DNA of 64,000 nucleotides, taken from contig NZ_CP109907.1 in assembly GCF_033097525.1 (NCBI RefSeq), forward strand, positions 1,674,001 to 1,738,000. The letters are read 5' to 3'. The position numbers were made by a program, and so were the translations under genes. Origin of the DNA: Sphingobacterium sp. UGAL515B_05. Lineage in GTDB: Bacteria > Bacteroidota > Bacteroidia > Sphingobacteriales > Sphingobacteriaceae. Positions 1-64,000 of the stretch are shown in pieces (the stretch's first letter is position 1; each line of letters begins with the position of its first letter). Below the pieces are notes generated by a model. It was given only the letters and a program-made list of their open reading frames with translations. It did not search any database and had not been told where the DNA came from.

Positions 1-158
1 CCAAGGTCGCGTACGAGGTCATTATAGAGAGGCTCAGCATGGTGCACCTTGTCCGGTAAGTTTCTATTCTCCTGAGCGAGAATAACACAGGAATAGAACA
101 GACCGCATGACATGAAAAGAAATCGCCAGAGTATCGTTGTTTGCTTATTATATTTCAT
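1..158 (-). CDS. Exported protein, N-terminal part only (runs off the left edge)
   Basis: An open frame reads leftward from an ATG at 156-158 to the window edge, giving 52 codons. The product starts with a basic stretch followed by a hydrophobic segment (residues about 9-28) ending near a VILAQ signal-peptidase-like site, so it is exported. The mature start contains HHAEPLYNDLVRDLG. I associate a HAEPLY-x-DL-x-RDLG start with a conserved Bacteroidota envelope protein of unknown role; that link is from memory and unverified. The gene is divergent from the XRE regulator that begins at 375, leaving a 216-bp AT-rich spacer that should hold both promoters. The C-terminus lies outside the window. 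Confidence 0.6.
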   Translation of the reverse strand, partial: MKYNKQTTILWRFLFMSCGLFYSCVILAQENRNLPDKVHHAEPLYNDLVRDL

Positions 159-374
159 AACACAAACCTGTAGCTGAAATATGGAAAGAAATGGGAATTT
201 GTACACGATAATACACATTTCTTACACGTCATTATTCATTTTATTAGACTAGCTTTGACGATCAGTTTCTAAAAACAAGCCACATTAGACCCTCGTGTAC
301 CTATTGGAACTTATGGATTAAATAGTGTTGTAATATGCTCACATGGTAAAATTGCAGACAAGAAAAGATTAAGT

Positions 375-986
375 ATGGGAAAAATATCAGATCAGCAATT
401 AGCAGAATTAATTTCAAGAAGGACACTGGAAATCATTGATTTAACAGGATTGACAATCGAAAGCCTAGCCAGTTTTGTAGGTGTATCCACATCCACTATT
501 CGGAGCGCTTACCGTAAAACCGGTTCATTATCTGTGGATAGCCTTTCAAAAATCTGTCGGCCATTTGACATTCGACTAGCCGATTTCTTCGATTCGTCCT
601 TATCTTTAAAGATCGACGAAGAACATCTAACCCATTTAAAGGACTTTAAGAAGAGCTACTTCGCGGATCAAGAATTAAAGAGTCCGGTTTCTTCATTTGA
701 TGAAAGTAGCAGCCAGAGCGAGTACCATCGCCAGCAGCGCGAACTCATCGCCAATATTATCCACCGATCCGACTATTTCGACAGCCCGAAGACACTCGAA
801 GCGATGGTGACCGATTTTAAGAAGGATTACCAAGCGGCTTTCACATCGGAAAGATTATATGCCTTGCTGTTAAAATACTTAGGCAGTGGAATACTAGACA
901 AAAAATCTTTGCCAAGGACGGCCCGTCGTATGCCGGCCAGTAAGCGTCCTTATTTATACTTTAAAAAAGAATCTAAAAAAGCATAA
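375..986 (+). CDS. XRE-like helix-turn-helix regulator
   Basis: A 203-residue cytoplasmic protein. Residues about 25-72 form a helix-turn-helix of the XRE/Cro type (ESLASFVGVSTSTIRSAYRK, then SLSKICRPFDIRLADFF), in which the last part matches the usual 'where the domain ends in a hydrophobic F/FD' pattern. The C-terminal half (about 110-195) is charged and could be a second winged-helix module; it ends in a basic tail. It has the same overall plan (N-terminal HTH, C-terminal extra domain) as the 281-residue regulator at 26024. It stands alone on the plus strand, convergent with the AraC gene that ends 15 bp away. DNA binding is well supported; target and ligand are unknown. Confidence 0.75.
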   Translation: MGKISDQQLAELISRRTLEIIDLTGLTIESLASFVGVSTSTIRSAYRKTGSLSVDSLSKICRPFDIRLADFFDSSLSLKIDEEHLTHLKDFKKSYFADQELKSPVSSFDESSSQSEYHRQQRELIANIIHRSDYFDSPKTLEAMVTDFKKDYQAAFTSERLYALLLKYLGSGILDKKSLPRTARRMPASKRPYLYFKKESKKA

Positions 987-1001
987 CCGAAGTTTCCAAG
1001 A

Positions 1002-1838
1002 TTAAACCTGACGGTAGGAAAGCGGATTATTACCTGTCTGTCTTTTAAAAAAATTGCGAAAATTAGATTCATCCGAGAAGCCCATTTCATAGGAAATCTG
1101 GGATATCGAAAGGTCAGTATGCTGAATATAGCGCAAAGCCTGCTGGGCCACAACAGTGGATATCACACATTTAGCCGATTTTCCGGCGACGGCACAACAC
1201 AACTCGGTCAACTTCCTTGGAGAAAGGTGCAGACGGTCGGCATAATACTGCACACTGGTATGTTCGCGGTAGTGCTTATGCAATAAGACCGAGAATCTGT
1301 TAAACAACTGAACGGCAGCGACGTGTGCAGATGCACGGGTTGTTTCTAGCGATAGCATTGTTTGATACCCTTCGAGTAACAAGGATTCAAAGCAGTGGTG
1401 GGCAACCATCATATCGATGGTACGGTACTCAGCGCAGCATGTCAAACGCTCTACAAATAGCTTCTTGAACACCAGCTCCGTTCTATAGTCGCGCATAGCA
1501 AGAAAGGGCTGACTTCCAAAAAACAATTCTGAATTGAGTATTTCGGTATCGAGTTTAGATCTTTGATAAAAATCTGCTGTAAACCAGCATAAATATCCTT
1601 CAGCAACTATAGGTTGGTCGATCTCGACTTCATAATGTGGCCCAATAAATATGAGTTCGCTAGTCTCAAAATCATATAACGTTTGGCCAATTTTTATGCT
1701 GACAGGAGAGCCGGTTCGAATGATTGAAAAAACCGATGTATCGTGCAGCCTTTTACCTAGCTGGCTACCATACTCAGCCAGTTTTAGTGCACCAAATTGC
1801 ATCCTTTCTTTTCCTATAGCTGATTTACAAAATTCCAT
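1002..1838 (-). CDS. AraC-family transcriptional regulator
   Basis: A 278-residue protein whose last ~100 residues carry the two AraC-type helix-turn-helix motifs: YADRLHLSPRKLTELC and, near the end, ISQISYEMGFSDESNFRNFF followed by G-x-x-PLSYR. The N-terminal ~170 residues look like a cupin-like sensor domain. The annotated start lies 25 bp inside the end of the upstream response-regulator gene, so the two are translationally linked; a second Met at residue 13 (start 1802) would remove the overlap. The pairing of a REC-only protein with an AraC protein suggests one signalling unit, but there is no histidine kinase beside them. Confidence 0.88.
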   Translation of the reverse strand: MEFCKSAIGKERMQFGALKLAEYGSQLGKRLHDTSVFSIIRTGSPVSIKIGQTLYDFETSELIFIGPHYEVEIDQPIVAEGYLCWFTADFYQRSKLDTEILNSELFFGSQPFLAMRDYRTELVFKKLFVERLTCCAEYRTIDMMVAHHCFESLLLEGYQTMLSLETTRASAHVAAVQLFNRFSVLLHKHYREHTSVQYYADRLHLSPRKLTELCCAVAGKSAKCVISTVVAQQALRYIQHTDLSISQISYEMGFSDESNFRNFFKRQTGNNPLSYRQV

Positions 1839-2260
1839 TTCCTAAATAAATTCTTTTCAAAATCAATGATATCCAGATTTTCACAGAGCCTAGTGTAATG
1901 ATAGATGGAGATCAGCATTTTTCGTGGAGACTGTTTTGAGAAAACGAGCTTAACACCACTATCAAGAAACCTCTTTTTTTCATCTGCACTTTCGCTGGCC
2001 GAATAACCAAATAATCGAATCATGGGATAGCGTCGTCTTATTACGCGGGCAGTCTCCATGCCGTCCATCTCCGGCATATGCAAATCCAGAATGCACACAT
2101 CTGGCTGCTCCATATTTGTCTCAAGCAGATGCACAAGTTCCTTTCCACTGTGACAGGAATACAGCATCTCATAGTTCCCCATTTCCCTGGCCAAATGCTC
2201 AATTACTTTCAGGTGCAATACGTTATCATCTGCAAATGCAAGTTTTAATTTCTTGTCCAT
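1814..2260 (-). CDS. Single-domain response regulator (REC only)
   Basis: I start the gene at the ATG at 2258-2260, giving 148 residues; a longer in-frame ORF to 2374 exists, but its extra N-terminus has no REC character. The sequence shows the REC acidic pair (FADDN), the phospho-acceptor region ILDLHMPEMDGMETA, a conserved Ser/Thr-like position in LFGYSASES, and the late Lys in VFSK. No output domain follows; the remaining ~30 residues are a short tail. It overlaps the downstream AraC gene by 25 bp. A REC-only protein may act by protein contact, for instance on the AraC partner, or as a phosphate shuttle. Confidence 0.85.
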   Translation of the reverse strand: MDKKLKLAFADDNVLHLKVIEHLAREMGNYEMLYSCHSGKELVHLLETNMEQPDVCILDLHMPEMDGMETARVIRRRYPMIRLFGYSASESADEKKRFLDSGVKLVFSKQSPRKMLISIYHYTRLCENLDIIDFEKNLFRKWNFVNQL

Positions 2261-2480
2261 TAAGGTAACTGTTAAATTATAAATTTGAAACCTTGGATTT
2301 TTCAGTTTGGCTGTATTTGGATTTATTGCAGGAGTACATGTTGATGAAGTTATCAAAGCAACTCTCCAATACAATTAAAAGCATTTCAATTTTCGGCGCG
2401 ACATATCTCTGTTTACTGTTCATATTTCGGTCTATTATATTTTTTCAACAAGCTTGTACTAGCTATTTTAATTGTAAATT

Positions 2481-2499
2481 ATTAGTCTAATTCAGACTA
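2481..2499 (+). repeat. Left 19-bp inverted site (candidate recombination or operator site)
   Basis: The sequence ATTAGTCTAATTCAGACTA occurs here, and its exact reverse complement occurs at 2666-2684. Each copy is itself a dyad, TAGTCT and AGACTA arms around a 5-bp asymmetric centre (AATTC). Paired binding arms around an asymmetric spacer are what tyrosine-recombinase core sites look like, and a tyrosine recombinase starts 51 bp beyond the right copy. A repressor operator pair is the alternative. Confidence 0.75.
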
Positions 2500-2618
2500 G
2501 AAAAAAAACATTACATTCTGATTACAAATAAGTTAAGTAGAAAAGTTTTTGATTTCCAACTTGTCTTTTGTACAATTAAAAACATTTACTAACCGAATGA
2601 TTATTTTAAAGGCATATC

Positions 2619-2651
2619 TTGTAAGTAATTAAAAAAAAATAGTTATATTTG
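2619..2651 (+). promoter_or_regulatory. Candidate promoter between the inverted sites, pointing at the recombinase
   Basis: A perfect match to the Bacteroidota -7 box TAnnTTTG (TATATTTG, 2644-2651) lies 22 bp after a TTG (2619-2621) that could serve as the -33 element; the spacing is slightly long. It sits between the two 19-bp inverted sites and reads toward the recombinase at 2735. If the segment were flipped it would read toward the REC/AraC genes. Confidence 0.45.
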
Positions 2652-2665
2652 AATAGGTAGGATTG

Positions 2666-2684
2666 TAGTCTGAATTAGACTAAT
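2666..2684 (-). repeat. Right 19-bp inverted site
   Basis: Exact reverse complement of 2481-2499, with 166 bp between the copies. Read as a direct repeat the two copies differ at three of 17 core positions, all in the centre; read as an inverted repeat they match perfectly, so the inverted relationship is the meaningful one. Confidence 0.75.
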
Positions 2685-2734
2685 CTGTATAATCTAGTAT
2701 CTTTATGCTCAGACAATAGCAAAAAGTTTACCTC

Positions 2735-3991
2735 ATGATTTTTAATTTTACCTTATTGAATCCTACTTCAATATCATTCATCTACCTTGCATTTGTTGAC
2801 GATCAACAACAGCAGCTCCTTATTAAAACTCCTTTAAAAATTGCTCCGGTTCAATGGGACGTGGAGAAACAGCGTCCCTATAACATTTATCTGAAAAATT
2901 TTAAAAAGCTAAACACAAAGCTCGATGCACTGAAGATTGCAATATCGACTTATCTTTCTGACTTAAAGTCGAGTAAAAAGGAGTTTTCACTCCGTACAGT
3001 CAACCGCTTAGTCAAAAAATGCTGCTCAGAGGCGACGCCTTCACTTCCAGCAGGTGGACTGCTACAGAGTGTAGACAATTTTATCAAAAGCCGAATTCAC
3101 CTTATTACTTCCACCACACACAAACGCTACCTCGTCTTCTTCCGTTTATTAAAACGCTTTGAGGGGTATCAGCAAAAACATCTGATGCTAGATCAGGTGA
3201 ATAGCCTTTTTGTACAGCAATTTATTGCCTATGGTGAAGCCGAGAACTACAGTATAAGCACGATACATCGCACCATACATTTTGTGCGTACAGTACTTAA
3301 TTTTTTAGAAAAAAGAGGAGTGCGAACTTTTGTTTATGAGTTAGAACTGCCCAAGGTCAGAAAAATAAATCGTGCTATAAGCCTCAATGAAGATGAAATT
3401 AGCACAATAAAAAATATAGACGTGCCGGTCCATCTAAAAGCCGCCAAGGATTGGCTGGTGATCAGTTGTTACACGGGTCAGCGTGTGTCTGATTTTATGA
3501 ATTTTAATCTGGATATGATGGAGATTCTTGATGGCAAACCCTGTCTATCCTTTACCCAACAGAAAACACAGAAAAGCATTTTACTGCCACTTCATCCTAC
3601 GGCATTAATTATTATGTCGAATAACGGGCATCGCTTCCCAGTTAAAATGACTGCTCAAAAATATAACGAACAAATCAAGGAAGTGGCACGCCTTGCAGGC
3701 ATTACCACCCTGGTAAAAGTCAGGAAGCGGAACGGATTCCGTTCCTCAGACCAGCTTATTCCAAAATGTGAAGCGATTACCAGCCATATCGGCCGTAGGA
3801 GTTTTGCCACAAATTTTTATGGTAAAATTCCTACAGCATTATTGATGGATGCGACCGGACATAGTACAGAACAGATGTTTCAGCGGTATATCAGCAATGT
3901 GGATACCGAACGTACCCGATCACTAGGGACTTACCTGGAAAACATGTATCAAAATCGGAGCAGACCTCAACAGCAGCCACTGAGCAGCTAG
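2735..3991 (+). CDS. Tyrosine site-specific recombinase (phage integrase family)
   Basis: A 418-residue recombinase of the Bacteroidota integrase type: an N-terminal arm-binding-like region, a SAM-like core-binding domain (about 95-205) and a C-terminal catalytic domain. The catalytic set is complete and in order: Arg250 in TGQRVSDF, His351 and Arg354 in HIGRRSFATN, His376 in GHSTEQMF, and the nucleophile Tyr385 in QRYI. It should cut and rejoin DNA through a 3'-phosphotyrosine. It is not flanked by an obvious integrated element, tRNA or excisionase, but it sits 51 bp from a pair of 19-bp inverted sites, which fits a local DNA invertase (like the Tsr family of Bacteroides). It converges with the peptidase gene that ends 2 bp away. 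Confidence 0.93.
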   Translation: MIFNFTLLNPTSISFIYLAFVDDQQQQLLIKTPLKIAPVQWDVEKQRPYNIYLKNFKKLNTKLDALKIAISTYLSDLKSSKKEFSLRTVNRLVKKCCSEATPSLPAGGLLQSVDNFIKSRIHLITSTTHKRYLVFFRLLKRFEGYQQKHLMLDQVNSLFVQQFIAYGEAENYSISTIHRTIHFVRTVLNFLEKRGVRTFVYELELPKVRKINRAISLNEDEISTIKNIDVPVHLKAAKDWLVISCYTGQRVSDFMNFNLDMMEILDGKPCLSFTQQKTQKSILLPLHPTALIIMSNNGHRFPVKMTAQKYNEQIKEVARLAGITTLVKVRKRNGFRSSDQLIPKCEAITSHIGRRSFATNFYGKIPTALLMDATGHSTEQMFQRYISNVDTERTRSLGTYLENMYQNRSRPQQQPLSS

Positions 3992-3993
3992 TT

Positions 3994-5160
3994 TTACAAC
4001 TTGTTTTTCAAAGATGGTTCAAGAGCATCTTTGTGAAGCATCAAGGCTGTGCTTTTATAGCGTACATATTCTTTCGTGAGGTAGACAAAGCCCTGGAAGG
4101 CATTTCCCCTGCCCCAAGAATTCTTGGCTATATAGTATTCTTTTCCGTTTTGATCTTTTACTATGCCTATAATATGTAACGCATGATCATCTGTTGTTTG
4201 CCATGCATCGAATGCACTTTGCCGCTCCATAGCATCAACTCTACGTTCAGGTTGTGGCCTGATAAATTGCGTCTTTTTTTCTTCCTCAGTCATTTCTGAT
4301 GTTGATTTTTGGGGAACATACGCGATGCCATGAGGCCAGGAAAAACCGGGTTCCGAAATGTCAACTGTACACGCTACCGTAAAGCCATTTTTTAAAGCCT
4401 GATCGATAACAAGGGTAAGTTCTTCCATAGGAAGGTTAAAAAACTGACTGAACGACCAATTGTCGGGAATCAAAAAAACAAATGATTTGTAATAGGGAGC
4501 AGTGGTAACAGAAGCGATGTGAATATATTGATCCGGATCGATGCCTATCACCTGATCAGCAAAACTACGTGCTGTATACGATTTGCCCTTATAGACAAAA
4601 TTCACGGGAACTTTGCCCAGATAGTCATCCATGAGCAGCTCCACATCTCGCTCCCAGCTCCTTTTCAGCTCCCTGCTTTTTACCATACTGGATAGTCTAC
4701 TGTTGAGTGCAGCGCGCAGGCCCTTGAAGTTGTTCGAGCTTTTACCCGCTTTAATTCCCGTGTAGGCAGCTCTAGGCATTGCCCCATGCATACGCAGTAT
4801 CTGCATAACATCATGAAGCTGTCCACCCTCATTTAATTTTAGGCCACCGTGCAGGCGCAGGTAGTTTCTCGCTCGTTCAAGATAAGCCTTCCTGACGGTA
4901 TAGAGTGGCGAAATCGCTACAGGATCTCTACCCATTCGGATCATTTCTGATTCAAGAAAGGAATTCCCAGTATAAGACCAACAGGTATTGGAGGCTCCCT
5001 GGTTCTTCACTGTCGTACTTTTCAATCGGATCAACTCCGTAAAAACAAACTCCGACTTGAGCAACTTTATATGTTTCGGATAATAAAATCTATAAAGTAT
5101 GGCTACGGCTGCCAACATAGCAACTATGATTGCTAAAATGATCCAATTCTTTTTTTTCAT
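3994..5160 (-). CDS. Papain-like (C1 family) cysteine peptidase, membrane-anchored
   Basis: A 388-residue protein with an N-terminal membrane segment (residues about 6-23), then a C1-type peptidase domain. The catalytic residues are visible: oxyanion Gln54 and nucleophile Cys60 in NQGASNTCWS, His326 in DDHALHIIG, and Asn347 in AKNSWG. The long insert between Cys and His resembles the bleomycin-hydrolase/C1B branch more than secreted papains. The signal anchor places it in the periplasm or at the inner membrane. Its ATG overlaps the stop of the upstream acyltransferase (ATGA, 5157-5160), so the two are translationally coupled. Substrate is not indicated by the sequence. Confidence 0.87.
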   Translation of the reverse strand: MKKKNWIILAIIVAMLAAVAILYRFYYPKHIKLLKSEFVFTELIRLKSTTVKNQGASNTCWSYTGNSFLESEMIRMGRDPVAISPLYTVRKAYLERARNYLRLHGGLKLNEGGQLHDVMQILRMHGAMPRAAYTGIKAGKSSNNFKGLRAALNSRLSSMVKSRELKRSWERDVELLMDDYLGKVPVNFVYKGKSYTARSFADQVIGIDPDQYIHIASVTTAPYYKSFVFLIPDNWSFSQFFNLPMEELTLVIDQALKNGFTVACTVDISEPGFSWPHGIAYVPQKSTSEMTEEEKKTQFIRPQPERRVDAMERQSAFDAWQTTDDHALHIIGIVKDQNGKEYYIAKNSWGRGNAFQGFVYLTKEYVRYKSTALMLHKDALEPSLKNKL

Positions 5161-6341
5161 GATAATCTACCCCCGCAAATAACTGCCGTAAATCTGGGCA
5201 ACAGTTTCTTAATAGTCCAATAAAACAATAGCCCCAACAGTATAACAATGGCTGGGCAGAGAAAATACAAAAACAGTAGTACTGCATCCGTTTGCGGTCT
5301 AATCTGGTTAAATAAGAATTTGATAATAAAAACCAACGGCAAACGGTGGTAAGCAAATATAAAAAAACTGGCGCTGGCTAAAAAGTAATTGGGCCGCCAG
5401 CGTCCCTTCTCAATAAAGGAAGCTGTCACTGCAACCACGGCTATCAAGCCTACCAACACATTGGCACAATAGATATAACTCCACCAGCCTTTGCCTAAAC
5501 TATAAAATGCTCCTACGAGCAGCAGGATATAACATGGAGTTGGCCAGGGCAAGAAAGACTTCATGATGAGCACAAAATTCTTTTTATACAAACTAAAGTA
5601 AGCCCCTGCCGAAAAGAAAAAGAAAGAAACCGTACTCCATCCAGGCAGATAAAAATAAGGATTACATAACCAGATCCCCCCTATTATGAACACTGCGAAT
5701 AGGTGTAACTTTTTAATTAAAATATAAACGATGGGCGACAGGACCACAAGCACCATGAGATCACGGATAAACCAAAAAGGTGAATTGATGGGTAAGTTTT
5801 TTGTTGCCTGGACATGGATATGCGAAGTATCCCAAAAAGACCAAAGCCAATCTGATATACTGTACTGTACAATTGGCTTATTAGCACCAGACAAAAGTCC
5901 CCCGACGAAAGTCTGTGCCAGAAAGAAAAAAAGCAGTACTGCGAAGTTCCAAAAAATATAAGGAATAAACAGACTGTGCAGCCTGCTGTTTAATTTTTTG
6001 AAATAGACCTCAAACGTGAAGGACTCCGTTCGATAAAAAAAAAGAAAGCCTGATATAAAAAAGAAAAGCGGCACACAGACTTCGAAGACGAGCTTTGAAA
6101 ATAAGAAGAATACGTGTGCAAAAACAGGAAAATGGAGTATATTAACCTGTTTTGAACCTTGAATGATGATATTCGAAAAATCGGTATGAATAAATACCAC
6201 TCCAACGATTAATGGGAAGCGGAGAAAATCGATGGTTTTCGACAAGAGTGTTGCCGAAGTTAACGAAGAAGAATGGTCTCTTTCCATGGATTGGATTCGG
6301 TTTATCTTGCTTAGTGTTGTTAAATTAAGCATTTTAAACAA
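5157..6341 (-). CDS. Acyltransferase family 3 membrane protein
   Basis: A 394-residue, very hydrophobic protein with about ten membrane segments and the N-terminal signature of the acyltransferase 3 / OafA-WecH group (IDFLRFPLIVGVVFIHT, containing the conserved Arg and His). Members move acetyl or other acyl groups onto surface glycans or other exported molecules at the inner membrane. The start is uncertain: Met19 (ATG at 6285-6287) gives a more typical N-terminus. It lies 50 bp after the EEP gene and is coupled by ATGA to the C1 peptidase, making a likely three-gene operon. The acyl acceptor cannot be inferred. Confidence 0.85.
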   Translation of the reverse strand: MFKMLNLTTLSKINRIQSMERDHSSSLTSATLLSKTIDFLRFPLIVGVVFIHTDFSNIIIQGSKQVNILHFPVFAHVFFLFSKLVFEVCVPLFFFISGFLFFYRTESFTFEVYFKKLNSRLHSLFIPYIFWNFAVLLFFFLAQTFVGGLLSGANKPIVQYSISDWLWSFWDTSHIHVQATKNLPINSPFWFIRDLMVLVVLSPIVYILIKKLHLFAVFIIGGIWLCNPYFYLPGWSTVSFFFFSAGAYFSLYKKNFVLIMKSFLPWPTPCYILLLVGAFYSLGKGWWSYIYCANVLVGLIAVVAVTASFIEKGRWRPNYFLASASFFIFAYHRLPLVFIIKFLFNQIRPQTDAVLLFLYFLCPAIVILLGLLFYWTIKKLLPRFTAVICGGRLS

Positions 6342-6391
6342 AATTCCTTCCTTTTTTAATTAAAAATAAAGCCAATCGGAATTTAACTTCC

Positions 6392-7474
6392 CTATTTCCC
6401 TTCTGGAATTCGATTATCACTTTCTTCCTCTTTACCCTCAGCAATCATCTCATTGACATCCGCCATATCACCGGCTTCCAAATGTTCAATATCTTCCGCC
6501 TGCTCATCGGAGTAGCGATCGATAAAGAATGTACAGCCCATCGGAAAATGATCGGATCCAACAGAAGGATAGATAAACAACTTGTCGATAAATACGGTCG
6601 GACTATGAAACAGCAGATCCAAAGGAACTCTGAAAAACCAATAATTGGCATGAAAGGTGGAAAGAATACCCCGACCAATACGTGCATCAATCAATTTGCT
6701 GGTTTTTTTAAACAAGAGCGAAGATTTGGCCCAGGCTACATTGTTAAAATCCCCAGTAACGACCACTGGCATTTTATAATCGCGTACCCGTTTAGCCACA
6801 CTGAGCAGATCGCCATCCCTTTCTTTGGAAGTTTCCTCTTCGGTCGGACTCGGCGGCGGCGGGTGAACGGCGAAAAAGACAAAACGATGTCCATCGGCAG
6901 TTTCCAGTTCAGCTTCAATACTGGGAATATCATCGGCTACAAAATAATGCACCTCACATTTGTTGAGCTTCAGATTGGTATAAAAATGCATGCCGTAGGT
7001 ATTGTTGAGCGTTACCTTCTCAAAATTGGGATAATCACTTTCCAGCACACGTAAGGCTTCTTCCCATGCCGCATCGCTTTCCATGGTCAAAAAAATATCT
7101 GGCTTTTCTTTATTAATCAGGTCAATAAAGCGATCATAAGCCGTATTGAATTGCAGTACATTACAGGAGATCACTCTGATACTGTCCGATGCATCCTTGC
7201 CCTTTTCATATTTTTCGCGACGCCAAAATTTGGTGTAACGTATCAATATATAGGCATGGTATACAATCAGCGCCAACTGTACTACCTGCAAGCACCATAT
7301 CCAGGAATCATCCCCCACGAGATAAAAACCCATCGCCAATGTGGGCACCTGAAATACCAGCAGCTGCAACTTCACAAATTCAGCTACCCGAAAAATCCAA
7401 TGCTGGCTTTGGGCAAAGGGCAATACACTCAGTAAAATTAATAACCCTGAGAAAACAGTATAGAAAATCAGCAT
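6392..7474 (-). CDS. Endonuclease/exonuclease/phosphatase (EEP) family membrane protein
   Basis: 360 residues. Two or three N-terminal membrane helices (about 1-80) are followed by an EEP domain. The family's active-site blocks are present: SCNVLQFN (Asn), LTMESDAAW (metal-binding Glu), the catalytic His region FFAVHPPPPSP, TGDFNNVAW (Asp/Asn) and the terminal GSDHFPM (Asp-His). The C-terminal ~40 residues are acidic and low-complexity. Such proteins hydrolyse phosphodiesters, with substrates ranging from nucleic acid to phospholipid head groups; the topology implies an extracytoplasmic active site. First gene of the probable operon with the acyltransferase and peptidase. Confidence 0.88.
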   Translation of the reverse strand: MLIFYTVFSGLLILLSVLPFAQSQHWIFRVAEFVKLQLLVFQVPTLAMGFYLVGDDSWIWCLQVVQLALIVYHAYILIRYTKFWRREKYEKGKDASDSIRVISCNVLQFNTAYDRFIDLINKEKPDIFLTMESDAAWEEALRVLESDYPNFEKVTLNNTYGMHFYTNLKLNKCEVHYFVADDIPSIEAELETADGHRFVFFAVHPPPPSPTEEETSKERDGDLLSVAKRVRDYKMPVVVTGDFNNVAWAKSSLLFKKTSKLIDARIGRGILSTFHANYWFFRVPLDLLFHSPTVFIDKLFIYPSVGSDHFPMGCTFFIDRYSDEQAEDIEHLEAGDMADVNEMIAEGKEEESDNRIPEGK

Positions 7475-7559
7475 ATCGTTCGCGCAAACATTTTAAACAA
7501 ACTTAAACAAATTACGTATATTTTCAAGAAACCATCATTTACCAAGCGCTCCTCAGCTA

Positions 7560-8645
7560 TTACATACCCTTTTGCTCGCCCTCCATATAATCCACCCGTG
7601 TTCTGGCCAATGCATTCGGGAAGTTCGTGTGGATGTATGTAATCATTTGTTCCCGAATATAACAGCGTAGGTCAAAAGCCTGACCCGAATTGCGGCAGCT
7701 CATCAGGCAGCGGATCTCCATGGTGCGCTCTTTAAAATCAGTCACCTGAAGCACGTTTACTTGACCATCCCAAAGCGGATGTCCGGTGAGTAATGCCGTC
7801 AGTTTCTCACGCAGTAGCTGGACTGGTACGGTAAAATCTGTATAGATAAATACAGTACCCAATATTTCAGAAGTCGTACGTGTCCAATTTTGGAAGGGTT
7901 TTTCAATAAAATACGTGATGGGCAATACCAAACGGCGTTTGTCCCAGATATTGACCACGACATAAGTTAGATTAATTTCCTCCACACGCCCCCATTCCCC
8001 TTCAACAACCAATACGTCATCCATACGAATGGGTTGTGTAAAAGCAATCTGAAAGCCAGCGAGGAGATTTCCCAAGGACTTCTGTGCAGCAAAACCAATG
8101 ATAATACCGCCAACCCCCACCCCCGTGAGCAAACCGGCACCGATCTTTTGCATACTATCAAAGCTTAAAAGGATAATTGCCAAAGAAATCACAATGATCA
8201 GCGTGACCACCACTTTTCGGATAAAGACGATTTGCGTCCTAATCTTTCGTTCGCGCAGGTTATTCTCCTTATTGATATCAAAACGATGGTAGAGATAATC
8301 TTCAAAAACCTTAATCCCCTGTATCAGCACAACTGCAAAGAAACTGACCAATAAAAGTTCATTGATTTTGCTCACCACGCGGAGGGTCCTTTCGTTAAAT
8401 TGTGTAAAGGGCAGTAGACTATTGAAAACAATTAATGGGATAAACACACTCAGCACACGATTAAAACGGCGGATAAAGGAACGGAAAAGGGAGTAGGATT
8501 CCTGTTGGATGGCCTGACGCCGTAGTAGAGGAATAAATATGAGTTTAATCAGGATACCGATCAAAAATGAAAATAGGATTAATGCAATATTCCAGAGCCC
8601 GGCGGGCCACTTCTGTGAAAGTTGAATTAATGTTTCGTTCATCAT
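7560..8645 (-). CDS. MscS-type mechanosensitive channel
   Basis: 361 residues with four to five membrane segments and the MscS pore and beta-domain region (GVGVGGIIIGFAAQKSLGNLLAGFQIAF, then MDDVLVVEGEWGRVEEINLTYVVV, and the W-D-K-R-RLVLPI block). The glycine/alanine-rich pore helix and the downstream soluble vestibule are typical. It should gate on membrane tension and release solutes during hypo-osmotic shock. It stands 85 bp upstream of the EEP gene on the same strand and may or may not be co-transcribed. Confidence 0.92.
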   Translation of the reverse strand: MMNETLIQLSQKWPAGLWNIALILFSFLIGILIKLIFIPLLRRQAIQQESYSLFRSFIRRFNRVLSVFIPLIVFNSLLPFTQFNERTLRVVSKINELLLVSFFAVVLIQGIKVFEDYLYHRFDINKENNLRERKIRTQIVFIRKVVVTLIIVISLAIILLSFDSMQKIGAGLLTGVGVGGIIIGFAAQKSLGNLLAGFQIAFTQPIRMDDVLVVEGEWGRVEEINLTYVVVNIWDKRRLVLPITYFIEKPFQNWTRTTSEILGTVFIYTDFTVPVQLLREKLTALLTGHPLWDGQVNVLQVTDFKERTMEIRCLMSCRNSGQAFDLRCYIREQMITYIHTNFPNALARTRVDYMEGEQKGM

Positions 8646-9046
8646 AGTGTTATTTCTTTTTGTTTACGACTTATATCTCATTAAAGTATAACTGCCATGA
8701 AGGTCTAACGTTTGTTTTATTTTGAAAAAATCGGTTGAAAGGATAGCGCTAAGAATAATTTTACGCATATTGCTAAACCTAGACGAGCATTTACCGATCC
8801 AAAAATGGGATTTAAAACAAAATTTTACACCTCCCACACGATTAAAACCACACAAACTTACCCCTATTCAATAAAGAAGAAGTAAAAAAAATTAAACAAA
8901 ACACCTATTTACCACAAATAAGCATACAATTGAACAAAAAAAAACAGAACATTAATTAAAAAAAGGAAAAATAATAGACTTATTGAATTAAAATATCAAC
9001 AAAAACAACCTTTAATTCAAAAAATAAGATAAAAAACAGATTAAAA

Positions 9047-9077
9047 TTGCAAACAAAACAAAAAAAACATATATTTA
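9047..9077 (+). promoter_or_regulatory. Candidate promoter upstream of gldL
   Basis: TTG at 9047-9049 and TATATTTA at 9070-9077 (seven of eight positions of TAnnTTTG), separated by 20 bp, which suits a Bacteroidota -33/-7 promoter. Transcription would begin near 9084 and meet the hairpin at 9111-9148. Confidence 0.4.
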
Positions 9078-9083
9078 CAACAC

Positions 9084-9148
9084 CTTAATAGGTTTATAAT
9101 TGGTTATTTAAAGGTTTTCTTTCTCCCCGAATGAAAACCTTTTTTTTA
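9084..9148 (+). ncRNA. Candidate short RNA or attenuated leader upstream of gldL
   Basis: Between the candidate promoter and the terminator hairpin there is room for an RNA of about 65 nt with no ORF. It could be a small RNA or a premature-termination leader for the gldLM transcript, whose coding region starts 323 bp downstream. This is inference from promoter and terminator spacing only; I cannot assign it to a known RNA family. Confidence 0.3.
9111..9148 (+). terminator. Intrinsic terminator-like hairpin
   Basis: Stem AAGGTTTTC (9111-9119) pairs with GAAAACCTT (9133-9141) around a 13-nt loop, followed by a run of T. No plus-strand gene ends upstream (the nearest is the recombinase at 3991), so it must serve a short local transcript. 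Confidence 0.6.
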
Positions 9149-9471
9149 TTTTATATTTAAACATCAAAAAAGGTGCTTTTTAAATATCCTTTACAATAAA
9201 ATCCAATCAATCTCTAGCAGATTACCAGAAATATCCCCAAGACCCTCAATTCCCAACTTAAATTCTCAGTATCTAAATATTTTGGTAGTGATGAATAGCC
9301 TTTTGGTATGTTTTTTGAGTCTAAAGAGCCAATTACAAACAGATAGTAGCTTTACATGGCGTGCTTCACTTAAACATACTATAAAAAAGATATTGACCGT
9401 TTATAATAAAGTTCAAAGCGTGGGAATTTCAAGCTTTCCAAGAAAAATTAAACCAAAACATAGAGATAACA

Positions 9472-10284
9472 ATGAGCAAGAAAAAAGACAATTCTAGATG
9501 GCTGAATGTGGCCATATCCTGGGGAGCGAGTATCGTCATCATCGGGGTACTATTTAAGATTCTACATATCGGCGGCACCACAGCCAATTATATGATCGGA
9601 ATCGGTTTAGGTGTAGAAGCCTTCCTTTTCTTTTTAATGGGTTTCAATCCGCCCGCACCGGAACCAGACTGGACCCGGGTTTATCCTGAATTGGACGACA
9701 ATTTTAATGGTGAGCTACCACAAAGAGGAAAAGCTGTTGTTGCCCAACCCGCAAGTCCATCGGCCACAGCCGCTTTGGATAAGATGTTTGCCGATGCCAA
9801 TATTGAGCCCGCAAGCATTGAAAATCTCGGTCGTGGCCTGCGTGATTTTAGTGAAAAAGTATCCGCCATTAATAAGCTTTCAGATGTTTCACTTGCGACA
9901 GAAGAATTCACCAATAAGCTCCGAACAGCAACTTCAAAATTTGACAACCTAAGCAACGCATTTGAAAAAGCGTCTGAAAACTTAGTCGCCATGTCAAATA
10001 CTTCCGGTGATACATCCAACTACCACGAGCAGGTAAAAAGTCTAACAACCAACCTAAGTCAATTAAATGCAATGTACGAGCGTGAATTACGCGATTCGGC
10101 CTCACATTTACAATCGATGAACAAGTTTTATGAGAACCTAAGCTTTACCATGCAGAACTTCAACGAATCGCTGGATGATTCCAAAGCATTTAAAGATGAA
10201 GTGGGCAAGCTAGCGAAAAACCTCAATGCCTTAAATGCCATTTATGGCAACATGTTGAGCGCGATGAATCAACCGCGTGTGTAA
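9472..10284 (+). CDS. gldL: Type IX secretion / gliding motor protein GldL
   Basis: 270 residues. Two closely spaced membrane helices at the N-terminus (about 11-30 and 38-58; ASIVIIGVLFKILHIGG and MIGIGLGVEAFLFFLMGF) with the conserved Glu inside the second are the hallmark of GldL/PorL. A Pro-rich PAPEPDWTRVYPEL segment follows, then a long cytoplasmic coiled-coil-prone region. GldL with GldM forms the proton-driven rotary motor that powers type IX secretion across the outer membrane. gldM follows after 30 bp. gldK and gldN, normally immediate neighbours, are not here but near 50 kb. Confidence 0.95.
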   Translation: MSKKKDNSRWLNVAISWGASIVIIGVLFKILHIGGTTANYMIGIGLGVEAFLFFLMGFNPPAPEPDWTRVYPELDDNFNGELPQRGKAVVAQPASPSATAALDKMFADANIEPASIENLGRGLRDFSEKVSAINKLSDVSLATEEFTNKLRTATSKFDNLSNAFEKASENLVAMSNTSGDTSNYHEQVKSLTTNLSQLNAMYERELRDSASHLQSMNKFYENLSFTMQNFNESLDDSKAFKDEVGKLAKNLNALNAIYGNMLSAMNQPRV

Positions 10285-10314
10285 TTAATTCTTGTATCAC
10301 TTAAATCAAAAAAA

Positions 10315-11850
10315 ATGGCATTAGGAAGAGAAACTCCAAGACAAAGGATGATTGGCATCCTCTATCTGGTCTTGCTCGCCTTATTGGCGCTCAATGTACC
10401 GGATTCCATCTTGGATGCATTCAAAAATATCAACAACAGTCTCGAAACATCCAAATCGAATGTCAGCACAGCCGTTCAACAACTGTTCACAGCGTTCGAA
10501 AACACCAAACTAAAAGAAGAACCCGCACGTGCCAAACCGATCTACGACAAGGCAAAAAAAGCGCAGGCTATTATTGGAGAACTCAATCAATATATAGGTT
10601 CTTTAAAAGAAGAGTTCGTTAAACAAGGTGGTGGATACGATGAAGAAAAAGGCGATCTGGCCCAACGTGAAAACGAGGATATCTCCCCCAACCTCATGAT
10701 CAATGAGAAAAAAGGAACTATTTTAAAAGATAAAATCAATACAACACGTACTAAACTGTTGGCCCTACTTACACCTGAAGAACAAAAAATGGTTTCGTTC
10801 TCTCTGGAGGCGAAAGATCCCGAGAAATCTGTAAACGGTAAAAAATCCTGGGAAGAAATTAATTTCGGCAGTGGCACACCTTTGACCGCAGCGATGACTA
10901 TTTTAACCAAAATTCAGACAGATGCACAAAATGCAGAATCTGACGTGGTGAAGCTCATCTTAGGCAAAATGGATCAGGCCGTGGTGAACCTCGATAAATT
11001 TGCAGCGGTTGCTGTAGCTCCCACATCTTATTTGGTGCAAGGACAGCCCTATAAAGCCGAAGTATTTCTGACGGCATCTGATTCCAAATCTGAACCGGCC
11101 ATTTCTGTTAATGGATCATCACTGCAGGTGGTGGATGGAAAAGGTGTTTATTCGGTCAACACCAGTCGGGAAGGTATCTATACCTGGACCGGTGTGATCA
11201 AAGTAAAACAAACCGACGGATCTTATAAAGAATATCGTACCCCTGTACAGACCTACCAAGTAGCTCGTCCTTCGGCAGTGGTATCACCAGACAAAATGAA
11301 TGTACTGTATATCGGTGTCAACAATCCTATTTCAGTATCAGCTCCGGGTACATCTACCGATAAAATCCGTGTCAGCATGAGTGGCGGTAGTATTTCAAGT
11401 GCTGGTGGCGGTAAATATAATGTGAAGGTAAGTTCACCGGGTACAGCACATATTTCAGTATCCGCAGAGGTAGCACCTGGAAAAACACAGACCCTGAGTT
11501 CGACAGAATTCCGTGTGAAACGGATTCCGGATCCTATTGCCAAGTTTGCCGGTAAAACAGGTGGTTCAATGGCTACGGTAGCACTTAAAGCGCAGAATGC
11601 TCTTTTTGCAAAACTGGATAACTTTGACTTTGATGCAACCTTCAGGGTCACCAAATTTACCATGATTATTGCTAAACCACGCGCGGATGCCATTGTGTTA
11701 TCGACTTCTGGAGGCCAGCTGAGTTCGGCCATGTCTTCAGCCCTTAATGGTATTGTACCAGGCACACGCGTTATCTTCGACAATATTGTTGCCGTGGGCC
11801 CAGATGGGACTTCCAGACAGCTCAATGCAGTTGCTTTAACAGCAAATTAA
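10315..11850 (+). CDS. gldM: Type IX secretion / gliding motor protein GldM
   Basis: 511 residues beginning MALGRETPRQRMIGILYLVLLALLALNVP, the conserved GldM/PorM N-terminus with a single inner-membrane helix that inserts between GldL subunits. The rest is periplasmic: a helical segment (about 30-220) and then several beta-rich domains with Gly/Ser-rich strands (about 220-511), as in known GldM structures. It spans the periplasm to reach the GldK/GldN ring. It forms a two-gene operon with gldL, closed by a strong hairpin at 11876-11911; the usual next gene, gldN, is absent here. Confidence 0.95.
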   Translation: MALGRETPRQRMIGILYLVLLALLALNVPDSILDAFKNINNSLETSKSNVSTAVQQLFTAFENTKLKEEPARAKPIYDKAKKAQAIIGELNQYIGSLKEEFVKQGGGYDEEKGDLAQRENEDISPNLMINEKKGTILKDKINTTRTKLLALLTPEEQKMVSFSLEAKDPEKSVNGKKSWEEINFGSGTPLTAAMTILTKIQTDAQNAESDVVKLILGKMDQAVVNLDKFAAVAVAPTSYLVQGQPYKAEVFLTASDSKSEPAISVNGSSLQVVDGKGVYSVNTSREGIYTWTGVIKVKQTDGSYKEYRTPVQTYQVARPSAVVSPDKMNVLYIGVNNPISVSAPGTSTDKIRVSMSGGSISSAGGGKYNVKVSSPGTAHISVSAEVAPGKTQTLSSTEFRVKRIPDPIAKFAGKTGGSMATVALKAQNALFAKLDNFDFDATFRVTKFTMIIAKPRADAIVLSTSGGQLSSAMSSALNGIVPGTRVIFDNIVAVGPDGTSRQLNAVALTAN

Positions 11851-11875
11851 TATAACTGACCTACATCTGCTACAT

Positions 11876-11911
11876 AAAAAGCCCTGCTCCCAGAAAGAGC
11901 AGGGCTTTTTT
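11876..11911. terminator. Bidirectional terminator between gldM and the CHAP gene
   Basis: GCCCTGCTC (11881-11889) pairs with GAGCAGGGC (11897-11905) around a 7-nt loop. A run of A before and of T after the stem makes it a good terminator in both directions, for gldM (plus) and for the CHAP gene that ends at 11935 (minus). Confidence 0.9.
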
Positions 11912-11934
11912 CAGCTACGACACACCTTAAAAAC

Positions 11935-12966
11935 CTACTTCCTCCGCCGCCACCAGGTCCAATAACCTAAACCAGCTAGCATAACGACCCCTATAGCAAA
12001 GATCTCAGTTGATACGACTTTATTTTCCCGCTCCACACGCGAATCCGAAGCGCTTGCCTCCTTTCTATTGGCCTGCTGAAGCTGCAAATTCTCTTCCTTT
12101 CGCTTTATGTTCGACTGATCTGCGAAAAGTCTTCCGCCCTTGGCCCATATTCCATTATCCGGGTGAAACCACAATGGACTATCCGTACTAAAATACCAAT
12201 AAGAAGATAAACTATCCTGCTGTTTCTGATGATAGGCCTGATCCCAATGTTCATATTGACTATAACGCTGCGTAGAATTTTCTTCCAGCTGCTGCTTTCC
12301 ACGGAAAACGCTACAACTGACGACTACAGCAGTACTGATGATGAAGAGGAAAAACAGGAGGTTTCCAACAACCGAAATTAGATATTTATTCATGACAGTG
12401 CCCTCCTCAATCGATCCAATTTGCAATGGCATAAATGGTTTTAAGGGGCGCCGCCGCGATTCTACCCGGTCATGGCTATTGCCTTCTACCGAAATCAACA
12501 TGGATCCCTGTATAACTTTAACTAGGCCAACATGATGGATCCGTTTTAATTGGCTGCTATAGATCGCAAACAAATCGGCTTGCCGCACAATTCCTTCCAA
12601 TAGCTGTGCTTTGCTATAGCGACGCGCTTTGGGAAAGAGCGCGGGGCTCCATGCACTGCGCGGTATGGAAAGACCAGCCTGACCATAACACCAGCTGGCA
12701 AATGCGGCACACCATTCATAGCCATCACCTAGCCCGACATAAGCAAGGTACTTCGAAATCTCGGGGCCCTTATTTTCACCCCCTGTCTCCCTTACGCCAA
12801 TTTCATTTGCTGCGATTTCATCAATCTGCCGTCTCAGCAGATCAGTATTACGCACACGAGCATAATCATTGTTACAACTTCCGTCTAAAACAGCATTTCC
12901 AGTAGCAGGAGAAATGCAAAGAGCAATAGAAAGAAGACCGAGAAATAAAGAATGGATTGTTGCCAT
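11935..12966 (-). CDS. CHAP-domain amidase with a C-terminal membrane module (fusion or overlapping gene)
   Basis: 343 residues in two parts. Residues 1-25 are a signal peptide; residues about 45-180 are a CHAP peptidase domain with the catalytic Cys86 in EWCAAFASWC, His145 in RIHHVGLV and Glu161 in SVEGN, expected to cleave peptidoglycan peptides. From Met192 a second module begins: a hydrophobic helix ending in a lipobox-like VVSC, a charged Gln/Glu-rich middle and a C-terminal membrane helix followed by WWRRRK. An AGGAGGG lies 7 nt before the Met192 codon (ATG at 12391-12393), so this part may also be made separately (12393 down to 11935). The gene start overlaps the upstream membrane-protein gene by 82 bp. 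The layout resembles a phage-type lysis cassette, but no phage structural genes are present. Confidence 0.75.
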   Translation of the reverse strand: MATIHSLFLGLLSIALCISPATGNAVLDGSCNNDYARVRNTDLLRRQIDEIAANEIGVRETGGENKGPEISKYLAYVGLGDGYEWCAAFASWCYGQAGLSIPRSAWSPALFPKARRYSKAQLLEGIVRQADLFAIYSSQLKRIHHVGLVKVIQGSMLISVEGNSHDRVESRRRPLKPFMPLQIGSIEEGTVMNKYLISVVGNLLFFLFIISTAVVVSCSVFRGKQQLEENSTQRYSQYEHWDQAYHQKQQDSLSSYWYFSTDSPLWFHPDNGIWAKGGRLFADQSNIKRKEENLQLQQANRKEASASDSRVERENKVVSTEIFAIGVVMLAGLGYWTWWRRRK

Positions 12967-13271
12967 GAGTTTAATTGATTAAAGTGATAATAAATATCCT
13001 GTCTATAATATTTGAAGGGTCTCCAGAGGTATTCCAGCAACCAGGTGCAGCAACAGATAAAGACCATTCCGGCCATTAGCCCAAAATACAACAGGGACAG
13101 TACCCCCAGATCGAGCGCAGCTGATGCCGGGTCGAAAAACTGCAAGATACTTCCAACAAATAGGAAAATAATGACCAATAATATGCTGACAATACCGAGC
13201 AAGTACTTGGGCTCGATTGGCAGTTTTTGTGTTAGACCATACCATGGTCCTTTTATTTCTACACTGTTCAT
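12885..13271 (-). CDS. Small membrane protein (three helices), unknown function
   Basis: I start it at the ATG at 13269-13271 (128 residues, MNSVEIKGPWYGLTQKL), because the longer frame to 13382 runs into the end of the upstream DUF6266 gene and shows no sense. Three membrane helices are visible (about 22-45, 55-80 and 103-128) with an aromatic, basic segment between the last two. The final helix is encoded in the same DNA as the signal peptide of the CHAP gene (82-bp overlap in another frame). Size and position just before a secreted amidase recall a holin, but there is no family match I can name. Confidence 0.6.
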   Translation of the reverse strand: MNSVEIKGPWYGLTQKLPIEPKYLLGIVSILLVIIFLFVGSILQFFDPASAALDLGVLSLLYFGLMAGMVFICCCTWLLEYLWRPFKYYRQDIYYHFNQLNSWQQSILYFSVFFLLLFAFLLLLEMLF

Positions 13272-13299
13272 AGTGATATAATTTAATGATAGAAAATTG

Positions 13300-13842
13300 T
13301 TATACGTTTCCCGCATATTGACTGCGCGAATAGCGGTTTCGATTCCGGTCGCGCACCAAGATAAAGACATCAAGTCGGACATTTTGCATGTAATCAGGCA
13401 GTTCGAGTCTTAAGCCTGAACTCGAGCGCGTAACCAAACCCTCATTGCGGATAGCAACCCCGGCAATCGGATCATAAGCCACCAACAGCAGCTCGTCATC
13501 GTGGTTCATGGCCGTAATCTCACCACCGTCAAAGTCCAGCCACAATCCATTATCATCCAGCGCCATGTTCTCTACACTTATCCCCTGTACGGAACCATCG
13601 GAAAGCAGAATGAGAGCAGGATCAATATATTGCTTCGGGTATTTACCTTTGACCGCATATTTGACCGCATGCGCCATCGCCAGATTGCGTGCAGAAAGAT
13701 GTTTTGCTTTTTCCCGGCGTACATACTGTGCAAATCCCTCTTTAATAATCGAAGCCAGTGGCAAGAGATATTGGCTGGCCAGATAAAACTTTTGCTGCGT
13801 CAGCAGCATACCTATTGTTTTACTTTTTTTTCTTTTTTTCAT
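13300..13842 (-). CDS. DUF6266-like protein, shorter paralogue
   Basis: About 180 residues from the ATG at 13840-13842 (a longer frame starts at 13884). It aligns by eye with the protein at 13927: the blocks QYLLPLASIIKEGF / RFLLPINNFLKIGF, the KYPKQYIDPALILLSDG region, DDELLLVAYDP and the terminal SRSQYAG all have counterparts there. It lacks the glycine-rich N-terminal GGFSGKAGSVIG motif of the family and starts instead with a basic MKKRKKSK. Function of DUF6266 proteins is unknown; they are common in Bacteroidota and often occur in tandem. It is 28 bp upstream of the small membrane-protein gene. Confidence 0.6.
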   Translation of the reverse strand: MKKRKKSKTIGMLLTQQKFYLASQYLLPLASIIKEGFAQYVRREKAKHLSARNLAMAHAVKYAVKGKYPKQYIDPALILLSDGSVQGISVENMALDDNGLWLDFDGGEITAMNHDDELLLVAYDPIAGVAIRNEGLVTRSSSGLRLELPDYMQNVRLDVFILVRDRNRNRYSRSQYAGNV

Positions 13843-13889
13843 CTGAAATTGTATTAATGAATAATATCCTTTTCTCGATATCAAAATGT

Positions 13890-13913
13890 ACCAAGGGCAG
13901 GCCTGCCCTTGGT
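13890..13913. terminator. Perfect 24-bp palindrome between the two DUF6266 genes
   Basis: ACCAAGGGCAGG followed directly by its reverse complement, with no loop. On the minus strand it stands just after the stop of the 13927 gene and is followed by a short T-rich stretch, so a terminator or processing hairpin is likely. A cruciform or protein-binding site is possible. Confidence 0.6.
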
Positions 13914-13926
13914 GATTTTCTACATC

Positions 13927-14571
13927 TTAGGCAAGCATTATTTCACCGAGATAACTGCTTCTGCTGATTTTGGTCTTTGTCCGGTCGGACATAAAATACC
14001 AGATATGTACAGCATCACCCAACAGATGCTCAGGTACTCCAAATGTGACCACCCCATCTTGCCTTTTCGGCAAAGTTGGCGAAGTCATGAATTCATCCTT
14101 TGCCGGATGGTAACAGATCACATAAAAGAGATCGTCTCCCTGTGTTTCGTAGACATCGTTATTGCCCGTCGACCAAGCCACGGTGATCTCATCCGCATTA
14201 AAACCAGCTTCTACCGTTCCGCCACCACCGTAGAGCCCGTCCGCAATTCTGATCTTGCTATAGTCCAAGCTCAGATCAGGATAGACACCCTGAATAGCCA
14301 GATCCTGATTGAGCTGAAAAGCATAGTTGAGCGGGGTAAGACGATCTGCTTTTTTCTGGCCAAAACCGATTTTTAGAAAATTATTGATCGGCAGCAGAAA
14401 ACGCATCAACGTCTTAAATCGCGTCTGTACGATCAGTTGTGCTTCCGTATACGGCTTATTGCTTTTTTTAGCGAGCCCTCTGATATAGTTGATACTCTTC
14501 CAGCTGGCACCGATCACCGAGCCGGCCTTACCACTGAAGCCACCATTTGCTCCATTTACAATTGTTCCCAT
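13927..14571 (-). CDS. DUF6266 family protein
   Basis: 214 residues with the family's characteristic N-terminus, MGTIVNGANGGFSGKAGSVI, followed by SWKSINYIRGLAKKSNKP and a helical RFLLPINNFLKIGF segment; the C-terminal half is beta-rich and ends SRSSYLGEI. No signal peptide or membrane helix. Function is undescribed as far as I know. It is first in a minus-strand run with the second DUF6266-like gene, the small membrane protein and the CHAP gene, so the four may act together. The upstream 420 bp contain a strong CTAG-rich inverted repeat. Confidence 0.8.
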   Translation of the reverse strand: MGTIVNGANGGFSGKAGSVIGASWKSINYIRGLAKKSNKPYTEAQLIVQTRFKTLMRFLLPINNFLKIGFGQKKADRLTPLNYAFQLNQDLAIQGVYPDLSLDYSKIRIADGLYGGGGTVEAGFNADEITVAWSTGNNDVYETQGDDLFYVICYHPAKDEFMTSPTLPKRQDGVVTFGVPEHLLGDAVHIWYFMSDRTKTKISRSSYLGEIMLA

Positions 14572-14994
14572 TTTTAAAAATTTTAAGGATTAAAAAATAA
14601 ATCGCCAAGATTTTTTATACCGGTATTTTCGCTTGACAGAACAAACATAAAACATTCATTAACAGAAAAATACAACACAAAAAAGATTGTCCGACGCTTG
14701 TCCGCTGATGACCTATCAATTGTCCGAAGGCCGCCAATCGATAAGTAGAAAACCCTACAATGATCTGCTACCGGATTGCTTATGGCCTCCAGTGGGGATT
14801 GACTTATCAAATACCGATGAATCCCCTAGTTGAGACCTAGTTTGCTAGGTAAACACAAGGTCTCAACTAGGAGTTAACTAGGAATATTGGTGAGCGAAGG
14901 GCATGACAGGTACGAAGAAAGCCTACGGCAGAAGGAAACAAGAGCAGAAGCGAATCCCGGCAGGATGGCCAAGAACTTCGCCGCAGTTTAAAAA
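14572..14994. other. Intergenic region upstream of the DUF6266 gene
   Basis: Holds one convincing structure, the inverted repeat at 14825-14871. A 75-codon frame at 14583-14810 has no recognisable features and lies where the DUF6266 promoter should be; I do not call it. Confidence 0.55.
14825..14871. repeat. 14-bp perfect inverted repeat, CTAG-rich
   Basis: CCTAGTTGAGACCT (14825-14838) and AGGTCTCAACTAGG (14858-14871) are exact complements around a 19-nt loop that itself contains CTAG repeats; a further partial copy of the arm follows. It lies between a MerR/excisionase-like gene and the DUF6266 gene, so an operator for the former or a mobile-element end are both plausible. Confidence 0.7.
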
Positions 14995-15300
14995 TCAACC
15001 ATTCAGGTAACGTTTGAGCCGCAACACATCGTCAAGTTTAAAGTACTTCTTCCCCCCTTTATCGCGCTGATGTACCCGAATGAGGCCTAAGTTTTGATAC
15101 CGCAACAACGTGCGGTCCGATACGCCTACCGTGTCTTTGACAAATGCTGTGTCACGCAGTTCCACATTGGTATCGGCAGTCTGGATGCTATCCAGCACTG
15201 CTGTTTTCAATTTTTGTATTTCTATAAAAAGTATATGCAAAGCCTGCAAAAGATGCCCATCTGTCTTTGGGCTTGTGTTGTTGTACGAATTTTTTCTCAT
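14995..15300 (-). CDS. Helix-turn-helix protein, MerR/excisionase-like
   Basis: 101 residues. The last ~50 form a MerR-type winged helix: FVKDTVGVSDRTLLRYQNLG, LIRVHQRDKGGKKYFKLDDV, then LKRYLNG. The N-terminal half is helical with a leucine-rich segment that could mediate dimerisation. There is no effector domain, which is usual for excisionase-like or mobilisation-island HTH proteins of Bacteroidota. It lies 30 bp downstream of the LytTR regulator on the same strand but the DUF6266 side holds a prominent inverted repeat; which neighbour it controls is unclear. Confidence 0.75.
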   Translation of the reverse strand: MRKNSYNNTSPKTDGHLLQALHILFIEIQKLKTAVLDSIQTADTNVELRDTAFVKDTVGVSDRTLLRYQNLGLIRVHQRDKGGKKYFKLDDVLRLKRYLNG

Positions 15301-15330
15301 ATTTTTAATTGTCTATAATGGCAAATGGGA

Positions 15331-16083
15331 TTATCCGCCAAGCGTATTGGAATTAATAAAGTTAAAGAAGTCCGGATACAGTTTTTTATCACCGACGGGA
15401 AGTGTATTTTTTGTTCCTTCAGTCATCAGTACACCACCGACTCCATAGCTGTAAAAAAAATTGATATTAAGAACAATGCTCTGATGGCATTGCATAAACC
15501 ACTTCACCGGCAATCGCCCCAGTACTTCCCGCATAGTACTGCCGCAGGTCAGGATTTTATTGCCGATCATGTGAAATTTAACCTGGCCATTGGCACTTTC
15601 GACATACACGAGTTCTTTCATCCGGACCTCGGTACGCTGATAACGCACCGGCCCTTTGATCATAAAATAATAGGTATAATTTTCCAGTGAATCGTGATCC
15701 GATACTGGGATCAATCTACCGAGCGCTTCATCCACGCGGCGCAGTGCCGCATAGAAACGACTCTTAGACACCTCTTTGAGCAACACATCAACGACACCGA
15801 GATCATATCCCGGATCTTCGTATTGGCGGTGTGCCGTATACAGTATCGTTTTTAGATTTGAGCTTGGCAATGTCCTCAAAAAATCAAAAGCGTTGATTCT
15901 TCCGAGCTCCACATCGAGAATCATAAAATCCACTTTGTTGGCACGTAGAAAAATCCGGGCTTCCTGCGGATCACTAAACGTTTTGGCAATCTGTACGTAG
16001 CCAATTTCTTCGACCATACCAAGCAGATGATCTATATGCGGTTTCTGGTCATCGATGATGATTCCAATCCATATTCTATTCAT
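15331..16083 (-). CDS. LytTR-family response regulator
   Basis: 250 residues: an N-terminal REC domain with the acidic pair IIDDQ, phospho-acceptor Asp in FMILDVELG and a late Lys (LLKEVSK), then a LytTR DNA-binding domain (about 145-245; LVYVESANGQVKFHM, MREVLGRLP, FMQCHQSIVLNINF). It pairs with the histidine kinase gene 39 bp upstream on the same strand, a LytS/LytR-like two-component system. LytTR regulators bind paired imperfect repeats upstream of target promoters; likely targets are nearby, for instance the acyltransferase gene at 17268, but this is not shown by the sequence. Confidence 0.92.
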   Translation of the reverse strand: MNRIWIGIIIDDQKPHIDHLLGMVEEIGYVQIAKTFSDPQEARIFLRANKVDFMILDVELGRINAFDFLRTLPSSNLKTILYTAHRQYEDPGYDLGVVDVLLKEVSKSRFYAALRRVDEALGRLIPVSDHDSLENYTYYFMIKGPVRYQRTEVRMKELVYVESANGQVKFHMIGNKILTCGSTMREVLGRLPVKWFMQCHQSIVLNINFFYSYGVGGVLMTEGTKNTLPVGDKKLYPDFFNFINSNTLGG

Positions 16084-16122
16084 ATTTTTCCGCCATTTTT
16101 ATGTTCCTTTTTATATTCCTTT

Positions 16123-17181
16123 TTATCTATAGCGCTGCACATATAGCGTAAGTTCATAATGATCAGCATCTTGATGTTCTTCCATCGAAAAATCCGCTCC
16201 AAAGAGATATTCCATGCGTGTTCGTATATTCCGAAGTCCTACATCATGACTTGGCATGATTTGAGGACCGCTTCGTTTTTTATTTTGAACCGTAATCCGA
16301 TAACCGGCATGGCCGACAAGAATATCGATTTTCGCCGGGTGGTCTTTATCCCACAAGTCCGCATGCTTAAATAAGTTACCAGCCAATGTCTGCAAAAGTG
16401 TAGGCGCAGTACTAAATCGCATCAGGTTACCCGAGTAGGAAAGCTTTATGTAAAAAGGATTCGGTTCGACTTTCTCCTGTATGGACAGGTACTGCTCCAG
16501 TGCTGCCACTTCATCCGCTAACAAAATATGGGTTGCACCATCCACCTGATGGGCTTCCATATAAAATTTCATTAAGCGATAAATTTCCGCTAGCTGCATG
16601 CCCAATCTACGATCATAGGGATCCACCTTATTTTTTAAATAACTAAATATATTCGCCATCATGTGCGGATGTACCTGTGCAGATAAGGTTGTGTACTGAA
16701 AAGATTTCATGCTAGATTCTGCATCGAGACGTGCTTTCACTGCTTCAAGTTTCTCATTAGATTCGCGAAGCTTACTCTTATAGTAGTAATAACCCACCGC
16801 CATGTCCGTATAATTACTGTGCATCACGAAAAAGGTCTGGATATACTTTGCCCAACTAAAAGCGTGTTTAGTGATGACATACCTATTGTTTATAATCTCC
16901 ATTCCAAATCTTCCATACAGCTCGTAGTATACCAGAAATCCGGAGAGTAAATAAAATCCGCCCATCAACAATACGGTTCCAAGTATATGTCCCTTATCGA
17001 AAACATACATCAAGATCAGATACACCGTGTAGAAGATGAATGCACAATAAAATACCGTGACCAGAGACGCCTTTAAGCTCAACCTTGAATTTCCAAGTGC
17101 GTTTACGACAAAAAAATAAAAACTATAGACTAACCAAAAACAGAAGTGCATCATCCACTTTCCTTTAAAGAACCCGTTCAT
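16123..17181 (-). CDS. LytS-like sensor histidine kinase
   Basis: 352 residues. Several N-terminal membrane helices (about 10-140) are followed by the His_kinase block, where LSAQVHPHMMANIFSYL corresponds to the family's L-x-AQ-x-x-PHFLFN; the phospho-acceptor His is present although the usual PHFLFN is altered to PHMMAN. The ATPase region has an N-box (LAGNLFKHAD) and a glycine box (VGLRNIRTRM). It is the partner of the LytTR regulator directly downstream. No sensor domain other than the membrane part is visible. Confidence 0.9.
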   Translation of the reverse strand: MNGFFKGKWMMHFCFWLVYSFYFFVVNALGNSRLSLKASLVTVFYCAFIFYTVYLILMYVFDKGHILGTVLLMGGFYLLSGFLVYYELYGRFGMEIINNRYVITKHAFSWAKYIQTFFVMHSNYTDMAVGYYYYKSKLRESNEKLEAVKARLDAESSMKSFQYTTLSAQVHPHMMANIFSYLKNKVDPYDRRLGMQLAEIYRLMKFYMEAHQVDGATHILLADEVAALEQYLSIQEKVEPNPFYIKLSYSGNLMRFSTAPTLLQTLAGNLFKHADLWDKDHPAKIDILVGHAGYRITVQNKKRSGPQIMPSHDVGLRNIRTRMEYLFGADFSMEEHQDADHYELTLYVQRYR

Positions 17182-17267
17182 ATATTATTGGTTTATAATT
17201 GATAATCTAAAGATAATTATATAAATATGTTTAAACAAGTATTTAGATCAATTTTTCAAAAAATAGT

Positions 17268-18242
17268 TCAGGGTAAGAGATAGCTCAGGTAAGTAAACTT
17301 ATCAAACAGCAGCTGTTTCTCTTTGTTCCTAAAAGAAATTATACGATTAGTTGCCGACCAATTTGCTTCATTCGAGCTTGGCAACATGGTCTTGTGCAGG
17401 TAGAACCAGGCCTCCCAGGCCTCCGGATATTCTAATAAAGCTTCCTCAAAATCCTCATAAATGATGCGGCTAAAATAGTCCGTAAACTGCATGGCGCTCG
17501 GAAACCAGTTTTCAAACCAATGACTCAATTCACAAATAACAATGGGCTCATTTTCTGCCGCTACTTTGGCAATTAAAACTGTTATATTTTTTTGAAGTAA
17601 AAAAGCCATATGTAGAATCCCATGCTTTATCTTAATGCTGCCATTTAGAAAAGGGATTTCGCTTAATTTTTGCGTCCGGAAATCTTTTGCAGCACTCACG
17701 CCACCGTCCAGGTAACAGAATATGTGATAGCCAAGATCCATCTGCTGCCGTAACTTAAAGAAAAGATAAGGATCCTCGGCTTCCAGCAATATAACCTGTT
17801 TTTGCCAGCGGTCACCGAGCAGAGCGGCGTAATGCTGTGACTGCTGCAACATGACCTCTTTAGCCACAGGAATACAAAGTTTATAGCCGCGCTGAACCAA
17901 AAAGGCAGGAACAGCCCGATAGTAGCCAAAATGAAAACTTAGAATAAATTGAGCGCGCTCCGGAGAAATCCAATAGGTTTTGCTCTCGAACTGAAATTTA
18001 GTGGCGTCCGTTTCTGCCTGCCGCCTTGAGAAATTGATCGCCGCACGGTGTAGATTTTGCTGGATATCGAGCTGATGGATACCCAAAAGATGTTGCACAT
18101 TGGCCGAGAAAAAAACAAAGTCCCGCCAGTCCTTTTGGGTATATCCGTTCATGGCGGCTTTCCAATTAAATTGCATATAAAAATACGTTAGGGTTAACAT
18201 TGGGAATATGCCATGCCTAAGGATAAGGCACAGCATACTCAA
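17268..18242 (-). CDS. Lysophospholipid-acyltransferase-like (LpxL/HtrB-like) protein
   Basis: 324 residues. An N-terminal hydrophobic stretch and the segment ILSFHFGYYRAVPAFLVQRGYKL (His104) resemble the H-x4 catalytic motif of the LPLAT superfamily, and YLDGGVSAAKDFRT with FLNGSIKIKHGILHMAFLLQKNITVLI resembles the downstream glycine and substrate blocks. The conserved acid of the H-x4-D/E motif is not evident (Arg at that place), so activity is uncertain. The reading frame opens with TTG at 18242; ATG codons at residues 3, 15 and 23 are alternatives. It follows a tiny ORF by 14 bp and precedes the LytS/LytTR genes. Role: possibly acylation of a lipid or small peptide, unproven. Confidence 0.55.
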   Translation of the reverse strand: MSMLCLILRHGIFPMLTLTYFYMQFNWKAAMNGYTQKDWRDFVFFSANVQHLLGIHQLDIQQNLHRAAINFSRRQAETDATKFQFESKTYWISPERAQFILSFHFGYYRAVPAFLVQRGYKLCIPVAKEVMLQQSQHYAALLGDRWQKQVILLEAEDPYLFFKLRQQMDLGYHIFCYLDGGVSAAKDFRTQKLSEIPFLNGSIKIKHGILHMAFLLQKNITVLIAKVAAENEPIVICELSHWFENWFPSAMQFTDYFSRIIYEDFEEALLEYPEAWEAWFYLHKTMLPSSNEANWSATNRIISFRNKEKQLLFDKFTYLSYLLP

Positions 18243-18256
18243 TTATCTTGATATTC

Positions 18257-18445
18257 TTAAGGGAAAACGATATTGCATTTCCCTCCATCTTCCTCTTCAT
18301 CAATACCTAACATCAGGTCGGTGATGCTCAGAGGTTGCGGATTGTATAGACCAAATTGGGCCAATAGTGTTGTTATTTCCACGTTGTTTCTCGTAAAAAA
18401 TAAAACCATAGGCTGTTCTCGCAACAGCTTTACGGCTTCAGGCAC
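18257..18445 (-). CDS. Small ORF directly upstream of the acyltransferase-like gene
   Basis: 62 codons from a GTG start. The first 40 residues look like a helical leader (PEAVKLLREQPMVLFF, TTLLAQFGLYNPQPLS), then an acidic stretch GIDEEEDGG and a short tail KCNIVFP. A Gly-Gly followed by a short Cys-containing tail is how some peptide precursors look, and the next gene may be an acyltransferase, but no other maturation enzyme or peptidase-exporter is present. No better start occurs upstream before the in-frame stop at 18512. An overlapping plus-strand frame (18454-18702) competes for the upstream DNA. It may also be a remnant. Confidence 0.35.
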   Translation of the reverse strand: MPEAVKLLREQPMVLFFTRNNVEITTLLAQFGLYNPQPLSITDLMLGIDEEEDGGKCNIVFP

Positions 18446-18691
18446 TGAAGACTGTGGATCGATCGGGAGTAAAAATTCAACTAATAATTGGAGAGTTAAA
18501 GGGCATCGCCCTCATCTACCATTTGGTTCCTAAACTTTCCATTTTGCAGATGATTGAGGGAGCAAATGAGGTTTTACCAGAAGCAAAAGGCTTTATAGGG
18601 GGAGTTTCTTCAATGATTTTAAATCATCGTAGTTTTGTTAGCGCAACATATATTATTGACAGTAAGCCAGATAAACCAAAAAAACTTTATT

Positions 18692-19315
18692 ATGTCAATT
18701 AAGCATAACCCCAAGGCGGGATTCAAACTATTATTTGATTTTTGGGGAAAATATCACGCAATAGATCATTTCCACTATCAGTGGGTAAAGGACAACCTCA
18801 AAGTCAAGATTGTCAAACGAGGCGAACAGCTCAGCTCAGCTGACCGTCATTCGGAGATGACTTTTTTTGTCGCGAAAGGTCTCTTGGCGCGGGTCGAAGA
18901 AAATACTGAAACCGGCAAGCGCAGGATTATGAGCCTGGCTATTCCAAACATGGCTTTAATGACGACTAATCACCTCTATACACATCATCTACACAGCGGG
19001 CGTATAGTAGCACTCCGTTCGGGAATTATTATTGCGATCCCGCATTCGGTACTTCGGCAGTTTCAGGAACAGGAAAAATCCATCGATACATTGATTGACA
19101 TATTGGGCAATAAAAAGAAAAGGCAGCTGGTATTGCTTAGACAGGCCACCTTGGGCTATTCTCCTTTTGAGCGCTACCTCAACTTTGCACGGTTGCTGCC
19201 CGAAATTAAAGCTGCGACCACTCAAATTGAGCAGGCAGATCTGCTCGGCATCTCCCGCCACACGGTGCAGCAGGCTCAGTATTTTCTGCTCACGGGCAAA
19301 TATGCTCAAAAATAG
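18692..19315 (+). CDS. Crp/Fnr-family transcriptional regulator
   Basis: 207 residues from the ATG at 18692 (the frame is open to 18635 without coding character). The N-terminal ~115 residues fit a cyclic-nucleotide-binding-like beta-roll (VKRGEQLSSADRH, FFVAKGLLARVEE, IPHSVLRQF), without an evident cAMP-binding signature. A helix-turn-helix near the end reads EQADLLGISRHTVQQAQYFLL. Members of this group in Bacteroidota usually respond to redox or unknown signals. It stands upstream of a small exported-protein gene on the same strand (107 bp apart). Confidence 0.8.
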   Translation: MSIKHNPKAGFKLLFDFWGKYHAIDHFHYQWVKDNLKVKIVKRGEQLSSADRHSEMTFFVAKGLLARVEENTETGKRRIMSLAIPNMALMTTNHLYTHHLHSGRIVALRSGIIIAIPHSVLRQFQEQEKSIDTLIDILGNKKKRQLVLLRQATLGYSPFERYLNFARLLPEIKAATTQIEQADLLGISRHTVQQAQYFLLTGKYAQK

Positions 19316-19422
19316 CTCCTATGGTACAGGCCTATATCAGATTTATTTTGCATGCAACTTTGTATTAGAGGCAGCGAACGTGCTGGCTTTAATAAACATT
19401 TTATAAACTAAACTTTAAGCTT

Positions 19423-19812
19423 ATGCTTACAAAAAGAAACAGCTGGCTACGTGCCGGCACATTAGCAGTATTAGGATTGGGCCTCGCTTATGGAGCCCAA
19501 AGTTTCACCGAAAAGGAAGAAGTGAAAATTGAGAAAAAAGTATCAAGATCACTTGAAGATCCGACTTGGTACAATAATGAACTGGTCAATTCAGATCCAA
19601 CCAATCCAGCGAATTATGCGTTGACACCTAAATATGAGTGTGGTGATGATAACCAGGAGATCTGTTCAATCAAAGCACCAGACAACGGTTCGGGTCAGCC
19701 CGATTTGTCGCATCAAGTATCACCCGGCGTGACAGTTGAGGATCAGATTGAAGATGCAGTATCCAGTTCTAACACCAACACTACCGTACAAGCATTTCGC
19801 TCCAACCAGTAA
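19423..19812 (+). CDS. Small exported protein, DUF6520-like
   Basis: 129 residues with an N-terminal signal segment (TLAVLGLGLAYGAQSF, cleavage near residue 25), an acidic/basic linker, and a pair of cysteines in YECGDDNQEICSIKAP. A WYN motif plus two Cys and an I-x-A ending resembles the DUF6520 group of small exported Bacteroidota proteins, but this copy has a longer Ser/Thr/Asn-rich tail. No enzymatic motif. The gene is closed by a hairpin shared with the convergent SusD gene. Function unknown. Confidence 0.6.
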   Translation: MLTKRNSWLRAGTLAVLGLGLAYGAQSFTEKEEVKIEKKVSRSLEDPTWYNNELVNSDPTNPANYALTPKYECGDDNQEICSIKAPDNGSGQPDLSHQVSPGVTVEDQIEDAVSSSNTNTTVQAFRSNQ

Positions 19813-19820
19813 ACAAAAAA

Positions 19821-19846
19821 GCAGGCTTCCCCCATCGGAAGCCTGC
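19821..19846. terminator. Bidirectional terminator
   Basis: GCAGGCTTCC (19821-19830) pairs perfectly with GGAAGCCTGC (19837-19846) around a 6-nt loop. An A-run before it (T-run on the minus strand) makes it strongest for the SusD gene ending at 19856; the plus-strand side has a weaker T-rich tail. Confidence 0.88.
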
Positions 19847-19855
19847 TTCCGTTTC

Positions 19856-21208
19856 TTACCTCGGATTTTGTTCAATATCACTTTGACTAATCACTTCGGC
19901 TGGAATGGGATATAGATAACGGGCATCGTTAGCCGGTAGCTCGTATCGTTTTGTCTCCCCATTAGTTGTGACCTCCCGTACTAAATTTACGGCATGGTTG
20001 GAGTCGAGATTCAATCGCTTCAAATCTGACCACCTTACACCCCGAAATAACATTTCCTTACGGCGCTCATTTAGGATCAAGCGCAATAAATCTTCCGGAT
20101 TAGATAATTTCAATGCGACAAATGAGCCCTTTCGGATCCGATGTTCCAACAGTTTATTGATATCGACCAAGGCCGCCTCCGTAGCTCCTAAACGGGCATT
20201 GCATTCTGCACGGATCAGAAAAAGCTCATCATTGGCAAAACCCGCAAAATAAGTAGCCGAACGTCCAGAGTAATAACCTTTGAAAGCATATTCCGTTGCA
20301 TTCACCGATTTAAAATAAATGACCTTGCGGAGATCATTAGCATCAAATAGGTTATATACTTCCATAGGTATTCTGGCCCGGCTACTGTTCAGTGCAGCAC
20401 TCCCCGAAATAGTCGATCCATAGTAGATCATTTCTAAATTTTTTGGCGTAATGGGATAATTGAGCTTAGCATCAATGGTATTAAAATCCATCAAATCTGC
20501 ATTTATTCTCAGGCATTCATTGGCATAATACCGTGCTTGCTCATAGTCTGCAATACTCAGATATATTCTTGCCAATGCCGCATACGCTGCTCGTTTGCCA
20601 GGTCGATTAATCTCAGCGGCCTGATCCCTCAAATACGGGATTGCCCCCTTGATATCATCAATAATCTGTTTGTACGTTTGATGTACCGTAGCACGTGTAA
20701 CAGGAATATTAAAATCAGAAGTCAACCGTATCGGCAGCCCAAAACGGCTATCCGCAGCCTCATCATAAAGCGGGCAATACAACTGAGCCGCATAGAAGTG
20801 TGCCAGCCCTCGGACGAATAGAGCTTCGCCCTCAATATCTTTGTTTTTGATCGGCTTCAGACGCTCAACACCTTCCAGCACAATATTGGCGATCATAATA
20901 GTATTATAACATGCTCTCCAATAGGCGACATCCGTTGTGATCATTTCTTTATCCCATCGATAAGCCTCCTGAAAACTGGCCAGCATATTATTGTAGGTAT
21001 CATTGTTCAGATAATAGTCATCTGTCCCCAATTCGATCAGTCCCGGATAATATAGATTGATCTGAGACTCAAAGTCTAAGAGCGCCCTTAGATCCTCTTC
21101 CTTGTTGGGAGCTGCTGCAGACAACTGCGGCTTTTCGTCCAAAAATTTAGTGCAAGACTGGCAGCAAAGGCTCCATAGGAAGATGCCTATCCACATCATA
21201 TTTTTCAT
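19856..21208 (-). CDS. SusD/RagB-family outer-membrane lipoprotein
   Basis: 450 residues. Signal peptide with a lipobox (Cys19 in CCQSCTKFLDEKPQ) so it is a surface lipoprotein. It has the SusD TPR-like organisation: LFVRGLAHFYAAQLYCP, KRAAYAALARIYLSIADYEQARYYA, and the C-terminal LNERRKEMLFRGVRWSDLKRLN and YLYPIPAEVISQSDIEQNP block that is highly conserved in the family. It should form the lid over the SusC-type barrel encoded 16 bp upstream. Ligand is unknown; no glycoside hydrolase is nearby. Confidence 0.93.
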   Translation of the reverse strand: MKNMMWIGIFLWSLCCQSCTKFLDEKPQLSAAAPNKEEDLRALLDFESQINLYYPGLIELGTDDYYLNNDTYNNMLASFQEAYRWDKEMITTDVAYWRACYNTIMIANIVLEGVERLKPIKNKDIEGEALFVRGLAHFYAAQLYCPLYDEAADSRFGLPIRLTSDFNIPVTRATVHQTYKQIIDDIKGAIPYLRDQAAEINRPGKRAAYAALARIYLSIADYEQARYYANECLRINADLMDFNTIDAKLNYPITPKNLEMIYYGSTISGSAALNSSRARIPMEVYNLFDANDLRKVIYFKSVNATEYAFKGYYSGRSATYFAGFANDELFLIRAECNARLGATEAALVDINKLLEHRIRKGSFVALKLSNPEDLLRLILNERRKEMLFRGVRWSDLKRLNLDSNHAVNLVREVTTNGETKRYELPANDARYLYPIPAEVISQSDIEQNPR

Positions 21209-21224
21209 AATTTCTTCCTTTCTA

Positions 21225-24200
21225 TTAAAAATGAATTGATAACCCCAAGCTGTAATTTCGCGCAGGAGGCATATTGTTAAAATCGGGGTCTATGCCCCAT
21301 TTGTTGGCTTTCCATAGCAGCGCTACATTGTTGGCCGCAGCATAAATCTGTACGGGAAACTTCTTCAGGAGCTGCCATTGATATTGTAAACGAATATCCT
21401 GCAAGCGTATAATATCCCCCTTACCAATATTGGCTTCCGAGTAAGCATAGAAATCATCGCGGTTTGAATTGGCCGGATAAGTCATCGATGGAACGGTTGT
21501 TTGCGATTCATCTCCCGGATTCTGCCACCGTTTGGAATAATCTCCATGCGTGCGCCAACCATTGAAAAGATCCAGATAACGGATGGTCTCCTTTTGGAAG
21601 AAGTGGCCAAACTTGTAGGCGATATTAACGCTCAAGAGCCAGGATTTCCAGCTAAAAGTTTGGTTGAGCGATCCATAATATGGCGGGATTCCCGAACCGT
21701 GGTACACCAGATTTTGGATAGAGTCTGCCAGGATTTTGGTATAATCCTTAGAAATAGCGCCTTGCAGCGATCCCTGCGGATCGCCATTTTCAGGATCAAG
21801 CCCCATAAAGCGGTAAGAGAATACAGGATAAAGCGCCTTACCTTCGACTGGAGAAACATTTCGCCCAGAATAAGCTGTAAAGGTCAAAGCACGCCAGGTA
21901 CCGCCGTAATACTTGTCCACTTTATCCTTATTGATTGTAAATAGCACCTTTGCGTTCCATTTAAAGTTACCATCCAATATTTTTGCATTGAGATCAATAT
22001 CAATACCCCTCCCCGAAGCAATAGCCACATTCCTTCGCACAGTACTAAAACCATAAGTCGGGTCGATGGGATCCGAAGCAAAAAGGTCCGTCGACTTTTT
22101 AAAATAAGCATCCGCGGAAAGCATAATCCGATTATTGAACAAGGCAGCGTCCAACGCTACATTGAACATCCGGACATCTTCCCAACGGAGCGATGGATTG
22201 GGCAGCAACGAGACGATAGCACGCGGAAAAGTGCTAACATCTGTATTGAGTCCCGACATATAACTGATAATAGGCAAACTGGTTGTCATACCACCCGAAT
22301 TGCCACTATGCCCCAATGTAGACCGCAGCTTCAAGCTGTTAACCATTTTATTCTTCGGGAAGAACGCTTCGTCCGACAGCTTCCAGGCCAGTCCAGCCGA
22401 CCACAAAGGATTCCATTTGTTGTTGGCATTTACGCCGAAAAGGTTAGAGGCATCTTTTCGGCCGCTCACCGAAAAGATATAACGCCCCCTGTAGGTATAG
22501 GAAGCATTCCCAAATAGCGATACATATCGACGCATTCGTTTATCAAACCCGTTTGTATAGGGAATACGGCTCAATCCACTCAGACCATCATAGATCGGAT
22601 AAGCGTTTATCGGATCTATCAGTTGGCTATTGTACAGATTTTCATCAAAACCATAGGTTGTAAACAGACTGCTTTCTTCCGTCCGTGCCGACACTTCAGC
22701 GCCGCCAAAGAAATTCAGTTCATGTAGGTCACTCCATTTGTGTGCAAGATTTAGCTGTACTCTTCCTTTATGGCTGGTGAAATCATTGTTACCATTTGTC
22801 AGTATCCCTCCCAACGGCACAATCCGTTTTACCGTCCCATTATCGATCTGCGTAAAACGGTTGATCAGATCCCGCGTGAAGAAAGACTCCTGTCCGCGTA
22901 AGTTTCGATTCGCACCCAATTGACCTTCAAAGCCGTATTGGCCAGTAATCTCCAGACTATTCCACAGTTTGACCGACAGCTTAAGCCCTGCATTCCAATA
23001 ATTGGTATTATTATTGGCTCTGGATGTACCAAATTCGTCCAAAGGTCGATAAAACCAGTCCAACAGCCCTTCATTGCGCGTAGCTACGGACTCCATATAC
23101 CTAAAATTATATTGTGATGGAATCGCCAGCGGATTTCCGGCATCGTCCATCAACTGTGCGTAAGGGTATAGATTTGTCCTCCCCCCGCCGACAGCTATTG
23201 GATAATCAATGAGGTCCGGATTATAGCTGTTTTTCATATTTGAATAAAGCAAGTTACTCTCCAGCCTAAAGCGTTTCCCAAAATTCAGCTGATAGGTTCC
23301 ATTGATCACCAGCCGCTGATTACTACTTTCCCTTTTGCTGAGTGTATTTCTATCGTAGCCGATCCCTACTCGGTATCCACTCTGCTCAGCACGGCCAGAC
23401 AGCGCAATATTATTTTGGCTTAAGACACCATTACGATAGATGTACCGGAGCAGGTCTTTTCGATAATCCTGCGTCTTATATAGTTCGATACGCGCATCCA
23501 TCTCCTCTTGCGTGACCACTCCTTTGGAAAGATCATACAGGCCGTCTACAACTGGAGAAACTATACCCCTATTCGAATTAGTACCGTTCAATATGGTATT
23601 ATAAAACCCCTTATCAAAAAGCTTTTTTTCGACATCGATAAACTCTGCCGAAGACATTTTAGGTAAATACATCAGGTCAGGTTTTGCGGCAATTGTCAGA
23701 TTAGACGAAAAGTCCACCGCCGTTCCTTTCTTTTTATTATGATTTTTGAGTTTAATCACGATAACGCCATTCCCGGCTCTTGCCCCCCAGACTGAGGTGG
23801 CAGCCGCATCCTTAAGCAGCGTAACCGTCTCCACATCATTCGGATTAATCGCGTTTATATCACCCTCAAAAGGCAGATCATTGACAACAATTAGTGGTCC
23901 CATGAGCGCACTGGAAAGTGTATTGATACCACGAATATTGATCTGATTGGTACCATCGCGCCGATCCATCTGCAGAGCTGAAAAATTCCCTTCCAAGCGG
24001 TCAAGAATATTGCCCGATGAAAGTCTCTGCGTTATGATCTTATCATCTACCTGTGCAAAAGCCCCGGTAGCACGGTCTTTGGGAATGCGCTGATAGCCAG
24101 TCTCGACCATCACCTCCTCAAGTTGATTGGTTTTCTTGGTAAGAACGATCCAAAGGTTCCTATTTTTGGATTCAGTGAGCGCCAGTACACGCGTTTCATA

Positions 24201-24431
24201 CCCCATGTAGCTGACAGATAGCCGTTCACTAAGATCAGTCGCCGATGCTTGAAACTTTCCTTCGCGATCTGTCCTCGTTTGCGTTTTCGTTTTTAACAGC
24301 GTAATGCTTGCGCCAGCAATTGGGTGGGCCGACTCATCTACTACTGTTCCAGTATAGTTGTGCTGCGCTTTTAATTCCATCTGCATGAAGCATAATGTAA
24401 TGAACAGCGCGTAAGTTAACCATCTATTCAT
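21225..24431 (-). CDS. SusC/RagA-family TonB-dependent outer-membrane transporter
   Basis: 1068 residues: signal peptide, a carboxypeptidase-regulatory-like domain (about 25-110; YTGTVVDESAHPIAGASITL), the plug domain with INIRGINTLSSALMGPLIVVND and LLKDAAATSVWGARAGNGVIVI, and a long beta-barrel ending in an aromatic LGLSIHF terminus required for insertion. There is no STN domain, so it probably does not signal to an anti-sigma factor, unlike the homologue at 37030. The 5' end overlaps the TlpA gene by 8 bp. Order hypothetical-TlpA-SusC-SusD indicates one operon. Confidence 0.95.
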   Translation of the reverse strand: MNRWLTYALFITLCFMQMELKAQHNYTGTVVDESAHPIAGASITLLKTKTQTRTDREGKFQASATDLSERLSVSYMGYETRVLALTESKNRNLWIVLTKKTNQLEEVMVETGYQRIPKDRATGAFAQVDDKIITQRLSSGNILDRLEGNFSALQMDRRDGTNQINIRGINTLSSALMGPLIVVNDLPFEGDINAINPNDVETVTLLKDAAATSVWGARAGNGVIVIKLKNHNKKKGTAVDFSSNLTIAAKPDLMYLPKMSSAEFIDVEKKLFDKGFYNTILNGTNSNRGIVSPVVDGLYDLSKGVVTQEEMDARIELYKTQDYRKDLLRYIYRNGVLSQNNIALSGRAEQSGYRVGIGYDRNTLSKRESSNQRLVINGTYQLNFGKRFRLESNLLYSNMKNSYNPDLIDYPIAVGGGRTNLYPYAQLMDDAGNPLAIPSQYNFRYMESVATRNEGLLDWFYRPLDEFGTSRANNNTNYWNAGLKLSVKLWNSLEITGQYGFEGQLGANRNLRGQESFFTRDLINRFTQIDNGTVKRIVPLGGILTNGNNDFTSHKGRVQLNLAHKWSDLHELNFFGGAEVSARTEESSLFTTYGFDENLYNSQLIDPINAYPIYDGLSGLSRIPYTNGFDKRMRRYVSLFGNASYTYRGRYIFSVSGRKDASNLFGVNANNKWNPLWSAGLAWKLSDEAFFPKNKMVNSLKLRSTLGHSGNSGGMTTSLPIISYMSGLNTDVSTFPRAIVSLLPNPSLRWEDVRMFNVALDAALFNNRIMLSADAYFKKSTDLFASDPIDPTYGFSTVRRNVAIASGRGIDIDLNAKILDGNFKWNAKVLFTINKDKVDKYYGGTWRALTFTAYSGRNVSPVEGKALYPVFSYRFMGLDPENGDPQGSLQGAISKDYTKILADSIQNLVYHGSGIPPYYGSLNQTFSWKSWLLSVNIAYKFGHFFQKETIRYLDLFNGWRTHGDYSKRWQNPGDESQTTVPSMTYPANSNRDDFYAYSEANIGKGDIIRLQDIRLQYQWQLLKKFPVQIYAAANNVALLWKANKWGIDPDFNNMPPARNYSLGLSIHF

Positions 24432-25050
24432 AATTACCTTGCCCCCTCAACAAGTCGATTACATCATCAATCTGTTCTTTATTTACGAATGTATGTCCTG
24501 TAATTGCCAGCACGGTACCGCGTGGCGAGATCCATACATATCTCGGGATTGATGCATGAGGGAACAAGCGTATCAAGTATTCATCATCATAAACAGTGGG
24601 TAGCGAGCTCCCTCCTATCCGAGATAAGGTTTCGTTGTAGGTCTTTTTAATTTTTTGGAGATCATCCCGGCGATGTCTGGTATTGACAAGTATCATAGCT
24701 AACGTATCAGCATACCGTTGACTCAGCTTCTCCCCTTTCGGCATCTGGGTTAGACACATTCCGCACCATGAGGCCCAGAAGTCCAAGATGATCAGCTTTC
24801 CTTTCAAATGTTTTAGATCTGTAGTGGTAGCCTTGCCATTCGTGTAAATTTTATAATTTCGGGTATAAAAATCTTCAGGAACCCGATCGCCTACATTGAT
24901 TGCTGCAATTGCAGGAAGCCCATTAGCCCCGCTGTCCTTGCGGGGCGTCTGAGCAGATAAACTAAACATAGAAACCAAAAACAGCAGTATCGCTCGTGCT
25001 CGTTTGCTCTTAAAAGCCTTGTATAAATTGTATAGTGTTGAATTCATCAT
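24424..25050 (-). CDS. TlpA-like thioredoxin-fold protein, exported
   Basis: 208 residues with an N-terminal hydrophobic export segment (about 18-33) and a thioredoxin fold. The active site WCGMC in LDFWASWCGMCLTQMP and the cis-proline region ASIPRYVWISPRG are present. Such TlpA/ResA-like proteins are periplasmic thiol-disulphide reductases. It is unusual in lying upstream of the SusC gene and overlapping it by 8 bp, which suggests that its redox role is tied to the receptor or its cargo. The hypothetical gene at 25052 precedes it by 1 bp. Confidence 0.88.
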   Translation of the reverse strand: MMNSTLYNLYKAFKSKRARAILLFLVSMFSLSAQTPRKDSGANGLPAIAAINVGDRVPEDFYTRNYKIYTNGKATTTDLKHLKGKLIILDFWASWCGMCLTQMPKGEKLSQRYADTLAMILVNTRHRRDDLQKIKKTYNETLSRIGGSSLPTVYDDEYLIRLFPHASIPRYVWISPRGTVLAITGHTFVNKEQIDDVIDLLRGQGNYE

Positions 25051-25051
25051 C

Positions 25052-25429
25052 TTAAGGTTTTGGTTGGTTAATGGATTGAAAAAAATCGTAAATTTTTCTT
25101 GTTAGCCGGATCTCCTCCATATTGGCTTCCAATGTTGAAAGTTTTATTTGACCTGTATCAATCTGATTGGTATGCGTCAGGAAATACGCTATAAAAGCAC
25201 GCAGAATATCGGCCAAAAACAGCGTTTGCTGTAGAGCCTCTAATTTGCATTCGGTAGCTTCGCCGAGGGTTTTGCATTTGAGGTCCAATGCATAGAGGTA
25301 CTCGCGTATCGTGACTAGCGGATAATTATCCCAAAAGCTTTCGATACATTTCAATGGATCGTAACTGTCTTCATGAATCTCGTAGAATGGCCTGTCAAGA
25401 TGCAGTAAATCTTCATAAATGGCTTTCAT
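25052..25429 (-). CDS. Hypothetical protein heading the TlpA-SusC-SusD operon
   Basis: 125 residues from the ATG at 25427-25429. Predicted entirely helical, acidic, with four Cys and repeated Leu/Ile heptads but no signal peptide or membrane helix. I do not recognise a family. Its stop lies 1 bp from the next start, so it is the first gene of the operon. A cytoplasmic position at the head of a SusCD operon would suit a regulatory or structural helper, but nothing in the sequence decides this. Confidence 0.6.
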   Translation of the reverse strand: MKAIYEDLLHLDRPFYEIHEDSYDPLKCIESFWDNYPLVTIREYLYALDLKCKTLGEATECKLEALQQTLFLADILRAFIAYFLTHTNQIDTGQIKLSTLEANMEEIRLTRKIYDFFQSINQPKP

Positions 25430-26023
25430 GTGTTTAGTTTTTGGCTTTGACCATAGCACATAGCACTCCCTATCCGACCGAAATCAGCTTTTTTGGGGGC
25501 CTGAGCTTATTTAGGTCAGGTAAACAATAAATTAATTGGGAAGCTAGATCGCATTTGAGTAGTTATCACAAAGGTTATCATATTGGCGTGATGCAATCCA
25601 TAGCAGTGTAGGGTCAAATCATGTTTGACTTAGCTAGCCGAGCTACTCGGGAGCAGTAATAAGATTTTTTGTTGTCTGTTTTTTGTGACTCATATCAGCT
25701 TTAAGTATAAAAGCTTTAGAGAAGATCTTATTTGCAGGCTCCCTCCGTGCGCCCAACACCCCCTAGGAGAGGTAGGAACCAAAATTCCCAAGCACGCAAC
25801 ACGGAGAGAGCCTACATCTGTATTTCAAATATACAAAATGCAGGCGTCTTCTCACTGTCACTTCGCGTGCTTAAAGATTTCCTAGGTCTGTTGAGCGAAG
25901 CTTTTTCAGTTCAAAAACAAAGTATAGGTGATATTATCATATCACTTCTCAAATATAGCTAAAACTAAAATAAAAACCAATTATTTGTGGAGTTTTTTTT
26001 AGCTATCACCTGTAAATTAATAT
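25430..26023. other. 594-bp intergenic region between divergent genes
   Basis: Carries an imperfect stem (GGCTCCCTCCGTG near 25738, complement CACGGAGAGAGCC near 25801) and, near its right end, the dyads listed at 25926-26011. Frames of 66 and 76 codons at 25685-25962 overlap the stem, look random and are not called. Confidence 0.5.
25926..26011 (+). promoter_or_regulatory. Candidate operator cluster upstream of the XRE gene
   Basis: A dyad GTGATAT-TATC-ATATCAC (25928-25945) starts inside an AGGTGATA (25926-25933), and the complement TATCACCT recurs at 26004-26011, thirteen bases before the start codon. The spacing suits autoregulation by the HTH protein that follows. Inference from symmetry alone. 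Confidence 0.4.
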
Positions 26024-26869
26024 ATGAATGAAAGCTCATATATTTTAATTGGAAATAAGCTAAAATGGACTAGAGAATCGCTCCTATTAACCGCAAAAGA
26101 AGTAAGCCAATTATCATCAATTCCAGTAACAACTCTGCGTAGGGTTGAAAATGGCGATAAAAAATCCATCGAAAAATGGATTAATGAACTATGTTACTTA
26201 TATCAGATAAATAGGACTAAAATTTATAGCTCACAATATAATATTCCAAATTGGAAAATTTTAAGAAGAAATGTGCTTGCAGTACATAGGGGCAACATTT
26301 TATATCTAAAATATATTAATAAAAGGCCATTTCCTAGAAAAGCCATTGAGTTCCGAATGATGCAGACGTCTTTTATTAACAGTTATAAAAACACTAGTGA
26401 GATAAGAGCCTTTTTACAAAAAACATACAACTGGACATTCAGCTATGAAGCAATTGTAATGGCATTAGACAGCCTTGCAGAAGAACATTTGATTGAAATA
26501 GAAAATGTAAAGGTAAATCCAAGGTCCTACAGAAAAACAAGAAAAAAGAGTAACAATATCCTGTCAGAATTATCACTACTCACCATAAAATTAGAGGAAT
26601 TAACTGATTCAGAACTAAACCACTCAGTAACCCCAGCTTATGACAGAATGGCCGCAATGTTGCTAATCCTCAATAATGAAGTCATTTCAAGAGGAAATCT
26701 ATACGAAAAAATAAATTACACAAATGCGTATAAAAATCATCAAAGATCTCTCAAAGTTTTAGAAAATCTAAAACTTGTTGAACAAACAGAAGAAAAGCCC
26801 AACAGTAGCAAACAAAAATACCGAATCACGAGCAAGGGAAGAGAATTATTAAATTCCAACGGCATTTAA
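26024..26869 (+). CDS. XRE-type regulator with C-terminal winged-helix modules
   Basis: 281 residues. The N-terminus has an XRE helix-turn-helix (LTAKEVSQLSSIPVTTLRRVENG, residues about 22-45). The middle (about 120-165) and the end (about 205-280) look like winged-helix repeats: MAAMLLILNNEVISRGNLYEKI and LKVLENLKLVEQTEEKP with KYRITSKGRELL. This organisation suggests binding to two DNA sites or sensing through the C-terminal part. Codon use is very AT-rich compared with the flanking SusCD genes, pointing to recent acquisition. A second HTH gene follows 1 bp later, so the pair is an operon. Confidence 0.75.
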   Translation: MNESSYILIGNKLKWTRESLLLTAKEVSQLSSIPVTTLRRVENGDKKSIEKWINELCYLYQINRTKIYSSQYNIPNWKILRRNVLAVHRGNILYLKYINKRPFPRKAIEFRMMQTSFINSYKNTSEIRAFLQKTYNWTFSYEAIVMALDSLAEEHLIEIENVKVNPRSYRKTRKKSNNILSELSLLTIKLEELTDSELNHSVTPAYDRMAAMLLILNNEVISRGNLYEKINYTNAYKNHQRSLKVLENLKLVEQTEEKPNSSKQKYRITSKGRELLNSNGI

Positions 26870-26870
26870 A

Positions 26871-27086
26871 GTGAGTAATATTTATCCTTATTTAAATAGT
26901 CAAAATCAAATTAGCGATAGTTCTAAAATCATCGCAAAGAGATTTAATAGACTTTTTTCGGGAGAACTTAATGGGCTCTATGCAGATGAAATATATGGTC
27001 TCTCTAAAGCTTTAAAATGTAAGCCGAGTCAACTCTTCGAATACTTTTACGGCGAAGGAGAGCGTCCAATAATTGGGTTAAGCTAA
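26871..27086 (+). CDS. Small XRE-like protein
   Basis: 71 residues from a GTG start that follows the stop of the previous gene by 1 bp. The central part fits an HTH of the XRE type whose third helix and tail read ELNGLYADEIYGLSKALKCKPSQLFEYF; the C-terminus is RPIIGLS. Short XRE proteins of this kind often serve as antitoxins or operon repressors. A decayed copy of its C-terminal coding sequence lies 1.8 kb downstream (28872-28931), just before a Doc-like toxin, which hints that this gene type was once a toxin partner. Confidence 0.6.
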   Translation: MSNIYPYLNSQNQISDSSKIIAKRFNRLFSGELNGLYADEIYGLSKALKCKPSQLFEYFYGEGERPIIGLS

Positions 27087-27196
27087 TGCAGCTCCCAAAA
27101 ACGGCAAAAACCAAGTTGAAACTTTTTTTAATTTTTCCAATTCCAAAAAATTATTCCTATGTTAGATCAGCCGGTTGAAATATACCAACATCTAGC

Positions 27197-27223
27197 GAAG
27201 CGCCTTAATAAATAAGGCGCTTC
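27197..27223 (+). terminator. Hairpin downstream of the small XRE gene
   Basis: GAAGCGCCTTA (27197-27207) and TAAGGCGCTTC (27213-27223) form an 11-bp stem with a 5-nt loop; the T-tract after it is poor. Confidence 0.6.
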
Positions 27224-27273
27224 ATTATTAATAATAAGATTTTTTCATAACATAGTTAGTATTTAAAATTGTT

Positions 27274-27306
27274 CCTCTTTTATTGATTATAAAAGAGGAT
27301 TTTTTG
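27274..27306 (+). terminator. Intrinsic terminator
   Basis: CCTCTTTTAT (27274-27283) pairs with ATAAAAGAGG (27289-27298) around a 5-nt loop and is followed by ATTTTTTG, a classic plus-strand terminator for the XRE operon. Confidence 0.85.
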
Positions 27307-27327
27307 TTGAGTCAACCTTCTATAATC

Positions 27328-27506
27328 AAAAAGCCACTCCCTTTCGGAAATGGCTCAAAATAAATATCTATAAACTTTAAAAGTATTTGATTACAGTTTT
27401 TCGATTTCTTCGATAGAAAGCCCGGTTCCTTTAGCAATATCAGCAATAGGTAAACCCATTTTCTTAAACTCCAATGCAATGGCAATAGCTTCCTCGCGCT
27501 TACCTT
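27328..27506. repeat. 179-bp direct repeat, copy A (3' end of Rpn gene 1)
   Basis: Matches 29701-29879 with about seven differences over 179 bp. It covers the last 36 codons of each Rpn-type gene, starting inside the KREEAIAIALEF block, plus about 63 bp of 3' flank. The upstream parts of the two genes are far more divergent. Confidence 0.9.
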
Positions 27507-28384
27507 CAATCTTACCTTCAATCTTACCTTTCTGAATTCCTTTTTTTTCAGCTTTATCTAATAAATATTCTTGAGTGCCCATAGTATCGCTCCTTCCTAT
27601 TTTTGTTTTAATTTCTTCTTCAAACTTAGATAAATTGCCTACAAAAAGCAATTTATCGATCTCTCCTCTGCCATTAAGGACTAATCTATTGAGGAAATAT
27701 ACTCAAAACTTCCTCATTATCAAAACTTACGTAATAAGTTAAAAAATCATATAACCCTTGTCGCGTATCCTTATCCATCTCCCTTTTCATCATCTCATCA
27801 TAGAGATCATGCTTGATCACTTTCAATCCATCATCGCTTACTTTCTTGTTAACAATGGCCAAAAGAGCAGTAAGAACAATCACAGAAAATGGGTTCTTAT
27901 TTGATCGCAATACCGACTCTTCCTGATCCATGATCTTGTAACTGTTAAAATCATAGCGCAATGACGTACCCATAAATTGCTGGCTATAGACCATAGGATG
28001 ATAGCCTTTATTTTCATCTGCCAGGATCGCAATCGCTGTAATTGGAACCTTGTAACGATCCCATATTCTATAAAAATAGCGAAACATGCGCTCGGCCAAA
28101 TCACCCCTGCCTTTATTGCTCTGGATCTCTACATGGCAGAGTACAAACTGTTCACGGCCATCATTTAAAAATACCTTCACAAGCTTGTCTACATAACGCA
28201 CTCCCCTGCCGGTGTTTTCCGGAGGAAACAAAGTCTCAAACTCTTTATCGAGATAATCAAAGGGTCTGCTCAAATCAAAAACAGCATCTGCATCCGGAAA
28301 GATAAATCTTAGAAAATGCGAAAATGTTTGCTCCAAAATAGATTTCCACAAGGGATCATCTACACGCCTTCTTCTTGGACTCAT
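27391..28384 (-). pseudogene. Rpn-type PD-(D/E)XK nuclease/transposase, frameshifted
   Basis: Two frames make up one gene. The first (28384 to 27686, 232 codons) holds the nuclease region: LLEQ-like N-terminus, VDKLVKVFLNDGREQFVLCHVEIQS with the D and E-x-Q residues of the PD-(D/E)XK core. It stops at TAG (27686-27688) after LSIFPQ. The frame shifted by one base continues without stops from NRLVLNGRGEIDKLLFVGN to the end at 27391, matching the usual C-terminal extension. A single-base change thus splits the gene. The C-terminus contains a GKIEGKIEGK tandem repeat. The intact paralogue is at 29764. Family role: recombination-promoting nuclease/putative transposase. Confidence 0.8.
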
Positions 28385-28420
28385 AATTATTTATCAACTG
28401 GTTAACAACACAAAGATAGG

Positions 28421-28469
28421 AAACCGTCAAACAAAATACTAATTAAATTAGCATTTTGTTTGACGGTTT
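28421..28469. repeat. Near-perfect 24-bp inverted repeat upstream of Rpn gene 1
   Basis: Arms 28421-28444 and 28446-28469 are complementary at 23 of 24 positions around a single base. It sits 36 bp before the Rpn start. The second Rpn gene has a related but shorter palindrome at the same place (30745-30769), so the structure travels with the gene. Confidence 0.85.
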
Positions 28470-28671
28470 AATCCTAATACTGATGAAACCTGGAGCTTTT
28501 AGCAATAGCTTATATGCTCTAGTAAAGGTTTCTAAAATTCTTTCCAGCCATCTCCCCTTACGGGAAAGGTTAGCATCCAATGATTACGTTAGAAGGGGGC
28601 ATATAGAAACAAACCCAAATTTGAATATAAATTCGAATCTTTGATCTAGATATAAATAAAGGATATTAAAG

Positions 28672-28821
28672 ATGAACTACAACATATCATTCTCGGATAT
28701 GGACCAATTGGCAGTTCAAGCAAACTCAAACAAGTCCAGCATTTCCTTAAAGAAAATGCGACGCCAAGCCAAGGAATTGAAAGACAAGAGTATTCCAAAA
28801 GTGAAGAAGAAAAATACTTAA
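28672..28821 (+). CDS. Small basic protein (49 aa), possible antitoxin or remnant
   Basis: ATG at 28672 after an AAAGGATATTAAAG leader, 49 codons, stop at 28819-28821. The first half is polar (MNYNISFSDMDQLAVQANSN), the second strongly basic (SLKKMRRQAKELKDK, KVKKKNT). It is on the same strand as the Doc-like gene 380 bp downstream. Antitoxins of Doc-type toxins are small and DNA-binding, but I see no known fold here, and the distance is large. Could also be a short spurious ORF. Confidence 0.4.
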   Translation: MNYNISFSDMDQLAVQANSNKSSISLKKMRRQAKELKDKSIPKVKKKNT

Positions 28822-29203
28822 TTGATTTCGCAACGCAACATTCTCTGTTCTAATTAGGTAAAATAGATTAGCAAGCGTCCCTTAGCCAACTTTTTTGGCA
28901 CAGTAAGCGACCAATAATTGGACTAAGCTAGGATAGCCGCAAAAACGGGGGGGGGAAAACAAACAGCAAAAAGTTATTCTTAACTTTTCAATTTCAGCAA
29001 ACTGTTCCTATATCATTTTAGCTGGCCGAAATACACATTAGGAAAAGAATAGAAGTGTTACTACGCTCCAATTAATCATCTGACAATAAGCATCTTACAC
29101 TAAAAAACACTGATGTACCGACACAGATGTCGGAGACATCCCCCAACCAAATGATACAATAACTTATTTTCCAATATTTTAACAGTATTTTTATATTCTA
29201 ATA
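28822..29203. other. Intergenic region with a decayed XRE-gene tail and a G9 tract
   Basis: Codons 28872-28931 read QASLSQLFWHSKRPIIGLS-stop, matching the C-terminus of the 71-aa XRE protein (PSQLF..., RPIIGLS-stop); the following ~100 bp also resemble the flank of that gene (compare 27060-27160). A run of nine G occupies 28947-28955. No intact gene is visible. Confidence 0.65.
28872..28931 (+). pseudogene. Relic of a second 71-aa XRE-like gene
   Basis: About 19 codons survive, with SQLF and KRPIIGLS-stop in frame and the same downstream context (CAATAATTGG-x-x-TAAGCTA, AAAAACGG, TTCCTAT) as the gene at 26871. An in-frame TAG precedes it and the HTH part is missing. Confidence 0.6.
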
Positions 29204-29674
29204 TTGATTTCACATGATATCCGACTTAACAACATCTCTGATTCAAAGAAGAAAATTTCTGGCGGATTATCTGGAGTAGAAAATATAGGCTATATTGCTA
29301 GCGTAATAGAAAAGGTGAAAGACGATCTATATTACCCAGAATTTGAGAACAAACTTACCCACTTGGTGTTTTCAATCAATAAATTACATGCCTTCCATGA
29401 TGGAAATAAAAGAACTTCTATAGGAGTTGGGGCTAGTTTTTTAGAACTAAATGGCTTCGACCATATAGTAACGAAATTTATAAGGGAAATGGAAAATATA
29501 GCGGTTTGCGTTGCAGACAACATAATCTACCGTGATTTTTTGGAAGAAATAATTCAATCAATTTTATTTGAAGACGATTATAATGAATCCCTGAAACTTA
29601 AAATTTTAGGTGCTTTACAAACAATTACTAATCAAGAAGATAATGAGTCTTCATTAGAAGGGAATGAATTTTAA
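29204..29674 (+). CDS. Doc-like toxin (Fic/Doc fold)
   Basis: 156 residues. The motif HAFHDGNKRTS (His62, Asp66, Asn68, Lys69, Arg70) matches the Doc form H-x-F-x-D-x-NKR rather than the AMP-transferring Fic form with GNGR, so a Doc-type kinase of the death-on-curing group is expected; Doc inactivates elongation factor Tu by phosphorylation in the classic system. The frame begins with TTG at 29204 (LISHDIRL) and is open back to a stop at 29180-29182 without an ATG; the N-terminus may be trimmed. No clear antitoxin is adjacent: only a relic XRE tail and a 49-aa ORF lie upstream. The acidic C-terminal tail is unlike typical Doc. Confidence 0.75.
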   Translation: MISHDIRLNNISDSKKKISGGLSGVENIGYIASVIEKVKDDLYYPEFENKLTHLVFSINKLHAFHDGNKRTSIGVGASFLELNGFDHIVTKFIREMENIAVCVADNIIYRDFLEEIIQSILFEDDYNESLKLKILGALQTITNQEDNESSLEGNEF

Positions 29675-29700
29675 AAACCCCAATATAAATCAGAGCATTG

Positions 29701-29879
29701 AAAAAGCCACTCCCTTTCGTAAATGGCTGAAAATAAATATCTATAAACTTTAAAAGTATTTGATTACAGTTTTTCGATTTCTTCGATAGAAAGCCCGGTG
29801 CCTTTAGCAATATCAGCAATAGGTAAACCCATTTTCTTAAACTCTAGTGCAATGGCAATAGCTTCTTCACGCTTACCTT
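29701..29879. repeat. 179-bp direct repeat, copy B (3' end of Rpn gene 2)
   Basis: Partner of 27328-27506. It ends the intact Rpn gene and its short 3' flank. The high identity against divergent 5' parts suggests recent gene conversion or module exchange. Confidence 0.9.
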
Positions 29880-30684
29880 TTTCAATGCCAGTCTTAAGAC
29901 CTTTTTCTCGTTCCTGTTTTTTTATTGTTTCAATTACTCCCATTTCAATTGTGCCTCCTGTCACTTGATAAATGTATTGGTCAAATTTACTATTTATTTC
30001 TTTATCTCGTATAAATAGAAAACTCTTTAAAAAAACTAAAAAGCTCATTATACGATCTTTACTGTATCGATTCGTCTGAATCAGTGTACGTGCAATTATA
30101 CTCCGCTGCTCCGCCAGCTCTTCTTCAGGAACTTTATCTTCCTGTAAGGATTTCTGACAAGCTAATACAATATACGCAAAAATATTGTCCATAACAAGAA
30201 GCTCATCCTCGCTATGATCAAAGATCTGATAATTAAGATAACGGAATTCCAACGATGTTCGGAATAATGTATAACTGTAGATAGCGGGCCGCCGCTGGCT
30301 ACGATCGCCCGTAAAAACAGCTATCGTCTCTACTGGAACTCGATATCGGTCCAATAGACGATAATGGTACTGAAATATCCGATGTGAAAATCCCAGATCA
30401 TTGCCTCCCTCTATTTCCGTATGCATCAAGATCCATTTCTCCGTACCATCTCGCAAAAACACCTTCACCAATAGATCCGCCATACGCTTGCCTTTTTTAC
30501 GCTCACGGTCGGGGATGATCTCCAACAACTCTTTGTCCATAAACGTCAATCCCCGATCGAAATCAAAGATCGCCTCTGCTTCGGGATACATAAACCGCAG
30601 AAAGTCGGGAAAGTTATCTTCAAAGATAGCCTTCAGAAGTTCATCGCTCTTCTTTGAAGGCATAGACCCGTGCTGTACGCCCAT
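29764..30684 (-). CDS. Rpn-type PD-(D/E)XK nuclease/transposase, intact
   Basis: 306 residues, uninterrupted. MADLLVKVFLRDGTEKWILMHTEIEGG carries the Asp and E-x-E residues of the PD-(D/E)XK core; HRIFQYHYRLLDRYRVPVETIAVFTGD is the conserved Rpn helix-strand block. A long helical region follows, ending KREEAIAIALEFKKMGLP and ADIAKGTGLSIEEIEKL, identical to the frameshifted paralogue's end. Members of this family (Rpn, YhgA-like) promote RecA-independent recombination or act as restriction-like defence nucleases. A shorter start at Met8 is possible. Confidence 0.85.
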   Translation of the reverse strand: MGVQHGSMPSKKSDELLKAIFEDNFPDFLRFMYPEAEAIFDFDRGLTFMDKELLEIIPDRERKKGKRMADLLVKVFLRDGTEKWILMHTEIEGGNDLGFSHRIFQYHYRLLDRYRVPVETIAVFTGDRSQRRPAIYSYTLFRTSLEFRYLNYQIFDHSEDELLVMDNIFAYIVLACQKSLQEDKVPEEELAEQRSIIARTLIQTNRYSKDRIMSFLVFLKSFLFIRDKEINSKFDQYIYQVTGGTIEMGVIETIKKQEREKGLKTGIEKGKREEAIAIALEFKKMGLPIADIAKGTGLSIEEIEKL

Positions 30685-30744
30685 AATTTGAGTCTTAATT
30701 ATTTATTAATTGGTTAACAGTACAAAGATAGGAAACAACAAAAT

Positions 30745-30769
30745 AAAATACTAATATAATTAGTATTTT
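30745..30769. repeat. 11-bp inverted repeat upstream of Rpn gene 2
   Basis: AAAATACTAAT and ATTAGTATTTT (30745-30755, 30759-30769) around three bases. The flank (GGTTAAC, ACAAAGATAGGAAAC) matches that before Rpn gene 1. Confidence 0.75.
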
Positions 30770-30803
30770 TGTTTAAAAAGTAAAGTTATTACTTCACACC
30801 GAA

Positions 30804-32414
30804 TTAGTTGATCCTTTGCATCTGTTGATACGTAAAAAGCTGTGGGTAATTTTTTGGAAGTTCAGTTGTCAGGTTATGCATTTGGAAATTATCACTTCTA
30901 ATTCGACCATCAGGATCCATCAGTACATATCTCGGAATTCCGTTAAATTTAAATAATTCACGCAATGCTCTATATTCATCGGCAGAAACCCGATAGGATT
31001 CAAACATGCTATTTTTAACGATATAATCTTTATAAAACTCCATATCTGGAGTTCCATCGACGTCCGTCACAAAAACAAACGCCAAATTAGGATTATCTTT
31101 GAGTTTTAAGCGTTTTCCTTGCGACGATTCAATACCGGAGCGGCATGGGCCGCACCACTGTGCCCAAAAGTCCACAACAACGACTTTACCACGGTATTTA
31201 TCTGTCATGCTCTTAAAAATAGTTGCAGCAGTTGTATGGGGTAGCAAATAGCCGTTTTTGGATTTCTTCACACGTTCCGCCAGTTGAAGCGCTTCATACC
31301 TTAAATCTCTATTTTTTAACACGGCCAATAATTGTTCTGTAGTTTTTGTTATCCCAACTGTATCAGCTGCACCATTTAATGCAGACCGCAAGGTACGTAG
31401 TTTCGCAACTTCCGAGACCAACGTAGTGGCTATCGTTGGGTTAGATTTTTGATTTGCCGAATCCAATACCAAATATAAATTCCCTTTACGTTGACTATTT
31501 AAGGCATCATAATAGACATCACGACTAAATAGTGTAGAATACTCAAATCGGTTAATAAAGGTTGAAAACTCATCCTGTACCAAAATAGCCGGATCATTTA
31601 AGTTTAAGCGAGCTATAAAATTAAAATAATCACTGGGTAGTGGCTCTTTTAGGAAGGCATTTGTAGGATTGTTACTTAGGTAATTCTTTCGATACATTTG
31701 CAGATCCATCAATTGCACTGCATACATGAGCGCAACTTGCGTATGGACTATATTTTTTATTTTTGGTGAAAAATCTGATTTCTTTAACCGTCCCTTTACT
31801 TCATTTTGCACCGAATCCCAAGCTGTCAAGAGTTGCTTTTTTATTGATGAAATTGGTTGCTCTTTCAAACGCCTTTCCATGCCCTGATAAAAGGCACGGG
31901 TGTTATTTCCCCAATCAAAGCCTACAAGCAGCTGATTCTCGGCAGCAAGAGGGCCTTCAAAACCCATTAACGCTAAATTTTGATCTGCTGTAACGCGAAA
32001 TCGCAACGCTAGCGTCTGTCCCGGTTCGATATAAAATTTAAATTGGTCATTTTTAAAGTTAAGGTAACTAGTTTTCGGATTAGTAGCCAAGAAGCTCGCC
32101 TCAAAACGACCATCAGGATAAACCTGTACGGTAGTCGGATAATCTTCACGAGTCAGCTCATTACTGCTATAAATAATACCACTTGTAAATTCTAATGCAG
32201 GACTATAACCTTCGATAAATCCAACTAAACGTACCGTATCAAATTGGAAAAATTTGTCTTTATACGATACTAGATTTTTTTTCACTTTAGCATCCGCCAG
32301 CTTTTGCTTTATCCAGTCATTTGGATCAACTTTAAGCGGTTTTTCAGCAGATGATTGCGCTATAGCAAATGACAACAAGAAGAAAGTAAATAAAGAAAGT
32401 AATGATAACTTCAT
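30804..32414 (-). CDS. Large exported thioredoxin-domain (TlpA/AhpC-TSA-like) protein
   Basis: I start at the ATG at 32412-32414 (536 residues), where a clean signal peptide begins (MKLSLLSLFTFFLLSFAIAQS); the frame extends to 32594 without coding character. The N-terminal ~380 residues are a helical and beta-mixed region of a type found before thioredoxin domains in Bacteroidota. The C-terminal domain has the active site FWAQWCGPCRSG and a cis-Pro region NGIPRYVLMDPDGRI. It should be a periplasmic or membrane-attached thiol-disulphide oxidoreductase. It stands alone, divergent from the lipoprotein gene at 32720. Confidence 0.87.
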   Translation of the reverse strand: MKLSLLSLFTFFLLSFAIAQSSAEKPLKVDPNDWIKQKLADAKVKKNLVSYKDKFFQFDTVRLVGFIEGYSPALEFTSGIIYSSNELTREDYPTTVQVYPDGRFEASFLATNPKTSYLNFKNDQFKFYIEPGQTLALRFRVTADQNLALMGFEGPLAAENQLLVGFDWGNNTRAFYQGMERRLKEQPISSIKKQLLTAWDSVQNEVKGRLKKSDFSPKIKNIVHTQVALMYAVQLMDLQMYRKNYLSNNPTNAFLKEPLPSDYFNFIARLNLNDPAILVQDEFSTFINRFEYSTLFSRDVYYDALNSQRKGNLYLVLDSANQKSNPTIATTLVSEVAKLRTLRSALNGAADTVGITKTTEQLLAVLKNRDLRYEALQLAERVKKSKNGYLLPHTTAATIFKSMTDKYRGKVVVVDFWAQWCGPCRSGIESSQGKRLKLKDNPNLAFVFVTDVDGTPDMEFYKDYIVKNSMFESYRVSADEYRALRELFKFNGIPRYVLMDPDGRIRSDNFQMHNLTTELPKNYPQLFTYQQMQRIN

Positions 32415-32719
32415 AACTAGGCTATTGGTTTCCATAAAGTTAATCATTTCATTTAGACAACAACGAATAAAATGGTTATAATTTAAATTTCCCTTCCCAT
32501 AGGAATAAACCAATTTTTGAATAGATACAATAGATTGATTATTCATCCAATTAGATAAATTTCCGATAGGAAGACTTATGAGCAGCAGCCGCATATAATA
32601 TACTAACTGCTAGAGAAATAAAATTTGAACCATGCAATAACTTTCAGTTATTATAACTATCTTTAAAATTATACAAAACTTAAAAATCACACCGCTTGCT
32701 TACTCTAATCGCAAAAAAT
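32415..32719. other. 305-bp divergent promoter region
   Basis: AT-rich spacer between the thioredoxin-domain gene and the lipoprotein gene. It should hold both promoters. Apart from a small ATAACTTTCAGTTAT dyad I see nothing specific. Confidence 0.5.
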
Positions 32720-33475
32720 ATGCAATTTAAAACACCTCTCCGCCCTCTGCTTTTTGTCTGCGCCATCGGCCTGTTGTTTAGTTCTTGTCAAAAGGACGGC
32801 CCTTCTGAGCAGAAGGATCTTATCGATATTGAAACGAGAGATGCTGCATGGACGAAATTGAGTATCCCGGGACAGCTTAGAGGCACATCGGCTATTTATG
32901 GCAATATTGACGACACCTTGGTTGTGGCCACCATGTACAAGATTTATATGACTACAGATAAAGGAGCTTCGTGGCAAATGGTCAACGATGCTGGATTTGG
33001 CATACCTAGCTTCAGTATGTATCAGGGAGAACTGATGGCTTTAAGTAATTTCCAAGACCATTCGACAAGTCCGACTTTATTCTCGTTGGACCAGGGTAAA
33101 AATTGGAGCAGAAAGGGCAAATATGGGTATGAAGTCTATGATAAAATACAGGTCAATCGAAAAGAAACAAAGATCAGTGAAAACGAATCTTACAAAATCA
33201 TCCCGCAGCCGAAAGAAATCATCGACAAAGAATATGGACGTCCGTTAATGCAGCCCGACAAATTAGTAAGGGTTACTGATAAAGGTGAACAGCTACTTGA
33301 TTTTCCTTTCCGCCGACAACTGAACTATATTTACCACGATAAGAAAAACCGACTTTATATTGGCGCGGAAGGAACACGTTTTGAGTGGACTGTCAAAGGG
33401 AATGAGCGTACTTATCCGAAATCCACAGATACAGCGATCATTTACATCAGCAAACTCCCTATCAACGGACGATAA
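32720..33475 (+). CDS. Lipoprotein with Asp-box (BNR-like) repeats
   Basis: 251 residues from the ATG at 32720. Lipoprotein signal with Cys23 (GLLFSSCQKDG). The body has two Asp boxes, TTDKGASW and SLDQGKNW, with beta-strand-rich surroundings, so a partial beta-propeller fold is likely, as in sialidase-like or photosystem-assembly-like proteins. With only about 230 mature residues a full propeller is unlikely. No catalytic residues can be assigned. It converges with the PAS kinase gene 11 bp away. Confidence 0.7.
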   Translation: MQFKTPLRPLLFVCAIGLLFSSCQKDGPSEQKDLIDIETRDAAWTKLSIPGQLRGTSAIYGNIDDTLVVATMYKIYMTTDKGASWQMVNDAGFGIPSFSMYQGELMALSNFQDHSTSPTLFSLDQGKNWSRKGKYGYEVYDKIQVNRKETKISENESYKIIPQPKEIIDKEYGRPLMQPDKLVRVTDKGEQLLDFPFRRQLNYIYHDKKNRLYIGAEGTRFEWTVKGNERTYPKSTDTAIIYISKLPINGR

Positions 33476-33486
33476 CGAAACAACAC

Positions 33487-34575
33487 TTAATTATTCGGAA
33501 AGAACAAGCGAATGATCGTCCCCTTACCCAGCTTACTGGAGAGATTAACGTTACCGTCCAGACGTTCCATCAACTCCTTAACTAAAGAGAGTCCTATCCC
33601 TGAGCCCTGTGCTGCAAGCGCATTTTTTGCGCGCTCATGGGCTTTAAATACAACATCCAGGTCTTCATCTGGAATGCCGATCCCATTATCTTCCAAATAG
33701 TAAACAATGCCTTTGCTTGTCTTTTCACTATAGATCGCCAGATAATCCTGCTCGGTATCTTTGGCATATTTCACAGCATTGGAAATGAGATTAAAAAAAA
33801 TCTGATAAGCAACCCCACAGTCTGCATCCAGCTTGTAGAGATTTCCCAATCTAAACTCCAACTGTGATGCTGGATAAATAAGCTTTACCTCATCTATCCA
33901 TTCTGCAATCTTTTTATCCATTTCTAAACATTCCCTAACCGGATTGACAGCTCTTATTTTATTTAGCTGAAGGGTTTGGTTGATAATAGACTGAATATTT
34001 TCTATGGCAGCTTGCATATTGTCGAACCATTTTTGCTGAACATCTTTAGGCAGACTTATATTTTTACGCAGCATATCATTTCCCATCTTTAGAATAGATA
34101 ATGGGTTTTTTAAGTCATGTGAAAGGGTATTGGATAATAGATCCAGCTTTCTATTAAAAGATATTTGCTCTTTTTGGCTTTCAGCTTTATCATAGGCAAG
34201 TTTTCTTTCCGTCACATCCCATGAGGAATGTAAAATAGCATAAGTATTTCCTTTTTCGTCCAATAATGCTTTGTATTCGAAATCAAAGTACCGTTTGATA
34301 ATATTTCTCCCGGATACGATATCTGCCGGAGTATCCTTGGCACGATAGGTAATCCCTGTCTTCCACACATTTTTCAAAATAGATGAAAACCCTTCTTTTT
34401 CAAAGCTGGGAAAACAGGCACACAAAGTATGTCCTAAAATTGAGCTGCTTGCATGCCATGTATCCAGCATCGCCTGGTTGGCAAAGGCAATATTGAGGTC
34501 CGCACTATCATAGATAGCCGTGGCTAAAGGAGACCGCTCCAGAACAGACAACAAAAAGTGCTCATCAAAAGGCAT
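33487..34575 (-). CDS. PAS-domain histidine kinase, orphan
   Basis: 362 residues, no membrane helix. An N-terminal PAS domain (about 8-125; LERSPLATAIYDSADLNIAFANQAM) is followed by a HisKA dimerisation domain with the phospho-acceptor in NTLSHDLKNPLSILK and an ATPase domain with N-box FFNLISNAVKYAK, G1 DNGIGIPDED and G2 GSGIGLSLVKEL. A cytosolic signal (redox or small molecule) is likely. There is no response regulator beside it; the single-domain REC protein at 1814 is a distant candidate. Confidence 0.93.
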   Translation of the reverse strand: MPFDEHFLLSVLERSPLATAIYDSADLNIAFANQAMLDTWHASSSILGHTLCACFPSFEKEGFSSILKNVWKTGITYRAKDTPADIVSGRNIIKRYFDFEYKALLDEKGNTYAILHSSWDVTERKLAYDKAESQKEQISFNRKLDLLSNTLSHDLKNPLSILKMGNDMLRKNISLPKDVQQKWFDNMQAAIENIQSIINQTLQLNKIRAVNPVRECLEMDKKIAEWIDEVKLIYPASQLEFRLGNLYKLDADCGVAYQIFFNLISNAVKYAKDTEQDYLAIYSEKTSKGIVYYLEDNGIGIPDEDLDVVFKAHERAKNALAAQGSGIGLSLVKELMERLDGNVNLSSKLGKGTIIRLFFPNN

Positions 34576-34697
34576 ACAGAAAGAAATTTAGCAATCGTGA
34601 ATGTATAGATATAGGGAACTCTAAAAAAATAAAGCAACAGAAATGATGCCATTCTTTATATCCCTTTTTCGTATCTTAACCTCTAAGAAAGTTTAAG

Positions 34698-35027
34698 ATG
34701 AATAAAGTAGGAAAAAAAATTAGGTTACTTCGGCACCAAAAAGGTTGGAGCCAACAGGATGTAGCAAAAAAATTAGGGATTTCCATTCCCGCATTTTCAA
34801 AAATAGAAACCGGCATTACCGATCTTAACCTCTCCAGATTAATCCAGATCGCCAAGTTATTTAATTTTACAGCGGTGCAGCTTTTATCTTTTTCTGAAAC
34901 AGATGACGTAAATGATTATGTTGACGGAATAACTTCAATTCAGCAAAAGCTGAAAGAACGGGAAGAGGAAATAATCCAGCTTCAGAAAAAAGCTATCGAT
35001 CTCTATAGTCAGCTGTATAAGGATTGA
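34698..35027 (+). CDS. XRE-family helix-turn-helix regulator
   Basis: 109 residues. A canonical HTH at 6-62 (IRLLRHQKGWSQQDVAKKLGISIPAFSKIETG, then LNLSRLIQIAKLFNF) is followed by a helical, charged coiled-coil-like tail (QQKLKEREEEIIQLQKKAIDLYSQL). It lies between the orphan kinase and the ECF sigma gene. Its 3' end is 182 bp from the sigma start; regulation of the sigma locus is possible but not shown. Confidence 0.85.
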   Translation: MNKVGKKIRLLRHQKGWSQQDVAKKLGISIPAFSKIETGITDLNLSRLIQIAKLFNFTAVQLLSFSETDDVNDYVDGITSIQQKLKEREEEIIQLQKKAIDLYSQLYKD

Positions 35028-35146
35028 AACTTCCAGTGGATTCTCTACACAGGCATTCATATCATATATCATTTTAATCTTAAAACGCTAACTGTATATA
35101 GATATCCGTATGAAAGCTGTTGCTCTTAATATTACGTTGAAATTTG

Positions 35147-35154
35147 TAAATTTG
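35147..35154 (+). promoter_or_regulatory. Candidate -7 box upstream of the ECF sigma gene
   Basis: TAAATTTG is a full match to TAnnTTTG, 54 bp before the sigma start. A TTG at 35120-35122 could be the -33 element but the spacing (24 bp) is long. Confidence 0.35.
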
Positions 35155-35208
35155 ATCGCTGATTAGCTGTTTAAACAGCATACCATCTGGCCTTTTGAAA
35201 ATTCTACA

Positions 35209-35793
35209 ATGGACGCTACTGCAGAAAATAAGCTATTGATTTCGCTCTCCAATGGAAACGAACAGTGTTTTTTTGCTTTATATGACCGGTATAGTCAAGC
35301 CTTATTTTCCACTATTTTTCGAATGGTTAAAGATAAGCAGGTCAGTGAAGAGATCGTGCAAGATGTATTTCTGAAAGTTTGGCAAAAAAGAGCCAGCATC
35401 GATCCAAACCGAAGCTTTAAATCGTGGATTTTTACCATAGCTAAAAATGATGTTATTTCTTGGTATAGAAAATTAGCCAAAGAAACCGCGATGCAGGAAA
35501 ACTTATACCAACATTTCGAGCAGCTCTACATCATGGAAAAAGAGGGTGATATACATGAGAAACAGGCCGCGTTATTAGAAAGAGCACTCGATACCTTAAG
35601 TGAGCGTAGAAAAGAAATTTTTATTTTATGTAAACTTGAACAGAAAAGTTACGAAGAAGTTGCGCAAAAACTGAACATTTCTGTTTCGACAGTGAGTAAT
35701 GCCATGGTCAAATCCAATCAACATATCCGCCAATTTGTACAAGACCATTATGATGAAATTTTAGCGATTCTTGTAGCATTCTATTTTTTTTAA
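35209..35793 (+). CDS. ECF RNA-polymerase sigma factor
   Basis: 194 residues with sigma region 2 (FFALYDRYSQALFSTIFRM, EEIVQDVFLKVWQKR, FKSWIFTIAKNDVISWYRK) and region 4 (LDTLSERRKEIFILCKLEQKSYEEVAQKLNISVSTVSNAMVKS). This is the Bacteroidota expansion family used with FecR-like anti-sigma factors and SusC transporters carrying an STN domain. The FecR gene follows after 56 bp and the STN-bearing SusC gene comes next, so the sigma factor should drive its own uptake locus in response to ligand. Confidence 0.94.
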   Translation: MDATAENKLLISLSNGNEQCFFALYDRYSQALFSTIFRMVKDKQVSEEIVQDVFLKVWQKRASIDPNRSFKSWIFTIAKNDVISWYRKLAKETAMQENLYQHFEQLYIMEKEGDIHEKQAALLERALDTLSERRKEIFILCKLEQKSYEEVAQKLNISVSTVSNAMVKSNQHIRQFVQDHYDEILAILVAFYFF

Positions 35794-35849
35794 AAAAATC
35801 AAGATTACGATAGTGTTTTTGCTAATAAGTTGCGTATTAACTTATAGAT

Positions 35850-36995
35850 ATGGCAAAAAAAATAGATAATATTTACAAGAGCTATTTAGAGGGACGTATT
35901 AATCGGGTGGATCTCGATTGGTTGCTGCATTATTTTGAATATGCCAGCGACGAAGAATTGGAACGTCTAACTTCGATTGCTTCGAATGTCTTTGAGGAGG
36001 AGCAAACCGAACAATCCTTTGCTCCGCATATTGCCATTGTAAAGCAACGTTTGAAAGAGAGTCTAAACAAACCCAAGAACCAGCCGATCCGATTAAGACA
36101 AAGACTGCAATGGTGGGCAGCAGCTTCGATCTTGTTGGTAGCGGGATTGGCGACTTGGTTTTATTTGGGACAAGGCCCAAAAACTACCGATGTCACTGCG
36201 CCTTCAGCACCCACATTGTATGTTAAAGATAAGTCCGGAAAAGAAATTGCCATATTGCCCAAGACTGATTCTGTATGGCAGATAGGGGACATTGCATTTT
36301 CCCGTATCGACAGTCAAACCGTAAAAGTAATGGCGCTTGGCAAAAATCCAAGCTTGCAAACGATCTATACCCCCAATTCGGACTTTAGGCTTGTTCTGGA
36401 AGATGGTACTAAGATCACAATGAATGCCGCCTCCACCCTTAAATTTCAGGTTCCTTTTGATGCCGTCAAAAGAGACGTATCCTTAGACGGTGAAGGATAT
36501 TTTGAGGTCACTCATGATGCCCGGAGGCCATTTACAGTAACTGCTGGTGCTGCAAAAGTCGAAGTGCTCGGAACCGTATTTAACGTACGCAATTATGCAA
36601 GCGATGGCCATGTTACCACTTCCCTCCTGTCTGGACGGATCGCTTTAAGTAAATCGGGCACAGCTGAAAGGATGATACTTCGTCCAGGGGAAACAGCTGT
36701 AACCGATCAAAAAGGAATACATATCCAACATCTAACGCCAAAACAAGCTGTCGCATGGACGGCCGGCTACTTTGATTACCGGGATCAGTCACTTCGCGTA
36801 ATTCTGTCTGATCTGTCAAGATGGTACGGTGTTGATGTTGATACCATCGCGCTACCGACAGATCGGTCGATTTATATGAAGGTCCGGAAAAATATCTCCC
36901 TACAGGAAATGTTACGGCTCTTAAATGAAGCGAGCGCCTTAGATTTTCAATTGAACAATAAAAAGATCGTTTTAAAAACAACCATCAAAAAATAA
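35850..36995 (+). CDS. FecR-family anti-sigma factor
   Basis: 381 residues. A cytoplasmic N-terminal sigma-binding part (about 1-85), one membrane helix (about 90-107; AAASILLVAGLATWFYLG), and a periplasmic FecR domain with TPNSDFRLVLEDGTKITMNAASTLKF and GEGYFEVTHDARRPFTVTAG, then a DUF4974-like C-terminal domain (LRVILSDLSRWYGVDVD). It transmits the signal from the outer-membrane STN domain to the sigma factor encoded upstream. Confidence 0.93.
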   Translation: MAKKIDNIYKSYLEGRINRVDLDWLLHYFEYASDEELERLTSIASNVFEEEQTEQSFAPHIAIVKQRLKESLNKPKNQPIRLRQRLQWWAAASILLVAGLATWFYLGQGPKTTDVTAPSAPTLYVKDKSGKEIAILPKTDSVWQIGDIAFSRIDSQTVKVMALGKNPSLQTIYTPNSDFRLVLEDGTKITMNAASTLKFQVPFDAVKRDVSLDGEGYFEVTHDARRPFTVTAGAAKVEVLGTVFNVRNYASDGHVTTSLLSGRIALSKSGTAERMILRPGETAVTDQKGIHIQHLTPKQAVAWTAGYFDYRDQSLRVILSDLSRWYGVDVDTIALPTDRSIYMKVRKNISLQEMLRLLNEASALDFQLNNKKIVLKTTIKK

Positions 36996-37029
36996 AAACA
37001 ACTAAATAGTACATTTACCTTCATCTACC

Positions 37030-40000
37030 ATGTCACACCTAACCAAAAAGCGACCGGTATTTTTGCGGAAATACCTGAGTTTGGCCGCTGGAATTGCCCT
37101 GATGAGCATGATCGACCCCTATGAATTACATGCACAGCAGGTCGAATTGAACTTTAAAAATGCCAATGTCAAAGAGGTCATTACGAGCCTATCGGATCAC
37201 TATGGCTATGAATTTGTGTTCGACGGCAACCTATTAAAAACCGCCCGTCCCATCAGTGTCAACCTCAAACTATCAAGCATTGAAGATGCCTTATCCATTT
37301 TGTTTAAGGATCAACCTTTCAGCTACCGCCTTGAGAATAAACGGATTATTCTCTATCGTAAAACTGTATCGACCAATAGTCAGCTTGTACGCGGAAAAGT
37401 AATCGACAGTCTGGGCAATACCATTGCCGGTGTGTCGATCCATAACCTGCAGGACAATAGCCAGGCGATGAGTTCGGGCGATGGTGATTTTGAGCTGAAC
37501 GTGACAAGCCCGGAGATCCAATTGTCGTTTAGACATGTCTCTTTTAATGAAAAAGTCATGCGTTTCAGTCCCGAGCAAGTAACAAGACCGGTCCGCGTGA
37601 TGTTGAGCACAAAGGAGTCAATGCTCAACGAAATTATGATCACGGGTTATCAACGAATCAGTAAAGAACGTAGTCCCGGAGCTTATTCCATGATCAATAA
37701 TGACCAGTTAAACAAACAGATTAATGTCGATTTGGCTTCCGCCCTGGAAGGCCAAGTAGCTGGGTTGACCTATATCAAAAACCCCGCGCGCGTTGCTGCA
37801 GACAATCCCGTACTTCGCGGAATCGGTACCTATTCCAGTGACGTGACCACCAATCCGCTCATCGTCATTGACGACTTACCCACCGAGCTCACCTTAAACG
37901 ATATCAACCCCTATGACGTAGAGTCTGTGACCGTGCTGAAAGACGCAACAGCTGCATCGATTTACGGAGCCAGGGCAGCCAATGGAGTTATTGTCGTAAC
38001 CACAAAAAAAGGAAAAGGGCAAGGCGTCTCCGTCAACTTTAATGTCGATCAATTCATTACGCAGAAACCGGATATCGCCAAAATGCATTATGCCAGTACG
38101 TCCGATCTGATCGACTACGAAATTGATGTTTACAACAAAGAGCGTTCGCGCTATGCGAATACCGAATCTTTGTTCAATTACTATGGAAAGTTGGGTAGTG
38201 GAAGCTTAAAATACTATTCACCGCTGTACGATCTATTTCGTAAAGAGTCCATCGGGACAATTAATCAGCAAGAACGGGACGCAACAATAAATACCTGGCG
38301 GAACAACGATTACATCAAGGAGTTTACCGACAATGTCTGGCAAAATGAAACACGCCAAAGGTATAATGCAAGTATTTCCCAGAATTCGTCCAAAAGCAAC
38401 ACCTTTGTATCCTTCAACTACGACAAAGGAAAAGGACAGGTTGTCCACGAAAAAAACGACAAATTTAACCTGTATCTAAAATCGGCCTTTAATATAACCA
38501 AATGGTTGAATGCAACAGTGGGATTGAACGGCACATATTCCGTAAATAAAGAAACGGATGGCATTTACAATGATCTTTTCTTACAGCCTCGTTATACACG
38601 CATTAAAGATGAAAATGGCAACCTAGTCTATGCGCCTTACGTTGATCTTTCAAGTTCTATCGGGCCCGGATCGGCCATAAACGGTGAGACAGCAGAACAG
38701 ATCGCTGCAAACGGAAATTTAAAAAGTACATCCTTTAATGTCCTTGAAGCCTTAGGCGAAGGTATCGAGAGTAACAAGAGTTTAAATCTTCGCGCATTTA
38801 CATCGTTGCGGGCCACTATTTACAAAGGCCTCTCTTTTCAAACGCAGTTTTCCTATGAATTGGGACAAGCATCCCGTGAAAGTTTCTACGACGAAGATAG
38901 CTACATGATGCGTGTTGCCTCAAACGCGATGGTGAGCTATAATGCTGCCACAGGAGTATACACGAAAAACCTACCAGCAGGAGGCCGCTACTATCAATTC
39001 GAATCCAAACGGTACAACTATACCTTCCGGAATCAATTTAATTATGATAATACCTTTGGCCAATATGGCCAACATCAGCTAACCGCCCTAGCCGGCTTCG
39101 AGATGCGCCAGTCGCATGTACCGCGCCCTATCCAACAATTACTTGTGGGCTACAATCCCGTCACATTGACCTCCACCACCATCGACTGGGCCACATTGAG
39201 TAAATCTGGTATCACCAGCTATATCTACGGGGGGAATGTCCGCCTGGGCGACCTGAATGGCGTCGCACAAAAGGAAACCTTACACCGCTTCACCTCGCTT
39301 TACGCCAATGCCGGATATACTTATAGCAACAAATACAACCTCACGGGAAGCATACGGGTGGATCAGGCCGATCTCTTTGGGGTAGATCCGAAGTTTAAGT
39401 ACCGTCCGTTATGGTCTGTCGGAGCAGGCTGGAATGTCAGCAACGAAGAATTTATGAAAAATAAAGACTGGTTGAATTCCCTCAAACTACGGGCAACATA
39501 CGGTATTACCGGTAATGTGGACCAAGAAAGCTCAAGCTATGGTACGGCTACCTGGAAATCCGATAAACTTTTCCCCTACCTGCAATATCTGGAACAAAAA
39601 TCATTACCAAACCCCATGCTGCGCTGGGAAAAAACAACAACGACAAACCTCGGTGTAGATTTTTCGATTTTCGACAACCGCCTGTCAGCTAGTATTGATG
39701 CCTATAATCGCTACAGCTCCGATTTGTTGATCGGTGCTGTTCTCGACCCAACTGTAGGTGCCAATTCGCGTGTTATCAACAATGGTGCATTACGCAACAA
39801 AGGGATTGAGTTTAACATCAATACTGTGTGGCTTAAAAGGAAAGATTTAACAGCAAGCACCCAACTGGTATTTTCCTTTAATAAAAACAGGGTCGAGAAA
39901 GTCAACGGCTTAACCGCTACCGCACAGTCCTATGTTGGCTCACCAACGAATTACTTTTTCCAAGGAAGAAGCTACAACGCTGTCCTGGCTTACCGCTATG

Positions 40001-40635
40001 GCGGCATGGTGAACGGCTACCCTTACTTTTTGGATCAAAACGGCGAATCCAATGTTATTTTTGATGAAAACGGTACCCCTACAAAAATTAATGCGATCAA
40101 TTCGCCCGACGCGTTGGTCGACATGGGCACGCTATTCCCAAAATACACAGGGTCTATCAATCAGCGCTTACGCTATAAAGCATTCGATCTTTCGGCCATG
40201 TTTGTCTTCTCCGGCGGACATAAATTACGTAAAGATGCCATCGATCTGGCAAGTGATGAACTCACAAACGCTGGCTTGGTGAACCGATGGGCAGAAGGAG
40301 CCAATAACGATTACCCCCGTTTACTGGTCGATTATCCAGACAACCTACGTTCTTCCGCAGGAACCTTATCCACTTTATGGCGCTATAGTGATCAGCAGAT
40401 TCTGTCGGCTGATTATATCAAGCTTCGGAACATAGCCGTTGGTTATCAGTTGCCCAAACAATTGGCCCATAAAGCAGGGATGCAAAACGTCAGATTAACG
40501 GCGCAGGTCAATAATTTATGGACATGGAGCGCAGCCGGCAATGATATCGATCCAGAATCCTACTCGCTCAATAGCGGAACGCGCTATCTGCCCCTGGCCA
40601 AATCATTCCTGATGGGACTTTCACTCACTTTTTAA
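37030..40635 (+). CDS. SusC/RagA-family TonB-dependent transporter with STN signalling domain
   Basis: 1201 residues: signal peptide (about 1-36), secretin/TonB short N-terminal domain (about 37-115; VELNFKNANVKEVITSLSDH), carboxypeptidase-regulatory-like domain (VRGKVIDSLGNTIAGVSI), plug domain (VLRGIGTYSSDVTTNPLIVIDD; VLKDATAASIYGARAANGVIVV) and a beta-barrel ending LMGLSLTF. The STN domain contacts the FecR protein encoded just upstream, so ligand binding should switch on the ECF sigma factor. The SusD partner follows after 12 bp. The ligand is unknown; a metalloprotease and DUF3347 protein later in the operon point to a peptide or metal-linked substrate rather than a glycan. Confidence 0.95.
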   Translation: MSHLTKKRPVFLRKYLSLAAGIALMSMIDPYELHAQQVELNFKNANVKEVITSLSDHYGYEFVFDGNLLKTARPISVNLKLSSIEDALSILFKDQPFSYRLENKRIILYRKTVSTNSQLVRGKVIDSLGNTIAGVSIHNLQDNSQAMSSGDGDFELNVTSPEIQLSFRHVSFNEKVMRFSPEQVTRPVRVMLSTKESMLNEIMITGYQRISKERSPGAYSMINNDQLNKQINVDLASALEGQVAGLTYIKNPARVAADNPVLRGIGTYSSDVTTNPLIVIDDLPTELTLNDINPYDVESVTVLKDATAASIYGARAANGVIVVTTKKGKGQGVSVNFNVDQFITQKPDIAKMHYASTSDLIDYEIDVYNKERSRYANTESLFNYYGKLGSGSLKYYSPLYDLFRKESIGTINQQERDATINTWRNNDYIKEFTDNVWQNETRQRYNASISQNSSKSNTFVSFNYDKGKGQVVHEKNDKFNLYLKSAFNITKWLNATVGLNGTYSVNKETDGIYNDLFLQPRYTRIKDENGNLVYAPYVDLSSSIGPGSAINGETAEQIAANGNLKSTSFNVLEALGEGIESNKSLNLRAFTSLRATIYKGLSFQTQFSYELGQASRESFYDEDSYMMRVASNAMVSYNAATGVYTKNLPAGGRYYQFESKRYNYTFRNQFNYDNTFGQYGQHQLTALAGFEMRQSHVPRPIQQLLVGYNPVTLTSTTIDWATLSKSGITSYIYGGNVRLGDLNGVAQKETLHRFTSLYANAGYTYSNKYNLTGSIRVDQADLFGVDPKFKYRPLWSVGAGWNVSNEEFMKNKDWLNSLKLRATYGITGNVDQESSSYGTATWKSDKLFPYLQYLEQKSLPNPMLRWEKTTTTNLGVDFSIFDNRLSASIDAYNRYSSDLLIGAVLDPTVGANSRVINNGALRNKGIEFNINTVWLKRKDLTASTQLVFSFNKNRVEKVNGLTATAQSYVGSPTNYFFQGRSYNAVLAYRYGGMVNGYPYFLDQNGESNVIFDENGTPTKINAINSPDALVDMGTLFPKYTGSINQRLRYKAFDLSAMFVFSGGHKLRKDAIDLASDELTNAGLVNRWAEGANNDYPRLLVDYPDNLRSSAGTLSTLWRYSDQQILSADYIKLRNIAVGYQLPKQLAHKAGMQNVRLTAQVNNLWTWSAAGNDIDPESYSLNSGTRYLPLAKSFLMGLSLTF

Positions 40636-40647
40636 CCCGAATCTACG

Positions 40648-42072
40648 ATGACTATAAAAACCTTAATGGCAGCATGTGCGACTCTAGTGGTCTTTACTGC
40701 CTGCGATAAATACCTTGATATAACACCCAAAGGCTCACAATTGGTGCGTACAGCTCAAGATTATTACGATTTGGTCGCCTATCCGAATAGAGGTTATCCG
40801 ATCAATAACTTTCAGTATCTGGTCGATGATCAATACCTCAAAGAATCCAATGTCATTGGTTTGACGCCCAATATCAATACCATCAACTTTCTATTTCAGG
40901 AACAGGAAGACCGGGTAAGCCAACTCACCGCATCAAGCTTTTATAACCAGTGCTACAAATACATTGCACAGTGGAACATGATTATTTCTTTGGCCGACCA
41001 AAGTACAGGTGATGGCCAATTAAAGACTCTCGCCAAAGCCGAGGCCAAGATGTTTCGGGCCTTTGATTATTTCCACCTGATCAATGTCTACGCCAAAGCC
41101 TATGATGCCAGCACAGCAGCCCAGGACGGCGGTGTCTGCATTATGGATAAATATGATCTGGAGGCCAAACCAACAAAATCAACCGTGCAGCAGGTATACG
41201 ATTTTATCCAAAAAGATATAGACGATGCTATACCTCATCTGCAGGAGAAACCCACCAACCCCTATCACCCCTCGCTGGCCTTTGCTTATGCATTGAAAGC
41301 GAAGGTGCATCTTTTCAAACGAGAAATTCAGGAAGCACAAGCCGCTGCCGAAAAAGCCATGCAGCTGAATGGCCAGCTCATCGACCTGGTGCAGTATGAG
41401 AAGTTAGGCGGGCCAAGCAAAACCCCTATCCTCGCCGAAAACAACCCCGAGGTATTAAGCTATATGTATGTGAACGGCTACACGGAAATGAACTTTGGCT
41501 ACAGTTATATCTTAAGTCCAGAATTGACGAGCATGTTTGATCAGGAAGATAAGCGCTTTAGTTTATTTTATACCAAATCCAATGCTAGTTTTCTGGATAT
41601 TGGCGCCGGAGCAAGTTATTACAATGTAAAGTATACCTCCTTTTTCTTCCCTACTGTGGGGCTGAAAACACCGGAGATCTACTTGATGTTGGCCGAATGT
41701 TATGCACGTCAGGATCAATATGCCAAAGCCATAGATATGTTAAATACCTTACGCAAGAATCGGATCGAAGGAAGTAAAGCCTTATTGGCTGTCCCTGCTA
41801 CACGAAAGGAAACCATGGATCTGGTCATTAACGAACGCCGGCGGGAGCTACCTATCGGATTCCATCGTTTCTTTGATCTGAAACGTTTGAATCTTGAAAA
41901 AGAATATGCGAAAACACTTGTCCGCGTATTCCCGATTGTCAATAAGACTGTCGAACAAAAGACCTACACACTGGCGCCAAACTCCAGAATGTACATTATT
42001 CCATTTCCATTGGATGTCATGAAGTTAAACCCAAACTTGCGGTTAAATACAGACGAAGCTGTACCGTTTTAA
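40648..42072 (+). CDS. SusD/RagB-family outer-membrane lipoprotein
   Basis: 474 residues, lipobox Cys19 (FTACDKYLDITPKG). SusD TPR-type core (AKAEAKMFRAFDYFHLINVYAKAY; AFAYALKAKVHLFKREIQEAQAAAEKAM) and the conserved end (INERRRELPIGFHRFFDLKRLN; MYIIPFPLDVMKLNPNL). Partner of the STN-type SusC upstream; the two are a surface uptake complex. It is followed by the metalloprotease gene after 19 bp. Confidence 0.93.
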   Translation: MTIKTLMAACATLVVFTACDKYLDITPKGSQLVRTAQDYYDLVAYPNRGYPINNFQYLVDDQYLKESNVIGLTPNINTINFLFQEQEDRVSQLTASSFYNQCYKYIAQWNMIISLADQSTGDGQLKTLAKAEAKMFRAFDYFHLINVYAKAYDASTAAQDGGVCIMDKYDLEAKPTKSTVQQVYDFIQKDIDDAIPHLQEKPTNPYHPSLAFAYALKAKVHLFKREIQEAQAAAEKAMQLNGQLIDLVQYEKLGGPSKTPILAENNPEVLSYMYVNGYTEMNFGYSYILSPELTSMFDQEDKRFSLFYTKSNASFLDIGAGASYYNVKYTSFFFPTVGLKTPEIYLMLAECYARQDQYAKAIDMLNTLRKNRIEGSKALLAVPATRKETMDLVINERRRELPIGFHRFFDLKRLNLEKEYAKTLVRVFPIVNKTVEQKTYTLAPNSRMYIIPFPLDVMKLNPNLRLNTDEAVPF

Positions 42073-42091
42073 TAGATGCTATAACAAACAC

Positions 42092-44554
42092 ATGAAAAAC
42101 AAAATTATCTTTAGTACCCTCGCCTTGCTTTTGTCTGGAGCAATAGTTCAAGCGCAGCAGATCCCGAATAAGACAGCGGCTAAAACAGATACGCTAAAAT
42201 CAAAAAATGATCTCCATGAAGCTTATAATAAGATTGTAAATAAGCAAAAAATTGCTCGCTCAGGCGTTTTCAACGTCATCGAGTCGGAGAGGAAGTGGTA
42301 TCTGGACATACCCGACAGTTTATTAAACCGTTATTTTTTGACCGTAACCCGCTTGGTATCGGCTCCACAGGGGTTTCCGATGTATGGTGGCGAGAAGCTA
42401 AATGAGCAGACACTTTACTTTGAGAAAGGAATGGGCGACCGCATACAGCTTCGAGCAGCAATTTATAAGCAGGATGCACCGGAAAACGATGCCATTCGGA
42501 CTGCATTGGTACAGTCTCAAGAAGATCCAATTATTGCTATTATGGATATCAAAGGACTTAACGCAGGTAAAAACAGCTATTTAGTGGAGGTAACTGATCT
42601 TTTTCGAAAAGACAATGCTGCAGTTTCCTTTGATAGCAAGCTAAAAAGCGAAAATAAGCTATCCGCTCTGGCCGACGATCGATCTTTCATTACCGACATG
42701 AAGGTATTTCCGATCAACCTGGAAGTAAAAACGACAAAAACATATTCCTCAACATCAGGTACTCCTGCAGCTATGTTGACAGGATCCTTAACTTTTACAA
42801 CCAACACCTCCATGGTGCTGTTGCCAAAAGAGCCGATGAAAAAACGGATATACGATGACCGGGTAGGCTACTTTGCCAACAAGTATATCCTCTTTACCGA
42901 TAAAGATCAACGGTCCAAAGCCTTAAATTTTATACAGCGCTATCGTCTTGAACCCCAAGCGAAGGATGTAAAACGTTATTTAAAAGGAGAGCTTGTAGAA
43001 CCTCAAAAGCAAATTGTCTATTATATTGATCCAGCAACGCCAAAAAAATGGCGTCCGTATCTGATTGCCGGAATCAATGACTGGAACAAGGCATTTGAAC
43101 AGGCTGGATTTAAAAACGCCATTGTCGGCAAGGAATGGCCTGAGCAGGATTCGACGATGAGCCTGGAGGATGCACGGTTCTCTGTGATCCGTTATTTTGC
43201 CTCCGAAAAGGCCAATGCCTACGGACCGCGAATTTCAGACCCCAGAAGTGGCGAGATTATCGAAGCCCATGTGGGCTGGTATCATAATGTGATGAAACTC
43301 GTGCAGCAATGGTTTATGGTGCAGGTTGGGCCCTTAAATAAGGCTGCACAAAAAATGCAGTTGGATGACGAGGTGATGGGCCAATTAATTCGTTTTGTCT
43401 CGTCGCACGAGGTGGGGCACAGTTTAGGTCTCCGTCACAACATGGGAGCAAGCAGCCAAACGCCCGTAGAGAAATTGCGCGACAAAAAGTGGGTCGAAAA
43501 AAATGGTCATACGGTATCGATCATGGACTATGCTCGTTTCAATTATGTCGCGCAACCGGAGGATAAGGTGGGGCTCGCGGGTATATATCCGCGTATTGGA
43601 AGTTATGATAAATGGGCCATTCAATGGGGTTATCAGTATCTTCCACAATTTTCAAGTGGAGAAGATGAACGAGTTTACCTGTCGAAACAAGTGACGGACA
43701 GCCTGACGGCGAACCCCAAGTTGTGGTTTGGCGGTGAAGGAAACGAAGAGGATCCACGCAGTCAGAAGGAAGATCTCGGTGATGACTCGATGTTGGCCAG
43801 TAGCTATGGTATCAAAAATCTGAAAAGAGTCGTTTCCAATTTGATAGCATGGACTGCCGAAACTGGAGATGATTACAGTAATCTAAAAGATATGCATAAA
43901 GCGGTGCGCGCACAGTTCGACCGTTATCTCTACCACGTATTGAAAAACATCGGTAGTCAGGAGATTACAAAAAAAGTGCGTGGTCAAGAAGGTCCTGTAT
44001 ATGCCGCAATTCCACGAGAAAAGGTAAAAGCTGCCATGCAGTATGTGAGCGACAACGTATTAACCCCACCCCTGTGGCTGTATCCCAAAGATATTCAGGA
44101 TTTGATCGGAAAAGATGCAAACAAGGAAATAAGTGATCAACAAGAGCAGATGCTTAATATGTTGATGAGCCCAGGAATGCTCTATAATATCTATATGAAA
44201 TCCCTGACCAATCAGAGACCTTACGGACTTGATGAATATCTGAACGATATCGGGGGAACGATATGGACTTTGCCGGGAGGAGACGTTCGAATAAATGCTT
44301 TTAAACGTGCACAACAACGTTTTTTTCTAGAAAAAGTAAATCAGATCATCAACCCCAAAATAGCATCAGGATCCGATATCATATCACAGGCGCAACGTAG
44401 CGATGTACAGCTGTATGTCAGAAATTACCTGGGCGCATTAGTAGCAGCAATCAATCAACTTTCCACACAACAGACAGATCCATTAAGTAAACAACATCTT
44501 GCGCTCATGCTGTCAGAAATTAAACGCATTCAAAATCAAATAAATAAAGACTAA
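42092..44554 (+). CDS. Zinc-dependent metalloprotease of the DUF5117/DUF4953 type
   Basis: 820 residues with a signal peptide (about 1-22). An N-terminal DUF5118/DUF5117-like region (about 30-330) leads to a metzincin-like catalytic domain: SHEVGHSLGLRHN supplies the zinc ligands His439, His443 and His449 with catalytic Glu440, and IMDYARFNY supplies a Met-turn (Met478). The C-terminal part is helical. Such proteases often sit in SusCD operons of Bacteroidota, acting in the periplasm or at the surface. Four base pairs separate it from the DUF3347 gene, so both belong to the same operon as the sigma-controlled transporter. Confidence 0.92.
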   Translation: MKNKIIFSTLALLLSGAIVQAQQIPNKTAAKTDTLKSKNDLHEAYNKIVNKQKIARSGVFNVIESERKWYLDIPDSLLNRYFLTVTRLVSAPQGFPMYGGEKLNEQTLYFEKGMGDRIQLRAAIYKQDAPENDAIRTALVQSQEDPIIAIMDIKGLNAGKNSYLVEVTDLFRKDNAAVSFDSKLKSENKLSALADDRSFITDMKVFPINLEVKTTKTYSSTSGTPAAMLTGSLTFTTNTSMVLLPKEPMKKRIYDDRVGYFANKYILFTDKDQRSKALNFIQRYRLEPQAKDVKRYLKGELVEPQKQIVYYIDPATPKKWRPYLIAGINDWNKAFEQAGFKNAIVGKEWPEQDSTMSLEDARFSVIRYFASEKANAYGPRISDPRSGEIIEAHVGWYHNVMKLVQQWFMVQVGPLNKAAQKMQLDDEVMGQLIRFVSSHEVGHSLGLRHNMGASSQTPVEKLRDKKWVEKNGHTVSIMDYARFNYVAQPEDKVGLAGIYPRIGSYDKWAIQWGYQYLPQFSSGEDERVYLSKQVTDSLTANPKLWFGGEGNEEDPRSQKEDLGDDSMLASSYGIKNLKRVVSNLIAWTAETGDDYSNLKDMHKAVRAQFDRYLYHVLKNIGSQEITKKVRGQEGPVYAAIPREKVKAAMQYVSDNVLTPPLWLYPKDIQDLIGKDANKEISDQQEQMLNMLMSPGMLYNIYMKSLTNQRPYGLDEYLNDIGGTIWTLPGGDVRINAFKRAQQRFFLEKVNQIINPKIASGSDIISQAQRSDVQLYVRNYLGALVAAINQLSTQQTDPLSKQHLALMLSEIKRIQNQINKD

Positions 44555-44557
44555 AAG

Positions 44558-45100
44558 ATGAAAAATAACTTCAAAGCACTTTACATCAGCTGTTTAATCG
44601 GCCTGATGATGATCTCCTGTCAATCAAGTCACGGACAGGATGCTGCACAGGAACAACGCGACCGGTTATTTAATGCCTACATGGAAGTAAAAAAAGATAT
44701 CATGGAGGAAAATTTTGCTGCCAGTAAAGCACACTCCGTTCAATTCGAAAAGGAAGTACAGAATTTTCGGCTAAAAGGCTTGCAGATCGATGACATGATG
44801 CGTCTGAAAAAGGTAAGCCAGGCAATGAAGACCGATGCTATAGGCTTGAAATCTGCAACGGACATGAAGGTTATGAAGCAGTCCTTTTCTGCCGTCACAA
44901 AATCCTTATTCACCATTATGGAGACCATGAAATGTACAGATGAAACGGTGTATTTACAGTACTGCCCAATGGAAAAAGGCTATTGGTTAAGTTACGACAA
45001 GGCGATTGAAAATCCTTACGCAGCATCGATGCGGCACTGTGGCCAATTGGTCAAGGGAATGGCTACAGCGGATTACCCGGAGCCCGTGGCCTGCCATTAA
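44558..45100 (+). CDS. DUF3347-like lipoprotein, possible metal binder
   Basis: 180 residues, lipobox Cys21 (LMMISCQSSHGQ). Helical body, then the DUF3347-type block TVYLQYCPMEKGYWLSY followed by IENPYAASMRHCG, in which the Cys-x-Met and Cys-Gly residues are the family's putative copper ligands. DUF3347 domains often accompany copper or silver efflux proteins. Here the context is a sigma-controlled SusCD-metalloprotease operon, so it may handle a metal linked to that cargo or protease. It is the last gene before a hairpin terminator at 45208. Confidence 0.8.
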   Translation: MKNNFKALYISCLIGLMMISCQSSHGQDAAQEQRDRLFNAYMEVKKDIMEENFAASKAHSVQFEKEVQNFRLKGLQIDDMMRLKKVSQAMKTDAIGLKSATDMKVMKQSFSAVTKSLFTIMETMKCTDETVYLQYCPMEKGYWLSYDKAIENPYAASMRHCGQLVKGMATADYPEPVACH

Positions 45101-45207
45101 AGCGTGACGCGATTTAGAAATTCGAAAAAAGAATTCGGGATTACTAAAATTGCCCTGTGGCCATTTTCGTAAGGAGAGCGATCATTAACGGTCAGATCGT
45201 TTTATAA

Positions 45208-45246
45208 AAAAAACCAGCCTACTGAGTTATAGTGGGCTGGCTTTTA
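45208..45246. terminator. Terminator after the SusCD-metalloprotease operon
   Basis: CCAGCCTACT and AGTGGGCTGG (45214-45223 and 45231-45240; one G-T pair) form a strong stem with A-run before and CTTTTA after. It closes the plus-strand operon ending at 45100, and could also act for minus-strand transcription of the pseudogene. Confidence 0.82.
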
Positions 45247-45365
45247 CTTAAGATTTTTATCGGCTTTATGGCCTTGCACCTCGCGCGAGCTGCCCAAGGG
45301 AAAATAAAATTTACCGATCCAACGACGTAAATACCGAACTCTGAGAATGGAACTTCGGTACGATG

Positions 45366-46993
45366 TCATTCACCAGCTGCACTTAATTTCATTTTATCAG
45401 CGTTAGGATCTGCAATTTGCGCAAATGCACATAATTGTTCAATTATTGCCTGCTGTAATGCTAAATCTAGCGTATTAACTTTCGCAATCATAATGTTATC
45501 ATGATAGACCTTTTCCGTGTTCTCCCCATTCGCCAGAAGTTCTTCGAAAATCTTTTCTCCCGGGCGGAGGCCAACAATCTTAATGTCAATATCTTCGCGA
45601 TAATTGCAACCCTTTAAGCGGATCATCTGCTTTGAAAGATCCATAATCTTAACGGGCTCCCCCATATCAAAGACAAATATTTCACCTCCTTTCCCCATTA
45701 CGCAGCCTCCTGTACCAATTGACAAACCTCAGGAATAGTCATAAAATAACGGGTGATATTCGGATCGGTAATCGTTAAAGGTCCGCCTTTGAGTATCTGT
45801 TTTTCAAATAATGGAATTACAGAACCATTTGACCCCAGTAAATTGCCAAAACGTGTGACAATGAAATTGGTTTTGGAGTTTATATTCACCGTCGATATAG
45901 CACTTTTCGCTACACGTTTGGTAGCCCCCATGACATTGGTCGGATTGACTGTCTTATCGGTGGAGACCATGACAAATTTGGATACGCCATACTGATCCTC
46001 CAATTGCGCTACATTATAGGAACCCCACATGTTTGTTAAGATGGATTCGTACGGATTCGCTTCCATCAACGGCACATGTTTATAAGCGGCTGCATGAAAG
46101 ACGTATGTCGGTCTATAGAACTGAAACAGCGTATCAATAAATAGGCATCCCAGACACTGCCTTCCATAAAAACACAACGTCCAAAATTTGCTATTGAGCT
46201 CAATTCCTGTTGAATATCATACAAAGAAGATTCTGCTTGATCGACTACAATAGGCTGTTTTAAATCCGTATGTGCAAGCTGACGAACCAGTTCCCCACCA
46301 ATGGAGTCGGCTCCCCCTGTTACCAATACGACCTGCCCTTTCATTTCGGCCGCAATTGCAGGATTGTCCAGATCTATTGCTTTACGTCCCAGCAAATCCT
46401 TTATACGTAAACTACGGATCTGTCTTGTTGCCACCTCACCAGCCATTAAGCGCGCCATATCTGGGATAATTTTGACGATTAATGGAATAGGTTCGGCCAA
46501 CTTAAAGACCTTGCTTAATCGCTCGGGAGACCTATTATCGATTGCTACTATTAGCTCTGCGGCATTTCCGTGCCTATCGACAAATTCTTTATTCAACTTA
46601 TTAACATCATGGATTCTAAAGCCTTGAATTCGACTACCAATACGATGCGGATTATCGTCCATGATCGCTAAAATCCGATATTTATCGCGTGAGGTCGTAT
46701 GGATAAAGTGGAAGGTCGTATTGCCCATATTTCCTGCACCAAACAAAATGAACGGAATAAGGTTGTTTTATTACCCCACATAATTTCATGATACATGGCC
46801 CTATAAAGGACAAGGCTGTAGGTCATTCCAAAACCCACGATTAATGTATGAAAAAGAAGCTGTGTATCAGAGAATGGAAAAGCGGCATGCGAGAACGAAG
46901 GTTGTGTCCATTCTAATATTTTACATATAATGACCGACAAAAAGGTTCCAATAATTTAAGATCTCTTTGATTAAGAATGTTTGGTAGCTCCAT
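45366..46993 (-). pseudogene. UDP-sugar 4,6-dehydratase (CapD/FlaA1/PglF type), frameshifted and trimmed
   Basis: Fragments of one gene lie in several frames. From upstream: a membrane-helix segment (46940-46750; FHTLIVGFGMTYSLVLYRAM), then FGAGNMGNTTFHF and the Rossmann TGGADSIGGELVRQL (normally TGAAGSIGSE), then after a one-base shift near 46145 LFQFYRPTYVFHAAAYKHVPLMEANPYE, VSTDKTVNPTNVMGATKR and RFGNLLGSNGSVIPLF, then after another shift near 45705 MGKGGEIFVFDMGEPVKI and GLRPGEKIFEELL. A third shift lies near 46760. N- and C-termini are short. The Rossmann glycines are also altered, so this is a dead gene, not a sequencing slip alone. The likely lost reaction is conversion of UDP-GlcNAc to the 4-keto-6-deoxy sugar used by PglE/PglD. 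Confidence 0.85.
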
Positions 46994-47086
46994 ATAATTA
47001 GCTAAATTGCTTTTATACAAATAAAATTATATTGCATATCAGAGGATATTTAGCTAAGTTTGATCAAATTGTATCTTAAAAACTAA

Positions 47087-48187
47087 ATGGACAAACAAAT
47101 AAAGGATATTTTTTTTCAATTATTACGTATCGGTCTTTGGGGAGAAGGGAAGCTTTCCCTCACCAAACCCTTGTCCGATGACGATTGGAATAGTATCTTA
47201 AAATATGCGAGCAACCACACGGTAGAAGGGATTATCTATGACAGTTTTTCATTTTTAACGGAAGGTCAATTACCACCAGCTTCTTTACGTTTAAAATGGG
47301 CTGTACGTGTGGACAAGATTGAACGTCATAATGCGAAGATGAATGCAGTAATTGCCGAACAGTTTTCGTTGTTTACCCAAAATGGTATCCGCCCAATTTT
47401 ACAAAAAGGACAGGGTGTCGCATCCTATTACCGCATTCCTACTCATCGCATCAGTGGTGATATTGATTGGTGTTTTGAAGAAGATGATTATAGTAAAGCA
47501 AGAAATTACCTCAAAGAAAGTCATCCTGATTTTGAAGATACAGCAGGCTTCAGCCTTCATTACTATTGGAAAAATATTCACATTGAGCATCACAAGAAAA
47601 CATTTGATTTTAGAAGTCCATTAAAAAGCAGTTATTTAAAGAAACTTTTATCTCTATATAAAGATCAACAGCGAATAGTGACGATAAACAACGTACTAGT
47701 TCGTGTGCTGGCTCCAGAGCTTCAAGTACTTCAAGTCAATATACATATATTAAAACATTTAATTACTTATGGGATTAGCTTACGTCAGTTTTGCGATTCG
47801 GCGAGATTATATTATAGTATACTCCCCTGTATTGATGGTCACGCATTGTATACGATTTATAAAAAAACCGGGATGCTCAAGTGGACTCACTTGCTTCATA
47901 AATTGCTTGTCGAATATATTGGGCTTCCACAAACTGCCATTCCGTTTCCTTATCCCAAAGACACCCGTGTCGATTGGATGCTAGATGAGGTATGGTATTC
48001 CGGAAATTTCGGATTCAATGATGAAAGATTTGATCAGGGAAAAAAATCAAGATTTTTCTATCGACCAGATTCCGGTAAACGTCTTTGGAGGAATTTTAAA
48101 AGGTATCTTAAATATGCTCCACAGGAAGCTATAGCATTTCCCTTCGTTCAAGCATATTCCAAGTTTTTAGGGAAAGATAGTGATTAA
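47087..48187 (+). CDS. Nucleotidyltransferase-fold protein (NTP_transf_5 type)
   Basis: 366 residues, no membrane helix. FTQNGIRPILQKGQGVASYYR, then HRISGDIDWCFEEDDYSKA, resembles the catalytic strands of the nucleotidyltransferase fold (D-x-D in GDIDW), and HIEHHKKTFDFRSPL follows as in the PF14907-type uncharacterised nucleotidyltransferases. These are common in polysaccharide and capsule loci but their reaction is unknown. It is convergent with the sugar-phosphate nucleotidyltransferase gene, sharing a hairpin. Confidence 0.78.
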   Translation: MDKQIKDIFFQLLRIGLWGEGKLSLTKPLSDDDWNSILKYASNHTVEGIIYDSFSFLTEGQLPPASLRLKWAVRVDKIERHNAKMNAVIAEQFSLFTQNGIRPILQKGQGVASYYRIPTHRISGDIDWCFEEDDYSKARNYLKESHPDFEDTAGFSLHYYWKNIHIEHHKKTFDFRSPLKSSYLKKLLSLYKDQQRIVTINNVLVRVLAPELQVLQVNIHILKHLITYGISLRQFCDSARLYYSILPCIDGHALYTIYKKTGMLKWTHLLHKLLVEYIGLPQTAIPFPYPKDTRVDWMLDEVWYSGNFGFNDERFDQGKKSRFFYRPDSGKRLWRNFKRYLKYAPQEAIAFPFVQAYSKFLGKDSD

Positions 48188-48233
48188 AAATGCGTCTCCG
48201 ATTTCAAACTAGAAATAGAGACGCTGCAATTTT
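48187..48233. terminator. Bidirectional terminator between the two nucleotidyltransferase genes
   Basis: GCGTCTC (48192-48198) pairs with GAGACGC (48218-48224), with an inner ATTTC/GAAAT pair, giving a long stem. T-rich runs follow on both strands. Confidence 0.78.
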
Positions 48234-48236
48234 GTA

Positions 48237-49199
48237 TTAAAAGTCTAAATAAATACTTTCATTGACCACTTCTTTCTCTGGCCACAATCTTTGCGGATAA
48301 TCACCTATTTCAATTAATTGATGAATACTTTGTTGAACCTGATCCTTATCTTCCTTATACGTCACACCAAACCATTTTGCGTCGGTTGGAAGCACAGAAA
48401 ATTTCGCGACACCTTGCTTCACCATATAATCTGGCAAATCAGGAATAAAGAATTCCGCTTTGGGGTTCTCATGATTTTGCTCCACAAAGTCAGGAAATAA
48501 TGCACGCGCAATTACAAATATTTTGGGCGTAAATCCCCAAAAATTCATCGACACCCGTGTATTGTAGGGTAACACGGTTTCTTTCTCTTCCTGCGCGTAG
48601 ACGATATCGCTATCTTTTCGATAGATGTTAGTTCTTTCCGTAACGCTCTGTAAATGATTCGTAGCATTTACTTCACATACACCACGCGAGACATAGCCAA
48701 AGTCAGAAAGGGTATTTCCAACCTCAAATCCAACTAATGCCATTTCCGTATCATTGGCTTGATGCTGTAAAAAAGTAGCCATTTTTTGAAAGGCATCATA
48801 GCCGTAAAAGTCATCTGCATTGATCACACAGAAGGGTCTATCCACCTCTTGCTCGGCACTCATTACGGCATGTCCTGTTCCCCAAGGCTTTTGACGTTCT
48901 ACGATGCGATCCACACCAAATTTTTTTAAGTCAAAATCCTGATAGGCGTAGGCAACTTCAACGGAGTTTGGGAGCTTATCCCCTACATTCGTTTTCATCA
49001 CCTCCAAGAATTCCTCCCGAATTACAAAAACGACTTTTCCAAAGCCAGCCTTTATCGCATCATAAATTGAATAATCGATTATTTTTTCACCAAAGGGGCC
49101 AAAGCATTCTATCTGTTTTGCCGACCCATAGCGGCTGGCCATTCCGGCAGCCAAAATGACTAAAATTGGCTTCTTGGAATACATTTCATTTCTTAACAT
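48237..49199 (-). CDS. Sugar-phosphate nucleotidyltransferase-like protein
   Basis: 320 residues. The nucleotide-binding signature LAAGMASRYGSAKQ and the metal-binding VINADDFYGYDAF are those of NDP-sugar pyrophosphorylases (GalU/RmlA-like superfamily). PWGTGHAVMSAEQEV is the typical sugar-phosphate loop. It should activate a sugar-1-phosphate with UTP or dTTP. It is near the polysaccharide genes but in a separate transcript. Specificity is not determined by the sequence I can read. ATG at residue 6 (MYSKK) is a possible alternative start. Confidence 0.85.
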   Translation of the reverse strand: MLRNEMYSKKPILVILAAGMASRYGSAKQIECFGPFGEKIIDYSIYDAIKAGFGKVVFVIREEFLEVMKTNVGDKLPNSVEVAYAYQDFDLKKFGVDRIVERQKPWGTGHAVMSAEQEVDRPFCVINADDFYGYDAFQKMATFLQHQANDTEMALVGFEVGNTLSDFGYVSRGVCEVNATNHLQSVTERTNIYRKDSDIVYAQEEKETVLPYNTRVSMNFWGFTPKIFVIARALFPDFVEQNHENPKAEFFIPDLPDYMVKQGVAKFSVLPTDAKWFGVTYKEDKDQVQQSIHQLIEIGDYPQRLWPEKEVVNESIYLDF

Positions 49200-49413
49200 G
49201 ACGATTTGATCTTATCTGTTTGTTGTTTTAAATTTTTCTTTGTGTACTACACGATAAACGTTATAATAAACGATTATTCTATTCGTTTGTATTTGAAAAT
49301 TTATAGGATAAATAGAAGCATAAAATAACAAAACATATGCCACTATATGTTCTTTCCCGTTAACAAACTAGGAAGAATTGATTAAAAAGAACCCTATAGG
49401 ACCCTAAAATAGT

Positions 49414-49443
49414 GATGCCTCATCTTTTGTAAAGAGAGGCATC
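49414..49443 (-). terminator. Hairpin downstream of gldN
   Basis: GATGCCTC (49414-49421) pairs with GAGGCATC (49436-49443). On the minus strand only a short T-run (ACTATTTTA) follows, so it is a moderate terminator for gldK-gldN. Confidence 0.6.
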
Positions 49444-49463
49444 CCCAAAGAACCTTTTTATTT

Positions 49464-50447
49464 TTACAGTTTCTCTTCTGTTGTTTTTCCTTCAGCCTTA
49501 TTTCCTTCAAGCTCCTCCGCCTTTACGCCTTTCGGATTGCTCCATAGTTTCTTTTTATAGGCATCCAGCTTCTCCTCCACTTTTTTCCCGTCCAGCTGCT
49601 GGCCTCCATTTTCGGTATCTTTCAGATTTTGCAACATACCTGGCGATGATTCCCTCACGATTGTACTTGCAAATTTGTTCTGTAAAAAGAAATCGTCCAT
49701 GGTCATATCATATAGACCCTTATCCGGATCAGAAATATCGACCTGTATCAAACTATAACGCAATTGTGGAAAATATAACCAAAATGCCGGCGTTGCACCG
49801 ACAGATTCAGCAAGCTCAGCTGATGTGGTTATATTCATTAGGGGTGCCACACCAATAATGCGTGTCTCCAATCGGCTACGTTGCTTATCGAAGAAAATAT
49901 CCTCTTTTACCCTAAATTTAGTCACACGCGCCGGATCAAACTCATTCAACGCCATTTTGGAATCGATTTGATTACCCTCCCCATCGAAAATTGGAACCAG
50001 CACGCTGTCTGCAAATCGAGCCATCCCCTCTTGTGCACTTAATCTCCCTTTGAACGAATCATCATCCGGACTATAGAGTGATAATTTCCCATTTTCAATG
50101 CCTTTCATAATCACTTCAATCAATGAGTTGCCGGGTACAGCCAATAGATTATTCTTTTCATCCTTAAGGTCAATATCGCGCCATACACGCTTGTAAAACC
50201 GGATATTCTTTTTATTCACCTCTGGATAAGCAAACGGCACCGCATCCTCCATACTATTAGCCTGGTAAAAGCCATCCACTAAAGGAATCGTATCCTGGAT
50301 TACCTCTCCTGCAGGGATAGGCGTTGAGGTACCCGTTTGCAACATCCGTTGCTGCGCAGGTACAGTATCTATTGTGGTTTCTTGTTGAGCGAACAATGAC
50401 CCAATTCCAAAAGCCATCGCCGCTATCAATACTATTTCTTTTTTCAT
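49464..50447 (-). CDS. gldN: Type IX secretion protein GldN
   Basis: 327 residues. Signal peptide (about 1-20, ending SLFAQQE). The conserved GldN/PorN block is KRVWRDIDLKDEKNNLLAVPGN and LIEVIMKGIENGKLSLYSPDDDSFKGRLS, followed by VTKFRVKEDIFFDKQRSRLETRIIGVAPL. GldN forms the periplasmic ring with GldK. The C-terminal ~50 residues are a charged Lys/Glu-rich extension. It lies 31 bp after gldK with no gldL or gldM between them, unlike the usual gldKLMN order. Confidence 0.94.
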   Translation of the reverse strand: MKKEIVLIAAMAFGIGSLFAQQETTIDTVPAQQRMLQTGTSTPIPAGEVIQDTIPLVDGFYQANSMEDAVPFAYPEVNKKNIRFYKRVWRDIDLKDEKNNLLAVPGNSLIEVIMKGIENGKLSLYSPDDDSFKGRLSAQEGMARFADSVLVPIFDGEGNQIDSKMALNEFDPARVTKFRVKEDIFFDKQRSRLETRIIGVAPLMNITTSAELAESVGATPAFWLYFPQLRYSLIQVDISDPDKGLYDMTMDDFFLQNKFASTIVRESSPGMLQNLKDTENGGQQLDGKKVEEKLDAYKKKLWSNPKGVKAEELEGNKAEGKTTEEKL

Positions 50448-50478
50448 CGTTATCGATTTTTATATATAGAACAGCGAA

Positions 50479-51774
50479 TTAATATTTACGGGTTTTACTT
50501 TGTACGGTTGGCATTTCAAATGCCGACATTACACAACGGAAACCAATGTAAGAATGCGGTTCATAATCTACCGAGTAGTTTCGGGTTTCACTATTTAACT
50601 GTTCACCGTTATCTTTCCAAGATCCACCGCGCACCACTTTACGTTTCAAAGCATCGCCATCCTTTTCATCAGCATCGTACAGTAACGCCGGATTTAAGTC
50701 ATTCACAAAAACAACTGCAGAGGGGCTATACGCATCGAGTGTCCATTCAGACACGTTACCAGCCATATTATACACACCAAACGCATTCGGCATATACGAT
50801 TTCACCGGAAGCGTAAACGTAGCACCGTCACGCGAATACGTTCCCTCACCCTGTTTAAAATTGACCGCCAATTTCTTTTTACCTTCTGTTCCATCAATCG
50901 TCATGCGCGATCCTGCCACTGTATCCTGAGGATCCAATTTACCCGATGCCGCATATTGCCATTGCGCTTCCGTCGGCAAGCTCAAGCTGAGCTGATACCC
51001 ATTGAGATAGGAGTTTTTCAATACCGTAGCCGCCATCTCATTTGCACGCCAATCGGTAAACGCACGCGCCTGTCTCCAAGTAACCCCCACTACCGGATAA
51101 TAATCAAAAGAAGGGTGGCTGAAATAATTGGCATCTAGCGATGCAAGTTGCGCATTTGGAAAATCTTTTGTCCAAATATCTTCAACCGGCATTACGCCCA
51201 CCGTATCGGTCACATATTTCTTTTTTACATTCCCTTTCGATTGAAGATAAGAGAAACGATATTTGATCATGTCTGGATTGAGTGCTCTTCTATTGCCCTG
51301 CATTTCAAGCATAGGAGCAATACGCTCTTGGATAGCAGGATCATTGCTTCTCCAAATTGGGGATATCTTTTTCACTTTCGCCCAGTTGATCCGCTTTTGT
51401 CCAACCTGTTCGCCCGCAACGTCCAAAAAATATTGGTCGTCATTTAAATAATCCGTTACAGCAACAGAATCAGCCACCCAGTTGACAAATTCACGGTATT
51501 GTTTATTCGTTACTTCCGCTTCATCAATAAAAAATGCGCTCACGCTTACATTTTTCCCCACGTTTCCGCTGTCCAATGATCCTTTGAACAAAATGGTTCC
51601 TGAGGGAATATACACCATTCCAGGAGGGGGAGGTAATTTTCCGCCTTTAAAAGCATTTACTTTTGGCGCTTTGTACATCGTCGTATTCGATTTACACGCA
51701 GTAAAACCAATTAATATAGCTAAAGAAAAAAGCCCTAGCAGGCGATTGCCATTATAACTTTTTAGTATGTTCAT
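50479..51774 (-). CDS. gldK: Type IX secretion lipoprotein GldK
   Basis: 431 residues with lipobox Cys27 (GFTACKSNTT). The body is the FGE-sulphatase-like fold of GldK/PorK: PGMVYIPSGTILFKGS, FFIDEAEVTNKQYREFV, MAGNVSEWTLDAY and KVVRGGSWKD ... SYIGFRCVM. It is an outer-membrane lipoprotein that builds the periplasmic ring of the type IX secretion system. It lies 27 bp downstream of a beta-barrel protein gene and 31 bp upstream of gldN, so beta-barrel-gldK-gldN is one operon. Confidence 0.95.
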   Translation of the reverse strand: MNILKSYNGNRLLGLFSLAILIGFTACKSNTTMYKAPKVNAFKGGKLPPPPGMVYIPSGTILFKGSLDSGNVGKNVSVSAFFIDEAEVTNKQYREFVNWVADSVAVTDYLNDDQYFLDVAGEQVGQKRINWAKVKKISPIWRSNDPAIQERIAPMLEMQGNRRALNPDMIKYRFSYLQSKGNVKKKYVTDTVGVMPVEDIWTKDFPNAQLASLDANYFSHPSFDYYPVVGVTWRQARAFTDWRANEMAATVLKNSYLNGYQLSLSLPTEAQWQYAASGKLDPQDTVAGSRMTIDGTEGKKKLAVNFKQGEGTYSRDGATFTLPVKSYMPNAFGVYNMAGNVSEWTLDAYSPSAVVFVNDLNPALLYDADEKDGDALKRKVVRGGSWKDNGEQLNSETRNYSVDYEPHSYIGFRCVMSAFEMPTVQSKTRKY

Positions 51775-51801
51775 TATTGTTCTATTTTGATTTAAACTGG
51801 C

Positions 51802-52494
51802 CTAATTACGATTGAATAATGCATATTTCACCCCGACAGAAACAAATCCGTATTGATCGTTATTCTTATTGATAACACCATCCAAGTTATCATTAAAGGT
51901 CAATGTATGTTGATAGTTGACATTAATTGCCCATTGTGGTCCGTAGAGTGTCCGTCCGAAAGGGATATCAACACCAACATTTAATGGAACGACAAAATGA
52001 ATTTCACCGCGATCTTTTGCTATTTCACCTCCTGAAGATTCTAGATAATTGGCATAGAGGGTTGAAATATTTCTTTGAATTCGGTTTTTAACCAATCCCG
52101 TCCCAGCGCCCACATACACGTTTGAAAGGATACGAGACAATGTATTTGCCTGCAAGGTGTAATAACTGTAATTCTTCGCTCCTTCCAAAAATTGGCCTAC
52201 CCGGATTTTACCGTTGACATTTCCTGCGAAATACCGATTCTTAAACTCGCTCTCATAACCATTTCCGGCTAGTGTTCCCTTTTCACCATGTAATCCAACA
52301 GAGATAAAAGGTGTGATGAGATAATCCAACTCCCCATAAAAAGCAAATTTAGACTCTACATTTCCTATGTCTGTCAGATTGATGGTCCCTCCAGCACCTG
52401 CTCCGATGCTTATTGGTCTAGAGAACTGCGCTGATGCAGTTAAACCTGTTAAAAATGAAATTCCAATAAGGCTAAAAATCAGAAGTTTTTTCAT
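51802..52494 (-). CDS. Outer-membrane beta-barrel protein upstream of gldK
   Basis: 230 residues, signal peptide (about 1-22, ending ASAQFSRP). Alternating strands with Gly/aromatic residues and a terminal VSVGVKYALFNRN indicate a small beta-barrel of eight to ten strands. It is not a clear PorP/SprF protein (which is longer and starts differently), although it occupies the position of porP before porK in Porphyromonas. Functional link to type IX secretion is inferred from operon position only. Confidence 0.75.
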   Translation of the reverse strand: MKKLLIFSLIGISFLTGLTASAQFSRPISIGAGAGGTINLTDIGNVESKFAFYGELDYLITPFISVGLHGEKGTLAGNGYESEFKNRYFAGNVNGKIRVGQFLEGAKNYSYYTLQANTLSRILSNVYVGAGTGLVKNRIQRNISTLYANYLESSGGEIAKDRGEIHFVVPLNVGVDIPFGRTLYGPQWAINVNYQHTLTFNDNLDGVINKNNDQYGFVSVGVKYALFNRN

Positions 52495-52550
52495 TTGGTC
52501 TAGTGTATTAAATATTAATAAGAACGGCTTAAGACTTACAATAGTATTTC

Positions 52551-52588
52551 ATTAAAAAATCCCAAGCCGTTTTCTACGACTTGGGATT
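52551..52588 (-). terminator. Terminator at the end of the polysaccharide operon
   Basis: Stem 52558-52570 pairs with 52576-52588 (AATCCCAAG / CTTGGGATT core) and on the minus strand is followed by a T-run. It ends transcription after the Wzc gene, before the beta-barrel gene on the same strand. Confidence 0.82.
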
Positions 52589-52625
52589 GAACAACAATAA
52601 GGCCAAAATTAGTTAATATAGACTT

Positions 52626-55022
52626 TTATTTTATATTTATACGATCTTTTAGACCTTGCCAAACTTTTGCAAGACCAGTTTTCTTGGTCCCTTTGTCGCC
52701 ATAACCATAGCCATAACCGTAACCATAGCCATACCCACGAGCGAAGTCCACGTCATTAACGACAGAGGCAAGATTTTTCAATTTTCCATCAATATACAAT
52801 TCGCGCGGCACTTGAAGTAAGCGCTTGTCTAAATAATTTACACGAGACACATACAGTGTAAGGTCTGCGTTATGTGCAATCAACAAGGTATCTGTTACTA
52901 AACTTACTGGAGCGGTATCCACCAACACATAATCATAATGTTCACGGGCGTATTTAATGACGTCGTCAAAATGACCATTCATCAATAACTCTGCTGGATT
53001 TGGCGCAATATATCCTGAATAAACCACGTCAAAATCATAGTTACCAGGTTTCTTAATAATGATATTATCCACATCCATATCAGGATTTATCAAGAACTGT
53101 GTAATTCCGACGTTAGTGTGTTGTAAGTGCGATAGACCCAAATAATCCAGTACTTTGGGACTTCTAATATCTGCGCCAATTAACAATACCTTTTTTCCTG
53201 ACATTGATAAAATCTGCGCAAGATTAGTTGTTACAAACGATTTTCCCTCTCCAGAGATCGTAGACGTTACAAAAACCACTTTGGAAGTATCTTTGTTATC
53301 AGCGCCAAACATAAAATTCATGTTGGTCCGCAGAATACGGAAGGCTTCAGCCAGTGATGAACGATCATTCAAATGTACAATAGTGTCTTCAGCAGTTGGA
53401 ATCTCACCAAGCACGGGTATTTTTACAATATCTTCAACATCCTTACGGGAGTGAATTTTATTGTCCAATAGAAATTTAACATAAAGAATTACAAAGGGTA
53501 CTACAAATCCTAAAATTAATGCACCAATTAGAACAATGTTTTTTCTTGGCGATACAGGAGCACCATTCGAATAAGCAGCGTCTATAATTTTTAAGTTGTC
53601 TGGTGTTGCAGCAGCTCTAACTTCACTTTCTTCTCTTTTTTGTAATAAAAGCAAATACAATGACTCAACTATTTGTTGTTGTCTTGATATCTTCTTAAAT
53701 CCTTGCTCTTGAGTAGGAATAGAACTTATCTTATTCTTGATTTCATTTGATTTTGCAACAATACTATTCAATGCCAACTGCGTTACTTTCTGATAATTTT
53801 TCAACGACTTCCTGATATTCCTATCACTTTCAGAAATACTTTCATTTATTGCTTCAACAACAGGGTTTTCAGACGAAGCTGATTTTAGCAAATCATCGCG
53901 TTCGAGAACCAATTTATTATACTCGGTAATAGCAGAAACAATTGAAGCGTCTTGTAGTCCAACATTGGAAGGAAGAAGTTTACCTACCTCTTGCTTCGTT
54001 AAATAATCATTCATGTGATCGACAAGTTTCAATTGGGTACGATATTCTAAGACTCTCCTATCATTTTCCGAAGCATTATTTAAAAACACACCGGCCTCTG
54101 TCGTCATATCAACCATTGAATTATTTGCTTTAAATTCTGCAGCTTCTTGATCCGCGCCAGAGAGATCTTTAGAGATTAACATCAATCGCTTATTAATAAA
54201 ATCAGATGTCGCACGTGTCGTTCGCAGTTTATCATTTGTCAAATCAGCATTGTACACATCAATTAAGCTATTTAAGATAATTTCTGATTTCTTTCCTAAA
54301 CTCGATATCATCGAGAAATTTACAATGTAAGATTGAAGTTCTTTTCCAGGAGATATATTGATTGATCCAATAGTAGCGTCAACAGCTCTGCTTTTAGGTA
54401 AAATCACTATTTCATACTCAAGATTTGAATTGAAAATTTTACCACTACTCTTTAATAAAAAACTGTTTTTACCAAAATTTATTACCTTATTAAAACTAGA
54501 AATTATTTTATCTCCCGTAGATGGATTAGTAATTTCTATCGTTTGTTTATTTCTAAATTTTGCTAAAAGACGTAAATTAATACTATCCTGATTTCCCTGA
54601 GGATTAATTGTAAATGGCATATCCTCCTCTAGAACTTCAGAAGAACGAATCTGCCCTTTTACAAAATATAAAATATTTAAATGATTTAAATCAACCACTT
54701 TTCTAACCAGTCTTCGAGATGACAGTATAGCAATTTGATCGGTAACATAAGAGCCTCTGCTACCACCAAATCCAATACCACTAGTTAATTCAGCTATCCC
54801 GGCTAGCTCACCTGCAGAAGCACTTCGTTCATCTTTTAACAAAATTTTTGCTGTAGTATTATATGTCTTTTGTGCATATCTTAAATAAGAAACAGCGCAT
54901 ATTATCGATAATATTACCGTTAAAACAAACCATTTCCAATAAAAAGCATACTGTTCAAATAATTGTCTAAAGTTGAAATCTTCTTCTAAATTATCTTTGA
55001 TTTGATTAGGTTGTTGTTCCAT
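52626..55022 (-). CDS. Wzc-like polysaccharide co-polymerase / tyrosine autokinase
   Basis: 798 residues. Wzz-like N-terminal domain with two membrane helices (about 29-50 and 495-520), a long periplasmic coiled-coil region, and a cytoplasmic BY-kinase domain: Walker A TSTISGEGKSFVTTN (Lys594), Walker A' LLIGADIRSPK, Walker B YDYVLVDTAPV. The C-terminus holds a (Gly-Tyr)6 run encoded by a GGN-TAN hexamer repeat near 52700-52735, replacing the usual scattered tyrosine cluster that is autophosphorylated. It controls chain length and export together with the Wza protein whose gene precedes it by 7 bp. Confidence 0.93.
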   Translation of the reverse strand: MEQQPNQIKDNLEEDFNFRQLFEQYAFYWKWFVLTVILSIICAVSYLRYAQKTYNTTAKILLKDERSASAGELAGIAELTSGIGFGGSRGSYVTDQIAILSSRRLVRKVVDLNHLNILYFVKGQIRSSEVLEEDMPFTINPQGNQDSINLRLLAKFRNKQTIEITNPSTGDKIISSFNKVINFGKNSFLLKSSGKIFNSNLEYEIVILPKSRAVDATIGSINISPGKELQSYIVNFSMISSLGKKSEIILNSLIDVYNADLTNDKLRTTRATSDFINKRLMLISKDLSGADQEAAEFKANNSMVDMTTEAGVFLNNASENDRRVLEYRTQLKLVDHMNDYLTKQEVGKLLPSNVGLQDASIVSAITEYNKLVLERDDLLKSASSENPVVEAINESISESDRNIRKSLKNYQKVTQLALNSIVAKSNEIKNKISSIPTQEQGFKKISRQQQIVESLYLLLLQKREESEVRAAATPDNLKIIDAAYSNGAPVSPRKNIVLIGALILGFVVPFVILYVKFLLDNKIHSRKDVEDIVKIPVLGEIPTAEDTIVHLNDRSSLAEAFRILRTNMNFMFGADNKDTSKVVFVTSTISGEGKSFVTTNLAQILSMSGKKVLLIGADIRSPKVLDYLGLSHLQHTNVGITQFLINPDMDVDNIIIKKPGNYDFDVVYSGYIAPNPAELLMNGHFDDVIKYAREHYDYVLVDTAPVSLVTDTLLIAHNADLTLYVSRVNYLDKRLLQVPRELYIDGKLKNLASVVNDVDFARGYGYGYGYGYGYGDKGTKKTGLAKVWQGLKDRINIK

Positions 55023-55029
55023 AATTTAA

Positions 55030-55812
55030 TTAACGTGTTAAAACTGAAATTACTGTGATTAACAAGCTTGCCACTGAGATAAAGATATTAGAATTAGCTC
55101 CTAATTTAGAGCTATTAATCTGAGCTTTGTTGGGTTCAACGTAAATTACGTCGTTTTGTGCTAAATAGTAATATTTTGAATTTAATGCCTCTTCTTTAGT
55201 GAGATCTAAACGATGGGTAGATTTCTTCCCATCAATTTCTCTAATTATCATCACATTATGCCTCATACCCCTAATTGTTAAGTCTCCAGCCATTCCTAGA
55301 GCTTCTAAAACAGTAACTCGTTCAGATGGCATAACAAACGATCCTGGTCTAGCAACTTCGCCAAGTACAGAAACCCTAAAATTATTAAAATTCATATTGA
55401 CTCCAGGCTCCTTAATATATTGGCTCAATTCTGAACGTAACTTCTCTATTGCTTCGATACGAGTTAGTCCAGCGATTTTAATTTTCCCCAACATAGGCAG
55501 GGTAATATAACCTTGATTGTCTACTGTATATACAGGTCGCATAGCCATATCTGCCGCTTGACTGATTGTCCCACTTGTCATAGTGCTGACGGGATTAAAT
55601 GGAGCTGTGACTTTAGGATCAGCAGCAGTGACAACAATAGTTAAAATGTCATTTGGTTGAATCTTCGGGACAAATTGCTCATACAGAGTATTAATTTTTG
55701 TAGAATCAGGTTGCAAATAAACCATATTCTTACGTGACTCGCAAGAACTCATTAATAATAGAAATATTGAAAATATTCCTAAAAATAGACTATACCTTAA
55801 ATATAACTTCAT
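55030..55812 (-). CDS. Wza-like polysaccharide export lipoprotein
   Basis: 260 residues, lipobox Cys24 (LLLMSSCESRK). It carries the Poly_export domain (FVPKIQPNDILTIVVTAADP, PVYTVDNQGYITLPMLGKIKIAGLTR) and an SLBB-like domain (FRVSVLGEVARPGSFVMPSERVTVLEALGMAGDLTIRG), and ends in a hydrophobic segment. It forms the outer-membrane exit pore of Wzy-dependent polysaccharide export. It is shorter than enteric Wza, typical of Bacteroidota. A TACTTTTG -7-like box (minus strand, 55845-55852) lies 33 bp upstream, so Wza-Wzc may have their own promoter. Confidence 0.93.
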   Translation of the reverse strand: MKLYLRYSLFLGIFSIFLLLMSSCESRKNMVYLQPDSTKINTLYEQFVPKIQPNDILTIVVTAADPKVTAPFNPVSTMTSGTISQAADMAMRPVYTVDNQGYITLPMLGKIKIAGLTRIEAIEKLRSELSQYIKEPGVNMNFNNFRVSVLGEVARPGSFVMPSERVTVLEALGMAGDLTIRGMRHNVMIIREIDGKKSTHRLDLTKEEALNSKYYYLAQNDVIYVEPNKAQINSSKLGANSNIFISVASLLITVISVLTR

Positions 55813-55844
55813 GTGGTATTTTGTAAATTTAAACTGTTTAACGA

Positions 55845-55852
55845 CAAAAGTA
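55845..55852 (-). promoter_or_regulatory. Candidate -7 box upstream of the Wza gene
   Basis: TACTTTTG on the minus strand matches TAnnTTTG. A TTTTTG about 24 bp upstream is a possible -33 element, with long spacing. The 176-bp gap before the Wza gene is the largest in the polysaccharide operon. Confidence 0.35.
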
Positions 55853-55988
55853 TAATTATTTTATTCATACTACTCTCAAAAAGTTAATAGAAATTCCTTA
55901 AAATTCTTATAAAATTTGCTTTCATATATATGATTAAAACAGGACAAAGAGTAGAATTTGATGTTTAAAAGTTATTGAAAAAGACTGT

Positions 55989-57125
55989 TTATTCTTCCAA
56001 TATCTGACGTATTTTTAAACCTATAAATTCTTTCTCTACTTCTGTTAAATTAGAACCTGAGGGCAAACATAGACCAACTTGGAATAATTCTTCAGCAATA
56101 TTATTACCGTAATAAGGAGAATTGACAAACACTGGTTGCAAATGCATAGGTTTCCATAAGGGTCTTGATTCTATATTATCTTCTAATAATTTCAGTCTTA
56201 ACAGCTCCCTTGATACACCAGTTTTAGTTTCATCTATAGTAATTGCTGTTAACCAATGATTAGAATAGAAATCATCGCTTGGTTCATTTAGAACACTCAC
56301 TCCTTCAATACCTGAAAATAAATTCAAATAAAATCTCGTCATATCTCGGCGACTATTAATTCTATCTCGTAAAACTTCCATTTGTCCTCTCCCTATTCCA
56401 GCGCAAATATTCGACATACGATAATTAAAGCCTATATGTGAATGTTGATAATGCGGCGCATTGTCTCTTGCTTGAGTAGATAAAAAAACAGCATTGTCCT
56501 TATCGTCCTGAGTATGGCAAACCAAAGCGCCTCCTCCTGATGTCGTAATTATTTTATTCCCATTAAAACTCAATACACCGAACGTACCCAAGGTACCACA
56601 GCTCCTGCCCTTATAAGTAGAACCCAATGCTTCCGCAGCATCTTCAATAATAGGAATATCAAATTCTTGTGCGATAGTTAATATCTCATCCATCTTTGCG
56701 GGCATACCATATAAATGCACTACAATTATTGCTTTTGGTTTCTTACCTTTAAGAATACGATCAGTTACAGCTTCTTTTAAAGCTATTGGGCACATATTCC
56801 AAGTGTCCTTTTCCGAATCTACAAAGATAGGGGTAGCTCCTTGATATGCAATTGGATTAGCCGAAGCTGAAAATGTCATGGATTGACAAATTACTTCATC
56901 ACCATAACCGACCCCGCATTCAATTAGTGCAATATGTAGCGCAGCGGTACCTGATGATAGAGCTGCAACTTTTACGTCTGCATTCAAGAATTTCTCTAAA
57001 TCTTCTTCAAAACCATTTACATTGGGTCCTAATGGAGCAACCCAATTTTGGTCAAAAGCTTCGTGAATATACTTTAATTCACTCCCTCCCATATGGGGAG
57101 ATGAAAGCCATATTTTATCTGACAT
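55989..57125 (-). CDS. DegT/DnrJ-type sugar aminotransferase (PglE-like)
   Basis: 378 residues, PLP-dependent. SSGTAALHIALIECGVGYGDEVICQ, PIIEDAAEALGSTYKGR and GTFGVLSFNGNKIITTSGGGALVC (with the PLP Lys in GNK) are the conserved blocks. With the PglD-like acetyltransferase and PglC-like transferase directly upstream in the operon it should aminate the UDP-4-keto-6-deoxy-GlcNAc intermediate, on the route to diacetylbacillosamine. The dehydratase for the step before is only present as the pseudogene at 45366. Confidence 0.92.
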   Translation of the reverse strand: MSDKIWLSSPHMGGSELKYIHEAFDQNWVAPLGPNVNGFEEDLEKFLNADVKVAALSSGTAALHIALIECGVGYGDEVICQSMTFSASANPIAYQGATPIFVDSEKDTWNMCPIALKEAVTDRILKGKKPKAIIVVHLYGMPAKMDEILTIAQEFDIPIIEDAAEALGSTYKGRSCGTLGTFGVLSFNGNKIITTSGGGALVCHTQDDKDNAVFLSTQARDNAPHYQHSHIGFNYRMSNICAGIGRGQMEVLRDRINSRRDMTRFYLNLFSGIEGVSVLNEPSDDFYSNHWLTAITIDETKTGVSRELLRLKLLEDNIESRPLWKPMHLQPVFVNSPYYGNNIAEELFQVGLCLPSGSNLTEVEKEFIGLKIRQILEE

Positions 57126-57136
57126 GATATTTTAAA

Positions 57137-57757
57137 TTAATCGTTCATTTTCCTAATTATCTTCCCAGGGTTGCCTACTACAGTGCAACCGTCAGGAATA
57201 TCCCGAATTATTACAGCACCCGCTCCAATTGTACACCACTTTCCGATTCTTATACCTTGGATAATACACACACCTATGCCAACATGAGTTCCTTCACCAA
57301 TAGTTACGTTACCTGCTAAAGCAACATTAGGAGATAAATGTACATAATCCTCTATTAAACAATCGTGATCGACTGACGCATTCGTATTGATAATACATTG
57401 TTGTCCAATATTAACGTCTACATTAATAGTCGCACCAGCCATAATGACGGTTCCTGCTCCCAATAATGTTCTTTTTGAGACGGTGGACATTTTATGAATT
57501 ATAATGGGATATTTTGCGTCTATGTTATTATCAACTATTTTTTTTCGAATCCCATTGTCTCCTATTGCTACGACCAATGACTCTGTAGTTGAAGGTAATT
57601 CTTTAAAAACCGGATAACCTAATACTGACTTTTTGTTATCATCACAATCGATAAAACCATCAATAACTATTCCACAAGTTTCTGCAATTTCTGCAATTAC
57701 CTTTCCGTGCCCACTCGCTCCAAATAAATACATAATATCAATCTTAATTTTGTCCAT
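57137..57757 (-). CDS. Sugar O/N-acetyltransferase (PglD/NeuD-like)
   Basis: 206 residues. An N-terminal nucleotide-sugar binding part (MYLFGASGHGKVIAEIAETCGI) and a left-handed beta-helix (VIMAGATINVDVNIGQQCIINTNASVDHDCLIEDYVHLSPN, with the catalytic His in SVDHDC). This is the PglD form, which N-acetylates the 4-amino sugar using acetyl-CoA. The frame begins at 57757, overlapping the PglC gene by 14 bp; the Met at residue 9 (57733) is a possible start that matches the usual N-terminus better. Confidence 0.92.
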   Translation of the reverse strand: MDKIKIDIMYLFGASGHGKVIAEIAETCGIVIDGFIDCDDNKKSVLGYPVFKELPSTTESLVVAIGDNGIRKKIVDNNIDAKYPIIIHKMSTVSKRTLLGAGTVIMAGATINVDVNIGQQCIINTNASVDHDCLIEDYVHLSPNVALAGNVTIGEGTHVGIGVCIIQGIRIGKWCTIGAGAVIIRDIPDGCTVVGNPGKIIRKMND

Positions 57758-58349
57758 TAAAAGGCTCTATCGTCGCATGTCCTTCAGCAGATATGCCTTC
57801 ACTTTTAAAAACCTTTTTAAAGGTCATTAGGAAGATTCTCAAATCTGTCAATAAAGAAAGATTGTCAACATACCATACATCCAATTCAAACTTTTTCTCC
57901 CACGAAATAGTATTGCGTCCATTAACTTGGGCCCATCCTGTAATCCCAGGCCTTACCTCATGGCGCCGCCGTTGCCTTTCGTTGTATAAAGATAAGTATT
58001 GAACTAGAAGTGGTCTTGGGCCAATTATAGCCATATCTCCTTTTAGTACATTGATGAGCTGAGGGATCTCATCCAGTGACGTCTTTCTTACAAGCGAACC
58101 GATAGATGTTAATCTCGTTGCATCGGGGAGAAGATTTCCATTTTGATCTTTTTTATCATTCATCGTCTTAAATTTAATGATATTAAAAACACGTCCATTT
58201 AATCCCGGCCGTTTCTGAAAGAAAAATGGTTTTCCTCCATTGGAAAAATAAAGCCCTATTGTGATAATGAGAAAAATTGGACTTATAATAATCAAACCGA
58301 TAAGTGCAATAAGAAAGTCAAAAAGCCTCTTGAAAAAATTTCTATACAT
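57744..58349 (-). CDS. Undecaprenyl-phosphate sugar-phosphotransferase (PglC-like)
   Basis: 201 residues: one N-terminal membrane (re-entrant) helix (LFDFLIALIGLIIISPIFLI) and the monotopic phosphoglycosyltransferase core: FKTMNDKKD, TSLDEIPQLINVLKGDMAIIGPRPLL, RHEVRPGITGWAQVNGRN. It is the small Pgl-type enzyme without the extra membrane domain of WcaJ. It should start glycan assembly by moving the (bacillosamine-type) sugar-phosphate to the lipid carrier. It overlaps its neighbours by 8 and 14 bp, indicating tight coupling. Confidence 0.93.
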   Translation of the reverse strand: MYRNFFKRLFDFLIALIGLIIISPIFLIITIGLYFSNGGKPFFFQKRPGLNGRVFNIIKFKTMNDKKDQNGNLLPDATRLTSIGSLVRKTSLDEIPQLINVLKGDMAIIGPRPLLVQYLSLYNERQRRRHEVRPGITGWAQVNGRNTISWEKKFELDVWYVDNLSLLTDLRIFLMTFKKVFKSEGISAEGHATIEPFNGQN

Positions 58350-59508
58350 CGTCTAATTCTCTATCTTTTAATAAACTTTTATATTCTTTCAATAGTGCAT
58401 CCCAAACAATCTCTTGCTCGTAACGCTGTATTATCATATTTCTAGAATTTGCTTTCATCTGTGAATAAAATGCTTTATCGGTCACCATGATTTCCATAGC
58501 ATTTTTAATCGCATCCGCATTCTTAACTGGAATAATTATCCCATTGTTTCCTTCTACAATTATTTCATTACAGCCATTTATATTTGATACAATGGCTGGC
58601 AATTCCATTGCTCCGGCTTGCATAACTACATTTGGAAACCCTTCTCTATAGCTAGGGAATACAAGTGCATGGGCAATAGCAAAATAAGGCCGAACATCTT
58701 TTTGAAATCCTACAGAAATTATATGAGGATTAATGGCAATTTCCTTTTGAGTATTCTCATTTAATGGATCAAGATCAGGTTCTTGCGGTCCGACTAATAA
58801 TAATTTTACATCTGATCTTTCTAAAGTTGAAAATGCTTCAATCAGCTCATTTATTCCTTTGTCGCCAACTAAACGGCCTATAAAAACGAAAACAAAATCT
58901 TTCTCTTCTATTCCTAGTGTTGATCTCAATTCGGCCGATATGCTAGGATCAACATTTTCTTTTGAAAAGATTGATGTATTAATACCATTTGAAGAACCGT
59001 TCCCTAACACTTTAAGCTTCTCTTTAGAAGTATACTGATAACGAAGGATAAAATTGTATAATCCAACTGAATTTGGATAAATTTTTGTAGCGGATTTATA
59101 AGTCAATTTTTCAACCCAGTCTAAAACTTTACGCTTTATACCATTTGCTTCCATCAATGGCATACCTGCAACAGTATGTAAACGTATAGGTACGCCAGCC
59201 AATTTGGCGCCCAACATACACACGATCCCAGCTTTTGGGGTATGTGAATGTACAATAATAGGATTTTCACTTTTACATAATCTATAGAATTTCCATAAGG
59301 AGACTAAATCAGCAATAGGCGAAATTGTCCTTGTCATATTTATCTCTTTTATAGAAATTTTTTCAAGAACTTGAACATCTCTCAGGTCCCTTCCACCTGA
59401 AGAAACACCGATTACATCAAATCCATTTCTATTCATAAAAGAAAGTTGTCCCTTTAACAACACCTTAAGTGAAATCGGAACAGTAGTTGCTCGGATTAGT
59501 TTATGCAT
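58342..59508 (-). CDS. GT4 glycosyltransferase (PglA-like)
   Basis: 388 residues of GT-B fold. VHSHTPKAGIVCMLGAKLAGVPIRLHTVAGMPLMEANG is the characteristic block of PglA-type enzymes, and the C-terminal half has VFIGRLVGDKGINELIEAF and SYREGFPNVVMQAGAMELPAI with the EGFPNV nucleotide-sugar site. It likely adds the second sugar to the lipid-linked first sugar made by the PglC-like enzyme encoded next. Overlaps the upstream GT4 gene by 8 bp. Confidence 0.92.
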   Translation of the reverse strand: MHKLIRATTVPISLKVLLKGQLSFMNRNGFDVIGVSSGGRDLRDVQVLEKISIKEINMTRTISPIADLVSLWKFYRLCKSENPIIVHSHTPKAGIVCMLGAKLAGVPIRLHTVAGMPLMEANGIKRKVLDWVEKLTYKSATKIYPNSVGLYNFILRYQYTSKEKLKVLGNGSSNGINTSIFSKENVDPSISAELRSTLGIEEKDFVFVFIGRLVGDKGINELIEAFSTLERSDVKLLLVGPQEPDLDPLNENTQKEIAINPHIISVGFQKDVRPYFAIAHALVFPSYREGFPNVVMQAGAMELPAIVSNINGCNEIIVEGNNGIIIPVKNADAIKNAMEIMVTDKAFYSQMKANSRNMIIQRYEQEIVWDALLKEYKSLLKDRELDDV

Positions 59509-60589
59509 TTAAATGAATATTAATTTTACTTATGAAATTAGTTATCGATCGTTCTTCTAAAAAGGAGTCAAAAATTTCGCGATTTCCTAAAGTATCATTC
59601 ATTAATGTATTTTCTATATTCATTGCTAGTTCGCTACTATCACCAACAACACAAGTAGAAATTCTAGGAATATCTTCTATCCCACCCGCACATAATGTAG
59701 AAATCACTTTCTCATTCTGTGACATCATTTGTAAAAGTACATTAGGGAAGCCCTCTATTATAGAAGATACAACACATGCTTTTGCTTTTCGAAAATATGG
59801 ATATACGTTACTTTGAAATCCCAATAATTTAACATCATCAAATACGCCTAGATCTACTGCTAACTGCGTTAAATCATCCCTTAAATTTCCCTCTCCGAGA
59901 ATAACCAATTTCATATTCATTCCCCTATTTTTCAATATTGAGAACGCTTTAATCAAAATATCAAATCCCTTCTCGGGAATCAGACGCCCCGCCGAAACAA
60001 TAAAATTCGTATCTAATAATGAAGAATCTATTTCTCCATGATATATACTGGCCAAATTTATAGGATTGGGTATTACCACAATATTTATCTTTTCATCCAA
60101 ATGTGGTAAAGCAGAAATCAATTGATTTTTCATAAATTCAGTTTGACAAATAAGTAGACTTACCTTGCTATAACCAACCTTATATAAAAACCTAAAAAAA
60201 GCCAGCTTTCTACCAGAAAATCGCTTAAAAATTGACGTAGATTCTCTAGCTATAAAATTTTCAACCTTTATGAATTTAAACTTAATCATTAAACCTGCAA
60301 AGGATGTCAGATGAACATGAGACGTATATACAAAATCGTAGACTTTATTATTATTGGAAATAATATTCCTAAAGAATTTGACTATTCCATTTTTTTCTGC
60401 TTTTGCATTTGTAAAAATTAAATTTAGATTACCACGCAAGCGTCGCCAAGCTCCTGTCTTTTCCTGAGTTAGAAATCTTACCTCAACATAAAAATCTCTC
60501 TGTAAATAATAATTTGCAACATTCATTAAGTGTTGCTCTGCGCCACCTAACTGATCATTAGGAAGTAAAATAAGAATGCGATTACTCAT
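59501..60589 (-). CDS. GT4 glycosyltransferase
   Basis: 362 residues, GT-B fold: N-terminal LPNDQLGGAEQHLMNVANYY, C-terminal VSAGRLIPEKGFDILIKAFSIL and SIIEGFPNVLLQMMSQNEKVI. Cytoplasmic transferase adding a sugar from an NDP donor to the growing lipid-linked chain. Very AT-rich, like the rest of this operon toward the right edge. It overlaps the acyltransferase gene by 4 bp. Specificity unknown. Confidence 0.92.
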   Translation of the reverse strand: MSNRILILLPNDQLGGAEQHLMNVANYYLQRDFYVEVRFLTQEKTGAWRRLRGNLNLIFTNAKAEKNGIVKFFRNIISNNNKVYDFVYTSHVHLTSFAGLMIKFKFIKVENFIARESTSIFKRFSGRKLAFFRFLYKVGYSKVSLLICQTEFMKNQLISALPHLDEKINIVVIPNPINLASIYHGEIDSSLLDTNFIVSAGRLIPEKGFDILIKAFSILKNRGMNMKLVILGEGNLRDDLTQLAVDLGVFDDVKLLGFQSNVYPYFRKAKACVVSSIIEGFPNVLLQMMSQNEKVISTLCAGGIEDIPRISTCVVGDSSELAMNIENTLMNDTLGNREIFDSFLEERSITNFISKINIHLNA

Positions 60590-61125
60590 AAAAAAGGTTT
60601 AAAATCATTTTTTACTACCCCAAACACTCTATCTTTATAAGACCCAACATCCATCATATCCTTTTCTGTAACGTAGTCATCAATCATTTTTTGATATAAT
60701 TCTTTATAATCTCCAATTAATTTAGCCGGAACGCCAGCTACTACAGAGCCTGCCCTTATGGATTTTGTGACAACAGAACCTGCAGCAACAATAACATTGT
60801 CCTCAATTTTCACTCCCGGCATTATAATTGAATTAACACCAATGAAAACATTATTACCTATAGATATCTTTGCATATAAATATCTTCTTCCGTTATTATC
60901 TCTAGCCAACCAAGCTGAACCATCATGAGTTAAAAATCGAACTCCATCTGTAATTGTTACATTATCTCCAATATCAATAAGAAAAGGTTCGGTGCCCCAT
61001 TTTGTTGTAATTATCCTACATTTCTTTCCTATTTTAACGCCAACATACTTAGCATACTCCTCCCTACCTTTGAATATTAATATTAGATATGATGATATCT
61101 TATGGAATGATGCTCTAATATTCAT
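60586..61125 (-). CDS. Hexapeptide-repeat acyltransferase
   Basis: 179 residues. Left-handed beta-helix repeats (VTITDGVRFLTHDGSAW, ISIGNNVFIGVNSIIMPGVKIEDNVIVAAGSVVTKSIRAGSVVAGVPAKLIG) of the WcaF/maltose-acetyltransferase type, with catalytic His in FLTHDG. It should O-acetylate a sugar of the polysaccharide in the cytoplasm. An AGVPAK terminus is typical. It is 1 bp from the beta-helix gene upstream. Confidence 0.9.
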   Translation of the reverse strand: MNIRASFHKISSYLILIFKGREEYAKYVGVKIGKKCRIITTKWGTEPFLIDIGDNVTITDGVRFLTHDGSAWLARDNNGRRYLYAKISIGNNVFIGVNSIIMPGVKIEDNVIVAAGSVVTKSIRAGSVVAGVPAKLIGDYKELYQKMIDDYVTEKDMMDVGSYKDRVFGVVKNDFKPFL

Positions 61126-61126
61126 A

Positions 61127-62278
61127 TTACTTAATATTTATATTTTCTCTAGATGTAGCTCTATATTTAAACTTCTTAAATTCAATCTCATCTATATCCC
61201 CAGACGTTTTATTAAATACTACATTATCAAATTTTACGATCGGCCCATTTTTATAATTTCGCCCAAGTTTTATTGGTAATTTTGAGCCAATAATTTTTGC
61301 ATTTGTAATTTTGATCTCACCAGAAATTTTTCCGGCTGTATTTTTCAAATACAGACCTCCAACAACAATACCACTTTGAGAATTCTCCGTGTAAATATCA
61401 TTAACATTAATATTTATTGATTTATCAAAATCGCCCTGCAAATTACTTATTCCAATCTGTAACCCAGAAATAATATTATTAATGGATTTATAATTTGAAA
61501 TACTTATATTACTAATATCTGCTTTATCATTGTTAGGTTCAATATCTATCCCTGACATAGGACTCTTACCATAAGTGTTACTTATTACTGCATTTCGAAT
61601 ACTAATATCTTTTCCAGAAACTATTGTTATACCGTTTCTCCGATTATAATCCAAAACCGGATTTGTAATAGTTATATTAGAAGAATTTAATTTGGTAGAA
61701 CCAGATATATAAATGCCATCACCCCAACATTTCTGAATTAACGGATTAAAAACTTTAATATTTTTTGAACCAGTTATTCGAATCCCCATGCCCCATTCTC
61801 CAACATTATTTAAATGTGTTTGACGATCCCCAATGATTTGAGGATAATACAACTCTATATTTGATACATCTTGAATCAAGATGATAGCATAAGACGATTT
61901 TGATGATGATTTTAGCATAATTTTAGAATTATCCTGAAAAATAAGCTTTTGATTAGACTTCAAAATTAATCCCGTATCATTTATTAAAATTGGAAAATTA
62001 GGGAATATGATAATCTCATTTTCATCTATTGCCTTTTGAACGAATTTTGTATAATCGTACTTACCTTGCTTATCAAAATTATTTGGAAGGTAATTATCCA
62101 CTTTAGTAGCTTTACTTTCTAAATAAGAGATATTGTCCCGTTTCTTATTATATATTAAAAATGAACTTTTCGGCTTGGTATAGGTAAAAGAATTTTGAGA
62201 AAAAATGCTTAAAGAATAAGTTATCAATATAATTACTATAAAAAACCTTTTTAAAAAGATTATTGAGACATTTTTCAT
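61127..62278 (-). CDS. Exported right-handed beta-helix protein
   Basis: 383 residues with a signal peptide (about 1-27, ending SLSIFSQNS). The body is built of repeating short strands with regular Asn/Ile positions, e.g. ITGSKNIKVFNPLIQKCWGDGIYISGS, NRRNGITIVSGKDISIRNAVISNTYGK; this is the pectate-lyase-like parallel beta-helix found in lyases, epimerases and phage depolymerases. Residues for catalysis cannot be named with confidence. Located within the glycan operon, it probably trims, cleaves or epimerises the polysaccharide during export. Confidence 0.8.
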   Translation of the reverse strand: MKNVSIIFLKRFFIVIILITYSLSIFSQNSFTYTKPKSSFLIYNKKRDNISYLESKATKVDNYLPNNFDKQGKYDYTKFVQKAIDENEIIIFPNFPILINDTGLILKSNQKLIFQDNSKIMLKSSSKSSYAIILIQDVSNIELYYPQIIGDRQTHLNNVGEWGMGIRITGSKNIKVFNPLIQKCWGDGIYISGSTKLNSSNITITNPVLDYNRRNGITIVSGKDISIRNAVISNTYGKSPMSGIDIEPNNDKADISNISISNYKSINNIISGLQIGISNLQGDFDKSININVNDIYTENSQSGIVVGGLYLKNTAGKISGEIKITNAKIIGSKLPIKLGRNYKNGPIVKFDNVVFNKTSGDIDEIEFKKFKYRATSRENINIK

Positions 62279-62288
62279 ATTACTCGTT

Positions 62289-63404
62289 TTATGTGTTAAT
62301 TTTTTGAATTTCTTTACAAAGAATATCTTTAAACGCCTCAGATGATAAAAGATCTTGATAAGTTGATAGACAGTTTTCTTTGTAATCTATGGTCGATTCG
62401 CTGACAACATATTTTTCTAGAACTCTAATTAGACTATCTATATTATTATCATCAAAAATAAAACCATTATAACCTTCACGAATGTAAAACCTTGTTCCAC
62501 AGTCATTGGAGCAAATCGCAGGTACACCATTGGCAATTGACTCCAAGACAGATATGCTGGCTGGCTCATTTGTCGCTGGTAAAATAAATAAATCAGATGC
62601 TTGATAATAATTATCCATCAACTCATGTGAGACATTAACTAGTATCTTTGTAAGATGATCAATCCCTCTCTCCTTTATAAAAAGTACAACCTTTTCATAA
62701 TACTCTTTGTGCGCTTCATTGCTAACTTCTCCAATAATTGTTAAATTTAATTTATATCCCTTTGCAGACAGCTTGGTTATAGCTTCCAACAAAAGAAGTA
62801 AATTTTTACGCTTTACAAATTTACCGATAGTTAGCAACCTCAATACATCATTTCTTTCTTTATTTAAAAGTTCAACCTTTTTTTGGGGTATAACGAACGG
62901 AACGAACTTTAATTTTTCGGGAATTTTGTATTCCTTATTTACATAACCTTCCAATGGCGATATCCAAATTGATTTAAATAACATATTTACTAAATTAATA
63001 CTGAAAAGTCTAAATTTAGAATACTCTTGATTTACAATAATTTGAGAATAGATAATAAGCCTAATACCTAAAATTCTTGAACATATCGCAGCAAGTAAAG
63101 AAAAATATCGAGAAACATCCCTAACTACAATATAGTCAGGCTTTTCTCTTCTTAAATAATTGAAATAAGAAACAATTTTTGGAAAAGATTTGGGAGAGTT
63201 TGCTTTATGATCACCAAAAATGCGAATTAAAAATCTAGAAAGAATACTTTGTTTAAATACAATTGGAATTACTTCCGAATAATTTTCGGTATGTCCTTTA
63301 AGAGTTGAATGCACTTCGATAGAGCAGTTCAAATCATATTTCAACGTTTTAACCCATCCTACCATATTTGTATGATATCGGGGAACAATAAAAAACACCT
63401 TCAT
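62289..63404 (-). CDS. GT4 glycosyltransferase
   Basis: 371 residues, GT-B fold, AT-rich. LRLLTIGKFVKRKNLLLLLEAITKL and LPATNEPASISVLESIANGVPAICSND with the E-x7-E-type PASISVLESIANG block are the GT4 nucleotide-sugar site; DYIVVRDVSRYFS in the N-terminal half is the acceptor-side loop. It ends just before the beta-helix gene. Adds one sugar to the repeat unit; donor unknown. Confidence 0.88.
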   Translation of the reverse strand: MKVFFIVPRYHTNMVGWVKTLKYDLNCSIEVHSTLKGHTENYSEVIPIVFKQSILSRFLIRIFGDHKANSPKSFPKIVSYFNYLRREKPDYIVVRDVSRYFSLLAAICSRILGIRLIIYSQIIVNQEYSKFRLFSINLVNMLFKSIWISPLEGYVNKEYKIPEKLKFVPFVIPQKKVELLNKERNDVLRLLTIGKFVKRKNLLLLLEAITKLSAKGYKLNLTIIGEVSNEAHKEYYEKVVLFIKERGIDHLTKILVNVSHELMDNYYQASDLFILPATNEPASISVLESIANGVPAICSNDCGTRFYIREGYNGFIFDDNNIDSLIRVLEKYVVSESTIDYKENCLSTYQDLLSSEAFKDILCKEIQKINT

Positions 63405-63407
63405 ATA

Positions 63408-64000
63408 TTAAAATAAGAGATTACCAATATTTAAATCATCATCTATAAACGAATAGATCGTGAATATGTTGGAAAGCAATTTGCCAATCCCTACCAACGG
63501 AAAAATATATCGTAATACATTTAGGCAAAAGGCTAATAAAATCATTATTTTTAAAATTGTTATATATTTCTGATGCTCTTGAAATTTAACTTCAAGCTTT
63601 GCAACGATTATTATTAAACTTCCCCAAATAAATGACATTCCTATATAAATGAACCTACCGACACTGGGTACGTTGCTAATTAAATTGAAAAATCCAACAA
63701 ATGCGAAAGAAAACAAAATTACTCTATAAATATTCCTATCACTCTTTAGTATAACATTATATTTTTTTAGAAGGTATAAAACAAAAATATATAGGCTCAA
63801 ATTATAAATAGTATTAAACAACCAAATTATTCGCCCACCTTCTTGAACTGATGCATCTGCGTTTAGATAGGCAGAAGTTCTACTTGAAAACATCTCAGGC
63901 AAAAAATCTAAAAACTGAAAAAAAAAAGTAAAATCGAAAAAAAAGCTAAATAAACTAAAATAAAATAACGCGAAGACGGAATTCTCGAATCTAATAAATA
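63408..64000 (-). CDS. EpsG/Wzy-like polysaccharide membrane protein, partial (runs off the right edge)
   Basis: The frame is open from 63408 through the window edge. The visible ~195 residues have at least five membrane helices (IYNLSLYIFVLYLLKKY; VILFSFAFVGFFNLI; RFIYIGMSFIWGSLIIIV; ILKIMILLAFCLNVLRYIF) and an extracytoplasmic loop FSSRTSAYLNADASVQ of the kind seen in EpsG-type polymerases. The TTG at 63902 is not the true start because sense residues continue upstream. It would polymerise repeat units at the inner membrane. No flippase is in the window. Confidence 0.75.
   Translation of the reverse strand, partial: FIRFENSVFALFYFSLFSFFFDFTFFFQFLDFLPEMFSSRTSAYLNADASVQEGGRIIWLFNTIYNLSLYIFVLYLLKKYNVILKSDRNIYRVILFSFAFVGFFNLISNVPSVGRFIYIGMSFIWGSLIIIVAKLEVKFQEHQKYITILKIMILLAFCLNVLRYIFPLVGIGKLLSNIFTIYSFIDDDLNIGNLLF

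Follow-up and report, generated by a model that had tools for sequence, protein, structure and literature searches.

A probable promoter-inversion switch between a tyrosine recombinase gene and a regulator pair in Sphingobacterium

A perfect inverted repeat that encloses a promoter-like motif, and that lies between a recombinase gene and two divergently transcribed regulator genes, raises the question of whether the recombinase turns the enclosed segment over, and which genes would be served in each orientation. Such a locus is found in Sphingobacterium sp. UGAL515B_05, within the 64,000 nucleotides analysed here (contig NZ_CP109907.1, positions 1,674,001 to 1,738,000; hereafter the window, with position 1 as its first letter). 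Judging from the sequence of this locus and its relatives, we consider it very likely to be a site-specific DNA inversion switch, in which the neighbouring recombinase would invert a promoter segment so that it faces either the recombinase gene or the REC-AraC pair. The relevant features are:

375..986, plus strand: Cro/C1-type HTH protein, adjoining the AraC gene; a neighbour in 13 of 24 Sphingobacterium loci
1002..1838, minus strand: AraC-type regulator, 278 aa, downstream of REC (PF12833, AraC-type HTH)
1814..2260, minus strand: single-domain response regulator (REC), 148 aa, divergent (PF00072, E 8e-16)
2481..2499, plus strand: putative left recombination site ATTAGTCTAATTCAGACTA, arms AGTC/GACT, centre TAATTCA, from sequence, repeats and mirrored centre
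2500..2665, no strand: putative invertible segment, 166 bp, from the repeats, a flipped promoter half in the relative G021 and the assembly of the relative G060
2619..2651, plus strand: putative promoter of the Bacteroidota type; TTG 2619-2621, 22-nt spacer, TATATTTG 2644-2651; faces the recombinase
2666..2684, minus strand: putative right recombination site, the inverted copy TAGTCTGAATTAGACTAAT, from sequence, repeats and mirrored centre
2698..2705, plus strand: second promoter-like box TATCTTTA, outside the right site, which would not invert; from motif recurrence
2735..3991, plus strand: tyrosine recombinase, 418 aa (Pfam Phage_integrase, SAM_5, sub-threshold Arm-DNA-bind_5)

The site pair, the segment and the recombinase

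In the mechanism that we propose, the recombinase (2735-3991) would bind the two inverted sites at their AGTC/GACT arms and exchange strands within the 7-bp centre, with inversion of the 166-bp segment as the outcome; the one promoter recognised in the segment would transcribe the recombinase gene in the present orientation and the REC-AraC pair (2260-1002) once flipped. Inferred here are the role of the recombinase as catalyst, the activity of the promoter, flipping in this strain and a dependence of REC-AraC expression on orientation. Two marks of an inverton are present: the inverted repeats, which bound a promoter motif, and the crossover centres, which are identical in the inverted register.

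The protein scores above the Pfam cut-off for PF00589, and its Arm-DNA-bind_5 match, at 21.9 bits, is below the cut-off of 22.6. R250, K277, H351, R354, H376 and Y385, the six catalytic positions R-K-H-R-H-Y, are invariant in all 34 aligned proteins; with the PF00589 catalytic domain and these residues, the gene encodes a tyrosine recombinase. NCBIfam holds no specific invertase family that it matches, with XerD/XerC and related models far below cut-off, and a search by sequence at E 0.01 returned no relative of solved structure.

The initial annotation had placed a perfect 19-bp inverted repeat around a 166-bp segment, and its coordinates hold: the copy at 2666-2684 is the exact reverse complement of that at 2481-2499, and the match reaches 22 bp if one mismatch is allowed. 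The starts that it gave for the recombinase (ATG, 2735) and for REC (ATG, 2260) are likewise confirmed, as is its promoter-like pair facing the recombinase, of which TATATTTG ends about 15 nt inward of the right site. The genome is a single 6.36-Mb contig, and the exact site pattern TAGTCTnnnnnAGACTA is present at only two places in it, both at the 2481-2684 locus. Further copies of the 19-bp site, which the same annotation had suggested looking for, amount to a pair of near-matches: those elsewhere in the genome with one or two mismatches are confined to a second pair, beside a paralogous recombinase gene at 5.08 Mb. With up to three mismatches there are 17 matches in total versus 38 for the reversed control pattern, and the three-mismatch matches show no excess over that control. 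At the paralogous locus the recombinase is 61% identical, the two inverted sites share the centre CAATTCA, and REC and AraC genes are again divergent.

The locus also contains a 17-bp direct repeat (16 of 17 positions), with one copy outside the segment (2370-2386) and one inside it (2571-2587). It was considered as a regulator site and set aside, being recognisable in the four closest relatives only.

Sites and promoter boxes in related loci

In 93 genomes of the genus, the matches listed include 28 loci whose recombinase is at least 48% identical. One locus from Chryseobacterium soli and three from two genomes of one other family (two in G113, one in G384) bring the total to 32, counting recombinases of 44% identity and above; the latter three came from 395 genomes drawn across the class and searched at E 1e-60. 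In 28 of the 32, both inverted sites are intact upstream of the recombinase; outside these are G060, whose pair is on two contigs, G007, with one site, G022b, with no site, and G072, whose contig starts about 50 nt before the gene and is too short to assess. The 15-bp cores are 168 bp apart here, a spacing shown by 12 of the 28 loci, and 128-203 bp apart in the others.

The initial annotation had claimed that the site centres are conserved only in the inverted orientation, and the survey agrees: the 7-bp centre is identical in the inverted register in all 28 loci and in the direct register in none. Eight centres occur (TAATTCA, CAATTCA, TAACGCA, CTACCGA, CTGACTA, CACACCA, CTAACAA and TTTTACA), which differ mutually at 1-6 of the 7 positions, and the pair in G060 adds a ninth mirrored centre, CTACTGA. 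The arms AGTC/GACT are constant, apart from a single base in G098b and another in G060. Each site had been described as arms TAGTCT/AGACTA around a 5-bp centre; the paired arms and the asymmetric centre stand, but the relatives narrow the constant arms to AGTC/GACT and widen the centre from 5 to 7 bp. Mirrored centres are required by strand exchange and not by an operator pair, and they therefore support inversion; the recurrence of the site pair, with such centres, beside related recombinases also means that the pair is not a product of chance. Loci that are related do not count as independent cases, but in the recombinase tree, several forks of which are unsure, different clades have different centres, which makes several separate paired changes of centre likely.

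The arms by themselves are weak evidence, since a genus-wide search for AGTC N7 GACT at a spacing of 150-180 nt gave 19 pairs in 18 of the 93 genomes and the reversed control gave 10; it is the mirrored centre together with the neighbouring recombinase that carries the case. All but one of the 19 pairs are mirrored and belong to surveyed loci; the nineteenth, in G079, is not mirrored. An AGTC/GACT pair was found near none of the more distant recombinases examined (about 28-38% identity), neither at five loci of the genus nor at six others; the five were inspected among the matches listed at 34% identity or less. The search that gave the C. soli locus otherwise returned loci of the genus set again and two distant matches (26 and 29%), which are outside these counts. 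This recombinase is probably the agent of the flip, by linkage: the sites lie beside its subfamily and are absent beside the 11 distant recombinases.

Four of the six distant loci, L141 (G369) among them, lie near other, unrelated inverted repeats, one of which is about 27 bp long. At the single-site locus in G007 (L101), the recombinase match begins 144 nt after the site, and the two flanks are joined through this one site with no promoter segment between them, which leaves the recombinase without the inner promoter.

The promoter box recurs along with the sites. TAnnTTTG starts 15-23 nt before the right (recombinase-side) core in 26 of the 28 loci, compared with 1% of shuffled segments, and 17 of these 26 have a TTG 17-24 nt upstream of the box; the remaining two loci, in G078 and G010, have no exact match to TAnnTTTG at the box. 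An opposite-facing TAnnTTTG inside the segment was found in none of the 28 loci, the one reverse match, in G042, spanning the segment edge. Outside the segment, 24 of the 28 loci have a motif TAnnTT(T/C)(A/G) at a distance of 11-16 nt from the right core, its final base being A and not G in 18 of the 24. This motif was picked after inspection and without a shuffle control, and the outer box is accordingly a lead only; an upstream element of TATCTTTA would possibly overlap the right site. A scan of window 1800-2900 for intrinsic terminators found none, with 0.4 expected.

Orientation in relatives and the rival readings

The initial annotation had also proposed comparing the orientation of the segment between related genomes. 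All 26 loci with a recognisable box are assembled with the promoter facing the recombinase, and the flipped form is found in G021 and G060.

Directly beyond the left flank and left site, G021 has the promoter half of the segment turned round (L018, about 3852-3916) and then a DDE transposase element. The recombinase gene is missing, as are the counterparts of the next two genes of the window, and the order resumes with the gene that comes after them (matched by eye); the sole recombinase match in this genome, at 31% identity, is on another contig. The inversion must have come first, since a deletion from the standard orientation would leave the other half of the segment. The inverted box has decayed from TATATTTG to TATCTTCG and AraC is shortened to 232 aa, versus 278 aa, which makes the arrangement a relic; on its sequence, it is best described as a flipped form frozen by the transposase element that replaced the recombinase.

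In G060 contigs C26 and C28 each stop exactly 127 nt inside the outer boundary of the perfect repeat, with an overlap of 101 nt, which is the geometry that would arise if contigs ran 127 nt into a 153-nt repeat from either side. Among the 40 ends of contigs C1-C20, taken as a control, nine pairs share a terminal stretch, seven of exactly 127 nt, one of 122 and one of 51, so that 127 nt is the usual depth to which contigs of this assembly enter a repeat; the pattern is not identical, as the switch ends dovetail by 101 nt whereas the control pairs share the terminal 127. A 150-nt query taken from the segment found no other copy in the G060 genome. The assembler handled the segment as though it were a repeat, the likely reason being that the reads contained both orientations; the mixture was probably uneven, because the contigs run past the repeat arm into one orientation. 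As deposited, G060 has the flipped order relative to G014; its recombinase is 51% identical and its divergent gene is a different one.

Both orientations thus appear to exist in nature, among relatives, with G021 as a relic and G060 through its assembly. The earlier claim of an invertible promoter is supported by the mirrored centres, by the segment in G021, which is inverted exactly at the site, and by the assembly break in G060. The same observations tell against the plain alternative offered alongside that claim, an operator pair for a repressor. In such a reading there would be no inversion, and the repressor might even be the recombinase. Each site is quasi-palindromic and close to a promoter, as operators would be, but covariation in the mirrored register at 28 of 28 loci is needless for operators, and the flipped arrangement in G021 and the both-orientation signature in G060 are left unexplained. 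A scattered repressor operator was rejected after searches of this genome at zero and three mismatches, which gave no excess of single sites over the reversed control, and we regard the operator explanation as very unlikely. A mobile element integrated here, with the repeats as its attachment sites and the recombinase as its integrase, is scarcely credible: the recombinase does have the domain make-up of an integrase, but the sites are inverted, only 166 bp apart and both on one side of the gene, a promoter is all that was recognised between them, and the gene order recurs across species. If selection on recombinase expression had since fixed a once invertible segment in place, both here and in many relatives, that would account for the uniform orientation of the 26 boxed loci; we judge this improbable, since a dead switch would have no need of the site centres and the six catalytic residues that have been kept, and G060 appears mixed.

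There is also the question of what the recombinase gene itself depends on. The inversion may be real and yet act as an ON/OFF switch for REC-AraC only, with the recombinase on a fixed outer promoter and the inner one incidental, and the outer box, found in 24 of the 28 loci, would indeed stay with the recombinase in both orientations. We think this rather unlikely, given that all 26 recognised inner promoters point at the recombinase, that window 1800-2900 yielded no terminator-like site, and that the outer box is a post-inspection motif with no shuffle control, ending in A in 18 of 24 loci. The reading that we prefer, a choice between self-expression of the recombinase and expression of the regulator pair, follows from the gene order and the promoter motif, both of which recur in relatives, and to this extent the recombinase/regulator switch of the initial annotation stands. 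Its simplest self-silencing form does not fit: such a latch predicts that the flipped state accumulates, and the 26 of 26 recombinase-facing loci argue against it. With all of these facing the same way, inversion may be rare or biased in culture. The uniformity could be due to a flipped state that in culture does not last or carries a cost, to inversion that is infrequent or under regulation, or to a fixed recombinase source that restores the default; the outer box beyond the right core is a candidate for such a source. A conserved self-controlling circuit, in which the flip would cut the recombinase supply and start the regulator pair, and either a weak fixed promoter with an upstream element that overlaps the right site or the regulators would restore the default, is possible, and we put it forward tentatively; pulses of REC-AraC from a default recombinase-ON state fit the uniform orientation of the assemblies better than a latch does.

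Known switches and the genes around the locus

Promoter inversion by tyrosine recombinases is well known. The fim switch of E. coli feeds back via transcripts that reach fimE and is not known to do so via an invertible promoter aimed at the start of a recombinase gene, and the recombinase that acts on the CmrRST system of Clostridioides difficile is encoded elsewhere. Invertons of gut Bacteroidota were reportedly described by Jiang and colleagues in 2019.

The systems ipuS and CmrRST are closest in logic to the Sphingobacterium switch. At ipuS of uropathogenic E. coli CFT073, a flipped promoter drives ipuR, of the LuxR type, and a surface gene, an autotransporter; the likeness lies in promoter inversion by tyrosine recombinases encoded alongside, in the driving of a regulator gene, and in an orientation that also alters a recombinase gene, by C-terminal truncation of IpuA (PMC6083910). 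The ipuS repeats differ in being 7 bp long, one of them inside recombinase coding sequence, and 5' RACE of the element gave a product in the locked-ON strain only (PMC6083910). The Sphingobacterium promoter, when off the regulators, would instead point at the start of the recombinase gene. CmrRST is a phase-variable signal-transduction system with response regulators, so that it too switches through regulators, and its description deals with the orientations of an invertible element, but it belongs to another phylum and comprises a histidine kinase and two response regulators (PMC6837544). In the fim switch, too, orientation feeds back on a recombinase that flips it, through what is called orientational control (work cited in PMC2845655).

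Within the Bacteroidota, the gut invertons share short inverted repeats, a Bacteroidota promoter motif inside them and invertase genes nearby; the gut survey describes nearby invertases as generally oriented beyond the drive of the inverton promoter, with group 145 as a potential exception, whereas the Sphingobacterium-type promoter faces the recombinase in all 26 boxed loci (PMC11892184). The capsule promoters of Bacteroides intestinalis also lie in segments of 183-186 bp between inverted repeats; they differ in having 10-bp repeats, which resemble those of the serine recombinase Mpi, and in being upstream of capsule operons (PMC8375218). A search of the open-access literature by title found no earlier account of an invertible promoter or phase variation of this kind in Sphingobacterium. 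What would be new here is an invertible promoter connected with the gene of its own invertase and, in most Sphingobacterium loci, with a regulator pair as well. A promoter aimed at its own likely invertase is found in many Sphingobacterium species, in Chryseobacterium soli and in two further relatives, and the family resembles a naturally occurring circuit in which a recombinase regulates itself and in which the bias of switching would be directly measurable; its different 7-bp centres provide a set of matched recombinase and site variants.

The genes on the far side of the segment are less constant. Among the 24 Sphingobacterium loci with an intact pair, a divergent REC gene is present in 21, followed by AraC in 19 and alone in two; neither is found in G013, G014 and G087, and in the first two of these the divergent neighbour is a 138-aa gene. 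The divergent neighbours in C. soli, at the two loci of G113 and in G384 include small secreted-looking and HTH-like proteins (by eye). The recombinase module is therefore constant while the genes that face it vary.

At one of the G113 loci (L135), secreted-looking proteins of 212 aa and at least 1,586 aa are divergent from the recombinase (by eye), the latter length being a minimum as the gene reaches the edge of the fetched stretch; the arrangement suggests surface phase variation in this lineage. In G078, G044 and G088 a small secreted-looking protein is also encoded after REC or REC-AraC, in the same direction and 1-2.3 kb upstream of the recombinase (by eye), and could be part of the switched operon. 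Beyond the recombinase, and convergent to it, the window encodes a papain-like (C1) cysteine peptidase at 3994-5160 (Pfam), and the same gene follows the recombinase in three close relatives (L024, L025 and L027; by eye). Further along, at 9472-11850, are two genes that we take to resemble the gliding/type IX secretion components GldL and GldM.
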